A DNA stretch of 64,000 nt from Rubripirellula reticaptiva. Its GTDB lineage: Bacteria; Planctomycetota; Planctomycetia; Pirellulales; Pirellulaceae. The notes under the pieces are model-generated. The model ran no database searches. It was not told where the DNA came from and worked only from the letters and a program-made list of their open reading frames with translations. The stretch is from assembly GCF_007860175.1 (NCBI RefSeq), contig NZ_SJPX01000001.1:1364001-1428000 (forward strand), in the 5' to 3' direction. The first letter of the stretch is position 1, and every line of letters starts with the position of its first letter. This document shows, one piece after another, positions 1 to 64,000 of the stretch. Position numbers and translations under genes: made by a program.

Positions 1-2382
1 TTCGAGCATTTGATGTTCGTAGCCTTCTTCGTTCTTGTCGAGCGACCCCATCCACGTTTTTAGTGCCGAGGAAACTTCGCTCGTATCGCGAGCCGCCAAT
101 TCGCGGCGAGCGCGGTAACGCGTGCGGTCTTCCGGCACCTTCAATAGTTCCAACAGCGCGGGGATCGGTTCGCCTGCGATCTTGGCAGGCTGCAATAGAG
201 GCCGCGTTTTGTGCTTGATCCGCCAAATTCGGCCGTGGCTATGGTCGCGGCTAGGGTCGCGAAGATTGTGTTGCAGGTGACCGATCAACGCGTTGTGCCA
301 GTCGACAATGTACAGCGAACCATCCGGTGCAATTTGAATGTCGACAGGGCGGAAGTTTCCGTCGTCACACATCAACAGTGGTGGAACTTCCTTGCCCACG
401 AATCCAGATCCTTCTTCGCGAACTTCGTGGTTCAGCACGCCGCGATCGCCGATCACGTTGGTGACCAAGAAGTTGCCTTGCATTTCGGGTGGAAAGTGGC
501 GACTGGAAATCATCGCACAACCGGACAGCGGACGAATTCGCTTTTTGTAAAACGTCGGGAACTCAAATTTGGGATCACCACCGCCCAGCGATGCGACGCG
601 GCGATGTTGGGATCCGCCGGGGTGCTTCAGCGGGTAGTCGATGCGTCCGGAAATCGGTGCGGCCCAGTAACTGTTGCCCGGTGATGCATCACCGATGAAG
701 TTTTGCCCCCAAGCGTCAAATACATGTCCCCAAGGGTTGGCGAATGCAAAGTTGCTGAAAACGCTGATCTTTTCGTTTTTGGGGTGATAGGCCCAAATCC
801 CCGCCTCGCCCAGGCGAGTCAGCCCATAGGGGCTTTCGACTTGCGAGAACTTGAACGTGCCTTCTTGGAAATACAGATTGCCGCCCGGTCCCCATTCAAA
901 TGCCGAGATGCCGTGGTGCGAATCGGCAGTGTCGAAACCGAATAGCTTTCGAGTGACCACATCGGCTTTGTCGTCGCCGTCGGTGTCGCGTGCGACCAAA
1001 ATATCGGGCTGTTCGGCGATGTAGGCTCCGTCCGCTGTCAATTCGAAACCGGTCGGTTGGTGCAGTCCGCCAGCGAACGTTTTGCAAGTATCGGAAACGC
1101 CATCACCGTCAGTGTCTTCGAGGATCAGCAACTTGTCATCGAGTTTCGTTTTAGGCTTCCAGTGTGGGTACGACGGCATGGTCGCAACCCACAATCGACC
1201 TTTGTTATCAAAGTTGAGCGCCACTGGGTTTGCCAGGTCGGGGAACTGTTCCTCCGATGCAACCAGTTGAATTTCGAACCCATCGGCCAAGGTGAACATC
1301 TTTTGCTGTTCAGCGGCGGGACTGTAATCGAGCGATCCCAGCTTGCCTCTGGTGACGTTGGGGTCATTGGGGCGGCCCACATTCGTTTTCGGATTGATGA
1401 AAGCGAGCGTGCCCGAGTCGTCCGCCTTGTCCGCGACCGATTCGCCATTGGCAAGTTTCCAAATCCGAGCGTCGCGGATTGCTGTCATTTGATCCAGGAT
1501 CGCGCGTTCGCGTTCCATCACGTCAGTGTTGTCGTAGGTGCCGTCGCTGCCCGCTTTGCCGCGACCGCCATAAATCGAGAAACCATTGACGGCGCGATAG
1601 CGGTGCCACCAATGAAAGTTCTTGTCGTTGATTTCCGCAAGAACTTTAGGGTCGACTGTTTTGGGGCCACCTTCACCGAACAGTGCCTTGTCAAACACGT
1701 TCGCAAACCCAGCGTAACCGAGGTCGTTCAAGTGGCAACCGTTCAGCGTCATTCGTTCGTCGTTGTCGGCAAACATGGTTTGCGTCGGCGTGAACACGTC
1801 CGCGAAAACCACATCGGCCGTTACCGCTGCTTCGCGCAAGACTTCGGTATACATCGCCAGTCGAGCGTTGTGAGCTTCGCCGTCGGGCAAATTCGAGTCG
1901 CCCGTTTTTTCGAATGCGATCGGCGAAACCAAAACGATCCTGGGCGTGCCCTTGCCGTAATCGGTGGCTTGAGTGTGCTCGACCAGTTCGGTGATTTGTT
2001 TTGCGAACTGTTCCAAGCCCGCTTCGCCCGCGAACGATTCGTTGTAGCCGAAGAAAAACAAGATCACGCTTGCTTGGCTGTGTGCCAAGTGAACGTCGGG
2101 GTCGCCAAAGTTTTCTGATCGAATGCGATCAACGGGTTCGTCACCCGGAAAACACAAATTGCGGACGGTTAGGTTCAGCGTCGGGAACCGCTGGTGCAAC
2201 AGTGCTTCCCATTCGTTGTGGTGCTGCAGTCTTTCGCCTAACGCATTCCCAACCAAACAGATGTGGTCACCGTTTTGTAGCTTCAGCTCGGCGGCTGAAT
2301 TCACATTGCAGGTCAACAGGGACGCAGCGGCGATCAATGTCGCTACCAATCCAAACTTAATCGGTGGAGAGAGTGGTTTCAC
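1..2382 (-). CDS. SGNH hydrolase / PVC-type dehydrogenase fusion protein, 3' end cut by window edge
   Basis: The frame is open from a GTG at 2382 to the left edge (794 codons). The first 32 or so residues form a signal peptide (basic start, then a hydrophobic stretch ending near NSAA), so the protein is exported. Residues about 33-250 look like an SGNH/GDSL hydrolase: a GNAL block, a GYNES block and a late NGCHLND block that should hold the catalytic His. From about residue 330 the sequence follows the Pirellula/Verrucomicrobium-type membrane-bound dehydrogenase family (beta-propeller with repeated D-x-D-G-D loops, e.g. EDTDGDGVSD, and the IVDWHNALIGH segment). The missing C-terminus in this family often carries HEAT repeats and a c-type heme; neither can be checked here. 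The start is the only good candidate because an upstream ATG is followed at once by a stop. Substrate is unknown; polysaccharide or ester breakdown is only a guess. Confidence 0.85.
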   Translation of the reverse strand, partial: MKPLSPPIKFGLVATLIAAASLLTCNVNSAAELKLQNGDHICLVGNALGERLQHHNEWEALLHQRFPTLNLTVRNLCFPGDEPVDRIRSENFGDPDVHLAHSQASVILFFFGYNESFAGEAGLEQFAKQITELVEHTQATDYGKGTPRIVLVSPIAFEKTGDSNLPDGEAHNARLAMYTEVLREAAVTADVVFADVFTPTQTMFADNDERMTLNGCHLNDLGYAGFANVFDKALFGEGGPKTVDPKVLAEINDKNFHWWHRYRAVNGFSIYGGRGKAGSDGTYDNTDVMERERAILDQMTAIRDARIWKLANGESVADKADDSGTLAFINPKTNVGRPNDPNVTRGKLGSLDYSPAAEQQKMFTLADGFEIQLVASEEQFPDLANPVALNFDNKGRLWVATMPSYPHWKPKTKLDDKLLILEDTDGDGVSDTCKTFAGGLHQPTGFELTADGAYIAEQPDILVARDTDGDDKADVVTRKLFGFDTADSHHGISAFEWGPGGNLYFQEGTFKFSQVESPYGLTRLGEAGIWAYHPKNEKISVFSNFAFANPWGHVFDAWGQNFIGDASPGNSYWAAPISGRIDYPLKHPGGSQHRRVASLGGGDPKFEFPTFYKKRIRPLSGCAMISSRHFPPEMQGNFLVTNVIGDRGVLNHEVREEGSGFVGKEVPPLLMCDDGNFRPVDIQIAPDGSLYIVDWHNALIGHLQHNLRDPSRDHSHGRIWRIKHKTRPLLQPAKIAGEPIPALLELLKVPEDRTRYRARRELAARDTSEVSSALKTWMGSLDKNEEGYEHQMLE

Positions 2383-2776
2383 GGAGGGGCGACTCGTGTC
2401 AGAGGAAGGAGGTGGGAAAGTGAGGATTCTTGGGGCCAGATTACAACATTGGCAACTTAGCCGGGACGTTTTCGTCACGCAGCCGTATAGAACCACTTTA
2501 GTCATTCAAGCCTGTATTGTGGCATCTTTGACGCCCGCTTTTGCTGGGATTGCGGGTCCGGCAGTGATCAAAGCCCAAATCGGCTTGAGAGAAGCCGCAT
2601 GAAAGAAGGGGCAGATCGCTGGATGTGCAGGCCGGTTGTTGGCTTCGACAACGAAACCGCACCATTTTCAGGCGACATTCCAGACGAATGTCAGCGCGGT
2701 GTGCAATATCGCCTGGCATCGATCAGTGTTTCCGCGTCCTGTTTTTTCGCGCGGAAAATTCGTTGCCGGCCGTGTC
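2383..2776. other. intergenic region with one hairpin
   Basis: No convincing gene is seen. Short frames here have no family signature. It should hold the promoter of the leftward SGNH/dehydrogenase gene, but I see no strong -35/-10 pair. A perfect 8-bp inverted repeat lies at 2729-2736 and 2750-2757, just after the stop of the leftward BON gene. Confidence 0.5.
2729..2757 (-). terminator. possible hairpin terminator after the BON gene
   Basis: TTTCCGCG at 2729-2736 pairs perfectly with CGCGGAAA at 2750-2757 across a 13-nt loop. It starts 19 nt after the BON-gene stop codon on the minus strand. No U-tract follows in that direction, so this is a weak terminator call and it may only protect the 3' end. 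Confidence 0.3.
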
Positions 2777-2998
2777 CTAACGAGCGACGTCGACTCGGTT
2801 GACAACGGTCAATCCCGCAGCGACAGCGCGGACTGCTTCTTGAGCTAGCTGTTTGTGATAGAAGCTGCGAACTCGGCCGCTCAGTTGCAGATGGTTTGCA
2901 TCTCGGTCGACACGCAAGGTTCGTAATTCGCGAACCGAGTTGTTCGCCAAGATGGCGACGGCTGCTTCGGTAGCGTCGTGCTGTGCAGTTCTAATCAT
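2777..2998 (-). CDS. small BON-domain protein (73 aa)
   Basis: The 73-residue product is almost entirely one BON-type domain: an amphipathic helix (residues 10-20), then a strand pair around LRVDRDANHLQLSGRVRSF, then a helix and the closing strand LTVVNRVDVAR. BON domains bind phospholipid or mediate envelope protein contacts. There is no signal peptide, so the product is either cytoplasmic or exported by another route. I chose the ATG at 2998 because the domain begins just after it; the frame stays open upstream to 3430, but that extension reads like non-coding sequence. Upstream of the ATG there is only a weak AGG. It is a single-gene unit transcribed leftward, divergent from the GGDEF gene. 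Confidence 0.65.
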   Translation of the reverse strand: MIRTAQHDATEAAVAILANNSVRELRTLRVDRDANHLQLSGRVRSFYHKQLAQEAVRAVAAGLTVVNRVDVAR

Positions 2999-3350
2999 AG
3001 GTATTGGCCTGTTTCCTTGGTTCGGACATCTTCGATCGTTACTCAAATATGCCACATCATTTTGAAACTGCCTATCCGAACTGACGATGAAAGCGCGAAA
3101 CATGTCTTTGCAACGGAGAAACTCCATCATTAAGGAGTCGATTCGCAAGTCAGGCAAGACCGTAGCTTGCCTATTTTGACACTCGAGCCTAAGTGGAATG
3201 GTTGTAGCGTTTGAATGGATTGGAATTGCGCAGAACCGCAAAGCTATTCGAGAAGCGGCCGTAGCGACCGGTTTACGTTTTGACGGGCGCCGATCGCGGC
3301 CTAGGAATTCAACGTAGCTTCGACAAACGAAACACGAGGGAGTTCTGAGA
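2999..3350. other. divergent intergenic region with two neighbouring hairpins
   Basis: This is the shared upstream region of the BON gene (leftward) and the GGDEF gene (rightward). Two inverted repeats sit close together: ACTCC/GGAGT at 3122-3126 and 3134-3138 (approximate ends), and AGGCAAG/CTTGCCT at 3152-3158 and 3166-3172 followed by ATTTT. They could form an RNA leader or a weak terminator. I see no match to a c-di-GMP riboswitch. A good Shine-Dalgarno (GAGGGAG) sits before the GGDEF start. Confidence 0.35.
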
Positions 3351-4856
3351 ATGTGGCTTGATCTGATCATTGCAATGAGTTGTGGCGGCGCTGGCTTGGC
3401 CTGTGGCTGGGTGATGCACGCGACGAACACGGGGCTCGCCGCACTGACCGATGGGGACTCGAATGTGGTTCCTGTTGTGACGAATGAAGCTATTGAGGTC
3501 GTTGAACAAACTCCTGAGCGAATCAGCGAAGTGGCCGAGAAATTGCGAGCTTACGCACGCACGATGGCTGCGGACGTTGACGCTCACCAAACCACCGTTC
3601 AGGCGGTCAACAATCAGTTGAACGCGGATCAATCGGGGTCTCCCGAAGCGGTTTTTCAAGCGATCACGCAACTGATTGAGGCAAACGAGCTGATGCAATC
3701 ACAACTGCACGTCGCCCAGGATCGAATTCATGATCAAGCGTTGCAGATTGAATCCGCCGAACGTCGTGCCGAAACGGACGCACTAACACGAGTGCCCAAC
3801 CGGGGCGCATTCGACAAGCACCTTGCCCGTCAACATGCGTTGGGTGCGGGCAAAGCTGGTACGTTGGCGTTGTTGGACGTCGACCATTTCAAGAAATTCA
3901 ACGACGTTTACGGACACCGGGCTGGCGACGAAGTGCTACGCGTTGTCGCTAGTATTCTGCATTCGCGTTTAGACAAATACGGCATCGTCGCTCGTTTCGG
4001 CGGCGAAGAGTTCGCGGTGATACTGGACGGTTGTCGCGTCGACCAAGCAAAAGACTTAGTCGACGCAGCTCGGGCAGCCATCGGTGCTCGCGAGATCGTA
4101 TTCGAAGACAAGCGGCTTTGCGTCAACGCATCGGCGGGTGTGGCAGAGCTGCAGACCGGCGAGGCGCCAGAGAACTGGTTGCAACGAGCCGATGATGGTC
4201 TCTATCGATCCAAAGAAGCGGGCCGAAACTGTAGTCACTGGATGGATGGAACAACGCCGATCAAGGTCGCCGCTTCCGAAGCGATTGCCGCGACTCAGGC
4301 AAAAGCTGCCGCAAACAGTTCTTCGACGTCTCCAACAGGCGAGCAGGAATCGGCCACCGACAAAAAGTCCGTCAGTGAAGCGGTGGCCGAAGCAAAGCCA
4401 AAGCAGAAGATGTTTGCCAACTTGCCCGACCGGGCCGACCTGGGCGAAACGTTTGACGAAGTCCGCGGCCGAACTCAGTCCACCGTTTCCATGTTCGTGA
4501 TGGCGATTCGCTGCAACGGTGAATCGAGCACGACCGGAATGCGTTCGCTGATGCAAATTGTGCGTGCGACACTTCGCAGTGTTGACCGCCTTGGATGCGA
4601 TGACGATTCCACATTTCTGGTTTTCATGCCTAGTGTTGATGAAGCGACGGCCCAGAACCGCAGCTTGCAAATCTGTCGATCGGCAACGGCGATCGGAATG
4701 GGGAAATCAGAATTGCCGATCAATCCAATTTCGATTGGTGTTTCGCAAGTCCGTGCGGGCGATGACTTTGATGGTGTCGTCAATCGTAGTATCGAATTCG
4801 CTGAAAAGGCAAAGGTCGATAGCAGCGAACCGGTGTTGATCGCACCCGGCGAGTAA
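3351..4856 (+). CDS. membrane-anchored diguanylate cyclase with active and degenerate GGDEF domains
   Basis: This 501-residue protein has one N-terminal membrane helix (about residues 4-24), a helical coiled-coil linker (45-140), and a GGDEF domain (about 140-310). The cyclase domain has the D-x-D-H-F-K-x-x-N-D segment near D176 and an intact GGEEF signature at 217-221, so it should make c-di-GMP from GTP. The RxxD inhibitory-site motif is not at its usual place before GGEEF (the aligned residues are DKYG), so product inhibition through that site is unlikely. An Ala/Ser/Lys-rich linker (about 310-350) leads to a second domain (about 365-490) that keeps the GGDEF fold pattern but not the signature, with a strand-like stretch TFLVFMPSVDEA where GGDEF would be. 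No sensory domain is seen outside the linker. A GAGGGAG ribosome site supports the start. Confidence 0.9.
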   Translation: MWLDLIIAMSCGGAGLACGWVMHATNTGLAALTDGDSNVVPVVTNEAIEVVEQTPERISEVAEKLRAYARTMAADVDAHQTTVQAVNNQLNADQSGSPEAVFQAITQLIEANELMQSQLHVAQDRIHDQALQIESAERRAETDALTRVPNRGAFDKHLARQHALGAGKAGTLALLDVDHFKKFNDVYGHRAGDEVLRVVASILHSRLDKYGIVARFGGEEFAVILDGCRVDQAKDLVDAARAAIGAREIVFEDKRLCVNASAGVAELQTGEAPENWLQRADDGLYRSKEAGRNCSHWMDGTTPIKVAASEAIAATQAKAAANSSSTSPTGEQESATDKKSVSEAVAEAKPKQKMFANLPDRADLGETFDEVRGRTQSTVSMFVMAIRCNGESSTTGMRSLMQIVRATLRSVDRLGCDDDSTFLVFMPSVDEATAQNRSLQICRSATAIGMGKSELPINPISIGVSQVRAGDDFDGVVNRSIEFAEKAKVDSSEPVLIAPGE

Positions 4857-4982
4857 ACTGCGCAGACTTCTTAGAGCCCGTTGTTTACGGACTGGTTGCG
4901 GTTACTTGCAAAAAAATTCAAGTCGCCCTGAATCCGCCTTGACCTTGGCAAACGCCAGCCTCTATCTTCCCGGACATGTTGA

Positions 4983-5259
4983 GGGTTTGGAAACAAACCC
5001 GCCAACACTTGTGACTCAAGCACAGACGCGGTCCTGCACTGGCAACTATTTTTCAAGGTTGCTGCGGACACACTGAATGTCGTAATTCACACGGATGTGA
5101 TGATCGGCTCAGTGGCGTGTAACGTTTGAGTGACTTGTTCATCGAGGCCGAGGGCAAGGATGCCATCGACTCGATTGAACGCCAATCCACCGGCTCCCGG
5201 AATCGAAGCGCGTTGTCCTCCGCCCCCCTAGGATCACGTTCTTTCCGGGAGCTTTTTTT
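4983..5259 (+). ncRNA. candidate small RNA
   Basis: The call rests on three things seen in order on the plus strand: a plausible promoter, a 7-bp hairpin with a GAAA tetraloop near the 5' end, and a 10-bp hairpin with a T7 tract at the 3' end. No Rfam family was recognised. No coding frame longer than about 12 codons begins with ATG inside it. The start is approximate. Confidence 0.3.
5193..5259 (+). terminator. terminator-like hairpin with T7 tract and long loop
   Basis: GCTCCCGGAA at 5193-5202 pairs perfectly with TTCCGGGAGC at 5243-5252 and is followed directly by seven T (5253-5259). The 40-nt loop is longer than in a usual intrinsic terminator and may itself fold. It would end plus-strand transcription from the GGDEF gene or a small RNA before it runs into the convergent response-regulator gene. 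Confidence 0.6.
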
Positions 5260-5336
5260 ATGCGCCGACTGAACTTCATTCCGTCTTTTTCAAGGGCACG
5301 ACTGGTGCCTAGTGCGAACCTGTCAGGCTTGTCGAT

Positions 5337-6059
5337 TCAGGGTTCCAGAACAAATCGATAGCCGGCGTCGCGGATCGTTAGCAGGTGGATCGGAGCGGTG
5401 CTATCGGGTTCGATAATCTTTCGCAATCTCGCGATGAATTGATCGACCGCACGTGTTTGCAGGTTGCCCGACAATTCCCATACTTCGGTCAGTAATTCGT
5501 TGCGGCTGATGACGCGTCCCTGGTGCTCGACAAAGTACCGAAGCAGTTTCAGTTCTTTTGGCGTCATCCGCACAATTTCGCCGTCAACGCTGACTTCGTG
5601 CGTTTCGAAGTTCGCTTGGATGTTGCCAAACTTGACTTCGCTGATCGCTTGGTAAATGCGTTTGGGCGGTTGTGAAGGTGGTGTTCGCACCGTCGTTTGC
5701 AGCAGGTTCTTGATTCGGCTGAGTAGTTCGTCTAGTTCAAACGGTTTGCTCATGTACTGGTTTGCGCCAACGTCGAACCCGCGGGTGCGGTCTTCCGCAA
5801 GCGTTCTTGCCGACAGCATCAACACCGGGATGGTGATCCCCGCCTCGCGGATCGTTTCGCAGACCGTGTATCCGCTCATTCCCGGCAGCATCAAATCGAG
5901 CAACAACAAGCCGATCGATTCGCTCGAGTTGTCAACGATTCGCAGTGCCGTTGGCCCGTCTTCGACTAGGGTGACGCGATAGCCTTCGGCTTCCAGATTG
6001 TATTTGATGCCGACGCCGAGGTTCTTCTCGTCTTCGACAACCAAAATATGAGGGCGCAT
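5337..6059 (-). CDS. OmpR/PhoB-type response regulator
   Basis: A 240-residue protein with an N-terminal receiver domain (residues 4-120) and a C-terminal winged-helix DNA-binding domain (about 140-238). The acidic pocket (E9, D10), the phospho-acceptor D55 in LLLLDLMLPG, and the late SKPF lysine are all present, so it should be phosphorylated normally. The output domain has the expected MTPKELKLLRYF and RAVDQFIARLRKII segments of the OmpR family. It lies 72 nt downstream of a histidine kinase gene on the same strand and is its obvious partner. The signal sensed cannot be told from the sequence. Confidence 0.92.
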   Translation of the reverse strand: MRPHILVVEDEKNLGVGIKYNLEAEGYRVTLVEDGPTALRIVDNSSESIGLLLLDLMLPGMSGYTVCETIREAGITIPVLMLSARTLAEDRTRGFDVGANQYMSKPFELDELLSRIKNLLQTTVRTPPSQPPKRIYQAISEVKFGNIQANFETHEVSVDGEIVRMTPKELKLLRYFVEHQGRVISRNELLTEVWELSGNLQTRAVDQFIARLRKIIEPDSTAPIHLLTIRDAGYRFVLEP

Positions 6060-6111
6060 GGCGATTGGTTGGTGGTTGATGTTGTCGGATTTTTCACTTG
6101 CGTGTTTGCCG

Positions 6112-6137
6112 ATACGCTAGTCCCCAATACGCTAGTC
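6112..6137 (-). repeat. 15-bp near-tandem duplication at the kinase stop codon
   Basis: ATACGCTAGTC occurs at 6112-6122 and again at 6127-6137, a 15-bp period. Read on the minus strand each copy contains an in-frame TAG, so the kinase gene ends in two in-frame stop codons 15 nt apart. The duplication keeps the frame. Confidence 0.6.
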
Positions 6138-7067
6138 ATTGGGGGACGCTGGCGGAACGACCCCAGTCAGAGTGACTTCGAATTCGGTTCCCGTTCCCTC
6201 GACTCGATCACAAATGCGGACGGACCCGCCAATTGCTTTGGCCACCGTTCGGACTAGGTATAGTCCCAATCCGGTCCCGGGCGTGCTGCGTTCGAGTTCG
6301 TTGCCCAATCGAACAAACCGCCCAAAGACTTTGCGACGTTTTTTGATCGGGATTCCTGCTCCGTTGTCGGTGATCGAAACTTTGACTTTCTTGTCAGCTT
6401 CCTGAGTGACTATGATTGCGACCTTGGGCGGTTTTCCTCCGTATTTTACGGCGTTGTCGATCAGGTTCCGGAACAAGATTTCTAGCTGGATCAAGGGGCT
6501 GCGGACATGGATTTCGGGTGACTCGATCGTGACAGTTTCCGGCGGCAATCGGTATCGAATGCACGCAGCCAGTCCGCACTCGGCCAATAATTCGTCCAGG
6601 CAAACGACTTCATCATCGGTTGGTTCGACGCCTCGCTCGATCCGCGCGGCGTCCAGCAAGTGATTGATCAACGAGTCGAGCCGCTCGACGTCCTCGAGCA
6701 TGAAGCGGTGGAAGTCCTGCTGTTGCTGTTCGTCGACGCTGCGACGGGCCATCGTTTGCAGATAAAGCTTTAGCGATGCGATCGGGCTTTTTAGTTCGTG
6801 AGTCACCGCGTCAATGAAGTTGGATTGTCGCCGGTTCAAGTTGAATGCTTTGACCGTCAGCGTTAGGTACGCGATTACTCCGGCAAGTACGCCTGCAATC
6901 AACAGGGTCCCCGTAGCCAGAATCGTGCCAAAAACCGCTCTCGATCCCAAGTTACCCGTCGCCGCCAACACGTTTGCCAGGATCCAAACCGCCGCCAAAA
7001 TGACGACCATGACAATCATGACCACGCCCAGCGTGATCGGGGCCCTCAAGGATCGGCGTTCAAGCAT
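6132..7067 (-). CDS. membrane sensor histidine kinase
   Basis: From the ATG at 7067 the product has 311 residues. Two membrane helices (about 12-34 and 46-70) are separated by only a dozen residues, so there is almost no periplasmic sensor; it may sense the membrane itself or a partner protein. The dimerisation/phosphoacceptor box has H90 in AVTHELKSPIASLK. The catalytic domain shows the N box (FRNLIDNAVKYGG), the DNGAGIP box and the GTGLGLYLV box. The same frame is open upstream to 7301, but that extension lacks family character. The neighbouring downstream gene is an OmpR-type regulator, giving a complete two-component system. Confidence 0.9.
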   Translation of the reverse strand: MLERRSLRAPITLGVVMIVMVVILAAVWILANVLAATGNLGSRAVFGTILATGTLLIAGVLAGVIAYLTLTVKAFNLNRRQSNFIDAVTHELKSPIASLKLYLQTMARRSVDEQQQQDFHRFMLEDVERLDSLINHLLDAARIERGVEPTDDEVVCLDELLAECGLAACIRYRLPPETVTIESPEIHVRSPLIQLEILFRNLIDNAVKYGGKPPKVAIIVTQEADKKVKVSITDNGAGIPIKKRRKVFGRFVRLGNELERSTPGTGLGLYLVRTVAKAIGGSVRICDRVEGTGTEFEVTLTGVVPPASPND

Positions 7068-7250
7068 AGTAGGTGAACAAAAATGGCGGTGAATTGGGCG
7101 GGGAAGTTGGAATGGGATCAATCTGAGAATTATTTCGCCATTCGCCAGAATTTCGTCCCAAGTGGGCATGACGTTGGTTGACGATGTCGCAATAATAAGA
7201 CTCAGTGGCGGACAGTATTCCCTAATTGCGTCGGTTTTGGAGAACCAATC

Positions 7251-7697
7251 TTGAGCGCCGATACAAGGACACGACGCTTTCCCGAAAAAACGATCCGACA
7301 AGTACGGTTGGATTGTACTCGGGGATTGATACGTGCACTTTTCTGTCCGGATCGTAGCGAAGTATTGCAGTTGCGATGCATCGATGATCGCGTCGAATCA
7401 GATGATTCGTTCGGAAGCCAGTTGTGGTATTTCGAAGGTGTCGGCGTCGACGGGCACGATCGACGTCACAGCGTTTACGGCGTTGTCGAGTATTCGTTGC
7501 AGTTTGGTCTGCACGAATTGGTCGAAGATGGTGTGTTCCAATCGGAACATCAACGCGAACGCTTCCGGCACCAGTACGAACGAGGAAGCTTGCAACCGAC
7601 TTGGAATCACCCAGGGCACGGTTGGCTATTAGCCGGTTTAGGTCTCGTTGCATCGGTTTTAATTGCGTCCCTGATCACTCGCATGTTGACCGCGTGA
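7251..7697 (+). CDS. tail-anchored protein coupled to ABC exporter genes
   Basis: I do not recognise the family. The frame starts at a TTG preceded by a good GGAG ribosome site eight bases upstream and codes for 148 residues. Most of the protein is soluble and rich in Arg, His and aromatic residues. A single hydrophobic helix near the C-terminus (about 122-143) should anchor it in the membrane with the N-terminus in the cytoplasm. Its TGA stop overlaps the GTG start of the ABC ATPase (GTGA), so the two are translationally coupled. That arrangement suggests an accessory subunit or regulator of the exporter. The antisense frames here have no comparable support. Confidence 0.6.
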   Translation: MSADTRTRRFPEKTIRQVRLDCTRGLIRALFCPDRSEVLQLRCIDDRVESDDSFGSQLWYFEGVGVDGHDRRHSVYGVVEYSLQFGLHELVEDGVFQSEHQRERFRHQYERGSLQPTWNHPGHGWLLAGLGLVASVLIASLITRMLTA

Positions 7698-8695
7698 CCG
7701 ATCCGATCGTTGACGTTTGCGATCTTCGCAAGACCTACAAAGGTTGGTCCGTGCGCGGACGACGTAACGTGGATGCACTGCAAGGTGTTTCGTTGCAAGC
7801 GCAAGCCGGTGATGTTTTTGGTTTGCTTGGCCCCAACGGCGCCGGCAAAACGACACTGATCAAAACGTTGTTGGGTGTAGTAAAGCCATCGGGTGGAACG
7901 GCATCACTGTTTGGGCAACCGGTCGGCAGTAACGCAGCACGGCAGCGAGTTGGCTATCTGCCCGAATCCTTGCGAGTCGATCGTCACCACACTGCGCGAA
8001 CGGCGCTGCATTTTTACGGTCGGCTAAGTCAGATGAATTCGGCCGACATCGCGCGGCGTACCGACGAATTGCTAGAGCTAGTTGGTCTGCGTGGTCGCGA
8101 TTGCGAATCGGTGCGTCGGTTCAGCAAAGGCATGTATCAGCGTTTAGGGTTGGCTCAAGCGTTGATGCACGATCCCGATTTGTTGGTTTTGGACGAGCCG
8201 ACCGATGGTTTGGATCCGGTCGGACGCAACGAAGTTCGTAAGGTGATCGAACGATTGCGAGATTTGGGAAAGACCATTTTCTTAAACAGTCACATCCTTC
8301 AAGAGGTCGAGTTGGTATGTACTCGCGTCGCCATCATGGCGGGCGGAAAGTTGCTGGCGATCGGACCGATCGACGAATTGGCGTCGCCGACGGACGCTGC
8401 CAACGTGTTTGTTGACATTCGAGCAGCGGTCAGCGGTGGCGATTCGGGGGCATCGGGTCGGTTCGTTTTCGATCAGTTAACATCGGAATTGGCGGTTACC
8501 GATTCGGCATCGCTTTCCGTCGTCGAAAAAATTTCCGGTACCGCAACGCACCGGATCATGATGTCAACGCCTGACCAAGCGGAGGTCGATCGCGTGGTTG
8601 ATCAGCTTCGCCAGCACGGCCATTCGATCGTCCGACTGGAAAACAAGCGACCGTCACTCGAAGACACGTTCATGCGATTGGTGGGCCAGAACTGA
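7694..8695 (+). CDS. ABC-2 type exporter ATP-binding protein
   Basis: The 333-residue protein has all motifs of an ABC ATPase: Walker A GPNGAGKTT (about residues 41-49), a degenerate signature FSKGMYQR, Walker B LLVLDEPTDGLDP and the switch His in NSHILQEVE. The C-terminal 100 residues form an extra domain like that in DrrA/CcmA-type exporters. The GTG at 7694 was chosen because the Rossmann-like core begins just after it and it overlaps the upstream stop; the longer frame from 7424 is out-of-character sequence. The stop overlaps the permease start (TGATG), so the ATPase and permease are coupled. Confidence 0.92.
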   Translation: MTDPIVDVCDLRKTYKGWSVRGRRNVDALQGVSLQAQAGDVFGLLGPNGAGKTTLIKTLLGVVKPSGGTASLFGQPVGSNAARQRVGYLPESLRVDRHHTARTALHFYGRLSQMNSADIARRTDELLELVGLRGRDCESVRRFSKGMYQRLGLAQALMHDPDLLVLDEPTDGLDPVGRNEVRKVIERLRDLGKTIFLNSHILQEVELVCTRVAIMAGGKLLAIGPIDELASPTDAANVFVDIRAAVSGGDSGASGRFVFDQLTSELAVTDSASLSVVEKISGTATHRIMMSTPDQAEVDRVVDQLRQHGHSIVRLENKRPSLEDTFMRLVGQN

Positions 8696-11058
8696 TGCGA
8701 CCGTACCTTGCTGTGATCGCCGATTCGTTTCGTGCGGCACTCTCGTCGCGAGTGTTATGGGTGGCGTTCGTTGCGATTTGGTTGTTGTTGGCAGCCTTAG
8801 CGCCGATTGGCTATCGCGAAGACTTCACGACGCTGTTTCGCGGTCAAGACTTTCATAACGGCACTCGCATGAAAGCAATGCTGGCGCAAGGCTTGGTCGA
8901 TCCGAAATTTAAGAAAGAACCAATCGGCCGGATCGTCGCTGCGATGCCCGAAGATTTGCGCCGCCAATTGCGACGCGTGGGCGAAGGCGACGAGGTTCGG
9001 ATCCGGCTGTCCGTCTTGGCAGATGCGCTGAACGAATTGATCGAAGACCAGTCGTGGTACGACGAAGCGGCTTGGAAGTCGACGTTGCGGCTGCGTGAGC
9101 TGCGCGAACTTGATGCAATGGACGACTCGGAAATGACCGAGTCGCTTGATCACCGACGCGCTCGGTTGCGGATCGAAGCCGCTCTGCCCGGCGTGTTTGA
9201 AACTCGATCATCGCGCTCGATGTTTTTGACTTACGCGGGCATGGATTTTCCCGCCAACCTGGCTGTCGATAAGACTCAGTTTGCGACGCTGATCAATCAA
9301 TGGGTGTTGCCCACGATCATCAATTGGTTGCTTGGGTTCGTGTTGATATTTTTGGGCATTTTGGTGACAGCATCGATCGTACCCGACATGCTGCAGCCCG
9401 GTTCGCTGCACTTGTTGCTTAGCAAACCCGTGTCACGATCGTTGTTGTTGATCAGCAAGTTCATCGGCGGATGTGCGTTCGTGTTGTTGTGCGTGACTCA
9501 ATTGGTTTTGGGTCTGTACGTGATCGCCGGTGTGCGACTGGATATCTGGAACATCCGGTTGTTGTGGTGTATTCCGGTGTCGGTGTTCTTGTTTTCAGTC
9601 TTTTACAGCGTCTCGACGTTTGCGGGATTGCGATGGCGATCACCGATTCTGGCCATCGGAGTGACCACGATCTTTGGTGCGATCTGTCTGGTGACCGGGG
9701 TGATCGGGGGGCTGTTCGACGGGCTGGTGACACGGCCCGAAAAGCTGCAGCATCTGGCGATAGTAAATGATGACATTTTTGCATCGACACGCGGTGGCGG
9801 GCTGGTCCGATTCGATGTTGGCGAAAATCGATGGGACGAAATCTTTGAAAGTGACGCGATGAACCAAGATCGCATTGTTCCGCCAATCATTTTGGGCGAC
9901 GGGATGATCGCGACGGCCCGAGTTCGCGGCGGTCGGTTCAATCCATTCGGATCGGGTGCATTGGATTTGTTGGTGCTTCGCAAGTCGGACCAGTGGACGC
10001 CCGAATCAAGTTTAAGATTGCCAACGGCAACCAGTTATCTGTACCGATGCGGTGATGAATCGGTGTTGGCCTTGAACACAGGCGATCTGCTGCAGACCAG
10101 TCGCAACCGAATTTTGGCGGCGTCGGGTGAGCAAGTCGAAGATGGTGGTGATGCATCGAAAACCCAAGATGAGCCTAAGGCCGAGTCATGGTTGTCGAAG
10201 CTGACCAACATGATGGGCAATGCGAACGAAGAGTTCACGCCAGTCATGCCGGAGGCCGCTGGTATCACGCCGCCGCGGGGCGTGGCGGTTGATTCGGGCG
10301 GTAAGTTCTTGGTCGCGTTCAGCCGAGGGCGGGTGATGCGTTTGGATGCTCCGTCGGAAAATGATTCGTCCCAGCGATGGACTGAAACCGCAGCTCACTC
10401 GCTCGACGGAGAAGCGTCCAAGCGAGGTGTGATTGCGATCGAAGGCAACGTTGTGATCGTGGCTCGCCAAGAAGAGCCGCTTGATTTCTTTGACGTGAAA
10501 ACGCTTGATCCGATCGGGCGAATCGAGATGACGGAAAAAATGATTCCCGTTGATGTGATCGGAACCGGCGATGGAAAACGATTTGCAATGATCACCGGTG
10601 ATGGGGTGTGTCGATTGATTTCACCGCTGGATTCACCAAGCAGCGGTGAATCAACCAGCTATGAAATCAGCAATTCGGTTGGGCCAAGCGAAGTCGAGGC
10701 GATCAAATTCGACGCTCGTGACAAGACGATTTATGTGGCCCACCACGTTGACCAGATCGACATCGTTTCGGGAAGTGATTTTACTATAAAACGTCGCATT
10801 CGTCCGACTCTCAATCGATGGCGTTGGGTGGACCGAATGATCGTCACGCCGCTGCGGATGGTGATTCCGCAGACTGGTGAACTGGGGGAAACGATTGCAT
10901 CGATGGTCAGCGGTCAAACCGCGATCGCAGTGAACCAACAATCCGAAGACGAAGAGTTGGTTCGCTACAAAATCGTGAGGCCGGTGATCAGTTGCGCCGT
11001 GTTCATCGTGGTGATGTTGACGCTTAGCTGTGTCTATTTCTCGACGCGAGACTTTTGA
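8695..11058 (+). CDS. ABC-2 permease with large propeller-like extracytoplasmic domain
   Basis: This 787-residue protein has a membrane helix at about 18-40, a soluble 160-residue insert, then four or five helices between about 203 and 350 (e.g. the LLGFVLIFLGILVTASIV and VTTIFGAICLVTGVIGGLF stretches), typical of ABC-2 permeases of the NosY/GldF type. It is followed by about 400 residues of repeated beta-strand units (AIVNDDIFASTRGGGLVRFD, VIAIEGNVVIVARQE, IYVAHHVDQIDIVSGSD) that look like a six- or seven-bladed propeller, and a last helix at the C-terminus. Ordinary ABC-2 permeases end after the helices, so the domain is an added binding or sensing module. It is the last gene of the three-gene unit. 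The transported substrate is unknown. Confidence 0.8.
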   Translation: MRPYLAVIADSFRAALSSRVLWVAFVAIWLLLAALAPIGYREDFTTLFRGQDFHNGTRMKAMLAQGLVDPKFKKEPIGRIVAAMPEDLRRQLRRVGEGDEVRIRLSVLADALNELIEDQSWYDEAAWKSTLRLRELRELDAMDDSEMTESLDHRRARLRIEAALPGVFETRSSRSMFLTYAGMDFPANLAVDKTQFATLINQWVLPTIINWLLGFVLIFLGILVTASIVPDMLQPGSLHLLLSKPVSRSLLLISKFIGGCAFVLLCVTQLVLGLYVIAGVRLDIWNIRLLWCIPVSVFLFSVFYSVSTFAGLRWRSPILAIGVTTIFGAICLVTGVIGGLFDGLVTRPEKLQHLAIVNDDIFASTRGGGLVRFDVGENRWDEIFESDAMNQDRIVPPIILGDGMIATARVRGGRFNPFGSGALDLLVLRKSDQWTPESSLRLPTATSYLYRCGDESVLALNTGDLLQTSRNRILAASGEQVEDGGDASKTQDEPKAESWLSKLTNMMGNANEEFTPVMPEAAGITPPRGVAVDSGGKFLVAFSRGRVMRLDAPSENDSSQRWTETAAHSLDGEASKRGVIAIEGNVVIVARQEEPLDFFDVKTLDPIGRIEMTEKMIPVDVIGTGDGKRFAMITGDGVCRLISPLDSPSSGESTSYEISNSVGPSEVEAIKFDARDKTIYVAHHVDQIDIVSGSDFTIKRRIRPTLNRWRWVDRMIVTPLRMVIPQTGELGETIASMVSGQTAIAVNQQSEDEELVRYKIVRPVISCAVFIVVMLTLSCVYFSTRDF

Positions 11059-11082
11059 TCCGGTGCGGTCTGGTCTTGCTGA

Positions 11083-12390
11083 CTACTGTCCCTTGATACG
11101 ATAGAGGTTGCTCTTGCTGCGTAGTAACAGCGAGTCTTCGATCGGCACCGGGCTAGCGACGGTGAAGGGTTCGTCATCCCCTAGTTTGTTCGACGCGACG
11201 ATGGTCGGAGTCGCCGACGATAACGGGCCAATGACATGGGTCAAAGCGTCTTCGCCGGTCACGTACAAATGGTCGTTGGCGATCAATGGCGAACTGCTGA
11301 AGCTGATTCGAGATTTTGGTGTGTCGAGCGTCCAAAGGGTTTCGCCGGTGTTCAGGTCCAAGCACCATATCGTGCCTCGTGACGATTTGCCGTCGCCAAC
11401 CAAGTAAACGCGACCATTGTCAATCGCAGGCGTTGGCACATCGCTGCCAAGGTCATCGCGGAACCAAGCGATTGCGTCGGTACCTTTGCCAGCGGCTAGG
11501 TCGTTCATTCGCACGGCGGTTACGGATTCACCGCGAGCGTAGGGGCAAACCACGATATCGCCCTCGGCGGCGGGAGACGAAATGGACCGAAAGTACTTGT
11601 GGTCGGTTGGGTTGAAGCCGCCCAGCTTTCCGATCGTTTTGCCGGTGGCGGCATCGTGCAGGGTCAAATGGTCGGCGCCCATGACGGCAATTGCCGGCTT
11701 GTTGTTGACGGTGGTGGCAATCGGGGTTGAGTAACTTTGGGCGGCTTCCTCGGGAGCGTCGAGCACGCGGTCTTCTTTCCACATCACATCGCCAGTCTCT
11801 TTGTTGAAAGCGACCAAATAGCTAGGGCCGGATTGCATCACGGCGACCACGACTGCGGAATCCGTCAACATTGGTGACGAGCCGAGGTCCCACCAAAGAG
11901 TGTCTTCGCCAAACTGATCTTGCAGGTTGGTTTGCCAGATCAGTTTTCCATCGGCGGCCGAGACACAGGCCAAGTCACCGCTGCGGAAATAGGCAAAAAC
12001 TCGGCCATCGTCGACTGCGGGCGAAGGGTTGCTGCCCCCGCCTTTTTTGTGCTTGTTGCCACGGTCAGGGCCTAAATCCAACTGCCAAGCGATCTCACCC
12101 GTTGAAGTGTCGATTGCCATCAAAACATTCTTTTCATTCAGCCCCGATGTCAAAAACGCTTTTTGTCCTTCAACGACGGGGGTGCTGCTGCCTTTGCCTG
12201 GGATCTGTTTTTTCCAAGCAATTTGCGAGTCCTCGTCCCACTGGACCGGATAGTTACCGGACTGGGCGACGCCGTTTTGGTTGGGGCCGCGCCACTGAGG
12301 CCATGAGTCGTCTGCTGATACGGTCGTCGATAATGCGATCAGGGCAACGATCGCGATGGATTGGGGACAAGGAAACGACTCACGTAACAT
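11083..12390 (-). CDS. exported PQQ-type beta-propeller protein
   Basis: From the ATG at 12390 the product is 435 residues, with a signal peptide (about 1-24, ending VSAD). The mature part begins WPQWRGPNQNG, the usual start of planctomycete PQQ-like propellers, and has repeated blades with the A-W-x-x-L or V-W-x-x-x pattern (e.g. GEIAWQLDL, GKLIWQTNL, GDVMWKED, GETLWTLD). Relatives include BamB and quinoprotein dehydrogenases, but no dehydrogenase catalytic residues are obvious, so a scaffold or binding role is more likely. A GGAG lies about ten bases before the start. It is divergent from the TPR gene and probably shares its promoter region. Confidence 0.85.
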   Translation of the reverse strand: MLRESFPCPQSIAIVALIALSTTVSADDSWPQWRGPNQNGVAQSGNYPVQWDEDSQIAWKKQIPGKGSSTPVVEGQKAFLTSGLNEKNVLMAIDTSTGEIAWQLDLGPDRGNKHKKGGGSNPSPAVDDGRVFAYFRSGDLACVSAADGKLIWQTNLQDQFGEDTLWWDLGSSPMLTDSAVVVAVMQSGPSYLVAFNKETGDVMWKEDRVLDAPEEAAQSYSTPIATTVNNKPAIAVMGADHLTLHDAATGKTIGKLGGFNPTDHKYFRSISSPAAEGDIVVCPYARGESVTAVRMNDLAAGKGTDAIAWFRDDLGSDVPTPAIDNGRVYLVGDGKSSRGTIWCLDLNTGETLWTLDTPKSRISFSSSPLIANDHLYVTGEDALTHVIGPLSSATPTIVASNKLGDDEPFTVASPVPIEDSLLLRSKSNLYRIKGQ

Positions 12391-12579
12391 GGCGGGAACT
12401 CCGGCTTTGGGAAGGGCGAAATGCGGTAAGGTAGGATAGAATTGCAGTGACGCTACGGTGTTAGTTGTGATGACCATTGTGACCTCTGGCTCGCGGCCGA
12501 ACCAGCACGGATACGACATGTTGACTATTGGACTGCTTTGGCTGTGACCCATCGACCACCCGCAACTCGCGCATCTTCT

Positions 12580-15375
12580 ATGGCAATCATTGCTCGCTGC
12601 GCAGTCTTGTTGGCTGTATCTGCGGGTTTGACCGCCGCCGCCGCCGCTCAGATGCCCAGCGGCACGCCGCCTTACGAGACTCTGAATTCGGATTCCCAAG
12701 CGTCTGATACCCAGCGAATGGATTATCAAGGCTGGATTCAAGAATTGTCTCAGCAAGACTATTCGACACGTCAGAACGCAACGATCCAGATGTGGAAAAA
12801 TCGCGACGGATCTCGCGACGCGGTCCAACAAGCTGCTCGCGATCCCGATCCGGAAATCGCTGGACGTGCTCGGTGGATCCTTCGTCAGTGGCGACGGGGT
12901 GCCTTACCCGATACGCCGCCGGAAATTTCGCGGTTATTACAAAACAGTGATCAGCCAGCGGCGGTGGAGCAATTGCTAGAGGCCGGCCAGTTCGTCGCGG
13001 CCGTTGTCGCCGTCGAAGAATCGGCCGGTACCGTTGATCGCGAATTGATCCAGCGACGGATCAATTCGGCTCTGTTGCGCCGTTTTCCCATTTACGTTCG
13101 CGCGGCGATGCAAAGTGAATCGATCGGCGACTTGTTGGATCTGATCGGCTTGGTCGCCAATTCAAACGAAATGGTGGCTTGCCGGCTCGACATGATGAAA
13201 CTGCTTTCGATCCCAATCTCGGACGATAATTTGTTGCCTCGGTCCGCCACGACGTGGCCGATCGCCCAACGCAACGAAGCCACTGCGATGTTGTTGATCA
13301 AGCTTGACCGCTACGACGACGCGATTCAGGTCGCCAAGGACAGTGGCGACGAGACGCTGCTGTTGAACTGTCAAAAAATCGCTTCGCGTTGGCGAGATAT
13401 TGCGGACCAGCAGCACGCGTTGGCATTGGCAACCGAGCCAGGTTCTTACGAGCACTATGTTCGGTACGGGTACGTTTTGATGGCGGCTGATCGATGCGAC
13501 GATCAGCAACTGTTCGAAGATTCGTGTGAGCAAATGATTGCACCCGAGAAACCGACGGTTGCTTTGATGAATGCTCAGAACGAAAAGCTGCCAGTTGCTG
13601 GCAGTGTCCGTTGGCGGTACTTGGCCAGTCATGGCAAAGTTGACAAAGCGTTGACGATCCTGGACCGAATGAGCGATGAAGACGCTGCGCAGTTGGCGAC
13701 GGACAGTTCGCGAGTCTTGCACGCATTCGAGGTGTTGGGGTTTCCGATCGATCAAATCGATGCGGAACTGAGCGGTTGGATCAAGGTCGCCACAGATGCT
13801 CAGCGGAAACTTGGCAAAGAAGAATTGTCGCCCGAGATCGGACGATTACTGGTACTGATGCAGTCGCTGATTACGGTCGGTCGTGATGATGCGGCGTGGA
13901 TCATCGCAAATCGCCTGTCGTATTCAAATCTCGAAGTCGAATATCAGCGTACGTATCGAATGGCGGACTATGTCAATACTTCGTTAACGGTGACCAAGCG
14001 TTCGGACTGGATTCCTCGCTTGGCGATCAATCCGGTCGATCGATCGGTGTCCCAGGAAAGCATGGAAATTGTTGCTCGAGCCCTGCCCGAAGCTGATGGG
14101 ACAACGATCGAGATCGTAATGGAAAGTCTCGGAAAGATGGACCCGAGAAAATCAACCGAAGAAAAGTTTCTGGCTGCGTTCGAGTTGTTGGACGGCCGGG
14201 TGCCCAATTGGGGTGACGGGCCGTTCGATTTTGAAACGTTCTTCGAAACCGTGACACGGCCATTGTCGACGCGAACGATTCCGGGTTCCCAGGGACGGAC
14301 AACGCCCATCTATGCGAACAAGAATGTTGCGTTGATGTTTTCAAGATTGGGCGAAACCAACTGGGGATCACAGTGTTTGCGGCGTCTGGCGGAAACCGGT
14401 GACACGACAGCGCTTTTCATGTTGGCCGAGCAGGCGTTGGATTCAGGGCAAGCCGATGTCGCGCAACAATTGTTTGAGATGGTCTATCAGAAAGTTGAAT
14501 CACAGCGACGCGTTGGTGGTGGTGATACGGCATTGGCGGTTAAGTCTCTGGTCGGAATGTGGACAATTGCCAGACGAGCTGGAGACGCCGAGCAGAGTGC
14601 CGAATTGTTGCGAGAACTTCGGTTCGCTTTGTGCTCCCCCGATTCGACGACTCAGTACACGTTGGCCGGTTACTTTTCCGATCGCGATGAAAAGGATCTG
14701 GCGATTGACGTGTATCGGAACTTGTTGGCGGTCAAAGCATTTGGGAGTAGCGATTCAGTAGACTTTTACAAAGCGACTCGCGGGTTTGCTTTGGCGGCCA
14801 GGACGGATTTCCCGGATGAAGCGGCACGATGGTTTGACTTGGCAGTCTTGCATTCGATCAGTACGAATGATTTCCGCGCAAGTGCGTTTGTGACGTTGCC
14901 GATGTACGTCCATCGCTGGGCGCTCGAAGCAGCAATCAATGATGGAGATGAAGCGAAGGCGAAGTACCAGATCGATCGATTGTTGTCGCTTGATCCGCTC
15001 GATATCGACTTAGCCGAACGATTGTTGCCAGAGATGCGAAAGGCTGGGATGGAATCATTGGCTGATGAAGCATTCGACCGAGTCATGGACGAAGGGATTC
15101 GTTATACCGAAAAGTTTTCGCTCGACGCGATGGCGTGTAACAATTTGGCATGGGTTGCAGCGATGAACGAGAAACGTCTTGGCGAGGCCCGGCAATTGTC
15201 CGAAATGGCTGTGAGAGTCGAGCCTGACAGCGCCATCTATCGCGACACGCTCGCCGAAATCCTGTTCTTGGTTGGCGAGAAAAAACAGGCCCTCGAAATC
15301 GAAAAGGCATGCTTGATCGACGACCCCGGTCAATGGCACCTGCATGAACAAGTTGAGCGTTTTTCGAAGCCGTAA
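12580..15375 (+). CDS. large exported TPR-type repeat protein
   Basis: The 931-residue protein begins with a signal peptide (residues 1-24, MAIIARCAVLLAVSAGL then AAAAAQ). Residues 50-130 look like a helical pair fold (WIQELSQQDYSTRQNA, DPDPEIAGRARWILRQW) resembling HEAT-like units. The rest is almost all alpha-helical with degenerate tetratricopeptide units, clearest at the end (NLAWVAAMNEKRLGEARQLS, YRDTLAEILFLVGEKKQALE). Such proteins are scaffolds; the partner is unknown. GTG at 12544 and TTG at 12538 are in-frame alternatives, but the ATG at 12580 gives the best signal peptide. The divergent PQQ-propeller gene may be functionally linked. Confidence 0.75.
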   Translation: MAIIARCAVLLAVSAGLTAAAAAQMPSGTPPYETLNSDSQASDTQRMDYQGWIQELSQQDYSTRQNATIQMWKNRDGSRDAVQQAARDPDPEIAGRARWILRQWRRGALPDTPPEISRLLQNSDQPAAVEQLLEAGQFVAAVVAVEESAGTVDRELIQRRINSALLRRFPIYVRAAMQSESIGDLLDLIGLVANSNEMVACRLDMMKLLSIPISDDNLLPRSATTWPIAQRNEATAMLLIKLDRYDDAIQVAKDSGDETLLLNCQKIASRWRDIADQQHALALATEPGSYEHYVRYGYVLMAADRCDDQQLFEDSCEQMIAPEKPTVALMNAQNEKLPVAGSVRWRYLASHGKVDKALTILDRMSDEDAAQLATDSSRVLHAFEVLGFPIDQIDAELSGWIKVATDAQRKLGKEELSPEIGRLLVLMQSLITVGRDDAAWIIANRLSYSNLEVEYQRTYRMADYVNTSLTVTKRSDWIPRLAINPVDRSVSQESMEIVARALPEADGTTIEIVMESLGKMDPRKSTEEKFLAAFELLDGRVPNWGDGPFDFETFFETVTRPLSTRTIPGSQGRTTPIYANKNVALMFSRLGETNWGSQCLRRLAETGDTTALFMLAEQALDSGQADVAQQLFEMVYQKVESQRRVGGGDTALAVKSLVGMWTIARRAGDAEQSAELLRELRFALCSPDSTTQYTLAGYFSDRDEKDLAIDVYRNLLAVKAFGSSDSVDFYKATRGFALAARTDFPDEAARWFDLAVLHSISTNDFRASAFVTLPMYVHRWALEAAINDGDEAKAKYQIDRLLSLDPLDIDLAERLLPEMRKAGMESLADEAFDRVMDEGIRYTEKFSLDAMACNNLAWVAAMNEKRLGEARQLSEMAVRVEPDSAIYRDTLAEILFLVGEKKQALEIEKACLIDDPGQWHLHEQVERFSKP

Positions 15376-15416
15376 CGGCGATGGATTCAGCCCAACGGAT
15401 CCGTTCGGCTTTGCAA

Positions 15417-16991
15417 TCAATCCCAAGACATCGGCGAATTTGCACTATGTTTCGACAAAATTGCAAATTCACTCTTCGCCTGCCCGATGTCCATCATCGG
15501 AAACACGATGGGGTGATCGGCCGGGCCCGCAGCAGCGGTGTCGATCGACAGTCGTCCCATCGACCATCGGCGATCAAACGGCGATGTCTTGATGTCCAGC
15601 GTTTGGATTCGGTCAAAGAACGTGACACTGGTTTTTCGGTTCCAGGCTCCGCTGCGAAACATGACGCCGTCATTGAACCGGTGATATCCCAGAAACCGCA
15701 GATAGATTCTGGACCAGGCAACGATTGCGACACCGACGATCACGCCCAGCAGGATTCCCCCGTTTCCCAGCGACAAGAATCCGATTGTCGCGGCCAGGAT
15801 GGATCCGAGGATCGCCAATCGCAGGAGTCGGCGGCCTGCGCGAGGCGACGCGGTCGTCCAGTTGACGGTTGGTTCATTGATTACCAATCCGGTACGAATG
15901 TGGTCCAGGACTTCGGCGAGCCGCGCATCAGGGATCACCGGAACGAACCAGCGCCGTGTCACGGTGGATGCCGCATCTTCGCCTTGTTTACCAGCGCCGC
16001 CGGCTGTTTCAATGCGAATCGATGACAGTTTCATCCATCGCATCAAGGGCGTCCGATGGATGCTGATGAATTGGATGCGTCGACGGGGAACGGTCGCTGA
16101 TACTTTCGTCAGCAGACCACACGAAACTTGAAAGTCCTCGCCCACTCGATCGAGTCGGTATCCTGAAAATCGCAGGATGTACCAGCCGACGCCCAGCAAC
16201 CGGATCACTAGTAGCGCGGCAATGATCGCGATGGGAATCAAAATCCAAGGGTTTAGCGTCCAAGCTTGGCCCGGAATGTTCTGGGCCACGCGATCGAATT
16301 GTTGGTCCCATCGCGTGTTCTGTTGAGCAATGTAGCCCGTAAGGATGCCGAACAAGATCAGTCCACGGTTGCTCGCTAGGCCCGCTTTGATCAACCACGG
16401 CGTGGGGATCGCAAGAACGAGTTGATGGGATGGTGATTCCGGTTCCGTATCGTATGCATCACTGGGATCATCCGTCGCCGAAGCGGTCGTTGCTCGTGAT
16501 CGGTTGCTTTGGGTCTTGATTTCGCTGCGTAAGCGGTCCACTTCGACCAATGACAACACACGCAAAGTGGCTTCGGGTTCGCTGCCGCTAGCCGTTTCGA
16601 CACGAACCTCAGCAACTTGGAACATGCGGTGCCAAAGGTTTTGGACCAGGTCGACGTTTTGGATTCGATCAACGGGGACGTTCCGCACCTTTCGAAATAA
16701 CAGTCCTTCGGTGACGATCAATTCGCCGTCGGCGATCTGATAACGCAGTGTAAAGTACCGAACCAAGACGAACGCCAAGCCCAACGTCGAGGCTGCGATC
16801 ACGCCCAACGCGATCAGCCAGTTGCCGTTGACCGCGGACCAGCTTGCGACGACCAGCGGAAGAACCGATTGGCGGCCCATCGCCATCAATTGAAACAGCA
16901 CCGAAACGGGGGCCAGTCGCTTGGCGATTGACAGTTGATGGATTGCGTCAGACGGTGGGGGCGGGTCTGACGTTGGGGGCATGTCAGACAT
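15417..16991 (-). CDS. YdbT-like multi-domain bacterial PH protein
   Basis: This 524-residue membrane protein has paired membrane helices at about 40-75, 225-270 and 390-425, each followed by a bacterial PH-type domain (bPH2, formerly DUF304). The domain signature is visible in each copy: YRYQIADGELIV/GLLFRKVRNVPVDRIQNVDL, then YRLDRVGEDFQVSCG/VPRRRIQFISIHRT, then HRFNDGVMFRSG/VTFFDRIQTLDI. This three-copy plan is that of Bacillus YdbT. Its start overlaps the stop of the smaller PH gene upstream by eight bases, so the two are cotranscribed and coupled. In Bacillus, related YdbS/YdbT proteins protect against certain bacteriocins; transfer of that role here is untested. Confidence 0.85.
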   Translation of the reverse strand: MSDMPPTSDPPPPSDAIHQLSIAKRLAPVSVLFQLMAMGRQSVLPLVVASWSAVNGNWLIALGVIAASTLGLAFVLVRYFTLRYQIADGELIVTEGLLFRKVRNVPVDRIQNVDLVQNLWHRMFQVAEVRVETASGSEPEATLRVLSLVEVDRLRSEIKTQSNRSRATTASATDDPSDAYDTEPESPSHQLVLAIPTPWLIKAGLASNRGLILFGILTGYIAQQNTRWDQQFDRVAQNIPGQAWTLNPWILIPIAIIAALLVIRLLGVGWYILRFSGYRLDRVGEDFQVSCGLLTKVSATVPRRRIQFISIHRTPLMRWMKLSSIRIETAGGAGKQGEDAASTVTRRWFVPVIPDARLAEVLDHIRTGLVINEPTVNWTTASPRAGRRLLRLAILGSILAATIGFLSLGNGGILLGVIVGVAIVAWSRIYLRFLGYHRFNDGVMFRSGAWNRKTSVTFFDRIQTLDIKTSPFDRRWSMGRLSIDTAAAGPADHPIVFPMMDIGQAKSEFAILSKHSANSPMSWD

Positions 16992-17541
16992 TGGGACGTG
17001 CTTTCGTTTTGGAAACTCGGGCGAGTCGATTGGTAACCAATGCTTCGCGTAGCCGCTGGGCCGTTTCGTGCCGGATTCCTTCTAATGAAACCGACGAGTT
17101 CTTGGTGCCGGCGGTGTGAACGACCAGCGTGGAAAGATCGAAGCGTCGCTGCAGCGGTCCCTGTTCAATGTCGCTGTGCTGGATCCGCGAATGGGGGACA
17201 ACGATTCGGTGTCGCCACCAAACGCCACGTCGGATTTCGAGACCAATTTCGCTCAGTCGCCACCCCGCGCGGCGGTACGACATCGACGGGAATATCCAAC
17301 CAAACCAAAAAACGAACGACACCCCAAACAATGCGGCGATCGCGGCTACTGCAAACGGCAAATCGAGCGCTGGATTGATCAAGTACCAAATCGCCAACAT
17401 CCCGATGGCGATGATCGCGACCAACGCGGTCAATGAACCGCCGATCAAACGAGATAATTTCAGATGATTGGGGGACAGTGGGTCGAATCGACCGTTCTCG
17501 TCATCCTGAGCTGTTTGACTCCGTTCTGCACCGTCATTCAT
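16984..17541 (-). CDS. YdbS-like bacterial PH protein
   Basis: A 185-residue protein with two membrane helices (about 32-80) and one bPH2 domain (YRRAGWRLSEIGLEIRRGVWW, then VVPHSRIQHSDIEQGPLQRRFDLSTLVVHTAG). The pattern and the downstream three-domain partner match the ydbS-ydbT arrangement. The ATG at 17541 sits in the last of a set of 16-bp repeats, each with its own AGAAGG ribosome site and ATG, so initiation at this gene is unusual. The upstream copies start short frames of 7-11 codons that stop at or just after the true start, which should allow coupled re-initiation. Confidence 0.85.
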   Translation of the reverse strand: MNDGAERSQTAQDDENGRFDPLSPNHLKLSRLIGGSLTALVAIIAIGMLAIWYLINPALDLPFAVAAIAALFGVSFVFWFGWIFPSMSYRRAGWRLSEIGLEIRRGVWWRHRIVVPHSRIQHSDIEQGPLQRRFDLSTLVVHTAGTKNSSVSLEGIRHETAQRLREALVTNRLARVSKTKARPNV

Positions 17542-17601
17542 CTGTGCCTTCTTTCATCTGTGCCTTCTTTCATTTGGGCTTTCATTCATTTGTGCCCGTC
17601 A
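17537..17601 (-). repeat. 16-bp tandem repeat carrying ribosome site and start codon
   Basis: On the minus strand the unit AGAAGGCACAGATGAA is present twice without change (17537-17552 and 17553-17568) and twice more in degraded form up to about 17601. Each perfect copy holds an AGAAGG Shine-Dalgarno, a five-base spacer and an ATG. The last ATG is the start of the YdbS-like gene. Because 16 is not a multiple of three, each upstream ATG falls in a different frame from the next. Confidence 0.75.
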
Positions 17602-17760
17602 TTCGAAAGGGGCTCGATGCTGTGTCTGCATGAATGTAGCGGATTGTCGAGTTGTGTTTCGGAAAGTGGACGGTGACCCAGGGACGAGACCTGGTTAAGT
17701 ACACTAAGTGTCCTTGAATCGGTTTTGAACTTCCCTCTGAATATTGTTGATTGAAAGCTG

Positions 17761-19029
17761 GTGATTTCAGTGTCTCGGATTCTTTTTGTACTCGCGGTGA
17801 TGGTGTGTCCAATCATGTTGTCTTCCTTTTCGGCCAGTGCGGATGATTTGCCGGTCGCTCGTCCTGGGGACGTGGGTATGTCGGCGTCGAAACTTGCCGA
17901 GGTCGATGCCGCGATGGAAGAATCGATCGCCCAGAACCGGATCGCCGGTGGCGTCGTGATGGTGGCTCGAAACGGCAAAGTGGTCCATCACCAAGCGTAC
18001 GGGAAAAGGGACATCGAAGCTGACTTGCCAATGCAGTCCGACACGATTGTTCGTATCTATTCGATGACCAAAGCGATCACCACGGCGGCGGCGATGATGT
18101 TGGTCGAAGAGGGCAAGATTGAAGTGAACGATCCGGTCTCGAAGTACTTGCCGGAACTGGCCGAGGTTGTGGTTGCCGTCGATGGCAAAGTCAAACCGGC
18201 CGAGCGGACGATGACGGTCGCCGACTTGATGCGACACACCGCCGGGTATAGCTATGGTGCGACTGGCAACGCGACGTCGGATCAGGTGTTTAGGAAGTTA
18301 AATATCATGGACCGCGACGCGACGCTTGCCCAACTGCAAACCAAACTTGGCGAGTTGCCGTTGGTGTTCGAGCCGGGCAGTGATTGGTTGTACGGAATTT
18401 CGGTCGATGTCTTGGGCCGAGTCGTTGAAGTGGTGTCGCAGCAGCCGCTCGATGAGTTCTTTCAACAGCGAATCTTCGAACCACTCGGTATGGAAGACAC
18501 CGGCTTCTTTGTACCTGCCGATAAAGCCGCTCGGTTCGCAGCGAATTACAACAGCGATGGAAAAGGAAAATTAACGCTTGGCGATGATCCAAAAACAAGT
18601 CGCTATCACGATGACCCTGCGTTCCTGTCCGGTGGCGGCGGTTTGGTGTCTACCGCAGGTGACTACATGCGGTTCTTGTTGATGATCGCTGGTGGTGGCG
18701 CAAGCGGTGGCGTTCAGTTGATGAAGCCAGAAACCGTCGCGATGATGACCACCAATCAACTGCCCAAGGACGTGGGCTGGATCAAGTTTGGCAAGGAAGT
18801 TCGCAACGGCGTCGGCTTTGGTTTCGGATTCAACGTGCGCGAAGAAATGAGCGACTGGGATCCGAGCGGCCGCGTTGGCGAATATGGTTGGGGTGGCGCG
18901 GCGAGCACGCATTATTGGGTGTCGCCCAAGGATAACCTGATCGTGATCACGTTAGAGCAAGTCATGCCGTATCAGTGGCTGACGGAACTGAAAGTCAAAG
19001 GCATCATCTACGACGCGATCGAGAATTGA
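17761..19029 (+). CDS. exported serine hydrolase of the beta-lactamase/class C family
   Basis: The 422-residue protein starts with a signal peptide (about 1-27, ending FSASA). The SxxK catalytic motif is SMTK at residues 101-104. The second motif is likely Y211 in the DWLYGIS segment, where family members usually have YSN. The third motif is probably the glycine-rich GWGGAAST near residue 375, replacing K-T-G. This set is typical of esterase or D-aminopeptidase-like relatives (EstB group) and not of true resistance beta-lactamases. The start codon is GTG; a second in-frame GTG is nine bases downstream. It is a single gene, divergent from the PH operon. Confidence 0.88.
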   Translation: MISVSRILFVLAVMVCPIMLSSFSASADDLPVARPGDVGMSASKLAEVDAAMEESIAQNRIAGGVVMVARNGKVVHHQAYGKRDIEADLPMQSDTIVRIYSMTKAITTAAAMMLVEEGKIEVNDPVSKYLPELAEVVVAVDGKVKPAERTMTVADLMRHTAGYSYGATGNATSDQVFRKLNIMDRDATLAQLQTKLGELPLVFEPGSDWLYGISVDVLGRVVEVVSQQPLDEFFQQRIFEPLGMEDTGFFVPADKAARFAANYNSDGKGKLTLGDDPKTSRYHDDPAFLSGGGGLVSTAGDYMRFLLMIAGGGASGGVQLMKPETVAMMTTNQLPKDVGWIKFGKEVRNGVGFGFGFNVREEMSDWDPSGRVGEYGWGGAASTHYWVSPKDNLIVITLEQVMPYQWLTELKVKGIIYDAIEN

Positions 19030-19044
19030 TCCGCCGAGGGGAAA

Positions 19045-19701
19045 CTAAAACCCGATTCGGATGCTGCCGCCGCCGTGGTGATGATACCGAGGTGCGGGCG
19101 CGTGGTGATAGAAGCGATACGCCGGTGGTGGATAGCTAGGAACAACGTAGTGTTCTTCGACGATCACTGGCCGTGGCGCCGGCGCCACGTAGGTAGGCTG
19201 CGCGACGCGGGCGACTCGTTGGCTGCCGGTCGGTGCTTGTTGCAACGCACTGATCACGTTTTCGCTGACGCCTTGTTGGTGCAGCGCGATGATGTCGGGC
19301 ACTTGCAGCGTGACTTGAGTTCCGCGTTGCTGGATTTGGTTGATGATGACACTGTCGCTAAGACCACTGCGACTCATCGAGACAACGTCTTGGATCGAAA
19401 CGGCTGATTGCGTGACGACGTTTTGCTGCTGTTGTTGGTAGTAATATTGTTGTTGTTGCTGGACTGCCCGCTCTTTGTCGGCCGCGTTTCCTAGCAAGCC
19501 ACCGGTCACGGCGCCAATCACGCCGCCGATCGCGGCACCGGCACCGGCTTCGCCATTGTGGTCACCAATGATGGCTCCGGCGACAGCGCCGCCAAGTCCA
19601 CCTAGTGTGGCTCCACGCTGGGTGCCGGCTTGTGAGTAGCCCGTGCTAGGAATCGAGGCGACGAGGGCGACGGTAACGGCGAAAAGGATCTTGCGAGACA
19701 T
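19045..19701 (-). CDS. glycine-zipper envelope protein with Gln- and His-rich segments
   Basis: From the ATG at 19701 the product has 218 residues. A signal peptide (1-23) leads to a glycine zipper (about 30-75, repeats such as GGLGGAVAGAIIGD and GGVIGAVTGGLLG) that should insert in the outer membrane or oligomerise. Next comes a low-complexity run of Gln and Tyr (about 80-95), then a helical segment with a repeated pattern (VSIQDVVSMSRSGLSDSVIINQI and VPDIIALHQQGVSENVISAL). The tail is rich in Pro, Tyr and His. The exact function is unknown. The ATG fits the signal peptide; an upstream in-frame ATG at 19755 does not. Confidence 0.75.
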   Translation of the reverse strand: MSRKILFAVTVALVASIPSTGYSQAGTQRGATLGGLGGAVAGAIIGDHNGEAGAGAAIGGVIGAVTGGLLGNAADKERAVQQQQQYYYQQQQQNVVTQSAVSIQDVVSMSRSGLSDSVIINQIQQRGTQVTLQVPDIIALHQQGVSENVISALQQAPTGSQRVARVAQPTYVAPAPRPVIVEEHYVVPSYPPPAYRFYHHAPAPRYHHHGGGSIRIGF

Positions 19702-20341
19702 CTGCAATGCTCCGGCAGCCAGTCTCGAACGGAGTAATCCAGATCGGACGGCCAAAGTGCGGTGAATGGGGCGATCGTTGAATGACAGATTTAGAGACGA
19801 TCGCGATCCGAATCAATGCCAACCGGGAAGTTGTAAAGGCCGTGCAGTTTGTCTTCTTATCTTCGCCCTCCTTTTTAAGGATGGCCTGATCCTAAGCCTG
19901 GGGAGAGTTCCAGCAAAGCCGGCCTTATACCTCGCTTAGGCTCGACTCTCCGCGAGGGAACGTGAAGTAAATGCCTATGGAATCACGACTGGAAAACTGC
20001 AAGACCTGCATCGAAAGAGGGGTTGGGGTAAACGTGGTGACAGCGGATGGTGTAGGGGGCGGGATCTTCCGTGTTTGCGGTATTTGCTGGCGTTAATGCT
20101 TGGTTTGAGTGTTTACGAGACCACCGTTTGGACTGTAGCAACCAGAATAGCCATCAAAATTCCTTTTCCCAGACTCTCCCGCGCTAGACCTGGCCAATTC
20201 TAAACGGGGGGGCGGTGTTGCTTTAGCGATCGCTTCGAAACAAACGATTACTTGACTGAGGTCACCCCACACGACCTCCGAGCACCAGCCCCCCACACCT
20301 GGACTTCAATCTTGTTCGCGCATTGCCCCACGCGCGGTCAA
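19702..20341. other. long divergent intergenic region with inverted repeats
   Basis: No gene is supported. It should hold the promoters of the glycine-zipper gene (leftward) and the surface-protein gene (rightward). GCGATCGT at 19771-19778 is repeated inverted as ACGATCGC at 19797-19804 with an 18-nt spacer, a spacing that would suit a dimeric regulator binding two turns apart. A CCTCGC/GCGAGG pair lies near 19930-19960. Confidence 0.4.
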
Positions 20342-22603
20342 GTGGTTTCGGTCGTTCGCGCTTTATCGCTGATGACCGCCTGTACCGCTATGCCCGCACA
20401 GTCGCAGACCTTTGCCCCACGCATCGGACTCCACACACAATCCAAGCAGGTCGGCGTTGACGATGCTTACTCGGACGCCAGACTTTTTCTGCCGCTTGGT
20501 GATACCTCGTTCATGCAATACCTCGATGCGAGACTGCTAGTCGACAGTAGCGGGTCGAGTCGTGGTTCGAATATTGGCGGTGGCATCCGCGGGTATATCG
20601 AGGGCCTTGATGCTGTCTGGGGATCCAATGTCTTCGCTGATCATCGTCAAACCGAGACCTCATCGTTTCACCAGTTGGGACTAGGATTCGAACTGCTTTT
20701 TCAAGACGTTGAATTAAGAGTCAACTTTTACAACCCAGTCGGAAACCAGCGAACCACGTTTGGGCCAAATCCCGCCAGCAGTGGAGAAAACCTGTTCGTC
20801 TTCAACAACAACTATCTGCTGTACGGCAGCATCGTCAATCAACAGGCGCGTGTGGAGCAATCATTGCAAGGGTTTGACGCAGAGATCGGCGCGAACCTAG
20901 GGAGCGATCTGTTTGCCGGAGTCGCTTCGAAAAGTTATTTGGGTATCTATCAATTCAAAAACCCTGGCCTCGAAGATGTCCACGGGGTGTCAGCCAGATT
21001 CAACATCAACGCCATGGACCGATTCGACTTCAACACTGGGGTTCAGCATGACAACTTCTTTGGCACTCAGTACACCGCTGGATTGACCGTCTACACATCA
21101 CTGCGTCGTAAAGAACCAAGTCCGCTACGGTACTTGTTGGCTGATCGAATGAACGATCCTGCGGTTCGCCGATCCGCGATCACGGTTGCCAGTGGTATCA
21201 TCAGAGACGCTCCGACCTTCATTGCCGAGCGATTGCGATACGATTCGGACGGAAGTGATGTTCGTGTTGTGCATGTCGACAGCAACGCGAAACCGGGTGG
21301 CGATGGCACATTCGAAAACCCGCTTAACGATGTGGGCCAAGTTCAGTCGAATTCTCAAAACCGCGATATCGTTTATCTGTATTCGGGCAGTGTGTTTGAT
21401 GGACAAAATAGCTTGCTGTTGCAAGAGAACCAGCGTCTCTTAGGCGAAGGTGGCAACTACACCCACTGGATCGACTCGCGACAAGCCGGCACGGTTGCAT
21501 TGCCCAACGTCAACGGTATCAGTGGTGACATCCCGATCATTCAAAATTCAATCAGCAGTGGGGTCCGCCTTGCCAATCGCACAACCGTCGCTAACGTGTC
21601 GGTGATCGATCCGATCGCAGGCGCTGGGATACACGCCATCGATGCAGTCGATGCGTTGGTACTGGATTCGTTCATCGCCACCACAGCCAACGACATCTAT
21701 GGAATCTTCACAGAAGGCGCGTCACTGGTAACCGTGCAAGACAGCAGCATCACCACCGGAGGCAGATTTGGCTTTGGTCTTTACTCGCGGGGCACGTCGA
21801 ACCTAACTGCCAACCGCATTCAATTATCGACTAGCGGGATCTATGGAGCCGCTGTGTCGGTCAATGACACAGCGACAGCGACGGTGTCCGATCAATCAAT
21901 GATCACCACCACGGGGCCAGGCGGGTTTGGCGTCTTTGGCCAGGACCACGGATCAGCAACGCTGACTAGAGGTACGACAGTCCAGACATCTGGCCAACTA
22001 GGACATGGACTTTTAGCACACGGAAGTTCAAATTTGGCCATTGACGACGTCGATGTCAGTGTATCGGGCCCAAGCGCCTCGGGCGCTGAATCGCGTTTTG
22101 ACGGTACTGTCACCGTCCAGAACGGCAGTTCAGTGCGAACTCACGGAACAGCCGGATACGGCATCTATACGACCAACAACGGCACAACCGTTGTCAAAGG
22201 TAGTTCGATTGAGACCAGTGGCCCCGGATCCGAAGGTTTCAAAGTTCAACGGAGCGGTCGCGTGACTGTTGAGGGCAGTTCGGTGAAAACCAGTGGCGTC
22301 GTATCGCCCGGTTTTCGCATCGAAATGAACTCGACCGTTGCGATCATGAGCACCATGATCGAGAGCGATCAAAACGAGGAAATTCACGTTACCGCAACCG
22401 ACTCCAACCAGCACATCAATCTCACGATCAACAACAACAATCTAGCTGATGGCGACGGTCAGATTTTGTTAAACAATGCCCAGCAAATCAATGGTTCTAC
22501 AGTCACTGTCCATGGAACGGCAGGGACCGCAAGCCTTGCGACAGACAACGGAATCTCAGTAGGCAACATCACTGAACAGAGGCAGATCGATTACTCCCCG
22601 TAG
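20342..22603 (+). CDS. predicted surface protein: intimin-like barrel plus beta-helix passenger
   Basis: From the GTG at 20342 the product is about 753 residues; the frame is open from a TTG at 20252, and the start is uncertain because no candidate has a ribosome site. The GTG gives a short signal peptide ending PAQSQ. The next 280 residues look like the inverse-autotransporter (intimin/invasin) barrel: alternating strands such as MQYLDARLLVDSS, GGIRGYIEGLDAVWGSNVFADH and FHQLGLGFELLFQDVELRVNFY, which is the family's sequence order. From about residue 310 (VVHVDSNAKPGGDGTFENPL, a common start of parallel beta-helices) the protein is a right-handed helix built of 21-42-residue repeats with recurring TSG and GFG/GYG turns. 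No C-terminal barrel is present. It is a likely adhesin. Confidence 0.7.
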   Translation: MVSVVRALSLMTACTAMPAQSQTFAPRIGLHTQSKQVGVDDAYSDARLFLPLGDTSFMQYLDARLLVDSSGSSRGSNIGGGIRGYIEGLDAVWGSNVFADHRQTETSSFHQLGLGFELLFQDVELRVNFYNPVGNQRTTFGPNPASSGENLFVFNNNYLLYGSIVNQQARVEQSLQGFDAEIGANLGSDLFAGVASKSYLGIYQFKNPGLEDVHGVSARFNINAMDRFDFNTGVQHDNFFGTQYTAGLTVYTSLRRKEPSPLRYLLADRMNDPAVRRSAITVASGIIRDAPTFIAERLRYDSDGSDVRVVHVDSNAKPGGDGTFENPLNDVGQVQSNSQNRDIVYLYSGSVFDGQNSLLLQENQRLLGEGGNYTHWIDSRQAGTVALPNVNGISGDIPIIQNSISSGVRLANRTTVANVSVIDPIAGAGIHAIDAVDALVLDSFIATTANDIYGIFTEGASLVTVQDSSITTGGRFGFGLYSRGTSNLTANRIQLSTSGIYGAAVSVNDTATATVSDQSMITTTGPGGFGVFGQDHGSATLTRGTTVQTSGQLGHGLLAHGSSNLAIDDVDVSVSGPSASGAESRFDGTVTVQNGSSVRTHGTAGYGIYTTNNGTTVVKGSSIETSGPGSEGFKVQRSGRVTVEGSSVKTSGVVSPGFRIEMNSTVAIMSTMIESDQNEEIHVTATDSNQHINLTINNNNLADGDGQILLNNAQQINGSTVTVHGTAGTASLATDNGISVGNITEQRQIDYSP

Positions 22604-22721
22604 CACTTGCGAAACGAATCAACAATGTTGGCCTTAGCACAAACTCTTTGAGGGCACTTAGTCACAAGCCACGTCGAAGCCATAGCAATTCGCTCGCCGG
22701 GTGAAGTTACGTCAACGAAAT

Positions 22722-23411
22722 TCACATCAGATCGATCGCGGAAGCGTTGCGCCGGCATCTGCGAAGACACAGCCCCCCTAACAATGTTGGAACTAGATAC
22801 GCCAACGAGGATATCTCAGGAACGGCGACTACGTTAGTAAATGCGTAGCTTGCTGAGATCTGCTTCGTATAGAACTCGCCTGTATCGCTCGTGATCCGAA
22901 ATGCGAGTTGAGGACTGTTGAATTTGATGACCTGGTCAGAAAGCGAATAGTTGCTCATCGGTATCGCTCCCGTAATGGCACCGGTCCCATCAATCAGGTC
23001 GAGCGAAAAGGCATCGGTACCCGCGTAATCATTAAGCGTTAACTCTGTGAAGCCACTGAACGCGATCGTATTGGAACCCATGTTCAACATTTCTGGCGCA
23101 ACAAAATTGAGATACTCTCGCTTTGCATCTTCAATTTCATCTGACTCGCCAAGAGTATCTGTGAATGCCCCGAAACCGGTCCCGCCGTTTGAGGACACCA
23201 ACTCGGCGTTGAAGCCGCTAGGCCCACCCTGCGGTTTGAGATTGAAAGTCGCCTCCGAATTGCCGTCGACAAACAATTGACTGACAAACTTTACGTCGCT
23301 CCCTCGTGCTGTTGTCAAACTCGTCAGGTCGAACGTCAGCGTAATCAGTTCAGCCTGGCAAATACTTCCAACGGCAAACAACGAAACAAATGCAATGAGC
23401 AAGCGGGGCAT
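22722..23411 (-). CDS. exported PEP-CTERM-type protein
   Basis: The 229-residue protein has a signal peptide (MPRLLIAFVSLFAVGSICQA) and an all-beta middle part. It ends with the sorting-type tail VPEISSLAYLVPTLLGGLCLRRCRR: a V-P-E motif in place of the usual P-E-P, one membrane helix, and an Arg cluster. That places it among PEP-CTERM/exosortase substrates, which are cut and released or attached at the cell surface. No exosortase gene is in the window. It faces the surface-protein gene tail to tail, 118 bp apart. The longer in-frame extension upstream to 23771 looks non-coding. Confidence 0.7.
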   Translation of the reverse strand: MPRLLIAFVSLFAVGSICQAELITLTFDLTSLTTARGSDVKFVSQLFVDGNSEATFNLKPQGGPSGFNAELVSSNGGTGFGAFTDTLGESDEIEDAKREYLNFVAPEMLNMGSNTIAFSGFTELTLNDYAGTDAFSLDLIDGTGAITGAIPMSNYSLSDQVIKFNSPQLAFRITSDTGEFYTKQISASYAFTNVVAVPEISSLAYLVPTLLGGLCLRRCRRNASAIDLM

Positions 23412-24117
23412 GGGGGGGATCCATTTCACATGAGAGAAAACATCAATGTCTCGTCTCCTGTTCAGTGCCCCCAAAATACCGTGCAAATGCGACGAGTATT
23501 GGTAAACAGGTGGGACTCTGGTGCAGCTGATGAATCGTTCTTGATTCATCGAACGCCGGGAGCCGCCAGTCTGCCAATGAGCAGAGGTGGGGCGGCGAAA
23601 CGCAAACTGCACCCTTCCGAAGAGGGTATCTTTGGTGGCCGGTGTGATTGGATCAATACCACACCTGAGCTCCAATCGCCAAGGGCGGCGTAAGCAACGC
23701 CATTGCTCGTTAGAGGGGTTTGCAATTGCCTGGATTTGGTGGTTCCAGGGTCTCGTGCCCATCGCGATCAATAACTAGACTTGCCTTCAGAACGCTTCCG
23801 TGTTGCGAAAAGAATGCTGTCAGGTGATTGCGAATTCACGACCGCTGATTTTGTCTTGGCTTCCAGAAGGGCAAAAGTGGGCACCCTTGCTCCCACGTTC
23901 TCTCGCTTGCCAACGGGAACGCAGAGAGTTCAGCACCTGCAGCGATGGCATTGTAGGATGTCTAGCTAACGTCGCTACGAAGTTACAGTTTCTGAGCGAT
24001 GAAGCCAGCTAGTCGACTTCACAGGAGAGTGTGCAAGCATTGACGATTTTGGCGTAGAAGTTTTGCCCGGGCGACGGTGAGGCGTGGCTTGTAAGTCTCG
24101 AACTCGCTCGTCAGTTT
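23412..24117. other. 706-bp region without a convincing gene
   Basis: Several short frames cross each other here on both strands, none with a ribosome site or a recognised domain. A perfect inverted repeat GATGAATC-N6-GATTCATC lies at 23529-23550, upstream of the PEP-CTERM gene. A G/C-run segment near 23870-23960 reads like a degraded repeat element. I cannot decide without comparison to other planctomycete genomes. Confidence 0.4.
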
Positions 24118-24567
24118 CTATTCGTTGATCGTTGTGATGACCCGAATGAAGTCCTGGGCGTCATTGAACTCGCGATAGACGCTAGCAAATCGGATGTAGG
24201 CGATTTCGTCGAGTTTGGCCAAGTGGCGCAGTACGATGTCGCCGACTTGGGCCGACGTGACTTCGGAATCGAAGGTGGCGTAGATGTCGGCTTCGATGTC
24301 TTGGACGACTTTTTCGATCGTTTCGCTGCTGATTTTTCGTTTCGAGCAGGCTCGTTCGATTCCGCGTCGAATTTTTTCTCGCTCGAGTGGCTCGCGAGTT
24401 TCGTCGGATTTGACCAGCCGGACGCTTAGTTTCTCGATTTTTTCGGTCGTCGCGAACCGGCGCTGGCACGAATTACAGGTTCGTTTGCGTCGGACCGTAT
24501 ACCCACCCTCGGCGGCTCGGGTATCGAGCACGCGATCATTATCGACGTGGCAGTAGGGACAACGCAT
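24118..24567 (-). CDS. nrdR: NrdR, repressor of ribonucleotide reductase genes
   Basis: The 149-residue product matches NrdR over its whole length. The N-terminal zinc ribbon has its four Cys at 3, 6, 31 and 34 (MRCPYC and RTCNSC) and the following RRF. The ATP-cone follows from about residue 48 (VRLVKSDETREPLEREKIRRGI) to about 140. NrdR binds ATP or dATP and represses nrd operons when dATP is high. The gene stands alone here; no nrd gene is in the window. An AGG sits nine bases before the ATG. Confidence 0.95.
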   Translation of the reverse strand: MRCPYCHVDNDRVLDTRAAEGGYTVRRKRTCNSCQRRFATTEKIEKLSVRLVKSDETREPLEREKIRRGIERACSKRKISSETIEKVVQDIEADIYATFDSEVTSAQVGDIVLRHLAKLDEIAYIRFASVYREFNDAQDFIRVITTINE

Positions 24568-24614
24568 GAAACACCTGGAATGAAGGGTCTCGAACGACCG
24601 AGACCGGGCTGGCG

Positions 24615-24627
24615 CGATATAGTATCG
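24615..24627. promoter_or_regulatory. 13-bp perfect palindrome between nrdR and the PH gene
   Basis: CGATATAGTATCG is a perfect inverted repeat around a central TAG. It lies 48-60 bp upstream of the nrdR start on its template side and about 100 bp before the rightward PH gene. It is not the NrdR-box consensus, but the TACTAT within it on the minus strand may double as a -10 box. An operator is possible. Confidence 0.35.
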
Positions 24628-24727
24628 GCATCGCGATGAAAACTGGCAACCGTTCGCGATGCAGCGGCTTACCCGCGTATCTAAAAATCCCGTATCTCGA
24701 ATTCACAATATTGAGGACCCCTCGGCG

Positions 24728-25390
24728 ATGTCGACCGACAGCAACCAAGAAAATCCCAACGACGACAAGGCAGTGCCGTCTAGTGCCAGTTCGCCGGCTG
24801 GTCAAACGAATCCGATTCAATCAGCGATTCCCACCGGTAGCGGCAATACGGCCATGGATCGATTCGCAACCGAAGTCGCCGCTCGCAAGCAGGCCGAATT
24901 GGATCACGACGAAGAGGAAGAGGTTTTGTGGTCGGGCGGTTACAACCCCAGGGCAATGCTTGGGTCATGGATACTGATGGGCATCGTCAGCATTGCGTTG
25001 TTGATTCTGCCGTTCATGGTTTCGCAGTTTTCGATTGGCATTGCGGTCGTGCTGGTAGGCTTGGTTTGGGTCGTAGGCTGTTTGATTTACGCCTATCGAC
25101 GACTTGGGTACCACTATGAATTGACCACTCAGCGATTCATTCACCAGAAGGGAATTCTGTCGCGTCAGACTGACCGTATCGAGGTGATTGACATCGACGA
25201 CGTCAGCTTTAGCCAAGGTCCGGTTCAGCGAATGTTTGGTGTCGGCAACATTGAATTGACCGGCAGCGACCGCACGCACCCGCAATTGTCTATGATGGGG
25301 ATTGGGAACGTCAAAGACGTGTCGGGACTGATCGACGATGTTCGTCGGAAAGAACGTCGTCGTCGTAGTTTGCACATCGAGTCGATTTAG
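24728..25390 (+). CDS. membrane protein with one bacterial PH domain
   Basis: A 220-residue protein with an acidic, Ser/Pro-rich N-terminus (1-70), two membrane helices (about 80-122) and one bPH2-type domain (YHYELTTQRFIHQKGILSRQTDRIEVIDIDDVSFSQG region). It is a third PH-type membrane protein in the window, separate from the YdbS/YdbT pair. The ATG at 24728 was preferred over an upstream ATG at 24659, which overlaps the promoter region. A TTG-initiated GYF gene follows 14 bp later, so they are likely cotranscribed. Confidence 0.8.
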   Translation: MSTDSNQENPNDDKAVPSSASSPAGQTNPIQSAIPTGSGNTAMDRFATEVAARKQAELDHDEEEEVLWSGGYNPRAMLGSWILMGIVSIALLILPFMVSQFSIGIAVVLVGLVWVVGCLIYAYRRLGYHYELTTQRFIHQKGILSRQTDRIEVIDIDDVSFSQGPVQRMFGVGNIELTGSDRTHPQLSMMGIGNVKDVSGLIDDVRRKERRRRSLHIESI

Positions 25391-25404
25391 TTGAGGGCAA
25401 GTCG

Positions 25405-25812
25405 TTGACCGATTGGTTTGTTCAACAGAAAGGCACCGCCGCGGAACTTGGCCCCCTAAAGCCAAGTGATCTATTGGAGAAGGTTCGCACTGGCGAAGTG
25501 ACTCGCCAAACGATGGTTCGCAAGAACGATTCGCCGTGGTTCTTGGCATCGGAAGTGGGCGGGCTGTTCGAAGCCGCGATGCGACCGACGATCGAGAACT
25601 TTTGTCCCAAGTGTCGCGGTCCGATTTCGGATCCGCCGACGGTCTGCAATCGATGCGGCATGGAGATCCAGCAGGCGATCACGCGGATCACTGAAAACAC
25701 GATCATCAACCGAGCTGATCAATCGTTGGGCAGCCAGGCTAGCCAGAGTGTCAAGCAATGGTTGATGAAGAAACGCATCAACAAAGACGAAAAAAAAGCC
25801 GGCGAGAATTAA
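25405..25812 (+). CDS. GYF-like plus zinc-ribbon small protein
   Basis: The 135-residue product starts with TTG, backed by a GAGGGC ribosome site nine bases upstream. Residues 1-57 resemble the GYF_2 domain common in planctomycetes (WFVQQKGTAAELGPLKPSDLLEKVRTGEVTRQTMVRKNDSPWFLAS, with the closing W). Residues 66-85 form a zinc ribbon (CPKCRGP and CNRCGM). The tail is a Lys-rich helix. GYF-type domains bind proline-rich peptides, so this is probably an adaptor. The stop codon sits in the loop of the terminator hairpin. Confidence 0.75.
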   Translation: MTDWFVQQKGTAAELGPLKPSDLLEKVRTGEVTRQTMVRKNDSPWFLASEVGGLFEAAMRPTIENFCPKCRGPISDPPTVCNRCGMEIQQAITRITENTIINRADQSLGSQASQSVKQWLMKKRINKDEKKAGEN

Positions 25813-25821
25813 CTCGCCGGC
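25798..25821. terminator. bidirectional terminator enclosing the GYF gene stop codon
   Basis: GCCGGCGAG at 25798-25806 pairs with CTCGCCGGC at 25813-25821 around a six-base loop AATTAA that contains the TAA stop of the GYF gene. On the plus strand TCTTTGTT follows. On the minus strand the hairpin is followed by an uninterrupted T7 (AAAAAAA at 25791-25797 on plus), so it should stop the convergent barrel gene more strongly. Confidence 0.8.
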
Positions 25822-25924
25822 TCTTTGTTGGTTCCAAATCCGCGTGATGCGGTCTCATCACAAACTCACATCACGCCGCGAGCGTCGATCACTGTGCGAT
25901 CAGAATGCTCTTAGGAATTCAGTC

Positions 25925-27172
25925 CTAGTAACGCAGTTCTGCACCTACCGAGACACCGGTGAACAGGATGTCGTCATCCACATTGCTGGATCGGCCTGTG
26001 CGATCAGAGATGTACGTCGAGAACTGTTCGGTTGCCGAAGCGACACCACTTAGGTACCACAGTTCGACACCCGCTCGGACCGACAGAATCTCGCCAAGTT
26101 GGTAGCGGACACCTGTGCTAATTTCGAACATGCCAGCGAGTTCGCCGCCGTCGTCGCTGCCATTGGCTCGCAGAGTTCCGGCGTCAATCACTGAGACGCT
26201 GGTGTCATACGAGTTGTAGTAGGCACCTGCACGAGCACGAAGGTCGCTGTAAGCATGACGGCTGATGGGATACAGCAAGTCCATACCAACTTGCAAACCG
26301 ATCAAGTCGTTTTGCGTTTGGCTGCGGAGTTGTCCGTTGCCGGCTGCAGCCGTGCGACTGAAATAGTTGTAGTCTTCGTCGTAGTTGATGTAGCGTCCGC
26401 CGATCAGCAGCTTTGCCATTTCCCAGCCGACCAACGTCTTGCTGGCTTCCAAGCTGTAGTATTCTGCTGAAAGGGTTTGTTGTTGGAAGATAGCATCGGT
26501 GAACGATGGCAACGCTGCCGCCGGTGAACCGGTCGTTAGGTACGAGTTGATTCCGCCGGCTGCACTGAGTTGGCTCGACAGATCCCATTCGAACGGGCCG
26601 GTGAACGATGCTTCGTATCCGTGAATGCAATCGCCAACAACGCCAACCGTGATACGCGAGCCGAATTCATAGTCGTAGTCGCCCAAGCCGAAGTTGGGGC
26701 TCGATGTGTAATTATCCCGGTTGGGTGCCATGTACAAGGCTTCGACCGATCCATAGCGATAGGGCGAGCAAGGTTGGCATGGGTTCATGTTCTTGGGGCC
26801 GCAGGACAGCATGCTGCTTCGGCCGCAGGTTCCGCCACAGGCTGTTCCGCACGATCCGCAATCCGAGTAGCCCAGGGCGACTCCCATCGAAGCGCCACCA
26901 CATGATCCGCCACAGGACGTTCCGCATGACATGCACTGGCCGGCATGGCCAACTTGCTGGATCGTGCCAGCAGCCGACACGCCCGTGTCGGCTGCCGTTC
27001 GGTAACCAGCCGTGTTGACGACTCGGAACGAATCGTTGCCGTGGGTGAACAACCCATTCGAGACGCCTGAACGATTGGATTGAGCACTGGCGGTTGTGAT
27101 GGACGCGGCGCAAATTGCGACCACGCTACAGATCACCGCCAAAGTTCGTGGATGCTTTGATTGGGTCTTCAT
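25925..27172 (-). CDS. BBP7-type outer-membrane barrel with Cys-rich N-terminal segment
   Basis: The 415-residue protein has a signal peptide (1-30, ending TTASA). Residues 80-135 hold eleven Cys in CGxxCG-type spacings (80, 83, 87, 91, 105, 108, 112, 116, 124, 132, 135), which could form disulphides or bind metal. The remainder (about 140-415) shows alternating amphipathic strands ending in AELRY with a terminal aromatic residue, as in outer-membrane barrels. The VGVVGDCIHGYEASFTG and LLIGGRYINYDEDYNYF segments match the planctomycete BBP7 barrel family. It follows a CpaC-N-like gene by 92 bp on the same strand and ends at the bidirectional terminator. Confidence 0.8.
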   Translation of the reverse strand: MKTQSKHPRTLAVICSVVAICAASITTASAQSNRSGVSNGLFTHGNDSFRVVNTAGYRTAADTGVSAAGTIQQVGHAGQCMSCGTSCGGSCGGASMGVALGYSDCGSCGTACGGTCGRSSMLSCGPKNMNPCQPCSPYRYGSVEALYMAPNRDNYTSSPNFGLGDYDYEFGSRITVGVVGDCIHGYEASFTGPFEWDLSSQLSAAGGINSYLTTGSPAAALPSFTDAIFQQQTLSAEYYSLEASKTLVGWEMAKLLIGGRYINYDEDYNYFSRTAAAGNGQLRSQTQNDLIGLQVGMDLLYPISRHAYSDLRARAGAYYNSYDTSVSVIDAGTLRANGSDDGGELAGMFEISTGVRYQLGEILSVRAGVELWYLSGVASATEQFSTYISDRTGRSSNVDDDILFTGVSVGAELRY

Positions 27173-27264
27173 GATCGAGTCTCGTAGGCTAACGGTGCGA
27201 TCGAAATCGCGGTGTGATGAATCGATGGAAACTACTTGTGGTTTGGAATCAGGCGAAACTGACT

Positions 27265-29229
27265 TTACCGAACCACAACTTCGTCTCGAACGGGAACCAA
27301 GCAGGTCTTACGGACCATGCGAACAATTTTCTTCGCGGTCGCTTCGCTGCCACACGCACCCGTGACGATCAATTCGCCCTGGCGTTGGTGAACAACGATG
27401 TCAACGTCCGGGAAAGCGCGTTGAATCGATTGATTCAACATGGCTGTCCGGTCCGGTGAATTTCCACCGCCTGCGGCAACCTCTTCGCGAACGTGAATCT
27501 CGAATGCACGCATCTGTGGTGGCAAACTGACCGAGCCTTTCGATTCGGGCGTTGCCCACACGACTAGCTGCGTTACACCGTTGCCGGTGCCGATCAATTT
27601 CAGTTGATTCGGGCCCGATGCGAACGCTTGACAAACGCCCTTGTTTGCGATTTTGACATCGCGAACTTCGCCACCGATCGTCAACGATCGGACCTGAGCC
27701 AGGCTCAAGTAGAGTGGTGTTAGTTTGACGTCGTCGGTCGGCTGCGGCTTGGTGGCCGCCGCTGGATCAAACGTCAACGACGTGTTGGGTTCGACTGCGG
27801 TTTGGACCGAGTGCGTCGCCGCAACGTCACCGCGACCGAACGAGACTGGAACAGCGGTGACGGCAACAGGCGATCGGTAGCGTTTGTTGTAGAGAGTGGG
27901 TTCTGGCATCGGAACCGGATCGGCGACGATGGGCTTAGCCAAATCGAGTGCGATCATTTGATCGTCTTGATCGTCGGCGTCACCGAACTGAATTTCGATC
28001 GGCGAGTGCTCGGCTGCCGGGTCGCTGATCACGATGGGCTCGACCATGCCGATGCCAACATTGAGCTGGCCAACCGCGTCGACAGTGTCGTCCGAGATCT
28101 GCAAGTCTTCATCATCGGCATAGCCGTCGGCGTCGACGTAGAATTCGGTTGCGTTGCTATCGTCGGCTCGGGGGATTTCGGCTCCGAGAACTTCGGATTC
28201 CGGCATCACATCGGCGTCAGGTGCATCATCGCTGAACAAGTCAGTCATCGAGAAACTGATCGGTTCTGGATTCGATGGTTCTGAATTCGATGGTGCAGTC
28301 GTGTCTGCTTCGGACCGCGTCACCGCGGGATTGCCCAACATCGATTGCGACGACATCGCGTCGCTGTCGAATGTTGAGTCCACGGCGATCGGTTCAATCA
28401 CGTGTGGCACCGTTTCCATCGATCGTGTCGATCGGATGATTGTCGGTTGCAGGTTTGCCGTTTGGTCGCTGCTATCGAATCGAGGAACCGGCGTCAGCTC
28501 GCGGCGAGCAGTCGCGGTTTGGTCGACTGGATTTTCGAGGACGGATACTGCAGTCGAAGGCTTCCCGAGCGCGGATGTTTCCGAAGCAGGCTGTTCAGTT
28601 ACTGCGCTGGTGACTGGCGGGACTTCCAACGTTTCGGAAGCCTGCTCGGGTGCCGTTTCAGGCACGACGATCGGCAAGGCGAACTTGGTCGGCATCAGCA
28701 CGATGGACGTTTTTGCCGGACTTGTGTTGATTGACGCCGCGCCGACGACGCCCGAATGTTTGCCTGCGTGAACGCCAGCATCAATGGTCGTTTCAACCAA
28801 AGAATGATTGACATGGTGCGCGGATCCGATCAATTGATTATCTTGGATCTCGGATGAACGAGGTTCCTCGATGGTCATCGCGGCACCTCCAACACGGCGT
28901 GGTTGGCCGCTACCGATGGGTTGCAGTCCGATGGCTGTTCCGATCGGCATCAATCGCACGTTGGGCGACAATCCGTGGCTCGATGTTCCGTTGCTGTCAT
29001 GTCCGGACGCCAATCGCAGTGGCAGCTTCGTGACGGGCGAGGCTGGCTCGCAAAACGGATTGGTCTTCATGTCCGATGACGACTTCAGCGGCAATGGCGG
29101 CATGGCTGAATCAGCGGCCGATGTCCATTGAGTGTGGACGACGTTGGTCGCCGTCCACAGAATGGCCATCAGAAACGCTCGCCGTTTGCGTCGTGTTGAA
29201 TCTGCCAATTGTTTACGTGAGTCACGCAT
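27265..29229 (-). CDS. secretin-type N-terminal (CpaC-N-like) domain protein with long acidic linker
   Basis: The 654-residue protein has a basic N-terminus with a membrane helix or long signal peptide (about 17-37). It is followed by about 450 residues of low-complexity, Ser/Pro/Asp/Glu-rich sequence with no clear fold. The folded part is the C-terminal 150 residues: a pilus-assembly CpaC N-terminal-type domain (LTPLYLSLAQVRSLTIGGEVRDVKIANKGVCQAFASGPNQLKLIG) and a BON-like unit (SIQRAFPDVDIVVHQRQGELIVTGACGSEATAKKIVRMVR). No secretin channel domain follows, so it is not a secretin itself. It may act as a peptidoglycan- or envelope-spanning tether. An upstream ATG in the same frame lies at 29328, but 29229 starts the likely leader. 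Confidence 0.7.
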   Translation of the reverse strand: MRDSRKQLADSTRRKRRAFLMAILWTATNVVHTQWTSAADSAMPPLPLKSSSDMKTNPFCEPASPVTKLPLRLASGHDSNGTSSHGLSPNVRLMPIGTAIGLQPIGSGQPRRVGGAAMTIEEPRSSEIQDNQLIGSAHHVNHSLVETTIDAGVHAGKHSGVVGAASINTSPAKTSIVLMPTKFALPIVVPETAPEQASETLEVPPVTSAVTEQPASETSALGKPSTAVSVLENPVDQTATARRELTPVPRFDSSDQTANLQPTIIRSTRSMETVPHVIEPIAVDSTFDSDAMSSQSMLGNPAVTRSEADTTAPSNSEPSNPEPISFSMTDLFSDDAPDADVMPESEVLGAEIPRADDSNATEFYVDADGYADDEDLQISDDTVDAVGQLNVGIGMVEPIVISDPAAEHSPIEIQFGDADDQDDQMIALDLAKPIVADPVPMPEPTLYNKRYRSPVAVTAVPVSFGRGDVAATHSVQTAVEPNTSLTFDPAAATKPQPTDDVKLTPLYLSLAQVRSLTIGGEVRDVKIANKGVCQAFASGPNQLKLIGTGNGVTQLVVWATPESKGSVSLPPQMRAFEIHVREEVAAGGGNSPDRTAMLNQSIQRAFPDVDIVVHQRQGELIVTGACGSEATAKKIVRMVRKTCLVPVRDEVVVR

Positions 29230-29533
29230 GCCGCGTCCTTGCGTCCGAGCGAACTTGGTCGATGCACCCCCCTTGGCACACCCACCGATTATGCGACTCA
29301 AGGCGAGTCGGAACATCGGATGTTCCAAGTATCGGATTCCGATTGGCGCGACATTAACGATTCTGCTCGATCCACCACGTCTGACGATTCAAGCTAGGAT
29401 CCGGGTCGTGCCTGTTGTCGCGAAAGATCACAATCGACCGAATGAATGGATTGGCGGTTGGTCCAGCTTCGATTGGTTCGGATCCCGGCTGTGAAGGCGA
29501 CCATTGCCTCGGCAAATTGCTAGCTCTTCCTCG
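29230..29533. other. intergenic region between convergent-oriented neighbours on the minus strand
   Basis: The methyltransferase gene ends at 29534 and the CpaC-N-like gene starts at 29229, both leftward. I see no gene, no strong promoter pair and no terminator hairpin here. It should contain the promoter of the CpaC-N-like gene. Confidence 0.4.
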
Positions 29534-30385
29534 CTAGACATTCGTGCGCTGCCGGATGGCTTCGAACGTGATCACGGCGGCTGAAACCGAGATGTTCAGG
29601 CTGTCTACTTTCCCGGCCATGGGAATTCGCACACCATCGATTTTCTGTTGTTTTCCTTGGCCGTCGAGGATTGTTTGCCAGCGGTCGCCCAGTCCGTCGG
29701 CCTCGCTGCCCAGCACGATGGCGACACGTCCTGCCCAGGGAACTGACCAAAACGGAGTCGATGATTCGACGCGAGCCGCCAGTACATGGAAGTTTTCCGC
29801 AGTCAAAAAGTCGGCGATCTGTTCCTGGCTACCACTGGCATTGGGGACTCGGAAGATCGCTCCCAGGCTGCTTCGGATCGCGTTGGGATTGAAACGGTCT
29901 TGGCAGTCCGACAACAGCACCGCATCGACTCCGGCGGCATCGGCACAACGGAAAACCGCACCGATGTTGCCCGGTTTTTCGATCTTGTCCAGCACCAGAA
30001 TCAGCGGCGACTCGGGCAATTTCAGCCGGTCGAGTCCCCAATCGGGACGCTGGAATTCGGCCACGACGCCTCGGACCGAGTCGCCGTAGCCGATTTTTTC
30101 CATGATCGCGTCGGATGCTAGCATTCGTTTTCCAGCTGCAGCCGGGTGTTTTCGCACGCGTGCGACAGCTGGGTCTTCGTTTGCGGAATCGATATCGGCG
30201 TCCGACTCGCTGACGTAATATCCGCAGATCTTCATACCTGACTCGATCGCCTGAGCAGTTTCACGCCAACCGTCGACGATCACTCGCTCTGATTTTCGGC
30301 GATATCGGTTGTCGCGGAGGCGGATCAAGTGTCGAACTGTCGGATTGGCGGCACTTCTTAGCACCACTGGCGCAGACTCAGTCAT
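29534..30385 (-). CDS. TrmH/SpoU-family RNA 2'-O-ribose methyltransferase
   Basis: The 283-residue protein has the N-terminal RNA-binding domain (residues 10-110, VRHLIRLRDNRYRRKSERVIVDGW) and a SPOUT knot domain (about 115-283). The three SpoU motifs are visible: motif 1 EKPGNIGAVFRCADAAGV with Asn and Arg, motif 2 IVLGSEADGL, and motif 3 RIPMAGKVDSLNISVSAAV. It should methylate a ribose in rRNA or tRNA using S-adenosylmethionine. The specific target cannot be read from the sequence. It is divergent from the GNAT-like gene. Confidence 0.9.
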   Translation of the reverse strand: MTESAPVVLRSAANPTVRHLIRLRDNRYRRKSERVIVDGWRETAQAIESGMKICGYYVSESDADIDSANEDPAVARVRKHPAAAGKRMLASDAIMEKIGYGDSVRGVVAEFQRPDWGLDRLKLPESPLILVLDKIEKPGNIGAVFRCADAAGVDAVLLSDCQDRFNPNAIRSSLGAIFRVPNASGSQEQIADFLTAENFHVLAARVESSTPFWSVPWAGRVAIVLGSEADGLGDRWQTILDGQGKQQKIDGVRIPMAGKVDSLNISVSAAVITFEAIRQRTNV

Positions 30386-30497
30386 GGTTTTCTCTGTTAT
30401 CTTGATTGCTCGACACTAGTATTTGCCCGTTTCCGATTTGCGTTTTCTGATCCACGTCTCGCGTGAATCCTAGACCGCCCAACCTGATCAAAACAGC

Positions 30498-31628
30498 ATG
30501 AGTCCATCGGTCCGCGTCCTACCGGTCACTTCACGACGAGATCGAAAAGATTTCTTGCAGTTGGAACGCGACCTCTATCGCGACGACCCGAACTGGGTGC
30601 CTCCGCTATGGCACGAACAGAAAAAACTGTTGGGCTTTGCCAAGCATCCTTTTTACGACGATGCCCAAGGCCAGGCATTTCTTGCTCGGCGGGGCGACGA
30701 GGTGGTGGGCCGAGTTTTGGCGGTCGTGAATCACGCTCATAACAAGCGATACAACGAAAAACGCGGTTTCTTTGGTTTTTTTCAGTGCATTGACGATGAA
30801 TCGGTCGCCGGTGAAGTGATGTCGACCGCGACGAAGTGGTTGGCCGACCAAGGCATGACGGACGTACGCGGTCCAGTGAACCCCAGCCTGAACTATGAGT
30901 GCGGGTTGCTGGTTGACGGATTCGATTCGCCGCCGACTTTCATGATCACGTACAACCACTCGTATTACGGGCGACTGTTGGAATCGACCGGGTTTGCCAA
31001 GGTCCAAGACCTGTACAGTTACGACGCCCACATGGATCAACTAGAAGACTTGGACCCCAAATTGCTGTTCGTGATCAACGAAGCAACGCGGCGGTTCAAG
31101 GTCGTGTGTCGGCCGATCAACCGCAAGAACTTTGCCAAGGACGTGCGATCGTTTTTGGAAATCTACAATCTGTCGCTGCAACAGACGTGGGGCTATGTGC
31201 CGATGAGTGAGGCCGAAATCAGCGTGCAGTCGGCCGGTTTGAAGCACTTGATCGTGCCGGAATTGACCAGTATTGCCGAGATCGACGGCAAAGCCGTTGG
31301 CGCCGGTTTTGGGCTGCTTGATTACAACCAAGTGATCAAAAAGATCGACGGCAAGCTGCTGCCGTTCGGCTGGTTGGCGCTGCTAAGAGGTAAAAAGAGC
31401 ATCGATCGGTTGCGGCTGATCAGCACCAATGTCTTGCCTGAATACCAAAAGTGGGGGCTCGGACTGGTGACGCTGGCTCGGATTTTGCCCGATGCGATCA
31501 AAAACGGAATTCAAATTGGCGAGTTTTCCTGGGTTTTGGAAAGCAATTCGCTGTCGCGAGGCACGATCGAGCGAGGCGGTGCCAAGCGAACTAAAGTGCA
31601 CCGGCTGTATGACAAATCGATCGGATAA
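30498..31628 (+). CDS. GNAT-like N-acetyltransferase family protein
   Basis: The 376-residue protein belongs to a group with a GNAT-type fold spread over two lobes: the N-terminal half (DFLQLERDLYRDDPNWVPPL, then VVGRVLAVVNHAHNKRYN, FFGFFQCIDDE) and the C-terminal half (VGAGFGLLDYNQVIKKIDGKLLPFGW, LISTNVLPEYQKWGLGLVTLARIL). The acetyl-CoA loop is not the standard Q/RxxGxG/A but QKWGLG is close. Relatives are often annotated as hypothetical. Substrate is unknown. Confidence 0.75.
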   Translation: MSPSVRVLPVTSRRDRKDFLQLERDLYRDDPNWVPPLWHEQKKLLGFAKHPFYDDAQGQAFLARRGDEVVGRVLAVVNHAHNKRYNEKRGFFGFFQCIDDESVAGEVMSTATKWLADQGMTDVRGPVNPSLNYECGLLVDGFDSPPTFMITYNHSYYGRLLESTGFAKVQDLYSYDAHMDQLEDLDPKLLFVINEATRRFKVVCRPINRKNFAKDVRSFLEIYNLSLQQTWGYVPMSEAEISVQSAGLKHLIVPELTSIAEIDGKAVGAGFGLLDYNQVIKKIDGKLLPFGWLALLRGKKSIDRLRLISTNVLPEYQKWGLGLVTLARILPDAIKNGIQIGEFSWVLESNSLSRGTIERGGAKRTKVHRLYDKSIG

Positions 31629-31778
31629 CGGGGTTTGAACCGGCGAATGGAATCCGAGGACGGTTGCCGCTAATCTCATGTTGCTGTGCTCCGAATCGCA
31701 GCAACCCTGGTCATCAGGCGGGTCGGTAACCATAATCCAACCCCAGACTCTTCATTTTCCTCCGGCTCACTTGTTTCC

Positions 31779-33158
31779 ATGCCCAATAGCACAGTTGTCA
31801 TCACCGGGCTTGGCGTGGTCTCGTCGATTGGAATCGGCAGTGACGTGTTCTTCGACGCATTACTGAACCAGAAGTCGGGGATCACGTCGCTTGAAAACCG
31901 AGTTGATGACGGTGCCAAGCCGCCCGCCGACTGGGAAACTAGCGAGCCAGCCGAGCACCGTGGTTTATGGGTCGGTGGTCCGATTATCGACTTTGACGCC
32001 AAACAATATGTGCGTCCGCGGAAAGCGATGAAGGTCATGTGCCGCGAAATCCAGCTCTGCTTTGCGGCGTCGCAGTTGGCGATCGGGCACGCCGGTTTGG
32101 ACACTTCGTTCCCAGTTGAGGAAGGCTCGGATTCGCCTATTCAGCCTGCCGACATCGGCACGGTCTTTGGCAGCGAAATGTTCTACGGTCCGCCGTCGGA
32201 AATGGAAGACGCGATGCGAGAGTGCATCGACGAAAACCGCAATTTCGATGCGTCGGCGTTTGGTGCTGCGGCGATGAAGCAGGTGTTGCCGCTGTGGATG
32301 CTGAAGTACTTGCCCAACATGCCGGCTTGTCACGTTGGCATCTCGATGAACGCCCAAGGTCCGAACAATACGTTGGTGTTGGGCGATGTTTCTGGTCCCG
32401 CCGCAATGATCGAAGCCGTCGGTTGCCTGCAGCGAGGAATCGCATCCGTCATGGTTGCCGGTGGCGTGGGGACTCGTATCAATACCACTCGAATGAACTA
32501 TCGCGGTGATTTGCCGATCGCCGAGCCGATCGAGCCGATCGAGCTAAGTTCTCGACCCTATGACCCGGCCTCTCGTGGAGTGGTCGGCGGTGAAGCGGCC
32601 GCGACGATGGTGTTAGAAAACGCCGACGCGGTGGCTAAACGAGGCGGCCGAGTGGTTGCGCGTCTAGTTTCGCATGCTTCGCGGTTTGTGCCGTCTGCTG
32701 GGATGCAGCAACCGTTGCGATCGGCTGGCAACGATCAGCCCGAGATTCGCGGTTCGTCCCGAGCGATCTCATTGGCGATCGAAGGTGCTCTTCAGTCGGC
32801 TGGTTTGTCGGTAAAGGACATCGGCGTGCTGGTTGGGCATGGCAGCGGCGACCCGATCCTGGACAAGGCCGAACAGAATGCAATTCTCAAGTCGCTACCT
32901 GGCGTCGGTGTGATCTCACCGACTGCCGCGATCGGTCACACCGGTGCTGCTAGTGGATCGATCAGTTTGGTCACCGCGGCTCTTGTGATCGAAAAGAAAA
33001 TGATTCCGCCCACGATCGGCCCGGCAGCAGCAACTTGCCAAGTTCCGGTCGTTCGCACCGCCACGCCTCTGAAAACGGACTATGTGATGTGTCTGACGCA
33101 CACGTCCGAAGGCAGCGCGATCGCGGTCATTTTGGGCACGGCCAAGCCGACGGCGTAG
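31779..33158 (+). CDS. beta-ketoacyl-ACP-synthase homologue with Asp at the catalytic Cys position
   Basis: The 459-residue protein aligns along its length with FabF-type ketosynthases: start VVITGLGVVSSIG, the GPNN...GDVSG region, the VMVAGG segment, H354 in GHGSGDP, and H387 in AAIGHTGAASG. The two catalytic His are therefore kept, but the nucleophilic Cys of ACTSG is replaced by Asp203 (LGDVSG). A synthase of this kind cannot form the acyl-thioester normally. It may act as a decarboxylase or as the partner of an active synthase, like a chain-length factor. No ACP or acyltransferase gene is adjacent. The ATG at 31779 was preferred over an upstream in-frame ATG because the domain begins there. 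Confidence 0.85.
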   Translation: MPNSTVVITGLGVVSSIGIGSDVFFDALLNQKSGITSLENRVDDGAKPPADWETSEPAEHRGLWVGGPIIDFDAKQYVRPRKAMKVMCREIQLCFAASQLAIGHAGLDTSFPVEEGSDSPIQPADIGTVFGSEMFYGPPSEMEDAMRECIDENRNFDASAFGAAAMKQVLPLWMLKYLPNMPACHVGISMNAQGPNNTLVLGDVSGPAAMIEAVGCLQRGIASVMVAGGVGTRINTTRMNYRGDLPIAEPIEPIELSSRPYDPASRGVVGGEAAATMVLENADAVAKRGGRVVARLVSHASRFVPSAGMQQPLRSAGNDQPEIRGSSRAISLAIEGALQSAGLSVKDIGVLVGHGSGDPILDKAEQNAILKSLPGVGVISPTAAIGHTGAASGSISLVTAALVIEKKMIPPTIGPAAATCQVPVVRTATPLKTDYVMCLTHTSEGSAIAVILGTAKPTA

Positions 33159-33257
33159 GCTTCGAGGTTGGCATCAGACTTTACTGCGATTGTTTTTTTG
33201 GTTTTTCGAGTAACCCTTATCGATTGAGCGGTAAACATCTCTATCGAGGAGATTTTT

Positions 33258-33830
33258 ATGCCTGCCAATCCATCATCTGAGCCACGAAACGCATTTGTTG
33301 CCGTTTCGCCCGACGAGTTTTTCGTCCAACAGATCGCTGAACACCAAGACCGCTTGTTCGGTTACGTTTTTTCGTTGGTGGGTGACTATAGCCGGGCAAG
33401 CGACGTGGTGCAGGAGACCAATTTGGTGCTGTGGCGCAAGAAATCGCAGTTCCAGATCGACCAGCCGTTTTTGCCCTGGGCATTCGCCATCGCTCGGTTC
33501 CAGGTTCTCGCCCACGTCCGCGACCGAGGCCGTGATCGGTGCCTGTTGGATGCCGAGTTGGTCGAGCAGTTGGCTCAAACGGTTCAACAGCAAAGCGAAC
33601 AACTTGATTCGGTGCGTGTCGCCCTTCGTCAATGTATTGAAAAACTCTCGCCCGCGAGTCAAGACTTGATCCGTCGTCGTTATTACCGATCCACATCGAT
33701 CAACGATATGGCCGATTCGTTGGACATGGGCGTTAGTGCCGTGAAGGTTGGATTGCTGCGAATTCGCCGGCGACTGGCCGAATGTGTCGAAGCTCGCATG
33801 GCCAGCGACGAAATGATCGGAGCCGAATGA
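33258..33830 (+). CDS. ECF-type sigma factor of the Rhodopirellula/Verrucomicrobium group
   Basis: A 190-residue sigma factor with region 2 (LFGYVFSLVGDYSRASDVVQETNLVLWRK and PFLPWAFAIARFQVLAHVRD) and region 4 (LRQCIEKLSPASQDLIRRRYYRSTSINDMADSLDMGVSAVKVGLLRIRRRL). It lacks regions 1 and 3, as expected for ECF factors. It is preceded by an excellent GAGGAG ribosome site. One base separates its stop from the FecR/LamG gene. In planctomycetes such sigma genes often precede FecR and DUF1549/1553 genes; the downstream FecR-like protein may be its regulator. Confidence 0.92.
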   Translation: MPANPSSEPRNAFVAVSPDEFFVQQIAEHQDRLFGYVFSLVGDYSRASDVVQETNLVLWRKKSQFQIDQPFLPWAFAIARFQVLAHVRDRGRDRCLLDAELVEQLAQTVQQQSEQLDSVRVALRQCIEKLSPASQDLIRRRYYRSTSINDMADSLDMGVSAVKVGLLRIRRRLAECVEARMASDEMIGAE

Positions 33831-33831
33831 G

Positions 33832-35514
33832 ATGACGGATTCGAATCTTGCCGAGAGCTTGAAAGAACTTGAAAAGCTGTTGATCGAAGCCGAAGATGGT
33901 CAGATTGACGAGGTTGGCTACGAACGCATTCGTGAACTGATGAAGTCAAGTCCCATCGTTCGTGATCATTTCGTGAAGTGGCGGATGATGTCAGCTGCGA
34001 TGCACTTGGAAGGCAGTTCCGGAGCCGGTTTCGGGTCAGGGTTCAGCACGTCAGCACCTGCGGTCGATCACTCGTTCTCTGTTTCGGATCGTTCTGATCG
34101 CCGCAAGCTAGATGTCACTGGAAAGTGGCGAATGCTGCTTGCGATCGCGGCAACCGGTTTGATCATGTTGATGGCGGGACAATGGTTGGCACGATGGTCA
34201 GATGTGGCTCGGGTGCAACCGCCGGTCATGGGAGATGACCCTGGTGCAGATGTTGAAGCAACGTCCGAGGGCATCGCATTGGTGACGCGGTTGGTTGCTG
34301 CGAAATGGAATCAGTCGACTGATAAGTTCGCGGTCGGTGACGCTCTCTCGCCGGGCCGGCTTAGGATCGATTCTGGATTTGCACAGATCGAGTTTTTTTG
34401 TGGCGCAACGGTCGTTTTGGAAGGTCCTGCCGAGCTAGAGATGCAGTCGTCGACCATGGCGAGATTTCGCAGTGGCCGATTGCGAGCTCAGGTGCCGCCG
34501 GCTGCTCGCGGTTTTCAGATTCTGGTGGATGACTTAAAAGTGGTGGACTTGGGAACGGAATTCGGAATTTCGCTATCGCCTGATAGTGCCGATGTGCAAG
34601 TATTTGATGGCGAAGTTGAACTGCACAGCCCCAGCGAAGACAAAATGCGGTTGTTGGCTGGCGAACGCATGACGCGCTCGATTGATGGTGTCGTTGATCG
34701 TTCTCCGTCAACGCCCGAACAGTTTGTCGACATCGAGCGATTGGATGCGCAAGCTGAGGGGCAAGCCGAGTTTCGCCGAAACCGTTGGCAGAAGTTTTCG
34801 GAGTCGCTGCGTCGTGATGACCGGGTGATTGCTTACTATGCCATGGACGATGATCAGGTTTGGAATCGCAAGTTGCAAAGTAGTGTTCTCCCGGCGAATC
34901 CTGATCTCGACGGTGCCATCGTCGGTGCCGCCAGAGTCGATGGTCGATGGCCCGGGAAGTCGGCGATCGAATTCAAACGCCCCGGTGACCGAGTGCGCGT
35001 CGACATCCCCGGCGAATTTGGTTCGCTGACGATGGCGGTGTGGGTTAAAATTGATAGTCTCGATCGCAGCTATAACTCCTTGTTTTTGACGGACAACTAC
35101 GAACGAGGAAGGCCGCATTGGCAGATTCTCGATACTGGTCAGTTGTTTTTTTCAGTACGTGTCAGTGATGACCGTGTGAAGACTGAGCATCGAGAGGTTA
35201 CCTCGCCACCTTTTTGGAAGCCGTCCATGAGTGGTCAGTGGTTGCACCTTGCGACAACGCACGATGTGAAAGCGAGAACGACAACACATTATTTAAACGG
35301 TGAGTTGTTGAGCCGAGAAGTTGTTTCTGAAAATCAGGTGGTAACCCCAACGCGAATCGGGAAGGCATCGATCGGAAACTGGTCTTCGCCAACCAAGCCT
35401 GATGCAAAGTTTGCGATTCGAAATTTGAACGGCAGCATAGATGAGTTCATTCTGTGCGCCGATGCTTTGTCGGACGACGAGATTCGTCAGATTTACGAGA
35501 ATGGAAAACCCTAG
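33832..35514 (+). CDS. membrane FecR-domain and LamG-domain protein, likely regulator of the sigma factor
   Basis: The 560-residue protein has a cytoplasmic N-terminus (1-95) with the anti-sigma-like pattern LLIEAEDGQIDEVGYERIRELMKSSPIVRDHFVKWRMM, one membrane helix (about 98-120), a FecR domain (about 180-285; the strands LDSGFAQIEFFCGATVVLEGPAELEM, GFQILVDDLKVVDLGTEFG), and a C-terminal LamG/concanavalin-like fold (about 340-560; LTMAVWVKIDSLD, GQWLHLATTHD, GSIDEFILCADALSDDEI). This is the planctomycete FecR-LamG plan. The LamG part would bind a glycan or protein outside the cytoplasm and signal to the sigma factor. It is tightly linked to both neighbours. Confidence 0.85.
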   Translation: MTDSNLAESLKELEKLLIEAEDGQIDEVGYERIRELMKSSPIVRDHFVKWRMMSAAMHLEGSSGAGFGSGFSTSAPAVDHSFSVSDRSDRRKLDVTGKWRMLLAIAATGLIMLMAGQWLARWSDVARVQPPVMGDDPGADVEATSEGIALVTRLVAAKWNQSTDKFAVGDALSPGRLRIDSGFAQIEFFCGATVVLEGPAELEMQSSTMARFRSGRLRAQVPPAARGFQILVDDLKVVDLGTEFGISLSPDSADVQVFDGEVELHSPSEDKMRLLAGERMTRSIDGVVDRSPSTPEQFVDIERLDAQAEGQAEFRRNRWQKFSESLRRDDRVIAYYAMDDDQVWNRKLQSSVLPANPDLDGAIVGAARVDGRWPGKSAIEFKRPGDRVRVDIPGEFGSLTMAVWVKIDSLDRSYNSLFLTDNYERGRPHWQILDTGQLFFSVRVSDDRVKTEHREVTSPPFWKPSMSGQWLHLATTHDVKARTTTHYLNGELLSREVVSENQVVTPTRIGKASIGNWSSPTKPDAKFAIRNLNGSIDEFILCADALSDDEIRQIYENGKP

Positions 35515-35517
35515 CCC

Positions 35518-38310
35518 ATGAACCTTTCGATTCGATTTGTCCTGTTGAACATCGCGCTAGCCTTTGGTTTGGGCTCGGCGGACGTCCGCGCCGACGATGC
35601 AATTGAACCTGTAAACGAACTGGCAACCGACCAAGCTGCCGAGCATTTCACGTTGAAGGTTTTGCCTTTGATCAAGGAGAAGTGCATTGGTTGTCACGGC
35701 ACGGATCCGGACGACATCAAGGGCGACTATGACATGCGCACTCGCGAGGCAATTGTCGTGGGTGGCGAGTCGGGAGATGCAGCGATCGTTCCGGGTGAAC
35801 CAGACGACAGTCCGTTGTATCAAGCGATCATGTGGGAAGGCCTAGAGATGCCGCCCAAGATCAACGACCGCTTAGATGAAACACAAATCGAGATCTTCCG
35901 CGATTGGATCTTAAACGGGGCGGCTTGGCCGAGTGAGGATAGGCAAGCTGCGATCATGATCAAGCAGCGTGAAGTCATCGAAAACGAGGATGGAAAGCTG
36001 ATCGCGACCAGCGGTGGGTTGGCCGACCAATGGACCTATCGGCGTTATCTGCCCGATGATGTTTGGGCGTTCCAGCCTGTGCGTGATCAGTTCGATCATG
36101 ATTCGGTCGATGGCTTCATCGACCAGCGGTTGTCCGAGGCGGAAACTCGTCCCGCCGGCCAAGCGGAACCACGAGTTCTGATCCGCCGCGCCACCTTGGA
36201 CCTGACCGGTTTGTTGCCGTCGCCAACCGAAGTCGACCAGTTTCTTGCGGCCTGGGACGCAAACGCGGACGAAGCATGGAGCGAATTGATCGACCGATTG
36301 TTGGCCAGTCCTCACTACGGTGAACGTTGGGGCCAGCACTGGTTGGACGTGGTTCGCTATGCCGACACGGGCGGTTTTTCAAACGACTACGAGCGATCCA
36401 ATGCTTGGCGATATCGTGACTATGTTGTCCGCTCGTTCAACGATGACAAACCGTACAACGAATTTGTCGTTGAACAAATCGCTGGTGACGAACTGCGACC
36501 TGACGATCCCGAGGCACTTATCGCGACTGGTTTTTTACGGATGGGGCCCTGGGACACTGCAATGGTTGCGCAGGACGAGGCTCGACAGATTTTTCGTGAT
36601 GATGTCGTGCACAGCATCGGGAATTCGTTCTTGTCGATGCCGATGCGATGCTGCAAATGCCACGATCACAAGTTCGATCCGATTCCAACCCAAGACTACT
36701 ACCGCATGTACGCGGCGATCTCAGCTTGTCAGCCTGCAGAAGTGCCCGTTGATTTTCTTGATGTTGAAAACCAAGCTGGTTTTGGCGAAGGCCAAGAAAT
36801 GGTCGATCGTTTGTACGATTTTGCAAACGCTGAGTACCAACAGCTTTTTGACAAGCAGGAAGCATCCGCGAAACAGTGGTACGCCGAACACAACTTGCCG
36901 TACAAAAACGAATCCGACCGTAAGTCAGATCCCGATGACCAAAAGCCACCCCGTTACGTTGGTTTGACTGAAACGGAAAAAGGTCAATTGAAGGTTCGCG
37001 AACAAGACCGGTGGATTTGGGAACGACGCAAAGAGCGTTACCAGCCGATGGTTCAGAGCGTCTATGACGGTCCCGATCTATGGCAGAATGCCAAGAAGCT
37101 TCGCAAGCCAAACAAAATCAAAGAGGGCTGGAAAACTGAGTCATTCATCCACACCGGAGGTTCGCTGGCGGCGAAGGGCGAGGCCGTTACGCCGGGAGTG
37201 CTGAGCGGATGCGGCATTCCTGTCCCCGGAGCACCCAGCGATGATCCGTTTGCTTTAACCACGGACGTCAACGGACGAAGATTGGGACTGGCGAACTGGA
37301 TTGTCGATCCGAAAAATCCGCTGACGGCGCGTTCGTTCGTCAATCGATTGTGGCAACATCACTTTGGTCGCGGTATCGTTGCAACGCCCAATAGTTTCGG
37401 TGTCAAAGGCGCCAAGCCGACTCATCCTGAACTGCTTGATTGGTTGTCGGCTCAGTTTGTCGCCGGCGGTTGGAAATCGAAACCGATCCACCGCATGATC
37501 ATGATGTCCGATGCTTATAAGCGATCCACCTGGCACGCGGATCTTGACGGATTGGCGACTAGCGATCCGGAAAACGCGTTGCTTGCTCGGTTCATTCCTC
37601 GTCGCATGACGGCGGAAGAACTTCGCGACAACCTGTTGGTTGCCAGCGGTGAACTGAACCGTGAAATCGGTGGTCTTCCCGTGATGCCGGAAATGAACTT
37701 AGAAGTCGCGCTGCAACCGCGAATGATTCAGTTCTCGATTGCACCGGCCTATCAACCCTCACGCACGCCTGAGCAACGAAACCGGCGAACAATCTACGCG
37801 TACCGCGTTCGCGGTCAAGCAGATCCGTTCATGGAAGTCTTGAATCAACCAAATCCTAATGATTCTTGTGATCTGCGTGACGCGGCTGCGGTGTCGCCAC
37901 AGTCTTTCACGATGATGAACAGTGACTTGATGTCGGACCGATCGATCGCGATGGCGCTTCGATTGCAGGACGAAGCTGACTCGGTACCGAAACAGATCGA
38001 ACTGGCGTTCGCTTTAATCCTCGGTCGCCGGCCATCCGACCAGCAACGCAGTGGATTGGTCCGGTACGTCCAAGACATGGTTGCCTATCACAAATCCAAC
38101 CAGCCCGAACCGGTGGTGTATCCCACAAAATTGGTTCGATCTTTGGTCGAAGAGTTTTCCGGCGAGACATTTCAGTTCGATGAATTGTTGCCTGTCTTTG
38201 AAAACTATACGCCGGACGCCAAACCGGCCACTGTATCGGCACAAACTCGATCGTTAGCCGATGCTTGTTTGTTGCTGTTCAATTCCAACGAGTTCGTATA
38301 CGTCTACTAA
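35518..38310 (+). CDS. exported cytochrome-type DUF1549/DUF1553 protein (PSD1 family)
   Basis: The 930-residue protein begins with a signal peptide (1-25). A planctomycete cytochrome C domain (about 40-140) has the heme motif CIGCH and a distal GLEMPPK Met. DUF1549 follows (about 200-410), ending with the conserved [21 protein letters not shown]1553 follows (about 590-900; NPLTARSFVNRLWQHHFGRGIV and MTAEELRDNLLVASGELN). These proteins are periplasmic and occur with DUF1501 partners; the reaction is not known. The gene starts three bases after the FecR/LamG stop. Confidence 0.92.
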   Translation: MNLSIRFVLLNIALAFGLGSADVRADDAIEPVNELATDQAAEHFTLKVLPLIKEKCIGCHGTDPDDIKGDYDMRTREAIVVGGESGDAAIVPGEPDDSPLYQAIMWEGLEMPPKINDRLDETQIEIFRDWILNGAAWPSEDRQAAIMIKQREVIENEDGKLIATSGGLADQWTYRRYLPDDVWAFQPVRDQFDHDSVDGFIDQRLSEAETRPAGQAEPRVLIRRATLDLTGLLPSPTEVDQFLAAWDANADEAWSELIDRLLASPHYGERWGQHWLDVVRYADTGGFSNDYERSNAWRYRDYVVRSFNDDKPYNEFVVEQIAGDELRPDDPEALIATGFLRMGPWDTAMVAQDEARQIFRDDVVHSIGNSFLSMPMRCCKCHDHKFDPIPTQDYYRMYAAISACQPAEVPVDFLDVENQAGFGEGQEMVDRLYDFANAEYQQLFDKQEASAKQWYAEHNLPYKNESDRKSDPDDQKPPRYVGLTETEKGQLKVREQDRWIWERRKERYQPMVQSVYDGPDLWQNAKKLRKPNKIKEGWKTESFIHTGGSLAAKGEAVTPGVLSGCGIPVPGAPSDDPFALTTDVNGRRLGLANWIVDPKNPLTARSFVNRLWQHHFGRGIVATPNSFGVKGAKPTHPELLDWLSAQFVAGGWKSKPIHRMIMMSDAYKRSTWHADLDGLATSDPENALLARFIPRRMTAEELRDNLLVASGELNREIGGLPVMPEMNLEVALQPRMIQFSIAPAYQPSRTPEQRNRRTIYAYRVRGQADPFMEVLNQPNPNDSCDLRDAAAVSPQSFTMMNSDLMSDRSIAMALRLQDEADSVPKQIELAFALILGRRPSDQQRSGLVRYVQDMVAYHKSNQPEPVVYPTKLVRSLVEEFSGETFQFDELLPVFENYTPDAKPATVSAQTRSLADACLLLFNSNEFVYVY

Positions 38311-38321
38311 GCGATCCCATT

Positions 38322-39725
38322 ATGAATCAACAACCACGACGTGAATTTCTTTATGGACTCGGTTCATCGCTGGGGGCCTTAGCACTGACCGATTTGATGG
38401 CGGGTGACGGGTTCGCCGCTGCAGCTGCGAAAGCGGGGCCGCTGTCGCCCAAGCCGCCGATGCATCCGTCCAAGGCGAAGGCGGTCATCATGTTGTTCAT
38501 GGAAGGCGGTCCTAGCCAAACCGATACGTTCGATCCGAAGCCGGAACTCGATCGTCTGCACCTATCGGAATCAACGCGAACCGAAGGACTAGCCTCGGGT
38601 AAGCGTTTCTATGTCGGCAGTCCGTTCAAATCACGCAAAGTCGGCGGCGCTGGAATCGACATGTGCGACAAGTTCGTTCATTTAGCGGACGCTGAAGTTG
38701 CTGACGAACTTTGCGTATATCGTGGCTGCCAAGCCGAATCGCTCAATCACCCCGAGGCGCTGTTGCACATCAATACTGGCAGCCGTTTGGGTGGCGACCC
38801 GGCGCTTGGTTCGTGGATGACGTACGGTTTGGGCAGCGAGAACCAAAACTTGCCCGGCTATGTCGTGATGACCGAGCTCGCACTTCCGCAAGCTGGTTCG
38901 ACAAATTGGTCCAATGGTTTTCTACCAGCGTATTTTCAAGGCACTCGATTGCGAACAACCGGCTCACCGATTTTAGATTTGAAGCCGGCCGGGCACATCA
39001 CGCCTGATCATCAACGTCGTGCGCTCGATGAGTTGGCCAAACTGAACGCCGCCCACTTGGCTGCGCATCCCGAGCATGCCGAGTTGGCGTCCCGGATGGA
39101 AAGCTATGAGCTTGCGTTTCGGATGCAAGCGGAAGTTCCCGGCTTGGTGGATTTGACTACCGAGTCGGCCGAGACGCTGGAAATGTACGGTATGAATCGA
39201 CCAGAAACCGCAACCTTTGGACGCCAATGTCTGATGGCGCGACGCATGGTCGAGCAAGGCGTTCGATTCGTCCAGATCTTCTCGGGCGGTTGGGATAGCC
39301 ACGACTATTTAGAACGCGGTCACTCGTCGCGTATCGCTAGCGTCGATCAACCGATCGCCGCGCTGATCAAAGACTTGAAGCGTCGTGGAATGCTGGACGA
39401 GACACTCGTGATCTGGACCGGCGAGTTCGGACGCACGCCGGACAATAACTATCGAGGTGGTGTGACGTCACTGGGACGCGACCACAATGTGGATGCAATG
39501 ACGATGTGGTTAGCTGGTGGCGGAACCAAGCGAGGCACGATCGTTGGCGCGACGGACGAGATTGGCGCAAAAGCCGTCGAGTGTGTCCACCCGATCCGCG
39601 ACTTGCACGTCACGCTATTGCACTTGATGGGACTCGACGACAATCGGCTGACGTATTTCCACGGCGGACGGTACAAGCAGTTGTCGCAGTTCGGCGGCGA
39701 GCTGATCACAGAACTGATCGCCTGA
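38322..39725 (+). CDS. DUF1501 protein with Tat-type signal
   Basis: The 467-residue product starts MNQQPRREFLYGLGSSLGAL, a twin-arginine export signal, so it is folded before export. The mature part is the DUF1501 domain, related to the alkaline-phosphatase/sulfatase fold: FMEGGPSQTDTFDPKPELD, GGWDSHDY, LVIWTGEFGRTP, and LGRDHNVDAM. These contain the Asp/His residues that would bind metal. It follows the DUF1553 gene by 11 bp and closes the cassette. The frame is open upstream, but the Tat motif fixes the start at 38322. Confidence 0.92.
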   Translation: MNQQPRREFLYGLGSSLGALALTDLMAGDGFAAAAAKAGPLSPKPPMHPSKAKAVIMLFMEGGPSQTDTFDPKPELDRLHLSESTRTEGLASGKRFYVGSPFKSRKVGGAGIDMCDKFVHLADAEVADELCVYRGCQAESLNHPEALLHINTGSRLGGDPALGSWMTYGLGSENQNLPGYVVMTELALPQAGSTNWSNGFLPAYFQGTRLRTTGSPILDLKPAGHITPDHQRRALDELAKLNAAHLAAHPEHAELASRMESYELAFRMQAEVPGLVDLTTESAETLEMYGMNRPETATFGRQCLMARRMVEQGVRFVQIFSGGWDSHDYLERGHSSRIASVDQPIAALIKDLKRRGMLDETLVIWTGEFGRTPDNNYRGGVTSLGRDHNVDAMTMWLAGGGTKRGTIVGATDEIGAKAVECVHPIRDLHVTLLHLMGLDDNRLTYFHGGRYKQLSQFGGELITELIA

Positions 39726-39731
39726 TCGCGG

Positions 39732-41102
39732 TTACTGTTTCTTCAACCTACCGATTAACGTGTTGACGATCCGCTGGGCGAGTTTCGGTGACTCGGTGAA
39801 CTGGAAGCCCCGCAAGGCTTTCGTCGTATCCTCGCTCGAATCAATCGATGCGAGCATTTCGTCCCACTGTTGCTGTTCAGTGCCAGTGAGTCCGTGATAC
39901 CAGACGACGTATTCGGCAAGGTCTTTGTCGCCCAGCGCCGAACGCCCGAAGATCTTCGCTTGGTTGGCATCGTCGGGCACGCACCACGTTGCGACCAGCA
40001 TCGTTGGCATGAGACCGTCGTTGGCCGATCGCGACCAGGAAACCGTCTTTTCGGTTTCGTCCCACTTGCCGTTCGTGAAAATCGGTTCAACCGGAACGTG
40101 CAAAGTCACGTCGACTTGGCAGTCATAGTGATCGGCGTGAAGGTGCGGCAAGGCGGCCAGGATAACCAATTCGCTTAGGATCGACATGGGATCAGGTGAA
40201 GTGTCGGAGATCAGCGCGGTCGCTTCATTCGGTGCGGCTTCCCTGGCCTTTGCAACCAAGGCTGCGTACTCATCGGTCGAACGCAGGAAGTCGCGTAACG
40301 ATTTTTCGATTCGCGGCAGATCCGATAGTTTGCTGATCGCCCCTGGCGCGGGCGGTTGTTCGAGACCTTCGATTTTGCGAGTCACGGTCGCGCGGATGAA
40401 GTTTGCGATCACTTGGGGATTACCATCGCTCGATAGCCGCATGATCTTGGGGATGTCTTCGACCGTAAAGTAGTCGCGTTCGATCAAGTACTGTGCGGCT
40501 CGCGTTATTTGCGTGCCGCCGGTTTTTTCGTCTTCGAATGTGCTGGTCATCCACCCGTAGAGGCTAATGTTTTTTAGATCACAACGGACTTCCCCGCTGA
40601 TGAATCGGTTGATTCGATTAGCTGACGCCCGGTCATCGATTTCAAAATCCACCCAGCGCGTCAGCAAGTCAACCAGCGAATCGATCGCGGCGTAACGCTG
40701 TTGCAACATGTCGACCAAATCATCATTGCCGCGGAAACGTTCGGCGTAGATAGACGACGACCCAAGCGAAGTGGTGAAGTACGTGTAGCTGCCCGCCCCG
40801 CCAACATCGTCGGGCATGTTGCCGATAAAGTTACCGACGTAGACTTGGTTGCCCGCGTCGTCGATCGTCGGCACCTGGTTGTACAGTTTGCCAATACGAG
40901 TTGAGACATCGGCTGGTTGTTTCGATTCCTTGTCGGAACCGCTCGTGTCGTTGTCCGCCGAGCGTGCTTGCAACTGGATCGTCAGCCGTCGCTCGATCGA
41001 TTCACCGTCGGGCATCAATTCGATCCGGTACTGATCACTCGAGCAGCCGGCTGCGGCGAAGACGACAAGCCAAGCGGCCAATGCAACCGTTACGTTTTTC
41101 AT
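39732..41102 (-). CDS. predicted lipoprotein of unknown function
   Basis: The 456-residue protein has a lipoprotein signal with lipobox AAAGC (Cys20). Residues 21-456 lack a domain I recognise. They contain a Ser/Asp-rich stretch (50-65), a strand-rich part with VGNFIGNMPDDVGGAGSYTYF, and a mainly helical rest. It faces the DUF1501 gene tail to tail with six bases between stops. It is probably a periplasmic or outer-membrane lipoprotein. Confidence 0.75.
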   Translation of the reverse strand: MKNVTVALAAWLVVFAAAGCSSDQYRIELMPDGESIERRLTIQLQARSADNDTSGSDKESKQPADVSTRIGKLYNQVPTIDDAGNQVYVGNFIGNMPDDVGGAGSYTYFTTSLGSSSIYAERFRGNDDLVDMLQQRYAAIDSLVDLLTRWVDFEIDDRASANRINRFISGEVRCDLKNISLYGWMTSTFEDEKTGGTQITRAAQYLIERDYFTVEDIPKIMRLSSDGNPQVIANFIRATVTRKIEGLEQPPAPGAISKLSDLPRIEKSLRDFLRSTDEYAALVAKAREAAPNEATALISDTSPDPMSILSELVILAALPHLHADHYDCQVDVTLHVPVEPIFTNGKWDETEKTVSWSRSANDGLMPTMLVATWCVPDDANQAKIFGRSALGDKDLAEYVVWYHGLTGTEQQQWDEMLASIDSSEDTTKALRGFQFTESPKLAQRIVNTLIGRLKKQ

Positions 41103-41260
41103 TGCAGGCTTTTCGAAGTTTGAGGCAGCGAGAATTTGAGCCAGCCGGTACGAACTTGTGTGTGTTAGAAAACGCCCGTCACGATTGCTTCACACCACGA
41201 GATTCTATCGGATGATGGAACTGCTCGTCGAAACTTCTTGGAAACGTCGCGATCGATGGG

Positions 41261-41620
41261 TTGATCCAGGGGGGCTTTGAACTTGGCGGACGCGGTGTCG
41301 TGTCAGCGTCCCAAAAGGTAGCCAAGAAATCGGCGTCTGCGGATCCGGGTAATCCGTACCTGTGGATATTGGTCTACATCTTCATGGGAACGATCGCCGG
41401 TTTCGTCAGCGTCTGGATCGTGCCCATTCACTGGCTGGGATCGCCGACGATGCGGTTGGCGAACTTGGCGGTAACGCCCATCGTTTTGGGATTGGTGTTC
41501 GAGTGGCTGGGGCGGTGGCGATCCAAAAAACACAAATCTGAATATGTCGTCGATCAATTCTCCTACGGGTTCACGTTCGCGTTGACGATGGGCATGATCC
41601 GCTATTTTGCGATTGGCTAG
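41261..41620 (+). CDS. small membrane protein of unknown function
   Basis: The 119-residue protein has three hydrophobic helices (about 33-55, 62-83 and 98-117). No family was recognised. The frame opens with TTG at 41261; a GTG at 41300 would give a 106-residue protein and is equally plausible. A TPR membrane gene follows 92 bp downstream in the same direction. Confidence 0.6.
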   Translation: MIQGGFELGGRGVVSASQKVAKKSASADPGNPYLWILVYIFMGTIAGFVSVWIVPIHWLGSPTMRLANLAVTPIVLGLVFEWLGRWRSKKHKSEYVVDQFSYGFTFALTMGMIRYFAIG

Positions 41621-41712
41621 ATGGTCAGCGACGCATGGATGCGTGGCTTTGTCACAGCGGCACCTCGTAAGTTCCCTTGATTTGTGTTTCGCCGACTCGG
41701 TACAGGTAGGGC

Positions 41713-42339
41713 ATGGAAGTCCAGCATTACTTGACGTGTCTTTGGCCAGGAATGGCCGAACTTTGGTGGCGAGGCCGCTTGGCGGCGTTGCCAGCCGCGA
41801 TCGGGTTTGCGCTGGCGCTCAACGCTGTCTTGATCACACGCTATATCTATCCCGAGTGGATTTCGGGTGGTTTAGTATCGATGGCGTTTTGGATCGGCGT
41901 GTTGGTTTGGGGGTTTACGGTAGTTCGCAGTATTCGTGAACTGCCGGGGATCGTTGCTCCGCGAAGCATTAGCGAAGAACCTGATCGATTTGCCGAGGCC
42001 CACCAGGCATTCTTGAAAGGCGACTACGATGAATCCGAAAAACTGCTCAATCAAGTGCTAGCAATTGAGGCTCGGGATCCGCCGGCGCTGTTGTTGTTGA
42101 CGGGGCTGTACCGGCATACCGATCGGTTGGCATCGGCCGAGATGTTGTTAGCCGAGGTTCGTCGTTTGGAAGTGTCCGATCGGTGGGCATTAGAAATTCG
42201 CGCCGAATCGGCGCGACTGGCTCGTGCGGTCGAGCGTTCCAAGCAGCCAGAAAAAATAGACGACGCTGCCGAAGAAACGACAGAAAAAGAAAACAATGAT
42301 CCTGCCGATCTGACAGAAACCACGGCTAAAGCGGCCTGA
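41713..42339 (+). CDS. membrane protein with TPR-type soluble domain
   Basis: The 208-residue protein has two membrane helices (about 23-43 and 53-75) and a TPR-like helical domain (about 95-165; FAEAHQAFLKGDYDESEKLLNQVLAIEARDPPALLLLTGLYRH). The tail is acidic and Lys-rich. An AGG lies just before the ATG. It sits between a small membrane gene and clpC. A scaffold role is likely. Confidence 0.75.
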   Translation: MEVQHYLTCLWPGMAELWWRGRLAALPAAIGFALALNAVLITRYIYPEWISGGLVSMAFWIGVLVWGFTVVRSIRELPGIVAPRSISEEPDRFAEAHQAFLKGDYDESEKLLNQVLAIEARDPPALLLLTGLYRHTDRLASAEMLLAEVRRLEVSDRWALEIRAESARLARAVERSKQPEKIDDAAEETTEKENNDPADLTETTAKAA

Positions 42340-42684
42340 TTGAGCCCACACATGACCGATTTTTTTCAGTTTTGCAGCGGAAAACCATGATTCGTGGCAC
42401 TTCCGGTATAAAGCTCCTATCCCCGTTTTTTGACCTTGCCGATAGAATCCAGGTGAATGCGAAGAGATCGGTGGCTTGCAATCCTTCACTCGGCTTTGCT
42501 AAGGGTAAGGATATCAATGGCGTGCGATTTGCTTCGTAAGAGATTCCTGGGCAGTTTCGCCAGATTGACAGCGACCGACCACCTGTGATCGTCCCGACTT
42601 TTTGTGAGCGTCCAACTTTGTGAACGTGCGGAGCAACCCTCTCCGACGTCCCACCGGACATGACCTGGGTAGAGAGATAAAATA
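42340..42684. other. clpC upstream region
   Basis: No gene is seen. It should hold the clpC promoter. A GGTATAAAG motif near 42408 and a TTGACC/TAGAAT pair near 42430-42450 are present, but the latter has the wrong spacing. There is no CIRCE repeat, so HrcA control is not suggested. Confidence 0.4.
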
Positions 42685-45318
42685 ATGTACGAACGATTTA
42701 CTGACCGTGCTCGCAAGGTCATGCAGCTAGCCAACCAAGAGGCTCAGCGTTTTAACCACGAGTACATCGGCACCGAACACATCCTGCTCGGGTTGGTGAA
42801 AGAAGGCAGTGGCGTCGCCGCCAATGTGCTGAAGAACCTGGAAGTCGATCTAAGAAAGATCCGGCTCGAAGTTGAAAAGCTAGTCCAGAGCGGTCCCGAG
42901 ATGGTGACCGTTGGCAAGCTGCCGCAGACTCCGCGTGCCAAAAAAGTCATCGAATATTCGATGGAAGAGGCTCGCAATCTGAATCACAGCTACGTCGGCA
43001 CCGAGCACATCCTGCTTGGCTTGCTGCGTGAGCAAGAAGGCGTCGCGGCGCAGGTCTTGATGAATTTGGGCCTGAAGCTCGAAGACGTTCGCGAGGAAGT
43101 CTTGAACTTACTTGGTCACGGACTCGAAGGCGCTGAAGTTGGCGAGCGAGGCGGACGCACCGGCGACGGTGGCGAAAGCAGCGGATCGTCAGCGAAAAGC
43201 AGCAAGAGCAAGACTCCTGCACTCGACTCGTTCGGTCGCGATTTGACCGAATTGGCCAAGAAGGGTGAATTGGATCCGGTTATCGGTCGCGAACGCGAAA
43301 TCGAACGAGCGATCCAAATTCTTTGCCGTCGTACCAAGAACAACCCAGTTCTGTTGGGCGAAGCCGGTGTCGGCAAGACCGCCATCGTCGAAGGCTTCGC
43401 GCAAAAGGTGATCGAAGGCGATGTGCCAGAAATTTTGGCCGAAAAGCGAATCGTTGTGCTTGATCTTGCGATGATGGTTGCAGGTACCAAGTACCGCGGT
43501 CAATTCGAAGAACGCATCAAAGCAGTCATGACCGAAGTTCGTCGCGTCAAGAACACGATCCTGTTCATTGACGAGCTTCACACCTTGGTCGGAGCTGGTG
43601 GTGCTGAAGGCGCGATCGATGCAGCCAACGTTCTGAAGCCGGCCCTCGCCCGTGGCGAGATCCAATGCATCGGCGCGACTACGTTGGACGAGTACCGTAA
43701 GTACATCGAAAAGGACAACGCACTGGCCCGTCGTTTCCAAGAGATCATCGTCGAACCAACCGGCAAGGTTGAAACGATCGCGATCCTGAAGGGGCTGCGT
43801 GGTCGTTATGAAGAACACCACCGCGTTCAGTTCACCGACGATGCCGTTGTGGCCGCAGTCGAGATGAGCGAGCGATACATCACCGCACGCTGCTTGCCGG
43901 ACAAGGCGATCGACGTGATCGACGAAGCCGGTGCACGGGTGCGATTGCGCACGATGACCCGTCCACCAGATCTGAAAGAAATCGACGAAGAAGTCGAAAA
44001 GCTGAACAAGGAAAAAGAAGACGCGGTTGCAAACCAAGACTTCGAAAAAGCTGCCAACCTCCGTGATCAGGCCGAAAAGCTTCGCAAGAAGAAGGACCAG
44101 ATCACCGCGGAATGGCGCGAGAAGAGTCAGCAAACCGATGGCGTCGTCGATGAAGAAATCATTGCCGAAGTGGTCAGCAAGATGACTGGCATTCCGTTGA
44201 CTCGTCTGTCGACCGAAGACTCGATGCGTTTGATGAAGATGGAAGATGAACTTCACAAACGAGTCGTCAGCCAAGATGCAGCCGTGTCAGCGATCAGCAA
44301 GGCCGTTCGTCGTAGTCGCAGCGGATTGAAAGATCCAAAGCGTCCAACGGGCTCGTTCATTTTCGCTGGTCCAACAGGTGTTGGTAAAACGTTGTTGGCC
44401 AAGGCACTTGCCGAATACATGTTCGGCGATGCAGATGCGTTGGTGCACATTGACATGTCGGAGTACATGGAAAAGCACAACGTCAGTCGCTTGATCGGGG
44501 CTCCTCCCGGATTTGTTGGCTACGAAGAAGGCGGTCAGTTGACCGAGAAGATTCGTCGTCGGCCTTACGCGGTCGTCCTTTTCGACGAAATCGAAAAGGC
44601 TCACCCGGACGTCTTCAACATGTTGTTGCAAGTCATGGAAGAAGGTCGATTGACCGATTCGTTCGGACGCAACATCGACTTCCGCAACACGATCTTGATC
44701 ATGACCACCAACGCCGGTGCCGAAGCGATCAAGAACGAGTCGTCGTTTGGTTTCCAAAAGCCTGACGAAGACGCCAGCTACGATTCGATGAAGGCTCGCG
44801 TGATGGATCAAATCGAACGCGTCTTCCGACCGGAATTCTTGAACCGTTTGGACGACACGATTATTTTCCGTCACTTGACCAAGCAAGACCTCAAGGGTGT
44901 TATCGACTTCGAATTGTCGAAGGTTCGCGAACGCTTGATGGACCGTGGTTTCAACTTGCTGTTGTCCGACGCGTCGAAGGAATTGTTGATCAAGAAGGGC
45001 AGCAACTTGGACTACGGTGCGCGTCCGCTGCGTCGTGCGATCGAACAGTTCATCGAAGATCCGTTGAGTGAAGAATTGCTCCGCGGTGCATTCGAAGGTA
45101 AGGACACGATCATCGTTAGCGGCATCGTCGAGAACGAAGCTGGTGACAAGGTCAACGAGTCAGATCTGAAGACGGACGAGAAGACTGGCAAGCTGGTCGA
45201 TGCGGACGGCAAGACCTGCAAGGTTATCCGTTTGGACTTCGTCGGCGAATCCCGTGGCCTTCCCGAACCGGAAGAAGCTGTTGCGGCTGGTGCAGGTGAA
45301 GCGACTGATAAGTCGTAG
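42685..45318 (+). CDS. clpC: ClpC-type AAA+ chaperone of the Clp protease
   Basis: The 877-residue protein has two N-terminal Clp repeats (about 4-145), the first AAA+ module with Walker [10 protein letters not shown] (near residue 227) and Walker [20 protein letters not shown], a UVR-type middle domain (about 440-480; [18 protein letters not shown]), and the second AAA+ module with Walker A GPTGVGKT and [14 protein letters not shown]. The middle domain marks ClpC rather than ClpA or ClpB. It should unfold proteins for ClpP in the cytoplasm. The C-terminal 40 residues form an extra acidic tail. Confidence 0.96.
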
Positions 45319-45345
45319 TCTGAACTAGGTCAGAGTTAAAAAAAT

Positions 45346-45375
45346 AAACCGCGGTCAGTTCACTGACCGCGGTTT
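45346..45375. terminator. bidirectional terminator after clpC
   Basis: A 13-bp stem (45346-45358 with 45363-45375, core CCGCGGTCAG/CTGACCGCGG) with a TTCA loop. T-rich sequence follows on plus (TTCGTTT) and the A-run before it gives a T-run on minus. It separates clpC from the convergent Cys-pair gene. Confidence 0.85.
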
Positions 45376-45418
45376 TCGTTTGGACCAGCCGCACGCGGTT
45401 GGTTGGTTAGGGTTTGCC

Positions 45419-45868
45419 CTACTCGGCTTTCTTCGTCTTCTTAAACGCTTTTGCGAAAGCTTTGTCAGCGAATACAAGCTTCATCTTGGCTTCGTCGCCT
45501 TCGGCTTTGTCGACGCTTCCCTTACATCCTTCACAGCAAAACGCGACCTTCGTGCCGGAGACCATCGAAGTGGTTTCAGGGTTCACGTCGCGGCCGCTCA
45601 TCGGGCAGCCCTTTTGCTCGTACTGTTTGGTGGCAACCAATTGGAAGTTTGCCTTGGTGCTGAACTTCTTGGTGTCAGCGGCAAACTTACCAGCGCAGCC
45701 GTCACAGCAAAAATAGACTTTGCCGTCTTTGTAGTCAGCCGATTTGCCTTCGGTCGCCGCCTTTGGCGCGACCACACACTTGACACCTTCTAGGTCCACA
45801 TCACCAGCAACGACGGTTGCACCGGCAACTAGCAGGACTGCGAAACAGCTAAGGATTTTCTTGATCAT
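45419..45868 (-). CDS. exported Cys-pair protein of the YHS/TRASH type
   Basis: The 149-residue protein starts with a signal peptide (MIKKILSCFAVLLVAGATVVAG). It carries two related metal-type units: YFCCDGCAGKF (residues about 53-63) and AFCCEGCKGSV (about 110-120), each preceded by an upstream Cys (GVKCVVAPK and GCPMSGRDV). That matches two tandem YHS/TRASH-like domains, which bind metal through Cys. A periplasmic metal-binding role is likely. The ATG at 45868 is fixed by the signal peptide. Confidence 0.75.
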   Translation of the reverse strand: MIKKILSCFAVLLVAGATVVAGDVDLEGVKCVVAPKAATEGKSADYKDGKVYFCCDGCAGKFAADTKKFSTKANFQLVATKQYEQKGCPMSGRDVNPETTSMVSGTKVAFCCEGCKGSVDKAEGDEAKMKLVFADKAFAKAFKKTKKAE

Positions 45869-46103
45869 GGGTGAGCCTTCGATTGAGTAAGGAAAGTTGG
45901 CGCGGTTGCGCACGATAGAGGTAGCACCAGTCCTAAAGGATAGGCACCCTAGGGTGCTGATGCAATTTGAATCATTGTGAAGGGTAGGTTCCGCACGTCG
46001 GGAGCCGAACGTTCAAATTTAGAAATTTACGGAAGTTTGAGGCCACTTACGCCAACGGCGTTTGATTCCAAGGGCCAGGCGTTGTCCCCGCAGCGTCGGA
46101 TTT

Positions 46104-46658
46104 CTACTTGGCCGCGGATTCCAGTTGCATTCGCAGATAACTTCGCTGTTCGGCGTGGCTCAGCCCCAAAGTGTTTCCCAGAGTTGTGATTTGATCGCGT
46201 GCGGATTCGATTTGTTCGGTATCGGCTACCACTAGCTCGATTTCGGCGAAGTTTCCGACCGATTCGACTTCGTCGACGACAACGGCCATGTCGCCACGGG
46301 TTGGGTTTTCAAAGCTGCGACGGACCTTGTTGACGGTTGCGACTCGTCGGAATCCGAGCGCGACCAATAGTTCTTCCATCTTTTGCCCGTCCGCATCGCC
46401 CGGGTCCAGCCGCCATTCCATTTCACGGCGCGCCTTCACTGTGCCAGGTAATTTAGTGCCCTTATAGGTAATCATGGGGACGCCATCGACGCGTCGGATC
46501 CGTAGTGCCTCGCGAGTCTCGCCAAAGTCGCGGCTGGGATGGTTGTAGTACGTGTCGCTGTGTTGCTGTGGTGACAATTCTTGCCAGCCCGATTCGGTCA
46601 ATCGGGTGATCAATCCGCCAACGTCGTCAACGCGATACTTTTGTTCGACTTCAAACAT
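46104..46658 (-). CDS. CYTH-domain phosphohydrolase-like protein (CyaB/ThTPase family)
   Basis: The 184-residue protein starts with the ExExK motif (FEVEQKY) of CYTH enzymes and keeps the charged strands REALRIRRVD, ITYKGTK, RREMEWRL, KVRRSF, VVVDEVE and FAEIELV that line the tunnel. Family members hydrolyse triphosphates such as thiamine triphosphate or inorganic tripolyphosphate, and some cyclise ATP. The reaction here cannot be decided. It is 23 bp downstream of a propeller gene on the same strand. Confidence 0.85.
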   Translation of the reverse strand: MFEVEQKYRVDDVGGLITRLTESGWQELSPQQHSDTYYNHPSRDFGETREALRIRRVDGVPMITYKGTKLPGTVKARREMEWRLDPGDADGQKMEELLVALGFRRVATVNKVRRSFENPTRGDMAVVVDEVESVGNFAEIELVVADTEQIESARDQITTLGNTLGLSHAEQRSYLRMQLESAAK

Positions 46659-46681
46659 AATGGGACCAAGCGATTCGGGCT

Positions 46682-47554
46682 TTAAGGTTTCGGCGTTTCA
46701 ATCATTTGCATTAGTGCAGGGTTACCTTCGGACGTCACCCAGACCGCACCGTCGCGATCGACCGCCATCGCTTCGATCTGTCTCAGTTTCGGCAAGTCCA
46801 TGGCAATGGGTAAAGCGGTCAACTGGTGCGTTAGTGCCGCGTCCATGCGGTTAAAGCGAAAGGCTTGAAAGTAGTTGATGACCCACAAATCGCCTGTTGC
46901 AGGGTCGAAATCCGCTGCGGTGACCATCGGGATCGGTAGGGTGCGAATTCGAGTCGCGGTGACTTCGATGGTCTGCGGTTTCGCTTGGTCTTCGCGAGCT
47001 GGAAGCGGGATGGTGTACACGCCGGACATTGGCAATACGCTCTTGGTGATCAACACAATCAGGCGGCGTCGGATGTCGACTGCGACGGCTTCGCAGTCAC
47101 GGGGACCATCGGGATAGGTGACTCTTAGGGTCTGTAAGTTGACCTCGCTGGTTTGCAAACTCGGATCGGGTTCGTCCAATAAGTAGATCTGGATGGACGC
47201 TCGGTTCCCATCGTTGTCGCCGCAGTCGGCGATCAACAAGCGGGGACAGTCTCCATCAACAAAGGATGCGATGTCTTCCCAGTCGGTCGCCTGCTTGATC
47301 GCGGCGAAGGGTTGACGAGCAAGGCGTTTTCCGACTGAATCGAAAGCAAACAATTCGGGGCGTCCACCGGAATCGTTGTGAGTCCAAACGGTTTTGACTC
47401 GCCGATTCGAAAACGCCAAACCGCTGCTCTCGGTCAACAGAGGTTCAGTCAACCGAATGGGTTCAATCGCGGCGGATCGCGAGTTCAAAAAAGGCATTAA
47501 GATAAGGATGACGCCCGTTAACGCAGCTTTCATTCGATTTTCGCTCATCACCAT
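46682..47554 (-). CDS. exported propeller-type protein
   Basis: The 290-residue protein has a signal peptide (about 9-29) and repeated strands typical of a beta-propeller (LAFSNRRVKTVWTHNDSGG, RLLIADCGDNDGN, CEAVAVDIRRRLIVLI, ADFDPATGDLWVINYFQ, EAMAVDRDGAVWVTSEG). It resembles esterase-like or phytase-like propellers, but the catalytic residues are not certain. ATG at 47548 is an alternative start. It lies upstream of the CYTH gene and divergent from the thioredoxin gene. Confidence 0.7.
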   Translation of the reverse strand: MVMSENRMKAALTGVILILMPFLNSRSAAIEPIRLTEPLLTESSGLAFSNRRVKTVWTHNDSGGRPELFAFDSVGKRLARQPFAAIKQATDWEDIASFVDGDCPRLLIADCGDNDGNRASIQIYLLDEPDPSLQTSEVNLQTLRVTYPDGPRDCEAVAVDIRRRLIVLITKSVLPMSGVYTIPLPAREDQAKPQTIEVTATRIRTLPIPMVTAADFDPATGDLWVINYFQAFRFNRMDAALTHQLTALPIAMDLPKLRQIEAMAVDRDGAVWVTSEGNPALMQMIETPKP

Positions 47555-47636
47555 TCGACTTAACCTGAATGATTTGGTGTCGCTATGACGAAACTGTCAA
47601 AGTCGCTTTTCTTCACTCTCACGATGCAACGATACC

Positions 47637-48293
47637 GTGTCTGAAATGAATCCGCACCCGCCAAGCGAATCCAGCTCCGCGCGATCGAAGCCGGAGAAAT
47701 CGAAGCCGGAGAAATCGAACCTTGGCATTTGGTTCTTGTTGCTGGCCTGTTTGTGCCTGGCGATCTTCTTCATTCGTGCCAATCGTGGTTCTGGCAGTGG
47801 TAGTAGTGCGGCGGTTGGCAAGCCGTCGCCACAGATCGACCTGGTCGCGCTCGATTCTGGCAAAGCAATCGACATGGACGAAGCCGCGCCCAACGGAAGC
47901 GTGCGGTTGCTGCATTTCTGGGGGACTTGGTGTGGTCCATGCCGGATGGAGTATCCGCATCTAGCAGAAACGGCGGTCGGGTTATCGGCGGACCCCAATT
48001 TCCGTTTTCTGCCCGTTTCGTGTGAATCAGGGGCCGGGGAAACGATGGGCGGTTTAGCTGAAAAGACGAACCAGTACTTTGCCCGAGAAAGCATCACGAG
48101 TCCCAAGTTGGCCGATCCACGCGGCATCACGCGTCAAAGTGCGGCCGAACGGTTGGAGCAGCCGTCGTTGTACTATCCGACCTCGATGCTGATCGGACCG
48201 GACGGCACAATCGTCGGCGTTTGGGAGGGCTACACTCCCGAAGCGGTCGACGAGATCGCTGAAGCATCGAAGAAACTGTTGTCCGAAATCTAA
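47637..48293 (+). CDS. membrane-anchored TlpA-like thioredoxin
   Basis: The 218-residue protein starts with GTG. It has a Lys/Ser-rich cytoplasmic head with a duplicated KPEKS motif (residues 18-27, from a 15-bp direct repeat), one membrane helix (about 29-46) and a thioredoxin fold (about 60-215). The active site is WCGPC with Cys99 and Cys102, and a cis-Pro lies in YYPTSM. It should reduce or exchange disulphides in the periplasm. The family often serves cytochrome c maturation. Confidence 0.9.
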   Translation: MSEMNPHPPSESSSARSKPEKSKPEKSNLGIWFLLLACLCLAIFFIRANRGSGSGSSAAVGKPSPQIDLVALDSGKAIDMDEAAPNGSVRLLHFWGTWCGPCRMEYPHLAETAVGLSADPNFRFLPVSCESGAGETMGGLAEKTNQYFARESITSPKLADPRGITRQSAAERLEQPSLYYPTSMLIGPDGTIVGVWEGYTPEAVDEIAEASKKLLSEI

Positions 48294-48334
48294 GCCAGCA
48301 CTACCGGACGAGTATTCAAAAAGCAAAGGTTTGG

Positions 48335-49810
48335 CTAGGCAAGGATCTCGCTGACGACTCGGCTTTCTTCGACGCCCGTCAAGCGTTGGTCGAGACCACG
48401 AAACGAATAGGTGAATCGTTCGTGGTCGATGCCCATCTGGTTCAAGATCGTCGCATTCAAGTCACGAATGTGAACCGGATTTTCGGTGATGTTGTAGCTG
48501 AACTCGTCGGTTTCGCCGTGCACGACTCCGCCTTTGACACCGCCTCCGGCCATCCAAACGGTAAAGCACTTGGGGTGGTGGTCACGGCCGTAATTGGTCT
48601 TCGACAGTCCGCCTTGGCAATAGATCGTGCGGCCAAACTCGCCACCCCAAACGACCAGCGTGTCGTCTAGCATGCCCCGTTGTCGAAGGTCCGTCAGCAA
48701 GCCGGCCGACGGTTGGTCGACGTCGCGGCACTGGTTCGGCAAGTCTTTGGGCAATTGGCCGTGTTGGTCCCAACCACGGTGGAAAATCTGTGTGAAGCGA
48801 ACACCCCGTTCGGCCATCCGGCGAGACATCAAGCAACAGTTTGCGAAGGTGCCGGGCTTGGTCACGTCTGGCCCGTACAGATCCAAGACGTGCTGTGGTT
48901 CGTCACTGATGTCGGCCAGTTCAGGCACGCTGGTCTGCATTCGAAACGCCATCTCGTACTGAGCAATGCGGGCGTTAGTTTCGGGGTCACCCAGTTGGGC
49001 GGCTGTGTTCGCGTTCAGTCTTGCCAGCGAATCGAGCATCCGTCGGCGAATGCTGGGGTCGACGCCGTCGGGATTCGACAAGTAAAGCACCTTGTCACCA
49101 GTGCTACGCAGGGCGACGCCCTGGTACTTGCTGGGCAAGAAACCGCTGCCCCAAAGTCGGTTGTACAGTGCTTGCGCCTCTTTGCGTCCGGTCCACGATG
49201 CAGTCATCACCATGAACGCCGGCAGGTTCTCGTTCTCGGTCCCAAGGCCATAGCTTAGCCACGAACCAAGGCTGGATTTGCCGGGCAGTTGGTCTCCGGT
49301 GCAGATGTAAGTAATCGCAGGGTCGTGGTTGATCGCTTCGGTGTACATCGACTTGATCAGTGCGATGTCGTCGACCTTGCCAGCCATGTGAGGAATTAGC
49401 TCGCTGGCCATCGTTTGGTTCCGGCCGTACGGCGCAAACTTGTAAATGCTTGGCGCGATTGGGAACCTCGCTTGGCCGCTTGTCATTGTGGTTAGACGTT
49501 GCCCTTGACGGATCGATTCTGGCAAGTCCTTGTCGTACCAGTCTGCCATGGCCGGTTTGTGGTCCCACATGTCCATCTGACTTGGGGCGCCGGACATGAA
49601 CAAGTAAATCGCTCGTTGTGCCTTGGGCGCGTGATCAGGCAAAGACGGCAGTCCACCGACACGGGTTGCTGACTGGAGCGAAGCTGCATTGGGTGCAGCC
49701 GACACGTTTGACATCCCCAGCGACGCGAGCGCGGCCGTTCCCAGTCCAGCCGACGACTGCGAAAAGAACGCCCGGCGTGTTAGGCGGTTCAGGATTTCTT
49801 GATTGTCCAT
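48335..49810 (-). CDS. DUF1501 protein
   Basis: The 491-residue product has an export signal ([31 protein letters not shown] is close to a Tat motif). The DUF1501 domain shows [18 protein letters not shown], the HRGWDQHGQ and [10 protein letters not shown] motifs, and [10 protein letters not shown]. The start at 49810 is set by the leader; an upstream ATG in the same frame lies at 49888. It is downstream of a large DUF1553 gene on the same strand (about 100 bp), the same pairing as in the 35.5-39.7 kb cassette, but no sigma factor gene is next to it. Confidence 0.9.
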
Positions 49811-49911
49811 GACATTGTCCAGCGGTGTGTTATGCGTCGGTGTCTTTTGATCCGGGGATAGACCCGGTATTGTTTGCCGCCAAGACAATTCTTGACGTTG
49901 GGGATGCGCGA

Positions 49912-52900
49912 CTACTTCGAAACGGTTTCGTCAAGGTTCAGCAGCGTGCTGGCCAGAATCGTCCAAGCAGCCGCGTTCGCGTCGGACTGGCCTACCAACT
50001 TGGTCGATAGATCCGGGTTTCGATCGTAGTATGCGGTTGTGTCTGTCAGCAGCGTCAGCATTTCGTCGACTTCGCCGTCGGTCGGCAATCTGGCAGTCAC
50101 GGTTTCAAAGGTCCAGCGGATTCGCTGGACGTCGCTATCGATTTCAGGTTCATCAAGGGCACGGCGTGCCAGCAGCTTGGCCGACTCGAGATACTGAACC
50201 TCGTTCATCAGCAACAGTGCCTGCAGCGGCGTGTTGGTCCGCTCGCGGCGAGCCGTGCAAGATTCGCGGCTTGGTGCATCCAAAGTTGCCATCTGTGGCG
50301 GCGCGCTGGTTCGTTTCCAAAACACATAAACGCTGCGGCGATAAACCTTGTCACCTTCATCGGCAACGAACTTGACGGTGTTGCTGCCCGAATATCCGAC
50401 TGCTTCCCACAGCCCAGCCGGTTGCGGCGGTTTCACACTGGGGCCACCCTCGGAATCGACCAGCACGCCAGCCAGCGCGAGCGACTGATCTCGCAGTACT
50501 TCCGCATCCAAACGGTGTCGCGGGCCGCGTGCCAGCAAGCGGTTGTTCGGATCAATTCGCAGCATATCATCGCTGACCCTTGCCGAACGTTGGTAGGCAT
50601 TGCTCATCACTAACGACTTCATCAATCGCTTGACATCCCAGCCGTGTGATTGGAAATCTGCGGCCAACCAATTCAACAATTCAGGATGACTTGGTGGTTG
50701 TCCCTGGCTACCAAAATCCTCGCTTGTTTTTACCAAGCCAGTACCAAAGACTTGTTGCCAAAAACGATTCACGGCAACCCGCGCGGTCAGCGGATGATTC
50801 GGCGCGGTCAACCACATCGCCAGCCCCAGCCGATCATTGGGAGCATCTTTTGGCAGCGGTGGCAAGAACGACGGCGTCGCCCGTTCGACGGCGTCGCCCG
50901 GTTGGTCATATTGTCCGCGTATTAGCAAGTGAGCCTGCCGAGGTTCGGCAAGTTCTTTCCAAACCAACGTGGTTGGGATTTCTGACTCTAGCTTTTCTTT
51001 TGCAATGCGTGTTCCCTTTCCCTGGTCGATCAGTGCGAGCCAATCGGGGTGTAAACAGTAGACCTTTCGGAAGTATTTTCGCAGCGACGACTTGACGTTA
51101 TCACTTCGCGATTCGGCGGGCGTCTTTACCAGTTGACGCAATTTTTCGGGGATGCTGATCGCGGGCGAACGGAATGCGTACGTCAGTGCTGAATCGCCCG
51201 AATGGTTGATCAGTTTGATATATAAATCGTTGGCACCTTTCTTTAGAGGCAGTTCGTATTCGTACTGCAACGGATTCAGTTTACCCGCGCCCTTGTGTCG
51301 ACCGATTTCTGTTTTGCCGAGGTAAACGATGTGTCCATCATCGGCGCCTAACAGCAGCGTGACGTTTTGATCCCTCGGGGCATCGATGGTCTGGTGCATG
51401 ACCAAAACGGACGACCGATCATTGATCGATGAAAGCTTGTTGACTTCGACCGGTGCCAAGTCCCCACGATGCTGCCAGCCATAGCGACGACCGTCGTGAT
51501 CAAAGACTTCGTCCGCTTTGAATTTTTTTTGCTGCGAGGCAAAGCTCTTGTTGTAGCCAGGATTCGTATTGTCGATCGAGAACGGACCCACGGTGTGGAC
51601 ATCGCCGAGTCGGACTTGTTGGTCCTTCGGGACCGCCGCGACTGAATCGCTGACCGACAATCGAATTTTGCGAAACTGGTGGCCGGCGTAAGTCGATTGG
51701 TACTTCAACTGAACACGAATTTTCGCGTCTTCACCTTCGGCTACAAGTGACGGGATGCTAAACCAAGCGGATCGACCACCGACTTGTTCATGTCCCGCTG
51801 CGGCCCAACCCGTCGTTTCATCGACCTTGCCGTCAAATGCGTTGCCGATCGCGAACTGATCGCCAGATTGTTCGATGTCGGCGAATCCGCCCGCAATCGG
51901 GACTTCCATCCACTGTCCAGGCGTGCTGGAATCCGTCGTTTCGATGGTGATTTCGGACAGTACGACGTTGCCATTTGACGAGGCACCGACGCGGTTTTTA
52001 GGATTGTCGGCCAGTGCTTCTAAGTAAAGGGTTTGCCACTGGATGCCACTTGGGATGGACGCGGTAACCGTGGTCACGTCCTTGTTCGAAGCGTCGCCGA
52101 CCAACTCAATTGCGCCGTCATCGAGGACCTTCATCGATGCTTTTGCATCGGACGTGACCTCGCTCGGGTGCAGTACTTGGAAACGCGGTTCGGAATCGTT
52201 GCCGAGCGATTGTTCCCAGGCTTGTTGAGCGGCGTCCACACTTGCGATTGGGCTTTCCTTTTCTGCGGCCAAACTGATTAACAATGTTGAGTATTCGTCT
52301 AACATCGCAGTTTGTTCGGCGCTCGGGACCCGAATCACTGGCGCATGGTCCTTCACATTCCCATCGAGAGCTTTGCCATCAAGGCTGTTGAAGTACGCGA
52401 GCAGTGAGTAATAGTCGCGCTGAGAAATGGGATCAAATTTGTGATCGTGGCAAACGGCACAGCCTGTCGTCAGCCCCAAAAAGATGGTGCCAAACGCATC
52501 GGTGCGGTCGATGCAGTTGCGGGCGAACACTTCGTCATAAATGGAACCACCTTCGTTGGTGGAAACATTCAGACGATTGAAGCCACTGGCAACGCGATCT
52601 TGGTCCGTTCCATCAGGCAGCAAGTCGCCGGCCAACTGTCGTGTGATGAATTCATCGAAGGGCATGTTTTCGTTAAATGCACTGATCACCCAATCACGAT
52701 ACGGCCACATTTCACGAAAATTGTCCAAGTGCAATCCATGCGTGTCGGCATACCTGACCAAGTCCAGCCAGTAGCGGCCAACGTGTTGACCGAAGTGATG
52801 CGACTGCAGCAATTGATCGACAAGCTGCGAATAGGCGTCGGGTGAGGTATCGTTTTCAAACGCCGTGATTTGCTCACGCGTTGGCGGCAATCCGACAAGG

Positions 52901-53454
52901 TCTAAGCAGACTCGTCGGAGCAACGTTCGTCGATCGGCTCGGGAGTTTAGAGTCAGGCCGGCATCGATTGCCCCTTGGTCGATGAACCAGTCGATTTGGC
53001 GATGAGGCTCGGCGGCACCATCGGATCCACTGGCGTCTTCGCTAGTACTTGATATTTCGACACTTGAAATTTCCGGTGCGATGAATGCCCAGTGCGATTG
53101 GAATTTTCCGCCACCCTCGATCCAACTGCGCAGTTTTGACTTTTGATCCTCCGTCAGCGGTTTGTGAAAGTCTGGTGGCGGCATCATTTCGTCAACATCG
53201 CTTGAGGCGACCCGCATCAGCAGGATGCTGGCTTCGACATCGTCCGCGTCCACAACGGTGGCAAGTCCATCGGCGGTGTCGAGTCGTAGGTCGGCTGCAC
53301 GTTCGGCTTCATCGGGACCGTGGCACGCGAAGCAGTGGTCCGACAAAATGGGGCGAATGTCGCGACCAAAGTCGACTTCGATCGCGTTGACCGTTGAAAC
53401 GGACAACACGACCATGGAAATAGCCGCGCATAGGAATCGAGCGAGCATAAACAT
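49912..53454 (-). CDS. large exported cytochrome/DUF1549/DUF1553 protein with inserted carbohydrate-binding-like region
   Basis: The 1180-residue protein begins with a signal peptide (about 1-24). A cytochrome C domain has the heme motif CFACHGP and [12 protein letters not shown]1549 follows (about 150-380), ending with [18 protein letters not shown]. The middle (about 420-800) is a strand-rich insert absent from the 930-residue homologue ([55 protein letters not shown]); its pattern suggests galactose-binding or PA14-type folds. DUF1553 ends the protein ([22 protein letters not shown] and [13 protein letters not shown]). The start could also be the ATG at 53448. Confidence 0.9.
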
Positions 53455-53552
53455 CAACTGCGCGAAACGGAGGAAGGTGGGTGCATCGGGAGGCAGGAAA
53501 GGCGTGAGGGGAAATACGCCTCCGGTCATCTTAGTTTAACGAACCGATCTGT

Positions 53553-53588
53553 GATCACCAAACGGATCACCAAACGGATCGCTAAACG
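53553..53588. repeat. three 12-bp direct repeats in the divergent promoter region
   Basis: GATCACCAAACG is present at 53553-53564 and 53565-53576 and, with two changes, GATCGCTAAACG at 53577-53588. The 12-bp period is close to one helical turn. It lies about 100 bp before the DUF1553 gene start and about 135 bp before the EccA-like gene, so it could be an operator for either. Confidence 0.55.
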
Positions 53589-53723
53589 CTAGTGGGATCC
53601 GGTCAAATCGTTATCTTGGGAACTACTGCGACGATTATCTGGCCCCAATATTCCGTCGAACTTCCGTGATCAGGGCTTTGAACTACTCTCTGACGTCAAC
53701 TTTTGCCACGAGTCATCTTTGTC

Positions 53724-55523
53724 ATGCCGCGACTTCCCGACGACCAAATCATTGAATCGATCCGTCTATACCGCGATTCTTTAAAGCAAACTCAAGCTTT
53801 GTACATTGAAAGTGGCCAACTGATCCGCGGTTCTTACGGCTGGCTCTCAGGTGGCGAAGACGCAGATGCGGCTTCCATCGCCAGCCAAATGGATGATCTG
53901 CATCAGGGATTCTTGATGAAAGTATTTGCTGGTGTCGTGCCTGGTGCCAGCGGCCGGACGATGGAGCAACGGCAGCTTGGCCGTGTTCTGCTGGAACACA
54001 TTTGGGGCAAGTCGGTGATGGGCAATCAGTTGCACGAAGCGGTGGATTGGTTGCTGGAAGCATCGAAGGATTTTCGCTGGTCCGATCTGGTTCGCCCCTT
54101 TGCCGAAATTCCTGCCATCCGGGATCGATGGGGCGAATTGGAAACCCTGGCGATGCGGCAAGCCAATTTGTTGGCCTCGGTTGATGGCAGTATTGACTTA
54201 GCCGAAAACGAAAGCATTGCCGAATTGCAGAACCAGTTTGACACAATGCAAGGTGCTGCACCGGAAACGCTTGCCAACGAAGTCGATACGAATAACGCTC
54301 GTGATGCGATAAGTTGGTTGCGAGATGAAGCAAAGCGACTTCGCGATGGCGTCAGCGTGACCGCGGCGGAAAAGCCAACACCGGTGGCCGGCCCCGGTGG
54401 ATCCGGCAGTCGCGGTTCCGATGGCAGCAGTAAAGCCGCGCCGCCGGTGGCGTCAAAGGCGGTCGCAACACCAGACGATCGGACGCCCGAGGAACGGTTG
54501 GCCGAAGCTCGCGCAAAGCTCAATCGCTTGGTTGGACTTGATGGCATCAAAGACCAGATCGAAACGCTGACGAATTTTTTGAAGATGGAACGTCTGCGCG
54601 AAGAGCAAGGGTTGCCCACCACGCGGCCAAGCTTGCACATGTCGTTCGTCGGCAATCCGGGCACCGGTAAGACCACCGTAGCTCGTATTGTTGCCGATAT
54701 TTATGGGGCGCTTGGCATCCTAGAGAAAGGCCACCTCGTCGAAACGGATCGCAGCGGATTGGTTGCCGAATACGCCGGTCAAACCGGGCCAAAGACGAAC
54801 GCGAAAGTTGATGAAGCCCTTGATGGAGTGCTCTTCATCGACGAAGCCTACACATTGATTGACGAAAATGGCCAAGATCAATATGGGCGCGAAGCCGTGC
54901 AGACGCTGTTGAAGCGAATGGAAGATCAACGCGAGCGATTGGTCGTCATCTTGGCCGGGTACCCGGTCGAAATGCAAAAGATGATTCGTAGCAACCCGGG
55001 ACTGAGTTCGCGAGTCGGGACGACGATGACGTTCGACGATTATTCGCCGCAAGACCTGTGCCGAATTTTTGAACTGATCGCTGCGAAGGCGAAATACACG
55101 CTGCCAACTCAATCGCGACGTCGGTTGTTGCGTGGGTTCACGTACCTCTATATCGGACGCGATCGTCACTTTGGAAATGGTCGTTGTTCGCGGAACAGTT
55201 TTGAACGCAGTGTTCGGTTGTTAGCAAATCGGTTGTCGACTCTGGCCGACATCGATCGTGATCTGTTAACGACCTTGCAACCCGAGGATATCGAAGTGGC
55301 CGGAGTCACCAACGCGCACTTGCAAGCGATGGCTGACGAGCCGGGCCAAGTCCGTGTGAAATGCAAACACTGTGAAGCGGCCGAAGTCATCGACGACGAA
55401 CTGTTGGGAACCGAAGTGGAATGCAAGTCATGTAGCAAACCGTTCGACGCCGACTGGGGCGACCCTGTGGCGGCGATGGTTGGTCCACCGGATGAGGAAG
55501 TCGCTGCTGCACCGAGTGAATAA
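53724..55523 (+). CDS. CbxX/CfqX-type AAA ATPase, EccA-like, with C-terminal zinc ribbon
   Basis: From the ATG at 53724 (TTG at 53703 is in-frame too) the product is 599 residues. The N-terminal 200 residues are helical, followed by a Gly/Ser/Pro-rich linker. The AAA module (about 250-490) has Walker A GNPGTGKTT (310-318), Walker B LFIDEAY (370-376) and sensor/Arg regions typical of CbxX/SpoVK/EccA. The C-terminus has a small zinc ribbon (CKHC and CKSC). Such ATPases remodel protein complexes; EccA does so for ESX substrates. It converges on the FtsK-type gene with 18 bp between stops. Confidence 0.85.
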   Translation: MPRLPDDQIIESIRLYRDSLKQTQALYIESGQLIRGSYGWLSGGEDADAASIASQMDDLHQGFLMKVFAGVVPGASGRTMEQRQLGRVLLEHIWGKSVMGNQLHEAVDWLLEASKDFRWSDLVRPFAEIPAIRDRWGELETLAMRQANLLASVDGSIDLAENESIAELQNQFDTMQGAAPETLANEVDTNNARDAISWLRDEAKRLRDGVSVTAAEKPTPVAGPGGSGSRGSDGSSKAAPPVASKAVATPDDRTPEERLAEARAKLNRLVGLDGIKDQIETLTNFLKMERLREEQGLPTTRPSLHMSFVGNPGTGKTTVARIVADIYGALGILEKGHLVETDRSGLVAEYAGQTGPKTNAKVDEALDGVLFIDEAYTLIDENGQDQYGREAVQTLLKRMEDQRERLVVILAGYPVEMQKMIRSNPGLSSRVGTTMTFDDYSPQDLCRIFELIAAKAKYTLPTQSRRRLLRGFTYLYIGRDRHFGNGRCSRNSFERSVRLLANRLSTLADIDRDLLTTLQPEDIEVAGVTNAHLQAMADEPGQVRVKCKHCEAAEVIDDELLGTEVECKSCSKPFDADWGDPVAAMVGPPDEEVAAAPSE

Positions 55524-55541
55524 CGGAGATTTGAAGAACAG

Positions 55542-58500
55542 CTATTCAGACTCTCGCCACGAATTCACCGCTGCTGCTTGGGGCAAGTCGCATTGGCGGA
55601 ACTTGGTGATTCGTCCGTCAGAATCGTCGTACAACAACATCGTTGCTGCGGACAATTCCGCGGCGATCGGCGAATCAATCAGTAATGATGAATCGGAAGG
55701 GTTCATGGGGCCAAGGATCCGCAGTTCCAAGTCATGTTGGCTGCCTCGCGGTAGCCAGCGTGAAAATGTTTCGGCGGAACCGCAAACGACTACCGTGAAC
55801 ACGCCGGCGGCGGGACCATCGCGAAGCAAACTCTGAAGGGCTGAAGATCCGCTTGCCGCTCCGGCCGAGTCGAGCGAGAAGTTGAACGACTCGTCTTGTC
55901 GCAGGTCTCGGAACCGTTCCAGCGGATCGACGACCACAACGATCGGCGGTGCATCGTGCGATTCGTCGCCTCGCGCCGTCACCAATTCGCTGAGCCGAAC
56001 GATTTCGGATTCGCTATCGCGAGTCTTGACGCAATGGACCTTCGCGCCGGATGCTTCGATCCATGGTGCCAGTGATTCACTGTCGCCGACACGTGATCCG
56101 TCCAAGTAGACGATTTCCAAATCCTTTCGCGATTTGGCGAACCCAGATAGTGTCGTCGCCAATATGGCTGCTCGTGAATCCGGCGGAGTGATCAGTAGTA
56201 CGTTTCGTCCCGTGTTTCGGGCGAGCGACAGGCCAATCGGTGGGCCGATTTCAACCGATTCGCCTAGCAGGCCTGTGATCGTTCCTGGGGTTGATTCCTT
56301 GATGGCTGAGTTTGCCAAAATCGGCGACCATCGGCACGGACGGTTGCCTTCGAAAATGACCGGTGGCGACATCTGCGACTGGTAGGATTCATCGCGGGCC
56401 GTGATCGAACTTAGCATCTCGCGGTGACGTTGTGACGAGAGCCACGCAACTTGGAAAGGCTGGTTGCCTTCGACCAGACCGCCGGCGTTGTTGTAGATTG
56501 CTTCGCCGGGACGACTGATCAAACGGGCCGCCGTGTTGTCGTCCGACAAGATCAAAGCTGCGTCAGATTCGCTGCACTGCATGGCAATACGAACGGCCAT
56601 TTGACCCAAAGTGGCGCGAGGCAATGAATATGCGCCTGCCAATGATTGACTGCTAAGCACGACGTGCATGCCGAACGAACGGCCTTGCCGAACCAAGCGG
56701 TCCAACAGCATGGCGCAGTCGCCCGCGATTCGATCGTCACGTACGAACAGTTCTTGGAATTCATCGATCACCAGCATCAATCGTGGCATCGATTGGCCAC
56801 TGGCGGTGCGGTAATCGCCTAGTTCCTGAACGCCGCTTGCGCGAAACTTTTCGCCTCGTTGTTGCAGTTCGTTGTCAAGTCGCTGCAGCACGCTGCGTCC
56901 AAACTCTCGTTCGCTTTCGATTCCGATCACACGTGCGTGCGGCAAACCGATATCGGCGTACGGTTTGAACTCGACGCCTTTCTTAAAGTCCAGCAAATAG
57001 TATTGAAGTTCATCAGGGCGATAACGATACGCGCCCGACGTGATGATCGAATGCAGCAGCGTGCTTTTTCCCGAACCGGTCTTACCGGCGATCAGCACGT
57101 GTTGACGGACGCCTTCCCCCAGTTCGATGCTAAGGGATCGGTTAGCACCTTGGCTGCCCACAGCAATTGAGATCTCGTCGGATGTGGATCCTTTGCCTTC
57201 GATGATGCCAGCCAAAACCGAATCGAGTGGAATCTCGACATGCGAAGCGGCGACCGCGGCCGTACCAATCTTTTCGACCAGAGCCGGGCGAATCGCTGTC
57301 GACGGCAGCGGTGCGGGGATGAAGGGAAGGTCTTCGAGCCCATCTTGCAGCAATGTCCATTTGCCGTCGGCATCAACTTTCAGCGACATTACTTTGTCGC
57401 CGCTGGGGATTGGCATGTCCGAAGGCCAAGGCTTGTCCTGATCGCAAATTAGGAGCGTGAAAATGCCGCATCGCAGTCCGCTCTCAATCAACGCACGCAG
57501 GTGTCCGTATCCTTCACGCGATAGGCTGTCGGGGAAACCCACCGCGGCGATTGCTCGGTACGGCTCGGCCATGGATCCGGCCAATTCGTTGTAGTCTTCG
57601 ATCCGTTCGAATCGATCCCGTAAGCTCGACTGTAAAACATCTTCAACGTGATGAGCCAGTTCGGCTAATCGTGCCTCGATCTTTTGGTCGGTTGTCCAAA
57701 CTCGGTGGCTGACGATGGCGGGGTCATGGTCGGTCAATGCCATGAAGCTGGTGAAGTGCTGGCCACGTCCGAGCGGATCGATCAGCGTCAATTTAGCTCG
57801 CGATGGCGGCGCACTGCACAACAGTCGCCAAAGAAATTGGTGTGCTAATTCGAGGGCTGCATCCATCGATCCCGGTGCCGCGTGGATCACCAAACTGCTG
57901 TGGATACGGCGGTGCAACACAACGGGCAATTCGCTTGGGATTTCTGCGTCGGCCAGCATTTCGGGCAGTGATTCACCCGAGTTGGCAACGGCGACCTCGG
58001 GGGTGCCGTTGTTGTTTGGGGAGTGGTTGTTTGGGTTCTCGGGCGGTGGCGTCGACAGCAGCTTTCGTAGTTGGCCATCAACTCGCAGAGTGCCGATCGG
58101 GACAAAATCGATTGATGGTGACGTATCGCCGGGATCTGAATTTAGCACGGTATCCCAGTCCGGCGCTTTTTGTTTGGCCGCTTGCTCGGTCAACGAAATT
58201 CGCTTTAGCCCATGTCCGACACCGGCTTTCAAGCGAACGCCGAGGTGCTGCATTTCTGCAAATCGGGCGGCTGCGTTAGATTCGCGTCGCTGCTGGGTTG
58301 ATTGTTCATTTGATGACAATCGGCTGGTGATGTCCTTGGCCACCAACTCTGCTCTGGATCGCATCATGTTGGTGACGATCGCAGATTGCTTGCTGTATTC
58401 TGCGTTTGTGGATTCGATTGTTTGGAGTAGTTTTTGGCGAAGTGCGGTTTGCTCTTCCGCGAGTCGTTGCTCGAGTGCAATGAGTTGCTCGCCTTTCCAT

Positions 58501-59492
58501 CGCTTCGCTGCTTGCAAGTGAGCATCACGGCGTGAAACCAAATCACTGGATGCATCGGCGGCCGTCTTGTTTGCAATCTTTCGTCCCGCCGCCGCACATT
58601 CTTCCGCGGCCAATCGGATGCGTTCTGCACGCGGGTACAGTTGTCTTGTCATTCGCTTCAGAGGCCAAAGCAGAATCAAGTATGCAGCAAATCCCAGCAA
58701 ACCGGCTGGCAAGACACCTGCGGCCATCCACAACCACGGCGGGTGCGGGGCCACAAAGTAGGCCACGATCGCCCACAGAACAATGAAGATCGCGACACCG
58801 ATCGGAAGGTAGAACTTGTCAACGATTTGCGAAGCCACGCCGGTCTGCATTTCATCGACGACCTTTGTCGATTGACGTGTCAAAGCGGCGATCGAATCGA
58901 CCGTCATTTGAACGGACTCGGGCGCTGCGACTCGCATGTCTTCGTCGGGATCCGTCGTCGGTTGGACCTCGGGCAATCGATCGAGTCGCCGGATCGTTAA
59001 CGCCCGCGCCCACTCTAGATTGTCGTGAATCTTGGTCAACGAATCGTCGATCCGCTTGATCTCCTTGCGTTTGACTTGGCCGGGTTGGTTCTTGCGATTT
59101 TCGTATTGCTGCAGCACCGCTTGACGCCGCGCATCGACTTTTCGTTCGATGCCTTTTGTTTCGTCGGCCTGTTTGCGACGAAAGACGACCGCTAAGCGGT
59201 TCAAATCCATCCGATTGGCAACTGCCTTGGACTCGTAGGCGAATGTCAGTTCCTCTTCGGACTGGTCCCACTTGGAGAGCATTTCGCGACGAATTTTCCG
59301 GCACCGTTCCATTTCGGCGGCGCGTCCCGATGTCAAATCGGTTTCTTCGGAATCGCGTTGTTGGGCGTGCTTGGCCAGCAGGTGCTGTCGTTGCTGAAGG
59401 GATGAAGTGATTCGTTCCGATAAGCCGTCGAGTAGTCTTTTTTGGCGGCGAACGTCGAAGAGGCCGGCGGGGCGAACAGTGGTATCTTTCAT
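55542..59492 (-). CDS. two-TM FtsK/SpoIIIE-type ATPase with coiled coils, EccC-like
   Basis: The 1316-residue protein has long charged coiled-coil segments (about 15-165 and 285-445) on both sides of two membrane helices (228-249 and 252-276). Three ATPase-like regions follow. The first (about 525-725) keeps the fold but lacks a P-loop. The second (about 760-1010) is canonical, with GKTGSGKST at 803-811 and Walker B RLMLVIDEF at 904-912. The third (about 1075-1300) is degenerate (RNVLLITPPDSRAAIL). Two membrane helices plus three tandem ATPase regions is the plan of EccC/YukB of type VII secretion; FtsK proper has one ATPase domain and a gamma domain, not seen here. It is the last gene of a leftward operon with the WXG-like gene. 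Confidence 0.85.
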   Translation of the reverse strand: MKDTTVRPAGLFDVRRQKRLLDGLSERITSSLQQRQHLLAKHAQQRDSEETDLTSGRAAEMERCRKIRREMLSKWDQSEEELTFAYESKAVANRMDLNRLAVVFRRKQADETKGIERKVDARRQAVLQQYENRKNQPGQVKRKEIKRIDDSLTKIHDNLEWARALTIRRLDRLPEVQPTTDPDEDMRVAAPESVQMTVDSIAALTRQSTKVVDEMQTGVASQIVDKFYLPIGVAIFIVLWAIVAYFVAPHPPWLWMAAGVLPAGLLGFAAYLILLWPLKRMTRQLYPRAERIRLAAEECAAAGRKIANKTAADASSDLVSRRDAHLQAAKRWKGEQLIALEQRLAEEQTALRQKLLQTIESTNAEYSKQSAIVTNMMRSRAELVAKDITSRLSSNEQSTQQRRESNAAARFAEMQHLGVRLKAGVGHGLKRISLTEQAAKQKAPDWDTVLNSDPGDTSPSIDFVPIGTLRVDGQLRKLLSTPPPENPNNHSPNNNGTPEVAVANSGESLPEMLADAEIPSELPVVLHRRIHSSLVIHAAPGSMDAALELAHQFLWRLLCSAPPSRAKLTLIDPLGRGQHFTSFMALTDHDPAIVSHRVWTTDQKIEARLAELAHHVEDVLQSSLRDRFERIEDYNELAGSMAEPYRAIAAVGFPDSLSREGYGHLRALIESGLRCGIFTLLICDQDKPWPSDMPIPSGDKVMSLKVDADGKWTLLQDGLEDLPFIPAPLPSTAIRPALVEKIGTAAVAASHVEIPLDSVLAGIIEGKGSTSDEISIAVGSQGANRSLSIELGEGVRQHVLIAGKTGSGKSTLLHSIITSGAYRYRPDELQYYLLDFKKGVEFKPYADIGLPHARVIGIESEREFGRSVLQRLDNELQQRGEKFRASGVQELGDYRTASGQSMPRLMLVIDEFQELFVRDDRIAGDCAMLLDRLVRQGRSFGMHVVLSSQSLAGAYSLPRATLGQMAVRIAMQCSESDAALILSDDNTAARLISRPGEAIYNNAGGLVEGNQPFQVAWLSSQRHREMLSSITARDESYQSQMSPPVIFEGNRPCRWSPILANSAIKESTPGTITGLLGESVEIGPPIGLSLARNTGRNVLLITPPDSRAAILATTLSGFAKSRKDLEIVYLDGSRVGDSESLAPWIEASGAKVHCVKTRDSESEIVRLSELVTARGDESHDAPPIVVVVDPLERFRDLRQDESFNFSLDSAGAASGSSALQSLLRDGPAAGVFTVVVCGSAETFSRWLPRGSQHDLELRILGPMNPSDSSLLIDSPIAAELSAATMLLYDDSDGRITKFRQCDLPQAAAVNSWRESE

Positions 59493-59596
59493 GATGAGCA
59501 GCCAATCGAAGAGCAAGCGTCGACGACGAGGATGGCGTCGCACTGGCCTACTATTCTATCATCCGCGGTCGCCCGCAATGACTATCGGAGCCAACG

Positions 59597-59851
59597 TCAA
59601 TCTGACTTATTGCCAGTCATTTCGTCATCCAAAGCTCGTTCGGCCTTGCGTACAGCGTCGCTGAAGTCTCGCAGCGCCGCCGAGAACCGATTCAGGCTCG
59701 GTCCCAGGCTGGTCAGGTTTTCTTGTTCAAACTTGGCTCGCCGCTCGTCCTGCCACGTTTCGCGGACATCGGACCAGAGCCGAGCGAATTCGACGAAGTC
59801 TCGCTGCAAACGGTTTTCGCAATCGGTCACTCGTCCTAGATTGAAAGCCAT
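59597..59851 (-). CDS. small helical-hairpin protein resembling WXG100 effectors
   Basis: The 84-residue protein is predicted as two helices (about 8-30 and 50-75). The turn contains W33-Q34-D35 followed six residues later by F41 (TWQDERRAKF), the layout of W-x-G ... F/Y in WXG100 proteins with Asp replacing Gly. The second helix has heptad-like hydrophobic positions (SLNRFSAALRDFSDAVRKAERAL). There is no signal peptide. The gene lies three bases after the HEAT gene stop and 104 bp before the FtsK-type gene, so it sits where a type VII substrate or adaptor would. The family match is by eye only. Confidence 0.7.
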   Translation of the reverse strand: MAFNLGRVTDCENRLQRDFVEFARLWSDVRETWQDERRAKFEQENLTSLGPSLNRFSAALRDFSDAVRKAERALDDEMTGNKSD

Positions 59852-59854
59852 CTG

Positions 59855-61399
59855 CTAGCTCGTTTCGTCGACGGAAGTCGGGTTAAAGGTCCGCAGCATT
59901 TTTCGACCTTTATAAAGATTAAATAGATCGCCGGGCGTGATCGGACGCAGTCGTCCGCCAACGGGATAGTCGATCGTTTCGAGTCCATCGGTCACCACGG
60001 CGCACGGTTTGTTGTCTCGCATCGCCATGAATACGCCCGCTTTTTCTTCTAGAAAGAAACCCAACAACGCAGGCTTCAGCGATTCATAGCCTGTCTGTTC
60101 GAGGTGCTTTTGAAACGCGTTCATGAAACGTATTTGCACTTCATTGAGATGTTCGGCCGCGACAGTGAAAATCTCGGGATGCTCGGCGTGCCAACCAGCA
60201 TAGATCGCATAGATGTCAGCCATCGCAAAGTCGGCGACGTCAGCCGACATCGCAAATGTGACCGGTCCGGTCATGCCAACATTCGAATAGATGCGTTCAC
60301 CAAAGTTGTATTCAAAGCGTACCAAGTGAATATCAACGGGATCGGTAAAGCTTGGCCACAGCATCCGCTTGGTATCGACGACTTCGACGCTGGTTGGAGG
60401 CACGCCCATCTGTTGTGGTTGGCTTAGCCAGAGCGACAATTCGGATTCGGCCGTCGAGGTGTCGCTGCGATATTGTTCTTCGACGCGATTGCCCAGCCCA
60501 AGTTCATCGGCATAGTGGATCGCACGAAGCCGCGCGGTTGGATCTTTGGTCAGTTCTATCAGGCGGGCCTTGCCGTCCGAGTCGCCCAAACGAGCCAACG
60601 CACCGGCTGCTTCGCATTGCACGCGGCGATGTTTTAGATCGAGTGCTTGGTGCAGCTTTCCGATCGAGCTTTCTTGGCCAAGCATTCCGACCGTGTCGCA
60701 TAGCGAAACCGCAAGCGCTACCGCTTCGCCCAATCGGTTTTGAACGGTGTCGACATCGTCTCCGAATGTGTGTGGGTCTTCCTCGAAGCGGGCGAGTCGG
60801 CCACTGATTTCGCCAAGCAGCAAGTTCAGTGTTTCGATGCGATCGGTCGCCGGATGAACGGCCACCCGTTGTTTGCGAAAGAGGTAGTTCGTCAGATCCA
60901 AAATCGGTGACGCCAGTGACGGGTGCTGGATCGCACCGAGCAGTTCGGGATAGATGGCATCGGTCGGCCAGTCATCGTTTTGCATCAACGGGCTAAGTAC
61001 CTGAGCCGCTTCGATCCACTTTTCGGGCGGCGATAATTGCAGCATGCCCATTAGGCGTGCCAGCGACAGTTGGCTGCGGATCGTCGCCAACAGGTGCAAC
61101 AGCAGATATCGGTTGGGCGTGCCTACCGGCAGCGTCTTTTCAATGACCTCGATCTCGTCGATATTCAGGCTCGCGATCGTCTCTTGCCCGGCTTGCAACA
61201 TCACCGTGTGAAGGACTCGCAGAATACCGCCGACAATCGCCGCATCGGATTTTCCGATGATTTCGGCGTTTGCGGCAAGCTCGGCGAGCAGCGTGGGGCC
61301 GTGGTCGATGGCCGATTCGGCCAGTTCACGTAGCCGCCATCCAGCCGCGACGGGGTCTGCCTGGTCACCCAAAAGTTGGTCGAGAGATTCTTCAAACAC
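59855..61399 (-). CDS. HEAT-repeat protein with unknown C-terminal domain
   Basis: The 514-residue protein is helical for about the first 330 residues, with HEAT/ARM-type units (HRRVQCEAAGALARLGDSDGKARLIELTKDPTARLRAIHYADELGLG). The C-terminal 170 residues form an alpha/beta domain I do not recognise (FTDPVDIHLVRFEYNFG, SNVGMTGPVTFAMSADVADF, KPALLGFFLEEKAGVFMAMRDNKPCAVVTDG). There is no signal peptide or membrane helix. It is the first gene of the leftward operon with the WXG-like and FtsK-type genes, three bases before the WXG-like start, so a chaperone or scaffold role in that system is likely. Confidence 0.75.
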   Translation of the reverse strand: MFEESLDQLLGDQADPVAAGWRLRELAESAIDHGPTLLAELAANAEIIGKSDAAIVGGILRVLHTVMLQAGQETIASLNIDEIEVIEKTLPVGTPNRYLLLHLLATIRSQLSLARLMGMLQLSPPEKWIEAAQVLSPLMQNDDWPTDAIYPELLGAIQHPSLASPILDLTNYLFRKQRVAVHPATDRIETLNLLLGEISGRLARFEEDPHTFGDDVDTVQNRLGEAVALAVSLCDTVGMLGQESSIGKLHQALDLKHRRVQCEAAGALARLGDSDGKARLIELTKDPTARLRAIHYADELGLGNRVEEQYRSDTSTAESELSLWLSQPQQMGVPPTSVEVVDTKRMLWPSFTDPVDIHLVRFEYNFGERIYSNVGMTGPVTFAMSADVADFAMADIYAIYAGWHAEHPEIFTVAAEHLNEVQIRFMNAFQKHLEQTGYESLKPALLGFFLEEKAGVFMAMRDNKPCAVVTDGLETIDYPVGGRLRPITPGDLFNLYKGRKMLRTFNPTSVDETS

Positions 61400-61607
61400 G
61401 AGATAAAACTGTGGTCAGCGGTGAAGGATAAGCGATGGAATTACCTTTATCCCATGATTTGGCGTCTGGCCCAAGGTGCGGATAACCCTGCTCTACGACG
61501 CGTTGAATCTTTGAACCTGTTGCCCACTGGTTTCGTAACAATGCGTGAAGAACTTGTAAATTGACAAGAAACACGTCTAGCGGCGGCTGGACGCTTTCGA
61601 TACGGTG

Positions 61608-61628
61608 AAAATTGAAAATCTCAATTTT
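61608..61628. promoter_or_regulatory. perfect AT-rich inverted repeat before the His-rich gene
   Basis: AAAATTGA at 61608-61615 is repeated inverted as TCAATTTT at 61621-61628 with a five-base spacer. It lies 33 bp before the His-rich protein start and just upstream of a TAATAT -10-like box (61647-61652). The spacing suits a dimeric repressor such as a metal regulator. No binding factor can be named. Confidence 0.45.
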
Positions 61629-61661
61629 TTGTGCGATTTTGATTGGTAATATCGAAGACTG

Positions 61662-62096
61662 ATGGTCTGGATCACTCGCCTCGCTCTGATTGCTTATTTG
61701 GTTGGCGGCTGGCTTTTGCCCGCGTCGCACTTCCATGCGCATTCGGTGGCGGGGTGTGGCAGCCATGCTCATTCAGATGCCGGTCCAGCCTGCGGGCACA
61801 GTCACGACCACTCGGGACATCACTTTCACGCCAATACGGTCGATGATGCCGAACCGGGCTCTTTCCAACAGTTTGCCGGCGGTGCGATCGACCAGCGTGC
61901 GGCATCTGATCGTTGCCACGATGGTTTGTGTGCGATTTGTGCTGCCCGATCTCTGTCATCAACTGCGGTGCTGGCTTGGCAACTGCCGTCGTCGTTAGAT
62001 TTGTCGTGCCGCGAAGTCTGGATTGCAGATGACTGGATTGCGTCGTCCGACGAAGCCGGCGGCAATTGGACCAGGGGACCACCTGAGCAGGCATAA
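61662..62096 (+). CDS. exported His-rich, possibly metal-binding protein
   Basis: The 144-residue protein starts with a signal peptide or single helix ([20 protein letters not shown]). The next 40 residues are rich in His ([17 protein letters not shown] and [14 protein letters not shown]), which would bind Zn, Ni, Co or Cu. The C-terminal part has a [11 protein letters not shown] Cys set. It resembles small exported proteins found near metal transporters, but no transporter gene is adjacent. The possible -10 box is only 10 bp before the ATG, so the mRNA could be nearly leaderless. Confidence 0.65.
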
Positions 62097-62151
62097 CGTT
62101 CATTTGTTCGTTTTGCTTTTATTCATATCTCAGGTTCGGATTTCGTTTCCC

Positions 62152-63435
62152 ATGTTTGGTTTTTCTATGCGCGGCTATTGCTGCGCGGACGCTGCTTCGC
62201 GTCCGGTGTACAGTTCATCTCGTACTCGATTCAGTCGTACCGGCTTCACTTTGGTTGAACTGTTGGTGGTGATCGCCATCATTGGTGTGTTGGTCGGGTT
62301 GTTGTTGCCGGCTGTTCAAGCAGCTCGCGAGGCTGCCCGGCGAATGAGCTGCAGTAACAACTTCAAACAGATTGGACTGTCGCTGCACAACTATCATGCG
62401 GCTTACCGGCAATTGCCCCGGCACCTCGGTGGTACTTGGACCAACGGCAACTCGCCCGCCAACATGAACAATCAAATGTCGCTGTCGTTCTTGGTCGGGA
62501 TTTCGCCGTTCATGGAACAGCAGGCTCTTTGGGAACAGATTTCAAATCCCAATCAACGGCGCGTTGATGGTGGAATCCAGTCACCCGCGTTCCCTGCCAT
62601 GGGACCATCGCCGTGGGTTGCGCAGTACGTGCCTTGGCAAACTGAGTTGCCAACGCTGCGTTGCCCGAGCGATCCCGGTGTCGGGTTGCCATCATTTGGA
62701 CGAACAAACTACGCCGCTTGCGTTGGTGATTCGATCGTCGCGATGAATACCGGGCCAACTCAGATCGTTAACTCAGTGTTAACCAATCCGACGCCGGTAT
62801 CCGTCGTCGCCGAATCGCAAGCGTCATGTCGTGGTGTATTCGTCGCCCGCCGAGATACGCGTTTCCGTGACATCTTGGACGGACTGTCTAACACGATCAT
62901 GTGTGGCGAAATTGCAACCGATGTGGGTGATCGCAATACTCGCACTATCGCGGCGATCGAGAATGGTACCGATACAATTCGCGACGAGCCCGACTACTGT
63001 TTTCACGACGGTTTGGTCAGCCCCAAGCGGCCTAAGTTTTGGTCGGATGGTTCCGACGGAGGCGTCTCGCCAACGTTGGCAGGGGCCGACCAGGGCCGAG
63101 GTTATCGATGGGCGCATGGTGGAACGGTTTGGACGTCATTTAATACGATTTTGTCGCCAAACCGAGAATTGTGTTTAGGCGGCGCCGCTGGCGACGGAGT
63201 CAATTCTCCCGGTGTCGCATCGATCAGCAGTTACCACCAAGGCGGTGCACACGTCTTGATGTCCGATGGGGCGGTGAAATTCATCACTGACTCGATCGAA
63301 GCAGGCGACTTCGACACGCCCAACGTTCAGCTTGGTGGCACCGGTGGAGCCGCGCCCGGCAGTAAGAGCCCCTACGGACTTTGGGGAGCCTTGGGAACGC
63401 GAGCATCGGGCGAAGTGATCGGCGAAGAATTCTAA
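62152..63435 (+). CDS. DUF1559 prepilin-like protein
   Basis: The 427-residue protein starts with a type IV prepilin leader: after a basic stretch comes [35 protein letters not shown], with the conserved Gly before the cut site, Phe at +1 and Glu at +5. The rest is the DUF1559 domain, ending with the usual segment [19 protein letters not shown] and a Gly-rich tail. Such proteins are pseudopilins or surface fibres in planctomycetes, which encode many copies. ATG at 62167 is a possible alternative start. Confidence 0.92.
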
Positions 63436-63493
63436 GTTGCAAAGCCATAAAAACTCGACGCTCAGGTAGCCTATCACTCAGGTTGTGCAGCAC

Positions 63494-64000
63494 TCAGGTT
63501 GCCGAACGTTGTACTTTCAAACCGCATCGCTGTTCGATGATCTCGAAATGGTGATGCAGATGGGCGGCCGCAAGCCAGGCGATCGCACGCACGGTCATGC
63601 GGTTGCCCGAGGCTTCTGCCGCACGGTCCCAGGCTTTGGGCTCAATTCGTCTCAGCAGCAGCAAGTTCGACTGACGCAGTGTCGCGATTTCGTTGACCAG
63701 ATTGCTGATCGTTCCCAACCCGAATCGACTGTCGGCATAGGCGTTTTCGTCCCACCCCGGCAGCTTCGTTGTGTCGCCCGCCGCGATTCGCAGCATACGG
63801 TACCCAAACACTCGTTCGGCGTCCGCAACATGGCCAAAGACTTGCCGGATCGTCCATTGATAGGGCGGATGAAGTTTGTCGACTTGCTCGGGGCTGAGAT
63901 GGCCGGAAAGTTCGCAAAGCCAAAAGAGTTGTTGATCCAGGGCCGTCACGGCGCAATCGCCGGCCATTCGGCTGACTAAATCGCATTGGTACGTTGAATC
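63494..64000 (-). CDS. DinB-like protein, 5' end cut by window edge
   Basis: The frame is open to the right edge; an internal ATG at 63967 is probably not the true start because the family usually has about 20-30 more residues first. The visible 168 residues follow the DinB/YfiT-type four-helix fold: WTIRQVFGHVADAERVFGYRMLRIAAGD with the metal His, and HLHHHFEIIEQR with the other His. These proteins are metal-binding and often thiol- or mycothiol-linked transferases. The exact role is unknown. Confidence 0.8.
   Translation of the reverse strand, partial: DSTYQCDLVSRMAGDCAVTALDQQLFWLCELSGHLSPEQVDKLHPPYQWTIRQVFGHVADAERVFGYRMLRIAAGDTTKLPGWDENAYADSRFGLGTISNLVNEIATLRQSNLLLLRRIEPKAWDRAAEASGNRMTVRAIAWLAAAHLHHHFEIIEQRCGLKVQRSAT

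What the first reader, a model, noticed from the sequence alone, without database searches (positions are those of the whole stretch)
53724..61399. Candidate type VII (ESX)-like secretion locus in a planctomycete
Seen: within 7.7 kb are an EccA-like CbxX/CfqX AAA ATPase, a 1316-residue two-TM ATPase with three tandem ATPase-like regions, an 84-residue helical hairpin with WXG100-like spacing, and a HEAT-repeat protein; three of them form one operon and the fourth converges on it. Known: ESX loci pair EccC-type ATPases with WXG100 proteins and EccA. Inference: the set works as an export or membrane remodelling system. EccB, EccD, EccE and MycP are absent here, so it is either minimal or completed elsewhere.
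Basis: partly seen in the sequence, partly recalled or inferred. Interest (0 to 1): 0.75.

Follow-up and report, generated by a model that had tools for sequence, protein, structure and literature searches.

The report
Planctomycete type VII-like export module
Two of the four genes picked out belong to a four-gene module of a Gram-negative phylum that resembles the type VII protein exporters of Gram-positive bacteria; the other two module genes lie elsewhere in the genome, and the supposed EccA gene is only a neighbour.

Summary
The window holds a HEAT-small protein-ATPase operon and a convergent AAA gene. The type VII reading is partly right.

The 1316-aa ATPase folds like EccC/EssC: a TM hairpin and three tandem RecA-like domains, only the middle one with a P-loop. 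The first 8 PDB fold matches are EccC/EssC. In a tree it is a third lineage, outside both EccC/EssC and FtsK. The 84-aa protein is modelled as a short WXG100-type hairpin with W-x-D, not W-x-G, at the bend.

In many planctomycetes these two genes follow two more: a true WXG100 protein and a coiled-coil protein ("cc"). Here those sit together on another contig. ATPase and WXG100 occur in the same 24 of 199 phylum genomes and agree in 114 of 117 relatives. The set stays complete in 7 genomes where it is scattered.

The EccA-like gene adjoins the ATPase in none of the relatives' loci examined. The HEAT gene is a family-specific partner.

Four of five plasmid relatives sit beside WXG100 genes; one has a nuclease toxin plus immunity gene. 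I infer an exporter of a small helical complex; export is unproven. Prior art: a 2012 table footnote, and HP0062 of Helicobacter pylori.

The parts
55542..59543 (-). EccC-like three-domain FtsK/SpoIIIE ATPase with a TM hairpin (1333 aa from GTG; 1316 aa from ATG at 59492)
   Evidence: PF01580 3.1e-29; TIGR03924 EccCa 1.5e-30; AF2 model of the last 887 residues, pLDDT 86; first 8 fold matches EccC/EssC; separate clade in tree
58659..58832 (-). predicted transmembrane hairpin of the ATPase
   Evidence: hydropathy, residues 238-295; a TM-like segment in 22 of 26 ATPase ORFs or pieces scanned (of the 4 without, L043 and one L055 piece are N-terminally cut)
57216..57932 (-). degenerate N-terminal ATPase-like domain (no Walker motifs)
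   Evidence: model residues 92-330; alignment
56436..57173 (-). middle ATPase domain with intact Walker motifs; P-loop GKTGSGKST at 57060-57086
   Evidence: model residues 345-590; P-loop and DEF columns invariant or nearly so in 46 rows
55590..56363 (-). degenerate C-terminal ATPase-like domain
   Evidence: model residues 615-872; alignment
59597..59851 (-). 84-aa short WXG100-type hairpin ('mini')
   Evidence: AF2 model pLDDT 90.1; 19 of 20 Foldseek PDB rows are WXG100-type proteins, none with E<=0.001; W-x-D in 62 of 62 sequences including itself
59747..59755 (-). W-x-D motif at the bend (W33-Q-D35)
   Evidence: invariant in 58 of 58 aligned rows; lies between helices 5-32 and 36-83 in the model
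59855..61399 (-). HEAT-repeat protein, lineage-specific operon partner
   Evidence: PF13646 1.9e-6; upstream of mini in 14 of 20 family loci; also in genomes without the system
53703..55523 (+). CbxX/SpoVK/EccA-type AAA ATPase: a neighbour, judged NOT part of the system

Best explanation
It is half of a four-part, type VII-like protein-export module of the planctomycetes. Shown by computation: the parts are (1) a membrane ATPase with an EccC-like three-domain motor, (2) a true WXG100 protein with a W-x-D bend, (3) a coiled-coil protein, mostly 160-240 aa ('cc'), and (4) a short W-x-D hairpin ('mini'). They occur together genome by genome, as one operon wxg-cc-mini-ATPase in about half of the loci examined, and in this genome split into mini-ATPase (window) and wxg-cc (another contig). 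Inferred: wxg, mini and cc pack into a helical bundle, as LXG toxins do with Lap1 and Lap2; the ATPase binds this bundle, and its catalytic middle domain drives it, or cc alone, across the inner membrane. In one plasmid relative the gene at the cc position carries a nuclease toxin domain, so toxin delivery may be the ancestral job; in the planctomycete cc proteins seen no toxin domain was found and the module looks largely inherited with the lineage, so there it may have a house function.
For: ATPase and WXG100 in the same 24 of 199 phylum genomes; cc and mini in 23 of those 24 and in none of the others. Leaving out genomes that gave rows to the profiles: wxg in 9 of 9 further ATPase-positive and 0 of 175 negative genomes; cc and mini in 9 of 10. 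In 117 relatives: both 80, ATPase only 2, WXG100 only 1, neither 34. 7 of the 23 complete sets are scattered and still complete. Order wxg-cc-mini-ATPase in 13 of 25 loci and in 41 of 80 named loci. ATPase fold: best PDB match EccC 9.8e-29 over 991 columns, FtsK 8.3e-13 over 384. wxg profile: best PDB match HP0062 1.8e-12, then EsxB 1.3e-8. Mini: hairpin model, WXG100-type neighbours, hhalign to wxg 65%. Four of five plasmid relatives lie beside WXG100 proteins, one with a WHH nuclease (1.1e-11) and a SUKH-1 immunity gene (1.6e-6) between WXG100 and the ATPase.
Against: No secretion is shown by sequence. No membrane partner or outer-membrane part was found: YukD absent from this genome with a working control; EccB not found but its control was silent; EccD, EccE, MycP and others not searched. 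The T7SSa tail Yxxx[DE] is present in 0 of 15 and 0 of 44 wxg and 0 of 14 and 0 of 58 mini rows. Planctomycete cc is only weakly tied to the plasmid toxin N-termini (hhalign 45.6%, 19.4%, 0.6%), and the 76-77-aa genes before the Caballeronia and Helicobacter ATPases were not hit by the mini profile (Rhodococcus 73-aa protein 10%). The mini profile's best PDB rows are designed helical repeats, ahead of HP0062. The ATPase middle domain also matches defence ATPases (SspH 7.3e-23, mad8 4.2e-20), which were not in my tree. The system is patchy: 175 of 199 phylum genomes, family-mate G121 among them, gave no match. G107 has ATPase and WXG100 but no cc or mini.
Confidence: 0.65

Rival explanations
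1. An intracellular conflict or defence complex: the ATPase, hairpins and coiled coil form a cytoplasmic sensor-effector assembly and export nothing.
For: Middle domain matches SspH and mad8 of PADLOC; one plasmid relative lies beside CARF, vWA, PP2C and kinase genes, another beside TerD genes; patchy presence.
Against: TM-like segment in 22 of 26 ATPase ORFs or pieces; EccC-like overall fold; true WXG100 partner; kept across the genus (ATPase in 21 of 22, WXG100 in 22 of 22 genomes).
Confidence: 0.2
2. A mobile toxin-delivery T7SS, as the 2012 footnote suggests, that planctomycetes use for antagonism.
For: PMC3482391 footnote calls such systems, planctomycetes included, mobile; a plasmid relative has a toxin-immunity pair; MAGs named Lentisphaerae and Verrucomicrobiia nest among Phycisphaerae in the tree.
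Against: Of 48 cc proteins 41 are 165-241 aa, which leaves little room for an extra domain; the other 7 share a GDSGW/QDSGW region and the two of these scanned are Imm33-like. The ATPase tree mostly follows the taxa named in record titles. One WXG100 and one cc match per positive genome (G239 has two WXG100).
Confidence: 0.1
3. A DNA translocase of the FtsK or conjugation-coupling kind.
For: Pfam FtsK_SpoIIIE; FtsK and TcpA among the fold matches from rank 9 down.
Against: FtsK clade separate (100/96), with this genome's other FtsK-type protein inside it; EccC better in fold and profile; the tie to a WXG100 gene.
Confidence: 0.04
4. One reading: EccA, EccC, WXG100 and HEAT as one minimal ESX system.
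For: Adjacency in this genome.
Against: EccA-like gene adjacent in 0 of 20 and 0 of 80 other loci; it matches only the C-terminal half of the EccA model (positions 256-542 of 557; 249.3 bits, cut-off 466.65) and does not co-occur with the system.
Confidence: 0.01

Closest known systems
Type VII secretion (ESX/Ess), T7SSa-T7SSj (PMC11217815: abstract, passages and section 15 seen)
   Same: EccC/EssC-like membrane ATPase plus WXG100 protein; small extra hairpins beside substrates, like Laps.
   Different: The abstract places them in Bacillota and Actinomycetota; here W-x-D instead of W-x-G, a separate ATPase clade, no YukD found, no Yxxx[DE] tail, scattered genes in some genomes, a Gram-negative phylum.
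'Solo WXG domains' with a distinct YueA-like ATPase of three HerA/FtsK domains, only the middle one active (Zhang et al. 2012, PMC3482391, table footnote 6; passages seen)
   Same: Very likely the same thing: planctomycetes named, three domains, middle one active.
   Different: The footnote calls them mobile and names neither cc nor mini; [quoted passage not shown]
Helicobacter pylori HP0062 (PDB 3fx7, 2gts; PMC3397514, passages seen)
   Same: Best solved match of the WXG100 part (1.8e-12); WRD at the bend and a gene cluster with an FtsK/SpoIIIE protein are stated in that paper.
   Different: Its ATPase was not available here for comparison; whether cc and mini partners exist there was not tested.
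LXG toxin with Lap1 and Lap2 (PMC9600955, passages seen)
   Same: One long helical protein plus two small hairpins presented to a T7SS ATPase.
   Different: No toxin domain found on the planctomycete cc proteins examined; only 1 of 58 mini rows has [YF]xxx[DE] in its tail, so the Lap1 FxxxD motif is not kept.

Membership tests
Type VII secretion system (definition in PMC4010439, passages: WXG100 substrate plus FtsK/SpoIIIE ATPase EccC/EssC) | WXG100 protein in the genome, tied to the ATPase | tested here: met
   PF06013 38.5 bits over cut-off 27.3 for the C2 protein; same 24 of 199 genomes as the ATPase
Type VII secretion system (definition in PMC4010439, passages: WXG100 substrate plus FtsK/SpoIIIE ATPase EccC/EssC) | EccC/EssC-type ATPase architecture (TM helices, tandem ATPase domains) | tested here: met
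Type VII secretion system (definition in PMC4010439, passages: WXG100 substrate plus FtsK/SpoIIIE ATPase EccC/EssC) | ATPase groups with EccC/EssC by descent | tested here: not met
   clade of 18 rows (100/99) apart from EccC/EssC (5 rows, 93/96), with long branches; TIGR03924 106.6 bits, cut-off 509.15
Type VII secretion system (definition in PMC4010439, passages: WXG100 substrate plus FtsK/SpoIIIE ATPase EccC/EssC) | ATPase-dependent export of WXG100 proteins | not testable with these tools
   needs experiment
T7SSa | EccB, EccD, EccE, MycP | tested here: inconclusive
   EccB profile silent in this genome and in all 14 control genomes; EccD, EccE, MycP not searched
T7SSa | Yxxx[DE] tail on an Esx protein | tested here: not met
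   0 of 15 and 0 of 44 wxg, 0 of 14 and 0 of 58 mini rows
T7SSb and most of T7SSc-j | YukD/EsaB-like component | tested here: not met
   PF08817 no match in this genome; Bacillus subtilis control positive; other genomes not searched
WXG100 family (for the 84-aa protein) | profile score above cut-off | tested here: not met
   15.4 of 27.3 bits; 16.1 of 44.85
WXG100 family (for the 84-aa protein) | two-helix hairpin with W at the bend | tested here: met
   by model; hhalign to the wxg profile 65%
WXG100 family (for the 84-aa protein) | W-x-G motif | tested here: not met
   W-x-D in 62 of 62
EccA (for the AAA gene) | full-length EccA match, linked to the system | tested here: not met
   249.3 of 466.65 bits, positions 256-542 only; linked in 0 of 20 and 0 of 80 other loci
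FtsK DNA translocase | groups with FtsK | tested here: not met
'Solo WXG' T7SS of Zhang et al. 2012 | three HerA/FtsK domains, only the middle one active, with a solo WXG protein | tested here: met
'Solo WXG' T7SS of Zhang et al. 2012 | mobile | tested here: inconclusive
   21 of 22 genus genomes carry the ATPase and the tree mostly follows named taxa, with exceptions; presence is patchy in the phylum; the five relatives outside planctomycetes that I fetched are on plasmids because that collection was searched; mobile elements were not looked for

The most novel reading that the evidence does not exclude
A third deep lineage of WXG100 exporters, found across planctomycetes, has lost its toxins and become a settled chromosomal system. 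Its wxg, mini and cc proteins form an LXG-Lap-like ternary complex that is itself the cargo or a conduit, and its genes can be scattered over the chromosome without loss, as expected of a house function in the unusual planctomycete envelope.
Probability: 0.4. Interest if true: 0.75.

Novelty: new variant of a known kind. Interest (0 to 1): 0.56.

Why it matters
Type VII secretion is catalogued mainly as a Gram-positive machine. A conserved relative spread over Gram-negative planctomycetes, with a plasmid cousin that carries a nuclease toxin and an immunity gene, would help show what the minimal core of WXG100 export is (an ATPase plus three small helical proteins) and raises how it could work in a cell with an outer membrane. 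Named ATPase carriers include Rhodopirellula records, a genus with cultured members (recalled), so it should be testable.

Tried and rejected
EccA as a component: rejected. HEAT as a core component: rejected; 8 of 199 genomes have it, 3 of them with the system, and in two of those it lies far from the ATPase. FtsK or chromosome partition: rejected. A large WXG effector set in this genome: one PF06013 match only. cc as a WXG100 protein: hhalign 21.8% only. Known anti-phage systems: shared ATPase-domain matches only. Literature: ten answered searches. In the passages I looked at, the only earlier mention of planctomycetes with such an ATPase is the footnote in PMC3482391; listed papers that I did not open may hold more, and the library lacks most subscription papers. 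Sutcliffe 2011 (Antonie Van Leeuwenhoek 99:127) was seen only as a citation.

Limits: the wxg, cc and mini profiles were built from loci beside ATPases in the same 199 genomes, hence the independent counts. The genome search scores only some first-look candidates per genome (3 for the ATPase query), so absence is not absolute. The 20 loci and the 80 overlap: five contig pairs have equal lengths (L188/L206, L196/L209, L197/L208, L200/L216, L205/L226). That G000's genus is the Rubripirellula/Rhodopirellula group is inferred from those shared contigs. ORF starts are mechanical. MAG names (L252, L273, L283) may be wrong. My ORF caller lost the ATPase in L036, L039 and L040; they were recovered by a six-frame search. 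In one search most wxg genes are labelled 'mini' because both profiles hit them.
Full report
What is there. The window (G000:C1:1364001-1428000) holds, on the minus strand, a HEAT-repeat gene (59855-61399), a gene for an 84-aa protein (59597-59851) and a gene for a 1316-aa ATPase (55542-59492, or 59543 from an upstream GTG), and on the plus strand a convergent AAA ATPase gene (53703-55523).

The ATPase. Its best families are FtsK_SpoIIIE (3.1e-29) and EccCa (1.5e-30, 106.6 bits, cut-off 509; FtsK model 25.9 bits). It has a hydrophobic hairpin at 238-295 and, by an AlphaFold2 model of the last 887 residues (46 rows, pLDDT 86.0, pTM 0.76), three tandem RecA-like domains. Only the middle one has a P-loop (GKTGSGKST) and Walker B (VIDEF); the outer two are degenerate. 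Against the PDB the first eight matches are EccC or EssC, the best 9.8e-29 over 991 columns (TM-score 0.38-0.39, so domains are placed differently); FtsK follows at 8.3e-13 over 384 columns. In a tree of the middle domain (29 rows) the 13 PVC-type proteins and five plasmid proteins form one clade (18 rows, 100/99), apart from EccC/EssC with two Streptomycetaceae relatives (5 rows, 93/96) and from FtsK (4 rows, 100/96). Several branches are long and the root is a midpoint, so I claim separateness, not branching order. SspH and mad8, which match this domain at 7.3e-23 and 4.2e-20, were not in the tree.

The 84-aa protein. It scores below the WXG100 cut-off (15.4 of 27.3 bits). Aligned with 57 relatives it is modelled as a hairpin (helices 5-32, 36-46, 49-83; pLDDT 90.1, pTM 0.66) with W33-x-D35 in the bend, invariant in 58 of 58 rows. 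Of 20 PDB fold matches 19 are WXG100-type proteins (HP0062, EsxA, EsxB, a streptococcal WXG100), but none reaches E 0.001, and by sequence the profile of 14 rows hits designed helical repeats (0.0012) ahead of HP0062 (0.0035). Against the wxg profile hhalign gives 65%. I call it 'mini'.

The missing parts. In many other planctomycetes mini and the ATPase follow two more genes. One is a true WXG100 protein of about 90 aa (W[RQ]DQE..KF in most rows); its copy in this genome passes the Pfam cut-off (38.5 bits), and the family's best solved match is HP0062 (1.8e-12), ahead of EsxB (1.3e-8). The other, 'cc', is a coiled-coil-like protein; this genome's copy has no Pfam match at or above any cut-off. 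Both lie together on contig C2 near 600 kb. The order wxg-cc-mini-ATPase was seen in 13 of 25 ATPase loci and in 41 of 80 named loci. Of the other 39, 3 had another order, 4 cc-mini-ATPase, 8 HEAT-mini-ATPase, 5 mini-ATPase and 19 the ATPase alone, several of these with almost no upstream DNA held.

They belong together. In 199 genomes spread over the phylum, the ATPase and WXG100 occur in the same 24; cc and mini in 23 of them, missing only in G107, and in none of the other 175. Fifteen of the 24 gave rows to the WXG100 profile, so the independent part is 9 of 9 positives and 0 of 175 negatives; for cc and mini, with 14 source genomes each, 9 of 10. Two identical sets of 24 in 199 have a hypergeometric chance of 1.8e-31, and Fisher's test on the relatives gives 6e-26, both without correction for relatedness. 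In 117 relatives: both 80, ATPase only 2 (G230, a 354-aa frame; G302, 73% complete), WXG100 only 1 (G210), neither 34. Linkage cannot explain this: of the 23 complete sets, 13 are clustered, 3 (G076, G124, G139) are split over contigs of fragmented assemblies and 7 are scattered (G000, G024, G087, G105, G137, G152, G194), in G105 at 0.23, 0.71, 1.94 and 2.66 Mb of one contig.

What does not belong. The EccA-like gene was found beside the ATPase in 0 of 20 relatives' loci and 0 of 80 named loci (at least five contigs are in both sets, and downstream flank is short in some). At E<=1e-40 it occurs in 4 of 199 genomes, and the three others lack the system. The HEAT gene precedes mini in 14 of 20 loci of the window's own family but occurs in 8 of 199 genomes, 3 of them with the system. 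In that family the wxg gene directly follows a TPR-like gene (read by eye, no domain search) in 17 of 18 loci.

Spread. The ATPase tree (46 rows; bootstrap not fully settled) mostly groups by named taxon, with exceptions such as a Singulisphaera-named MAG among Phycisphaerae. 21 of 22 genus genomes carry the ATPase and 22 of 22 the WXG100. The window's group sits on a long branch (2.04).

Plasmid relatives. The nearest ATPases in the plasmid collection are from Rhodococcus AH-ZY2 (46%), Caballeronia (43%), Deinococcus (41%), R. pseudokoreensis (38%) and Helicobacter sp. NHP19-012 (37%); EccC/EssC rows are at 28-33%. Four of these five lie beside a protein hit by the wxg profile (Caballeronia 1.2e-24, Helicobacter 1.7e-16, Rhodococcus AH-ZY2 1e-10, Deinococcus 2e-7); R. 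pseudokoreensis gave none. In Helicobacter the gene after WXG100 has a C-terminal WHH nuclease domain (1.1e-11) and is followed by a SUKH-1 gene (1.6e-6), a 77-aa gene and the ATPase. The Rhodococcus and Caballeronia genes in a like position have coiled N-termini and a further C-terminal part that I read by eye as ParB-like or nuclease-like; Pfam found nothing there. Profile links from planctomycete cc to these N-termini are weak: 45.6% for Rhodococcus over 119 collinear columns, 19.4% for Caballeronia, 0.6% for Helicobacter. So 'cc is the LXG-like module' is an inference, mostly from gene position.

Mechanism. By analogy with LXG-Lap1-Lap2 (PMC9600955, passages) I propose that wxg, mini and cc form one helical complex recognised by the ATPase. 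The T7SSa tail Yxxx[DE] is absent; instead wxg ends in a kept Y-L (15 of 15) or Y-[LQ] (44 of 44) and cc has an invariant Tyr towards its end (14 of 14 rows; 30 of 30), a possible alternative signal. No channel or outer-membrane part was found; YukD was not found in this genome.

Prior art. [quoted passage not shown] PMC3397514 (passages) notes the ESAT-6-like features of HP0062, its WRD bend and an FtsK/SpoIIIE neighbour. PMC3935865 (passages) finds WXG100 proteins almost only in Actinobacteria and Firmicutes with a few in Chloroflexi; PMC4010439 (passages) notes sporadic ESX components beyond, including Proteobacteria. PMC11217815 (abstract, passages, section 15) lists T7SSa-j in Bacillota and Actinomycetota; a term search of its main text found no 'Planctomycet'. 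What I add is the four-part composition, the co-occurrence even when scattered, the exclusion of EccA, and the plasmid toxin cousin.

Verdict. A real, conserved module, a variant of type VII secretion rather than a new kind; the export function is likely but unproven.

Noticed in passing
L249:3768-4829, L275:3765-4745 and five more cc genes: 7 of 48 cc proteins are 327-367 aa and share a C-terminal GDSGW or QDSGW region; the two scanned match Imm33-like PF24719 (1.4e-14, 5.4e-11), an immunity-type domain fused to the module.
   Followed up: partly
L287:4934-18369 (Caballeronia plasmid): The WXG100-ATPase cassette is preceded by a vWA gene and followed by CARF, vWA, PP2C, Ser/Thr kinase and AAA genes, as in regulated conflict systems.
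   Followed up: no
L056:8851-10041 and L301-L317: A TPR-like gene lies directly upstream of wxg in 17 of 18 loci of the window's family, even where other neighbours differ; possible fifth component.
   Followed up: partly
G000:C4:869562-870632: A 53% identical paralogue (residues 230-586) of the window's EccA-like AAA protein in the same genome.
   Followed up: no
mini family, 62 sequences of window and L206-L285: 42 of 62 mini proteins have a Cys in the last 12 residues; the window's copy has none.
   Followed up: no
window 62023-63435: Large prepilin-like gene ([33 protein letters not shown] near its start), by recall the DUF1559 type abundant in planctomycetes.
   Followed up: no
window 49912-53529: 1205-aa protein with a CxxCH motif near its start and, by recall, planctomycete DUF1549/DUF1553-type regions.
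   Followed up: no
L273, L283, L252: ATPases in MAGs named Verrucomicrobiia, Lentisphaerae and Anaerolineae; the first two nest among Phycisphaerae in the 46-row tree: transfer or misnamed bins.
   Followed up: partly
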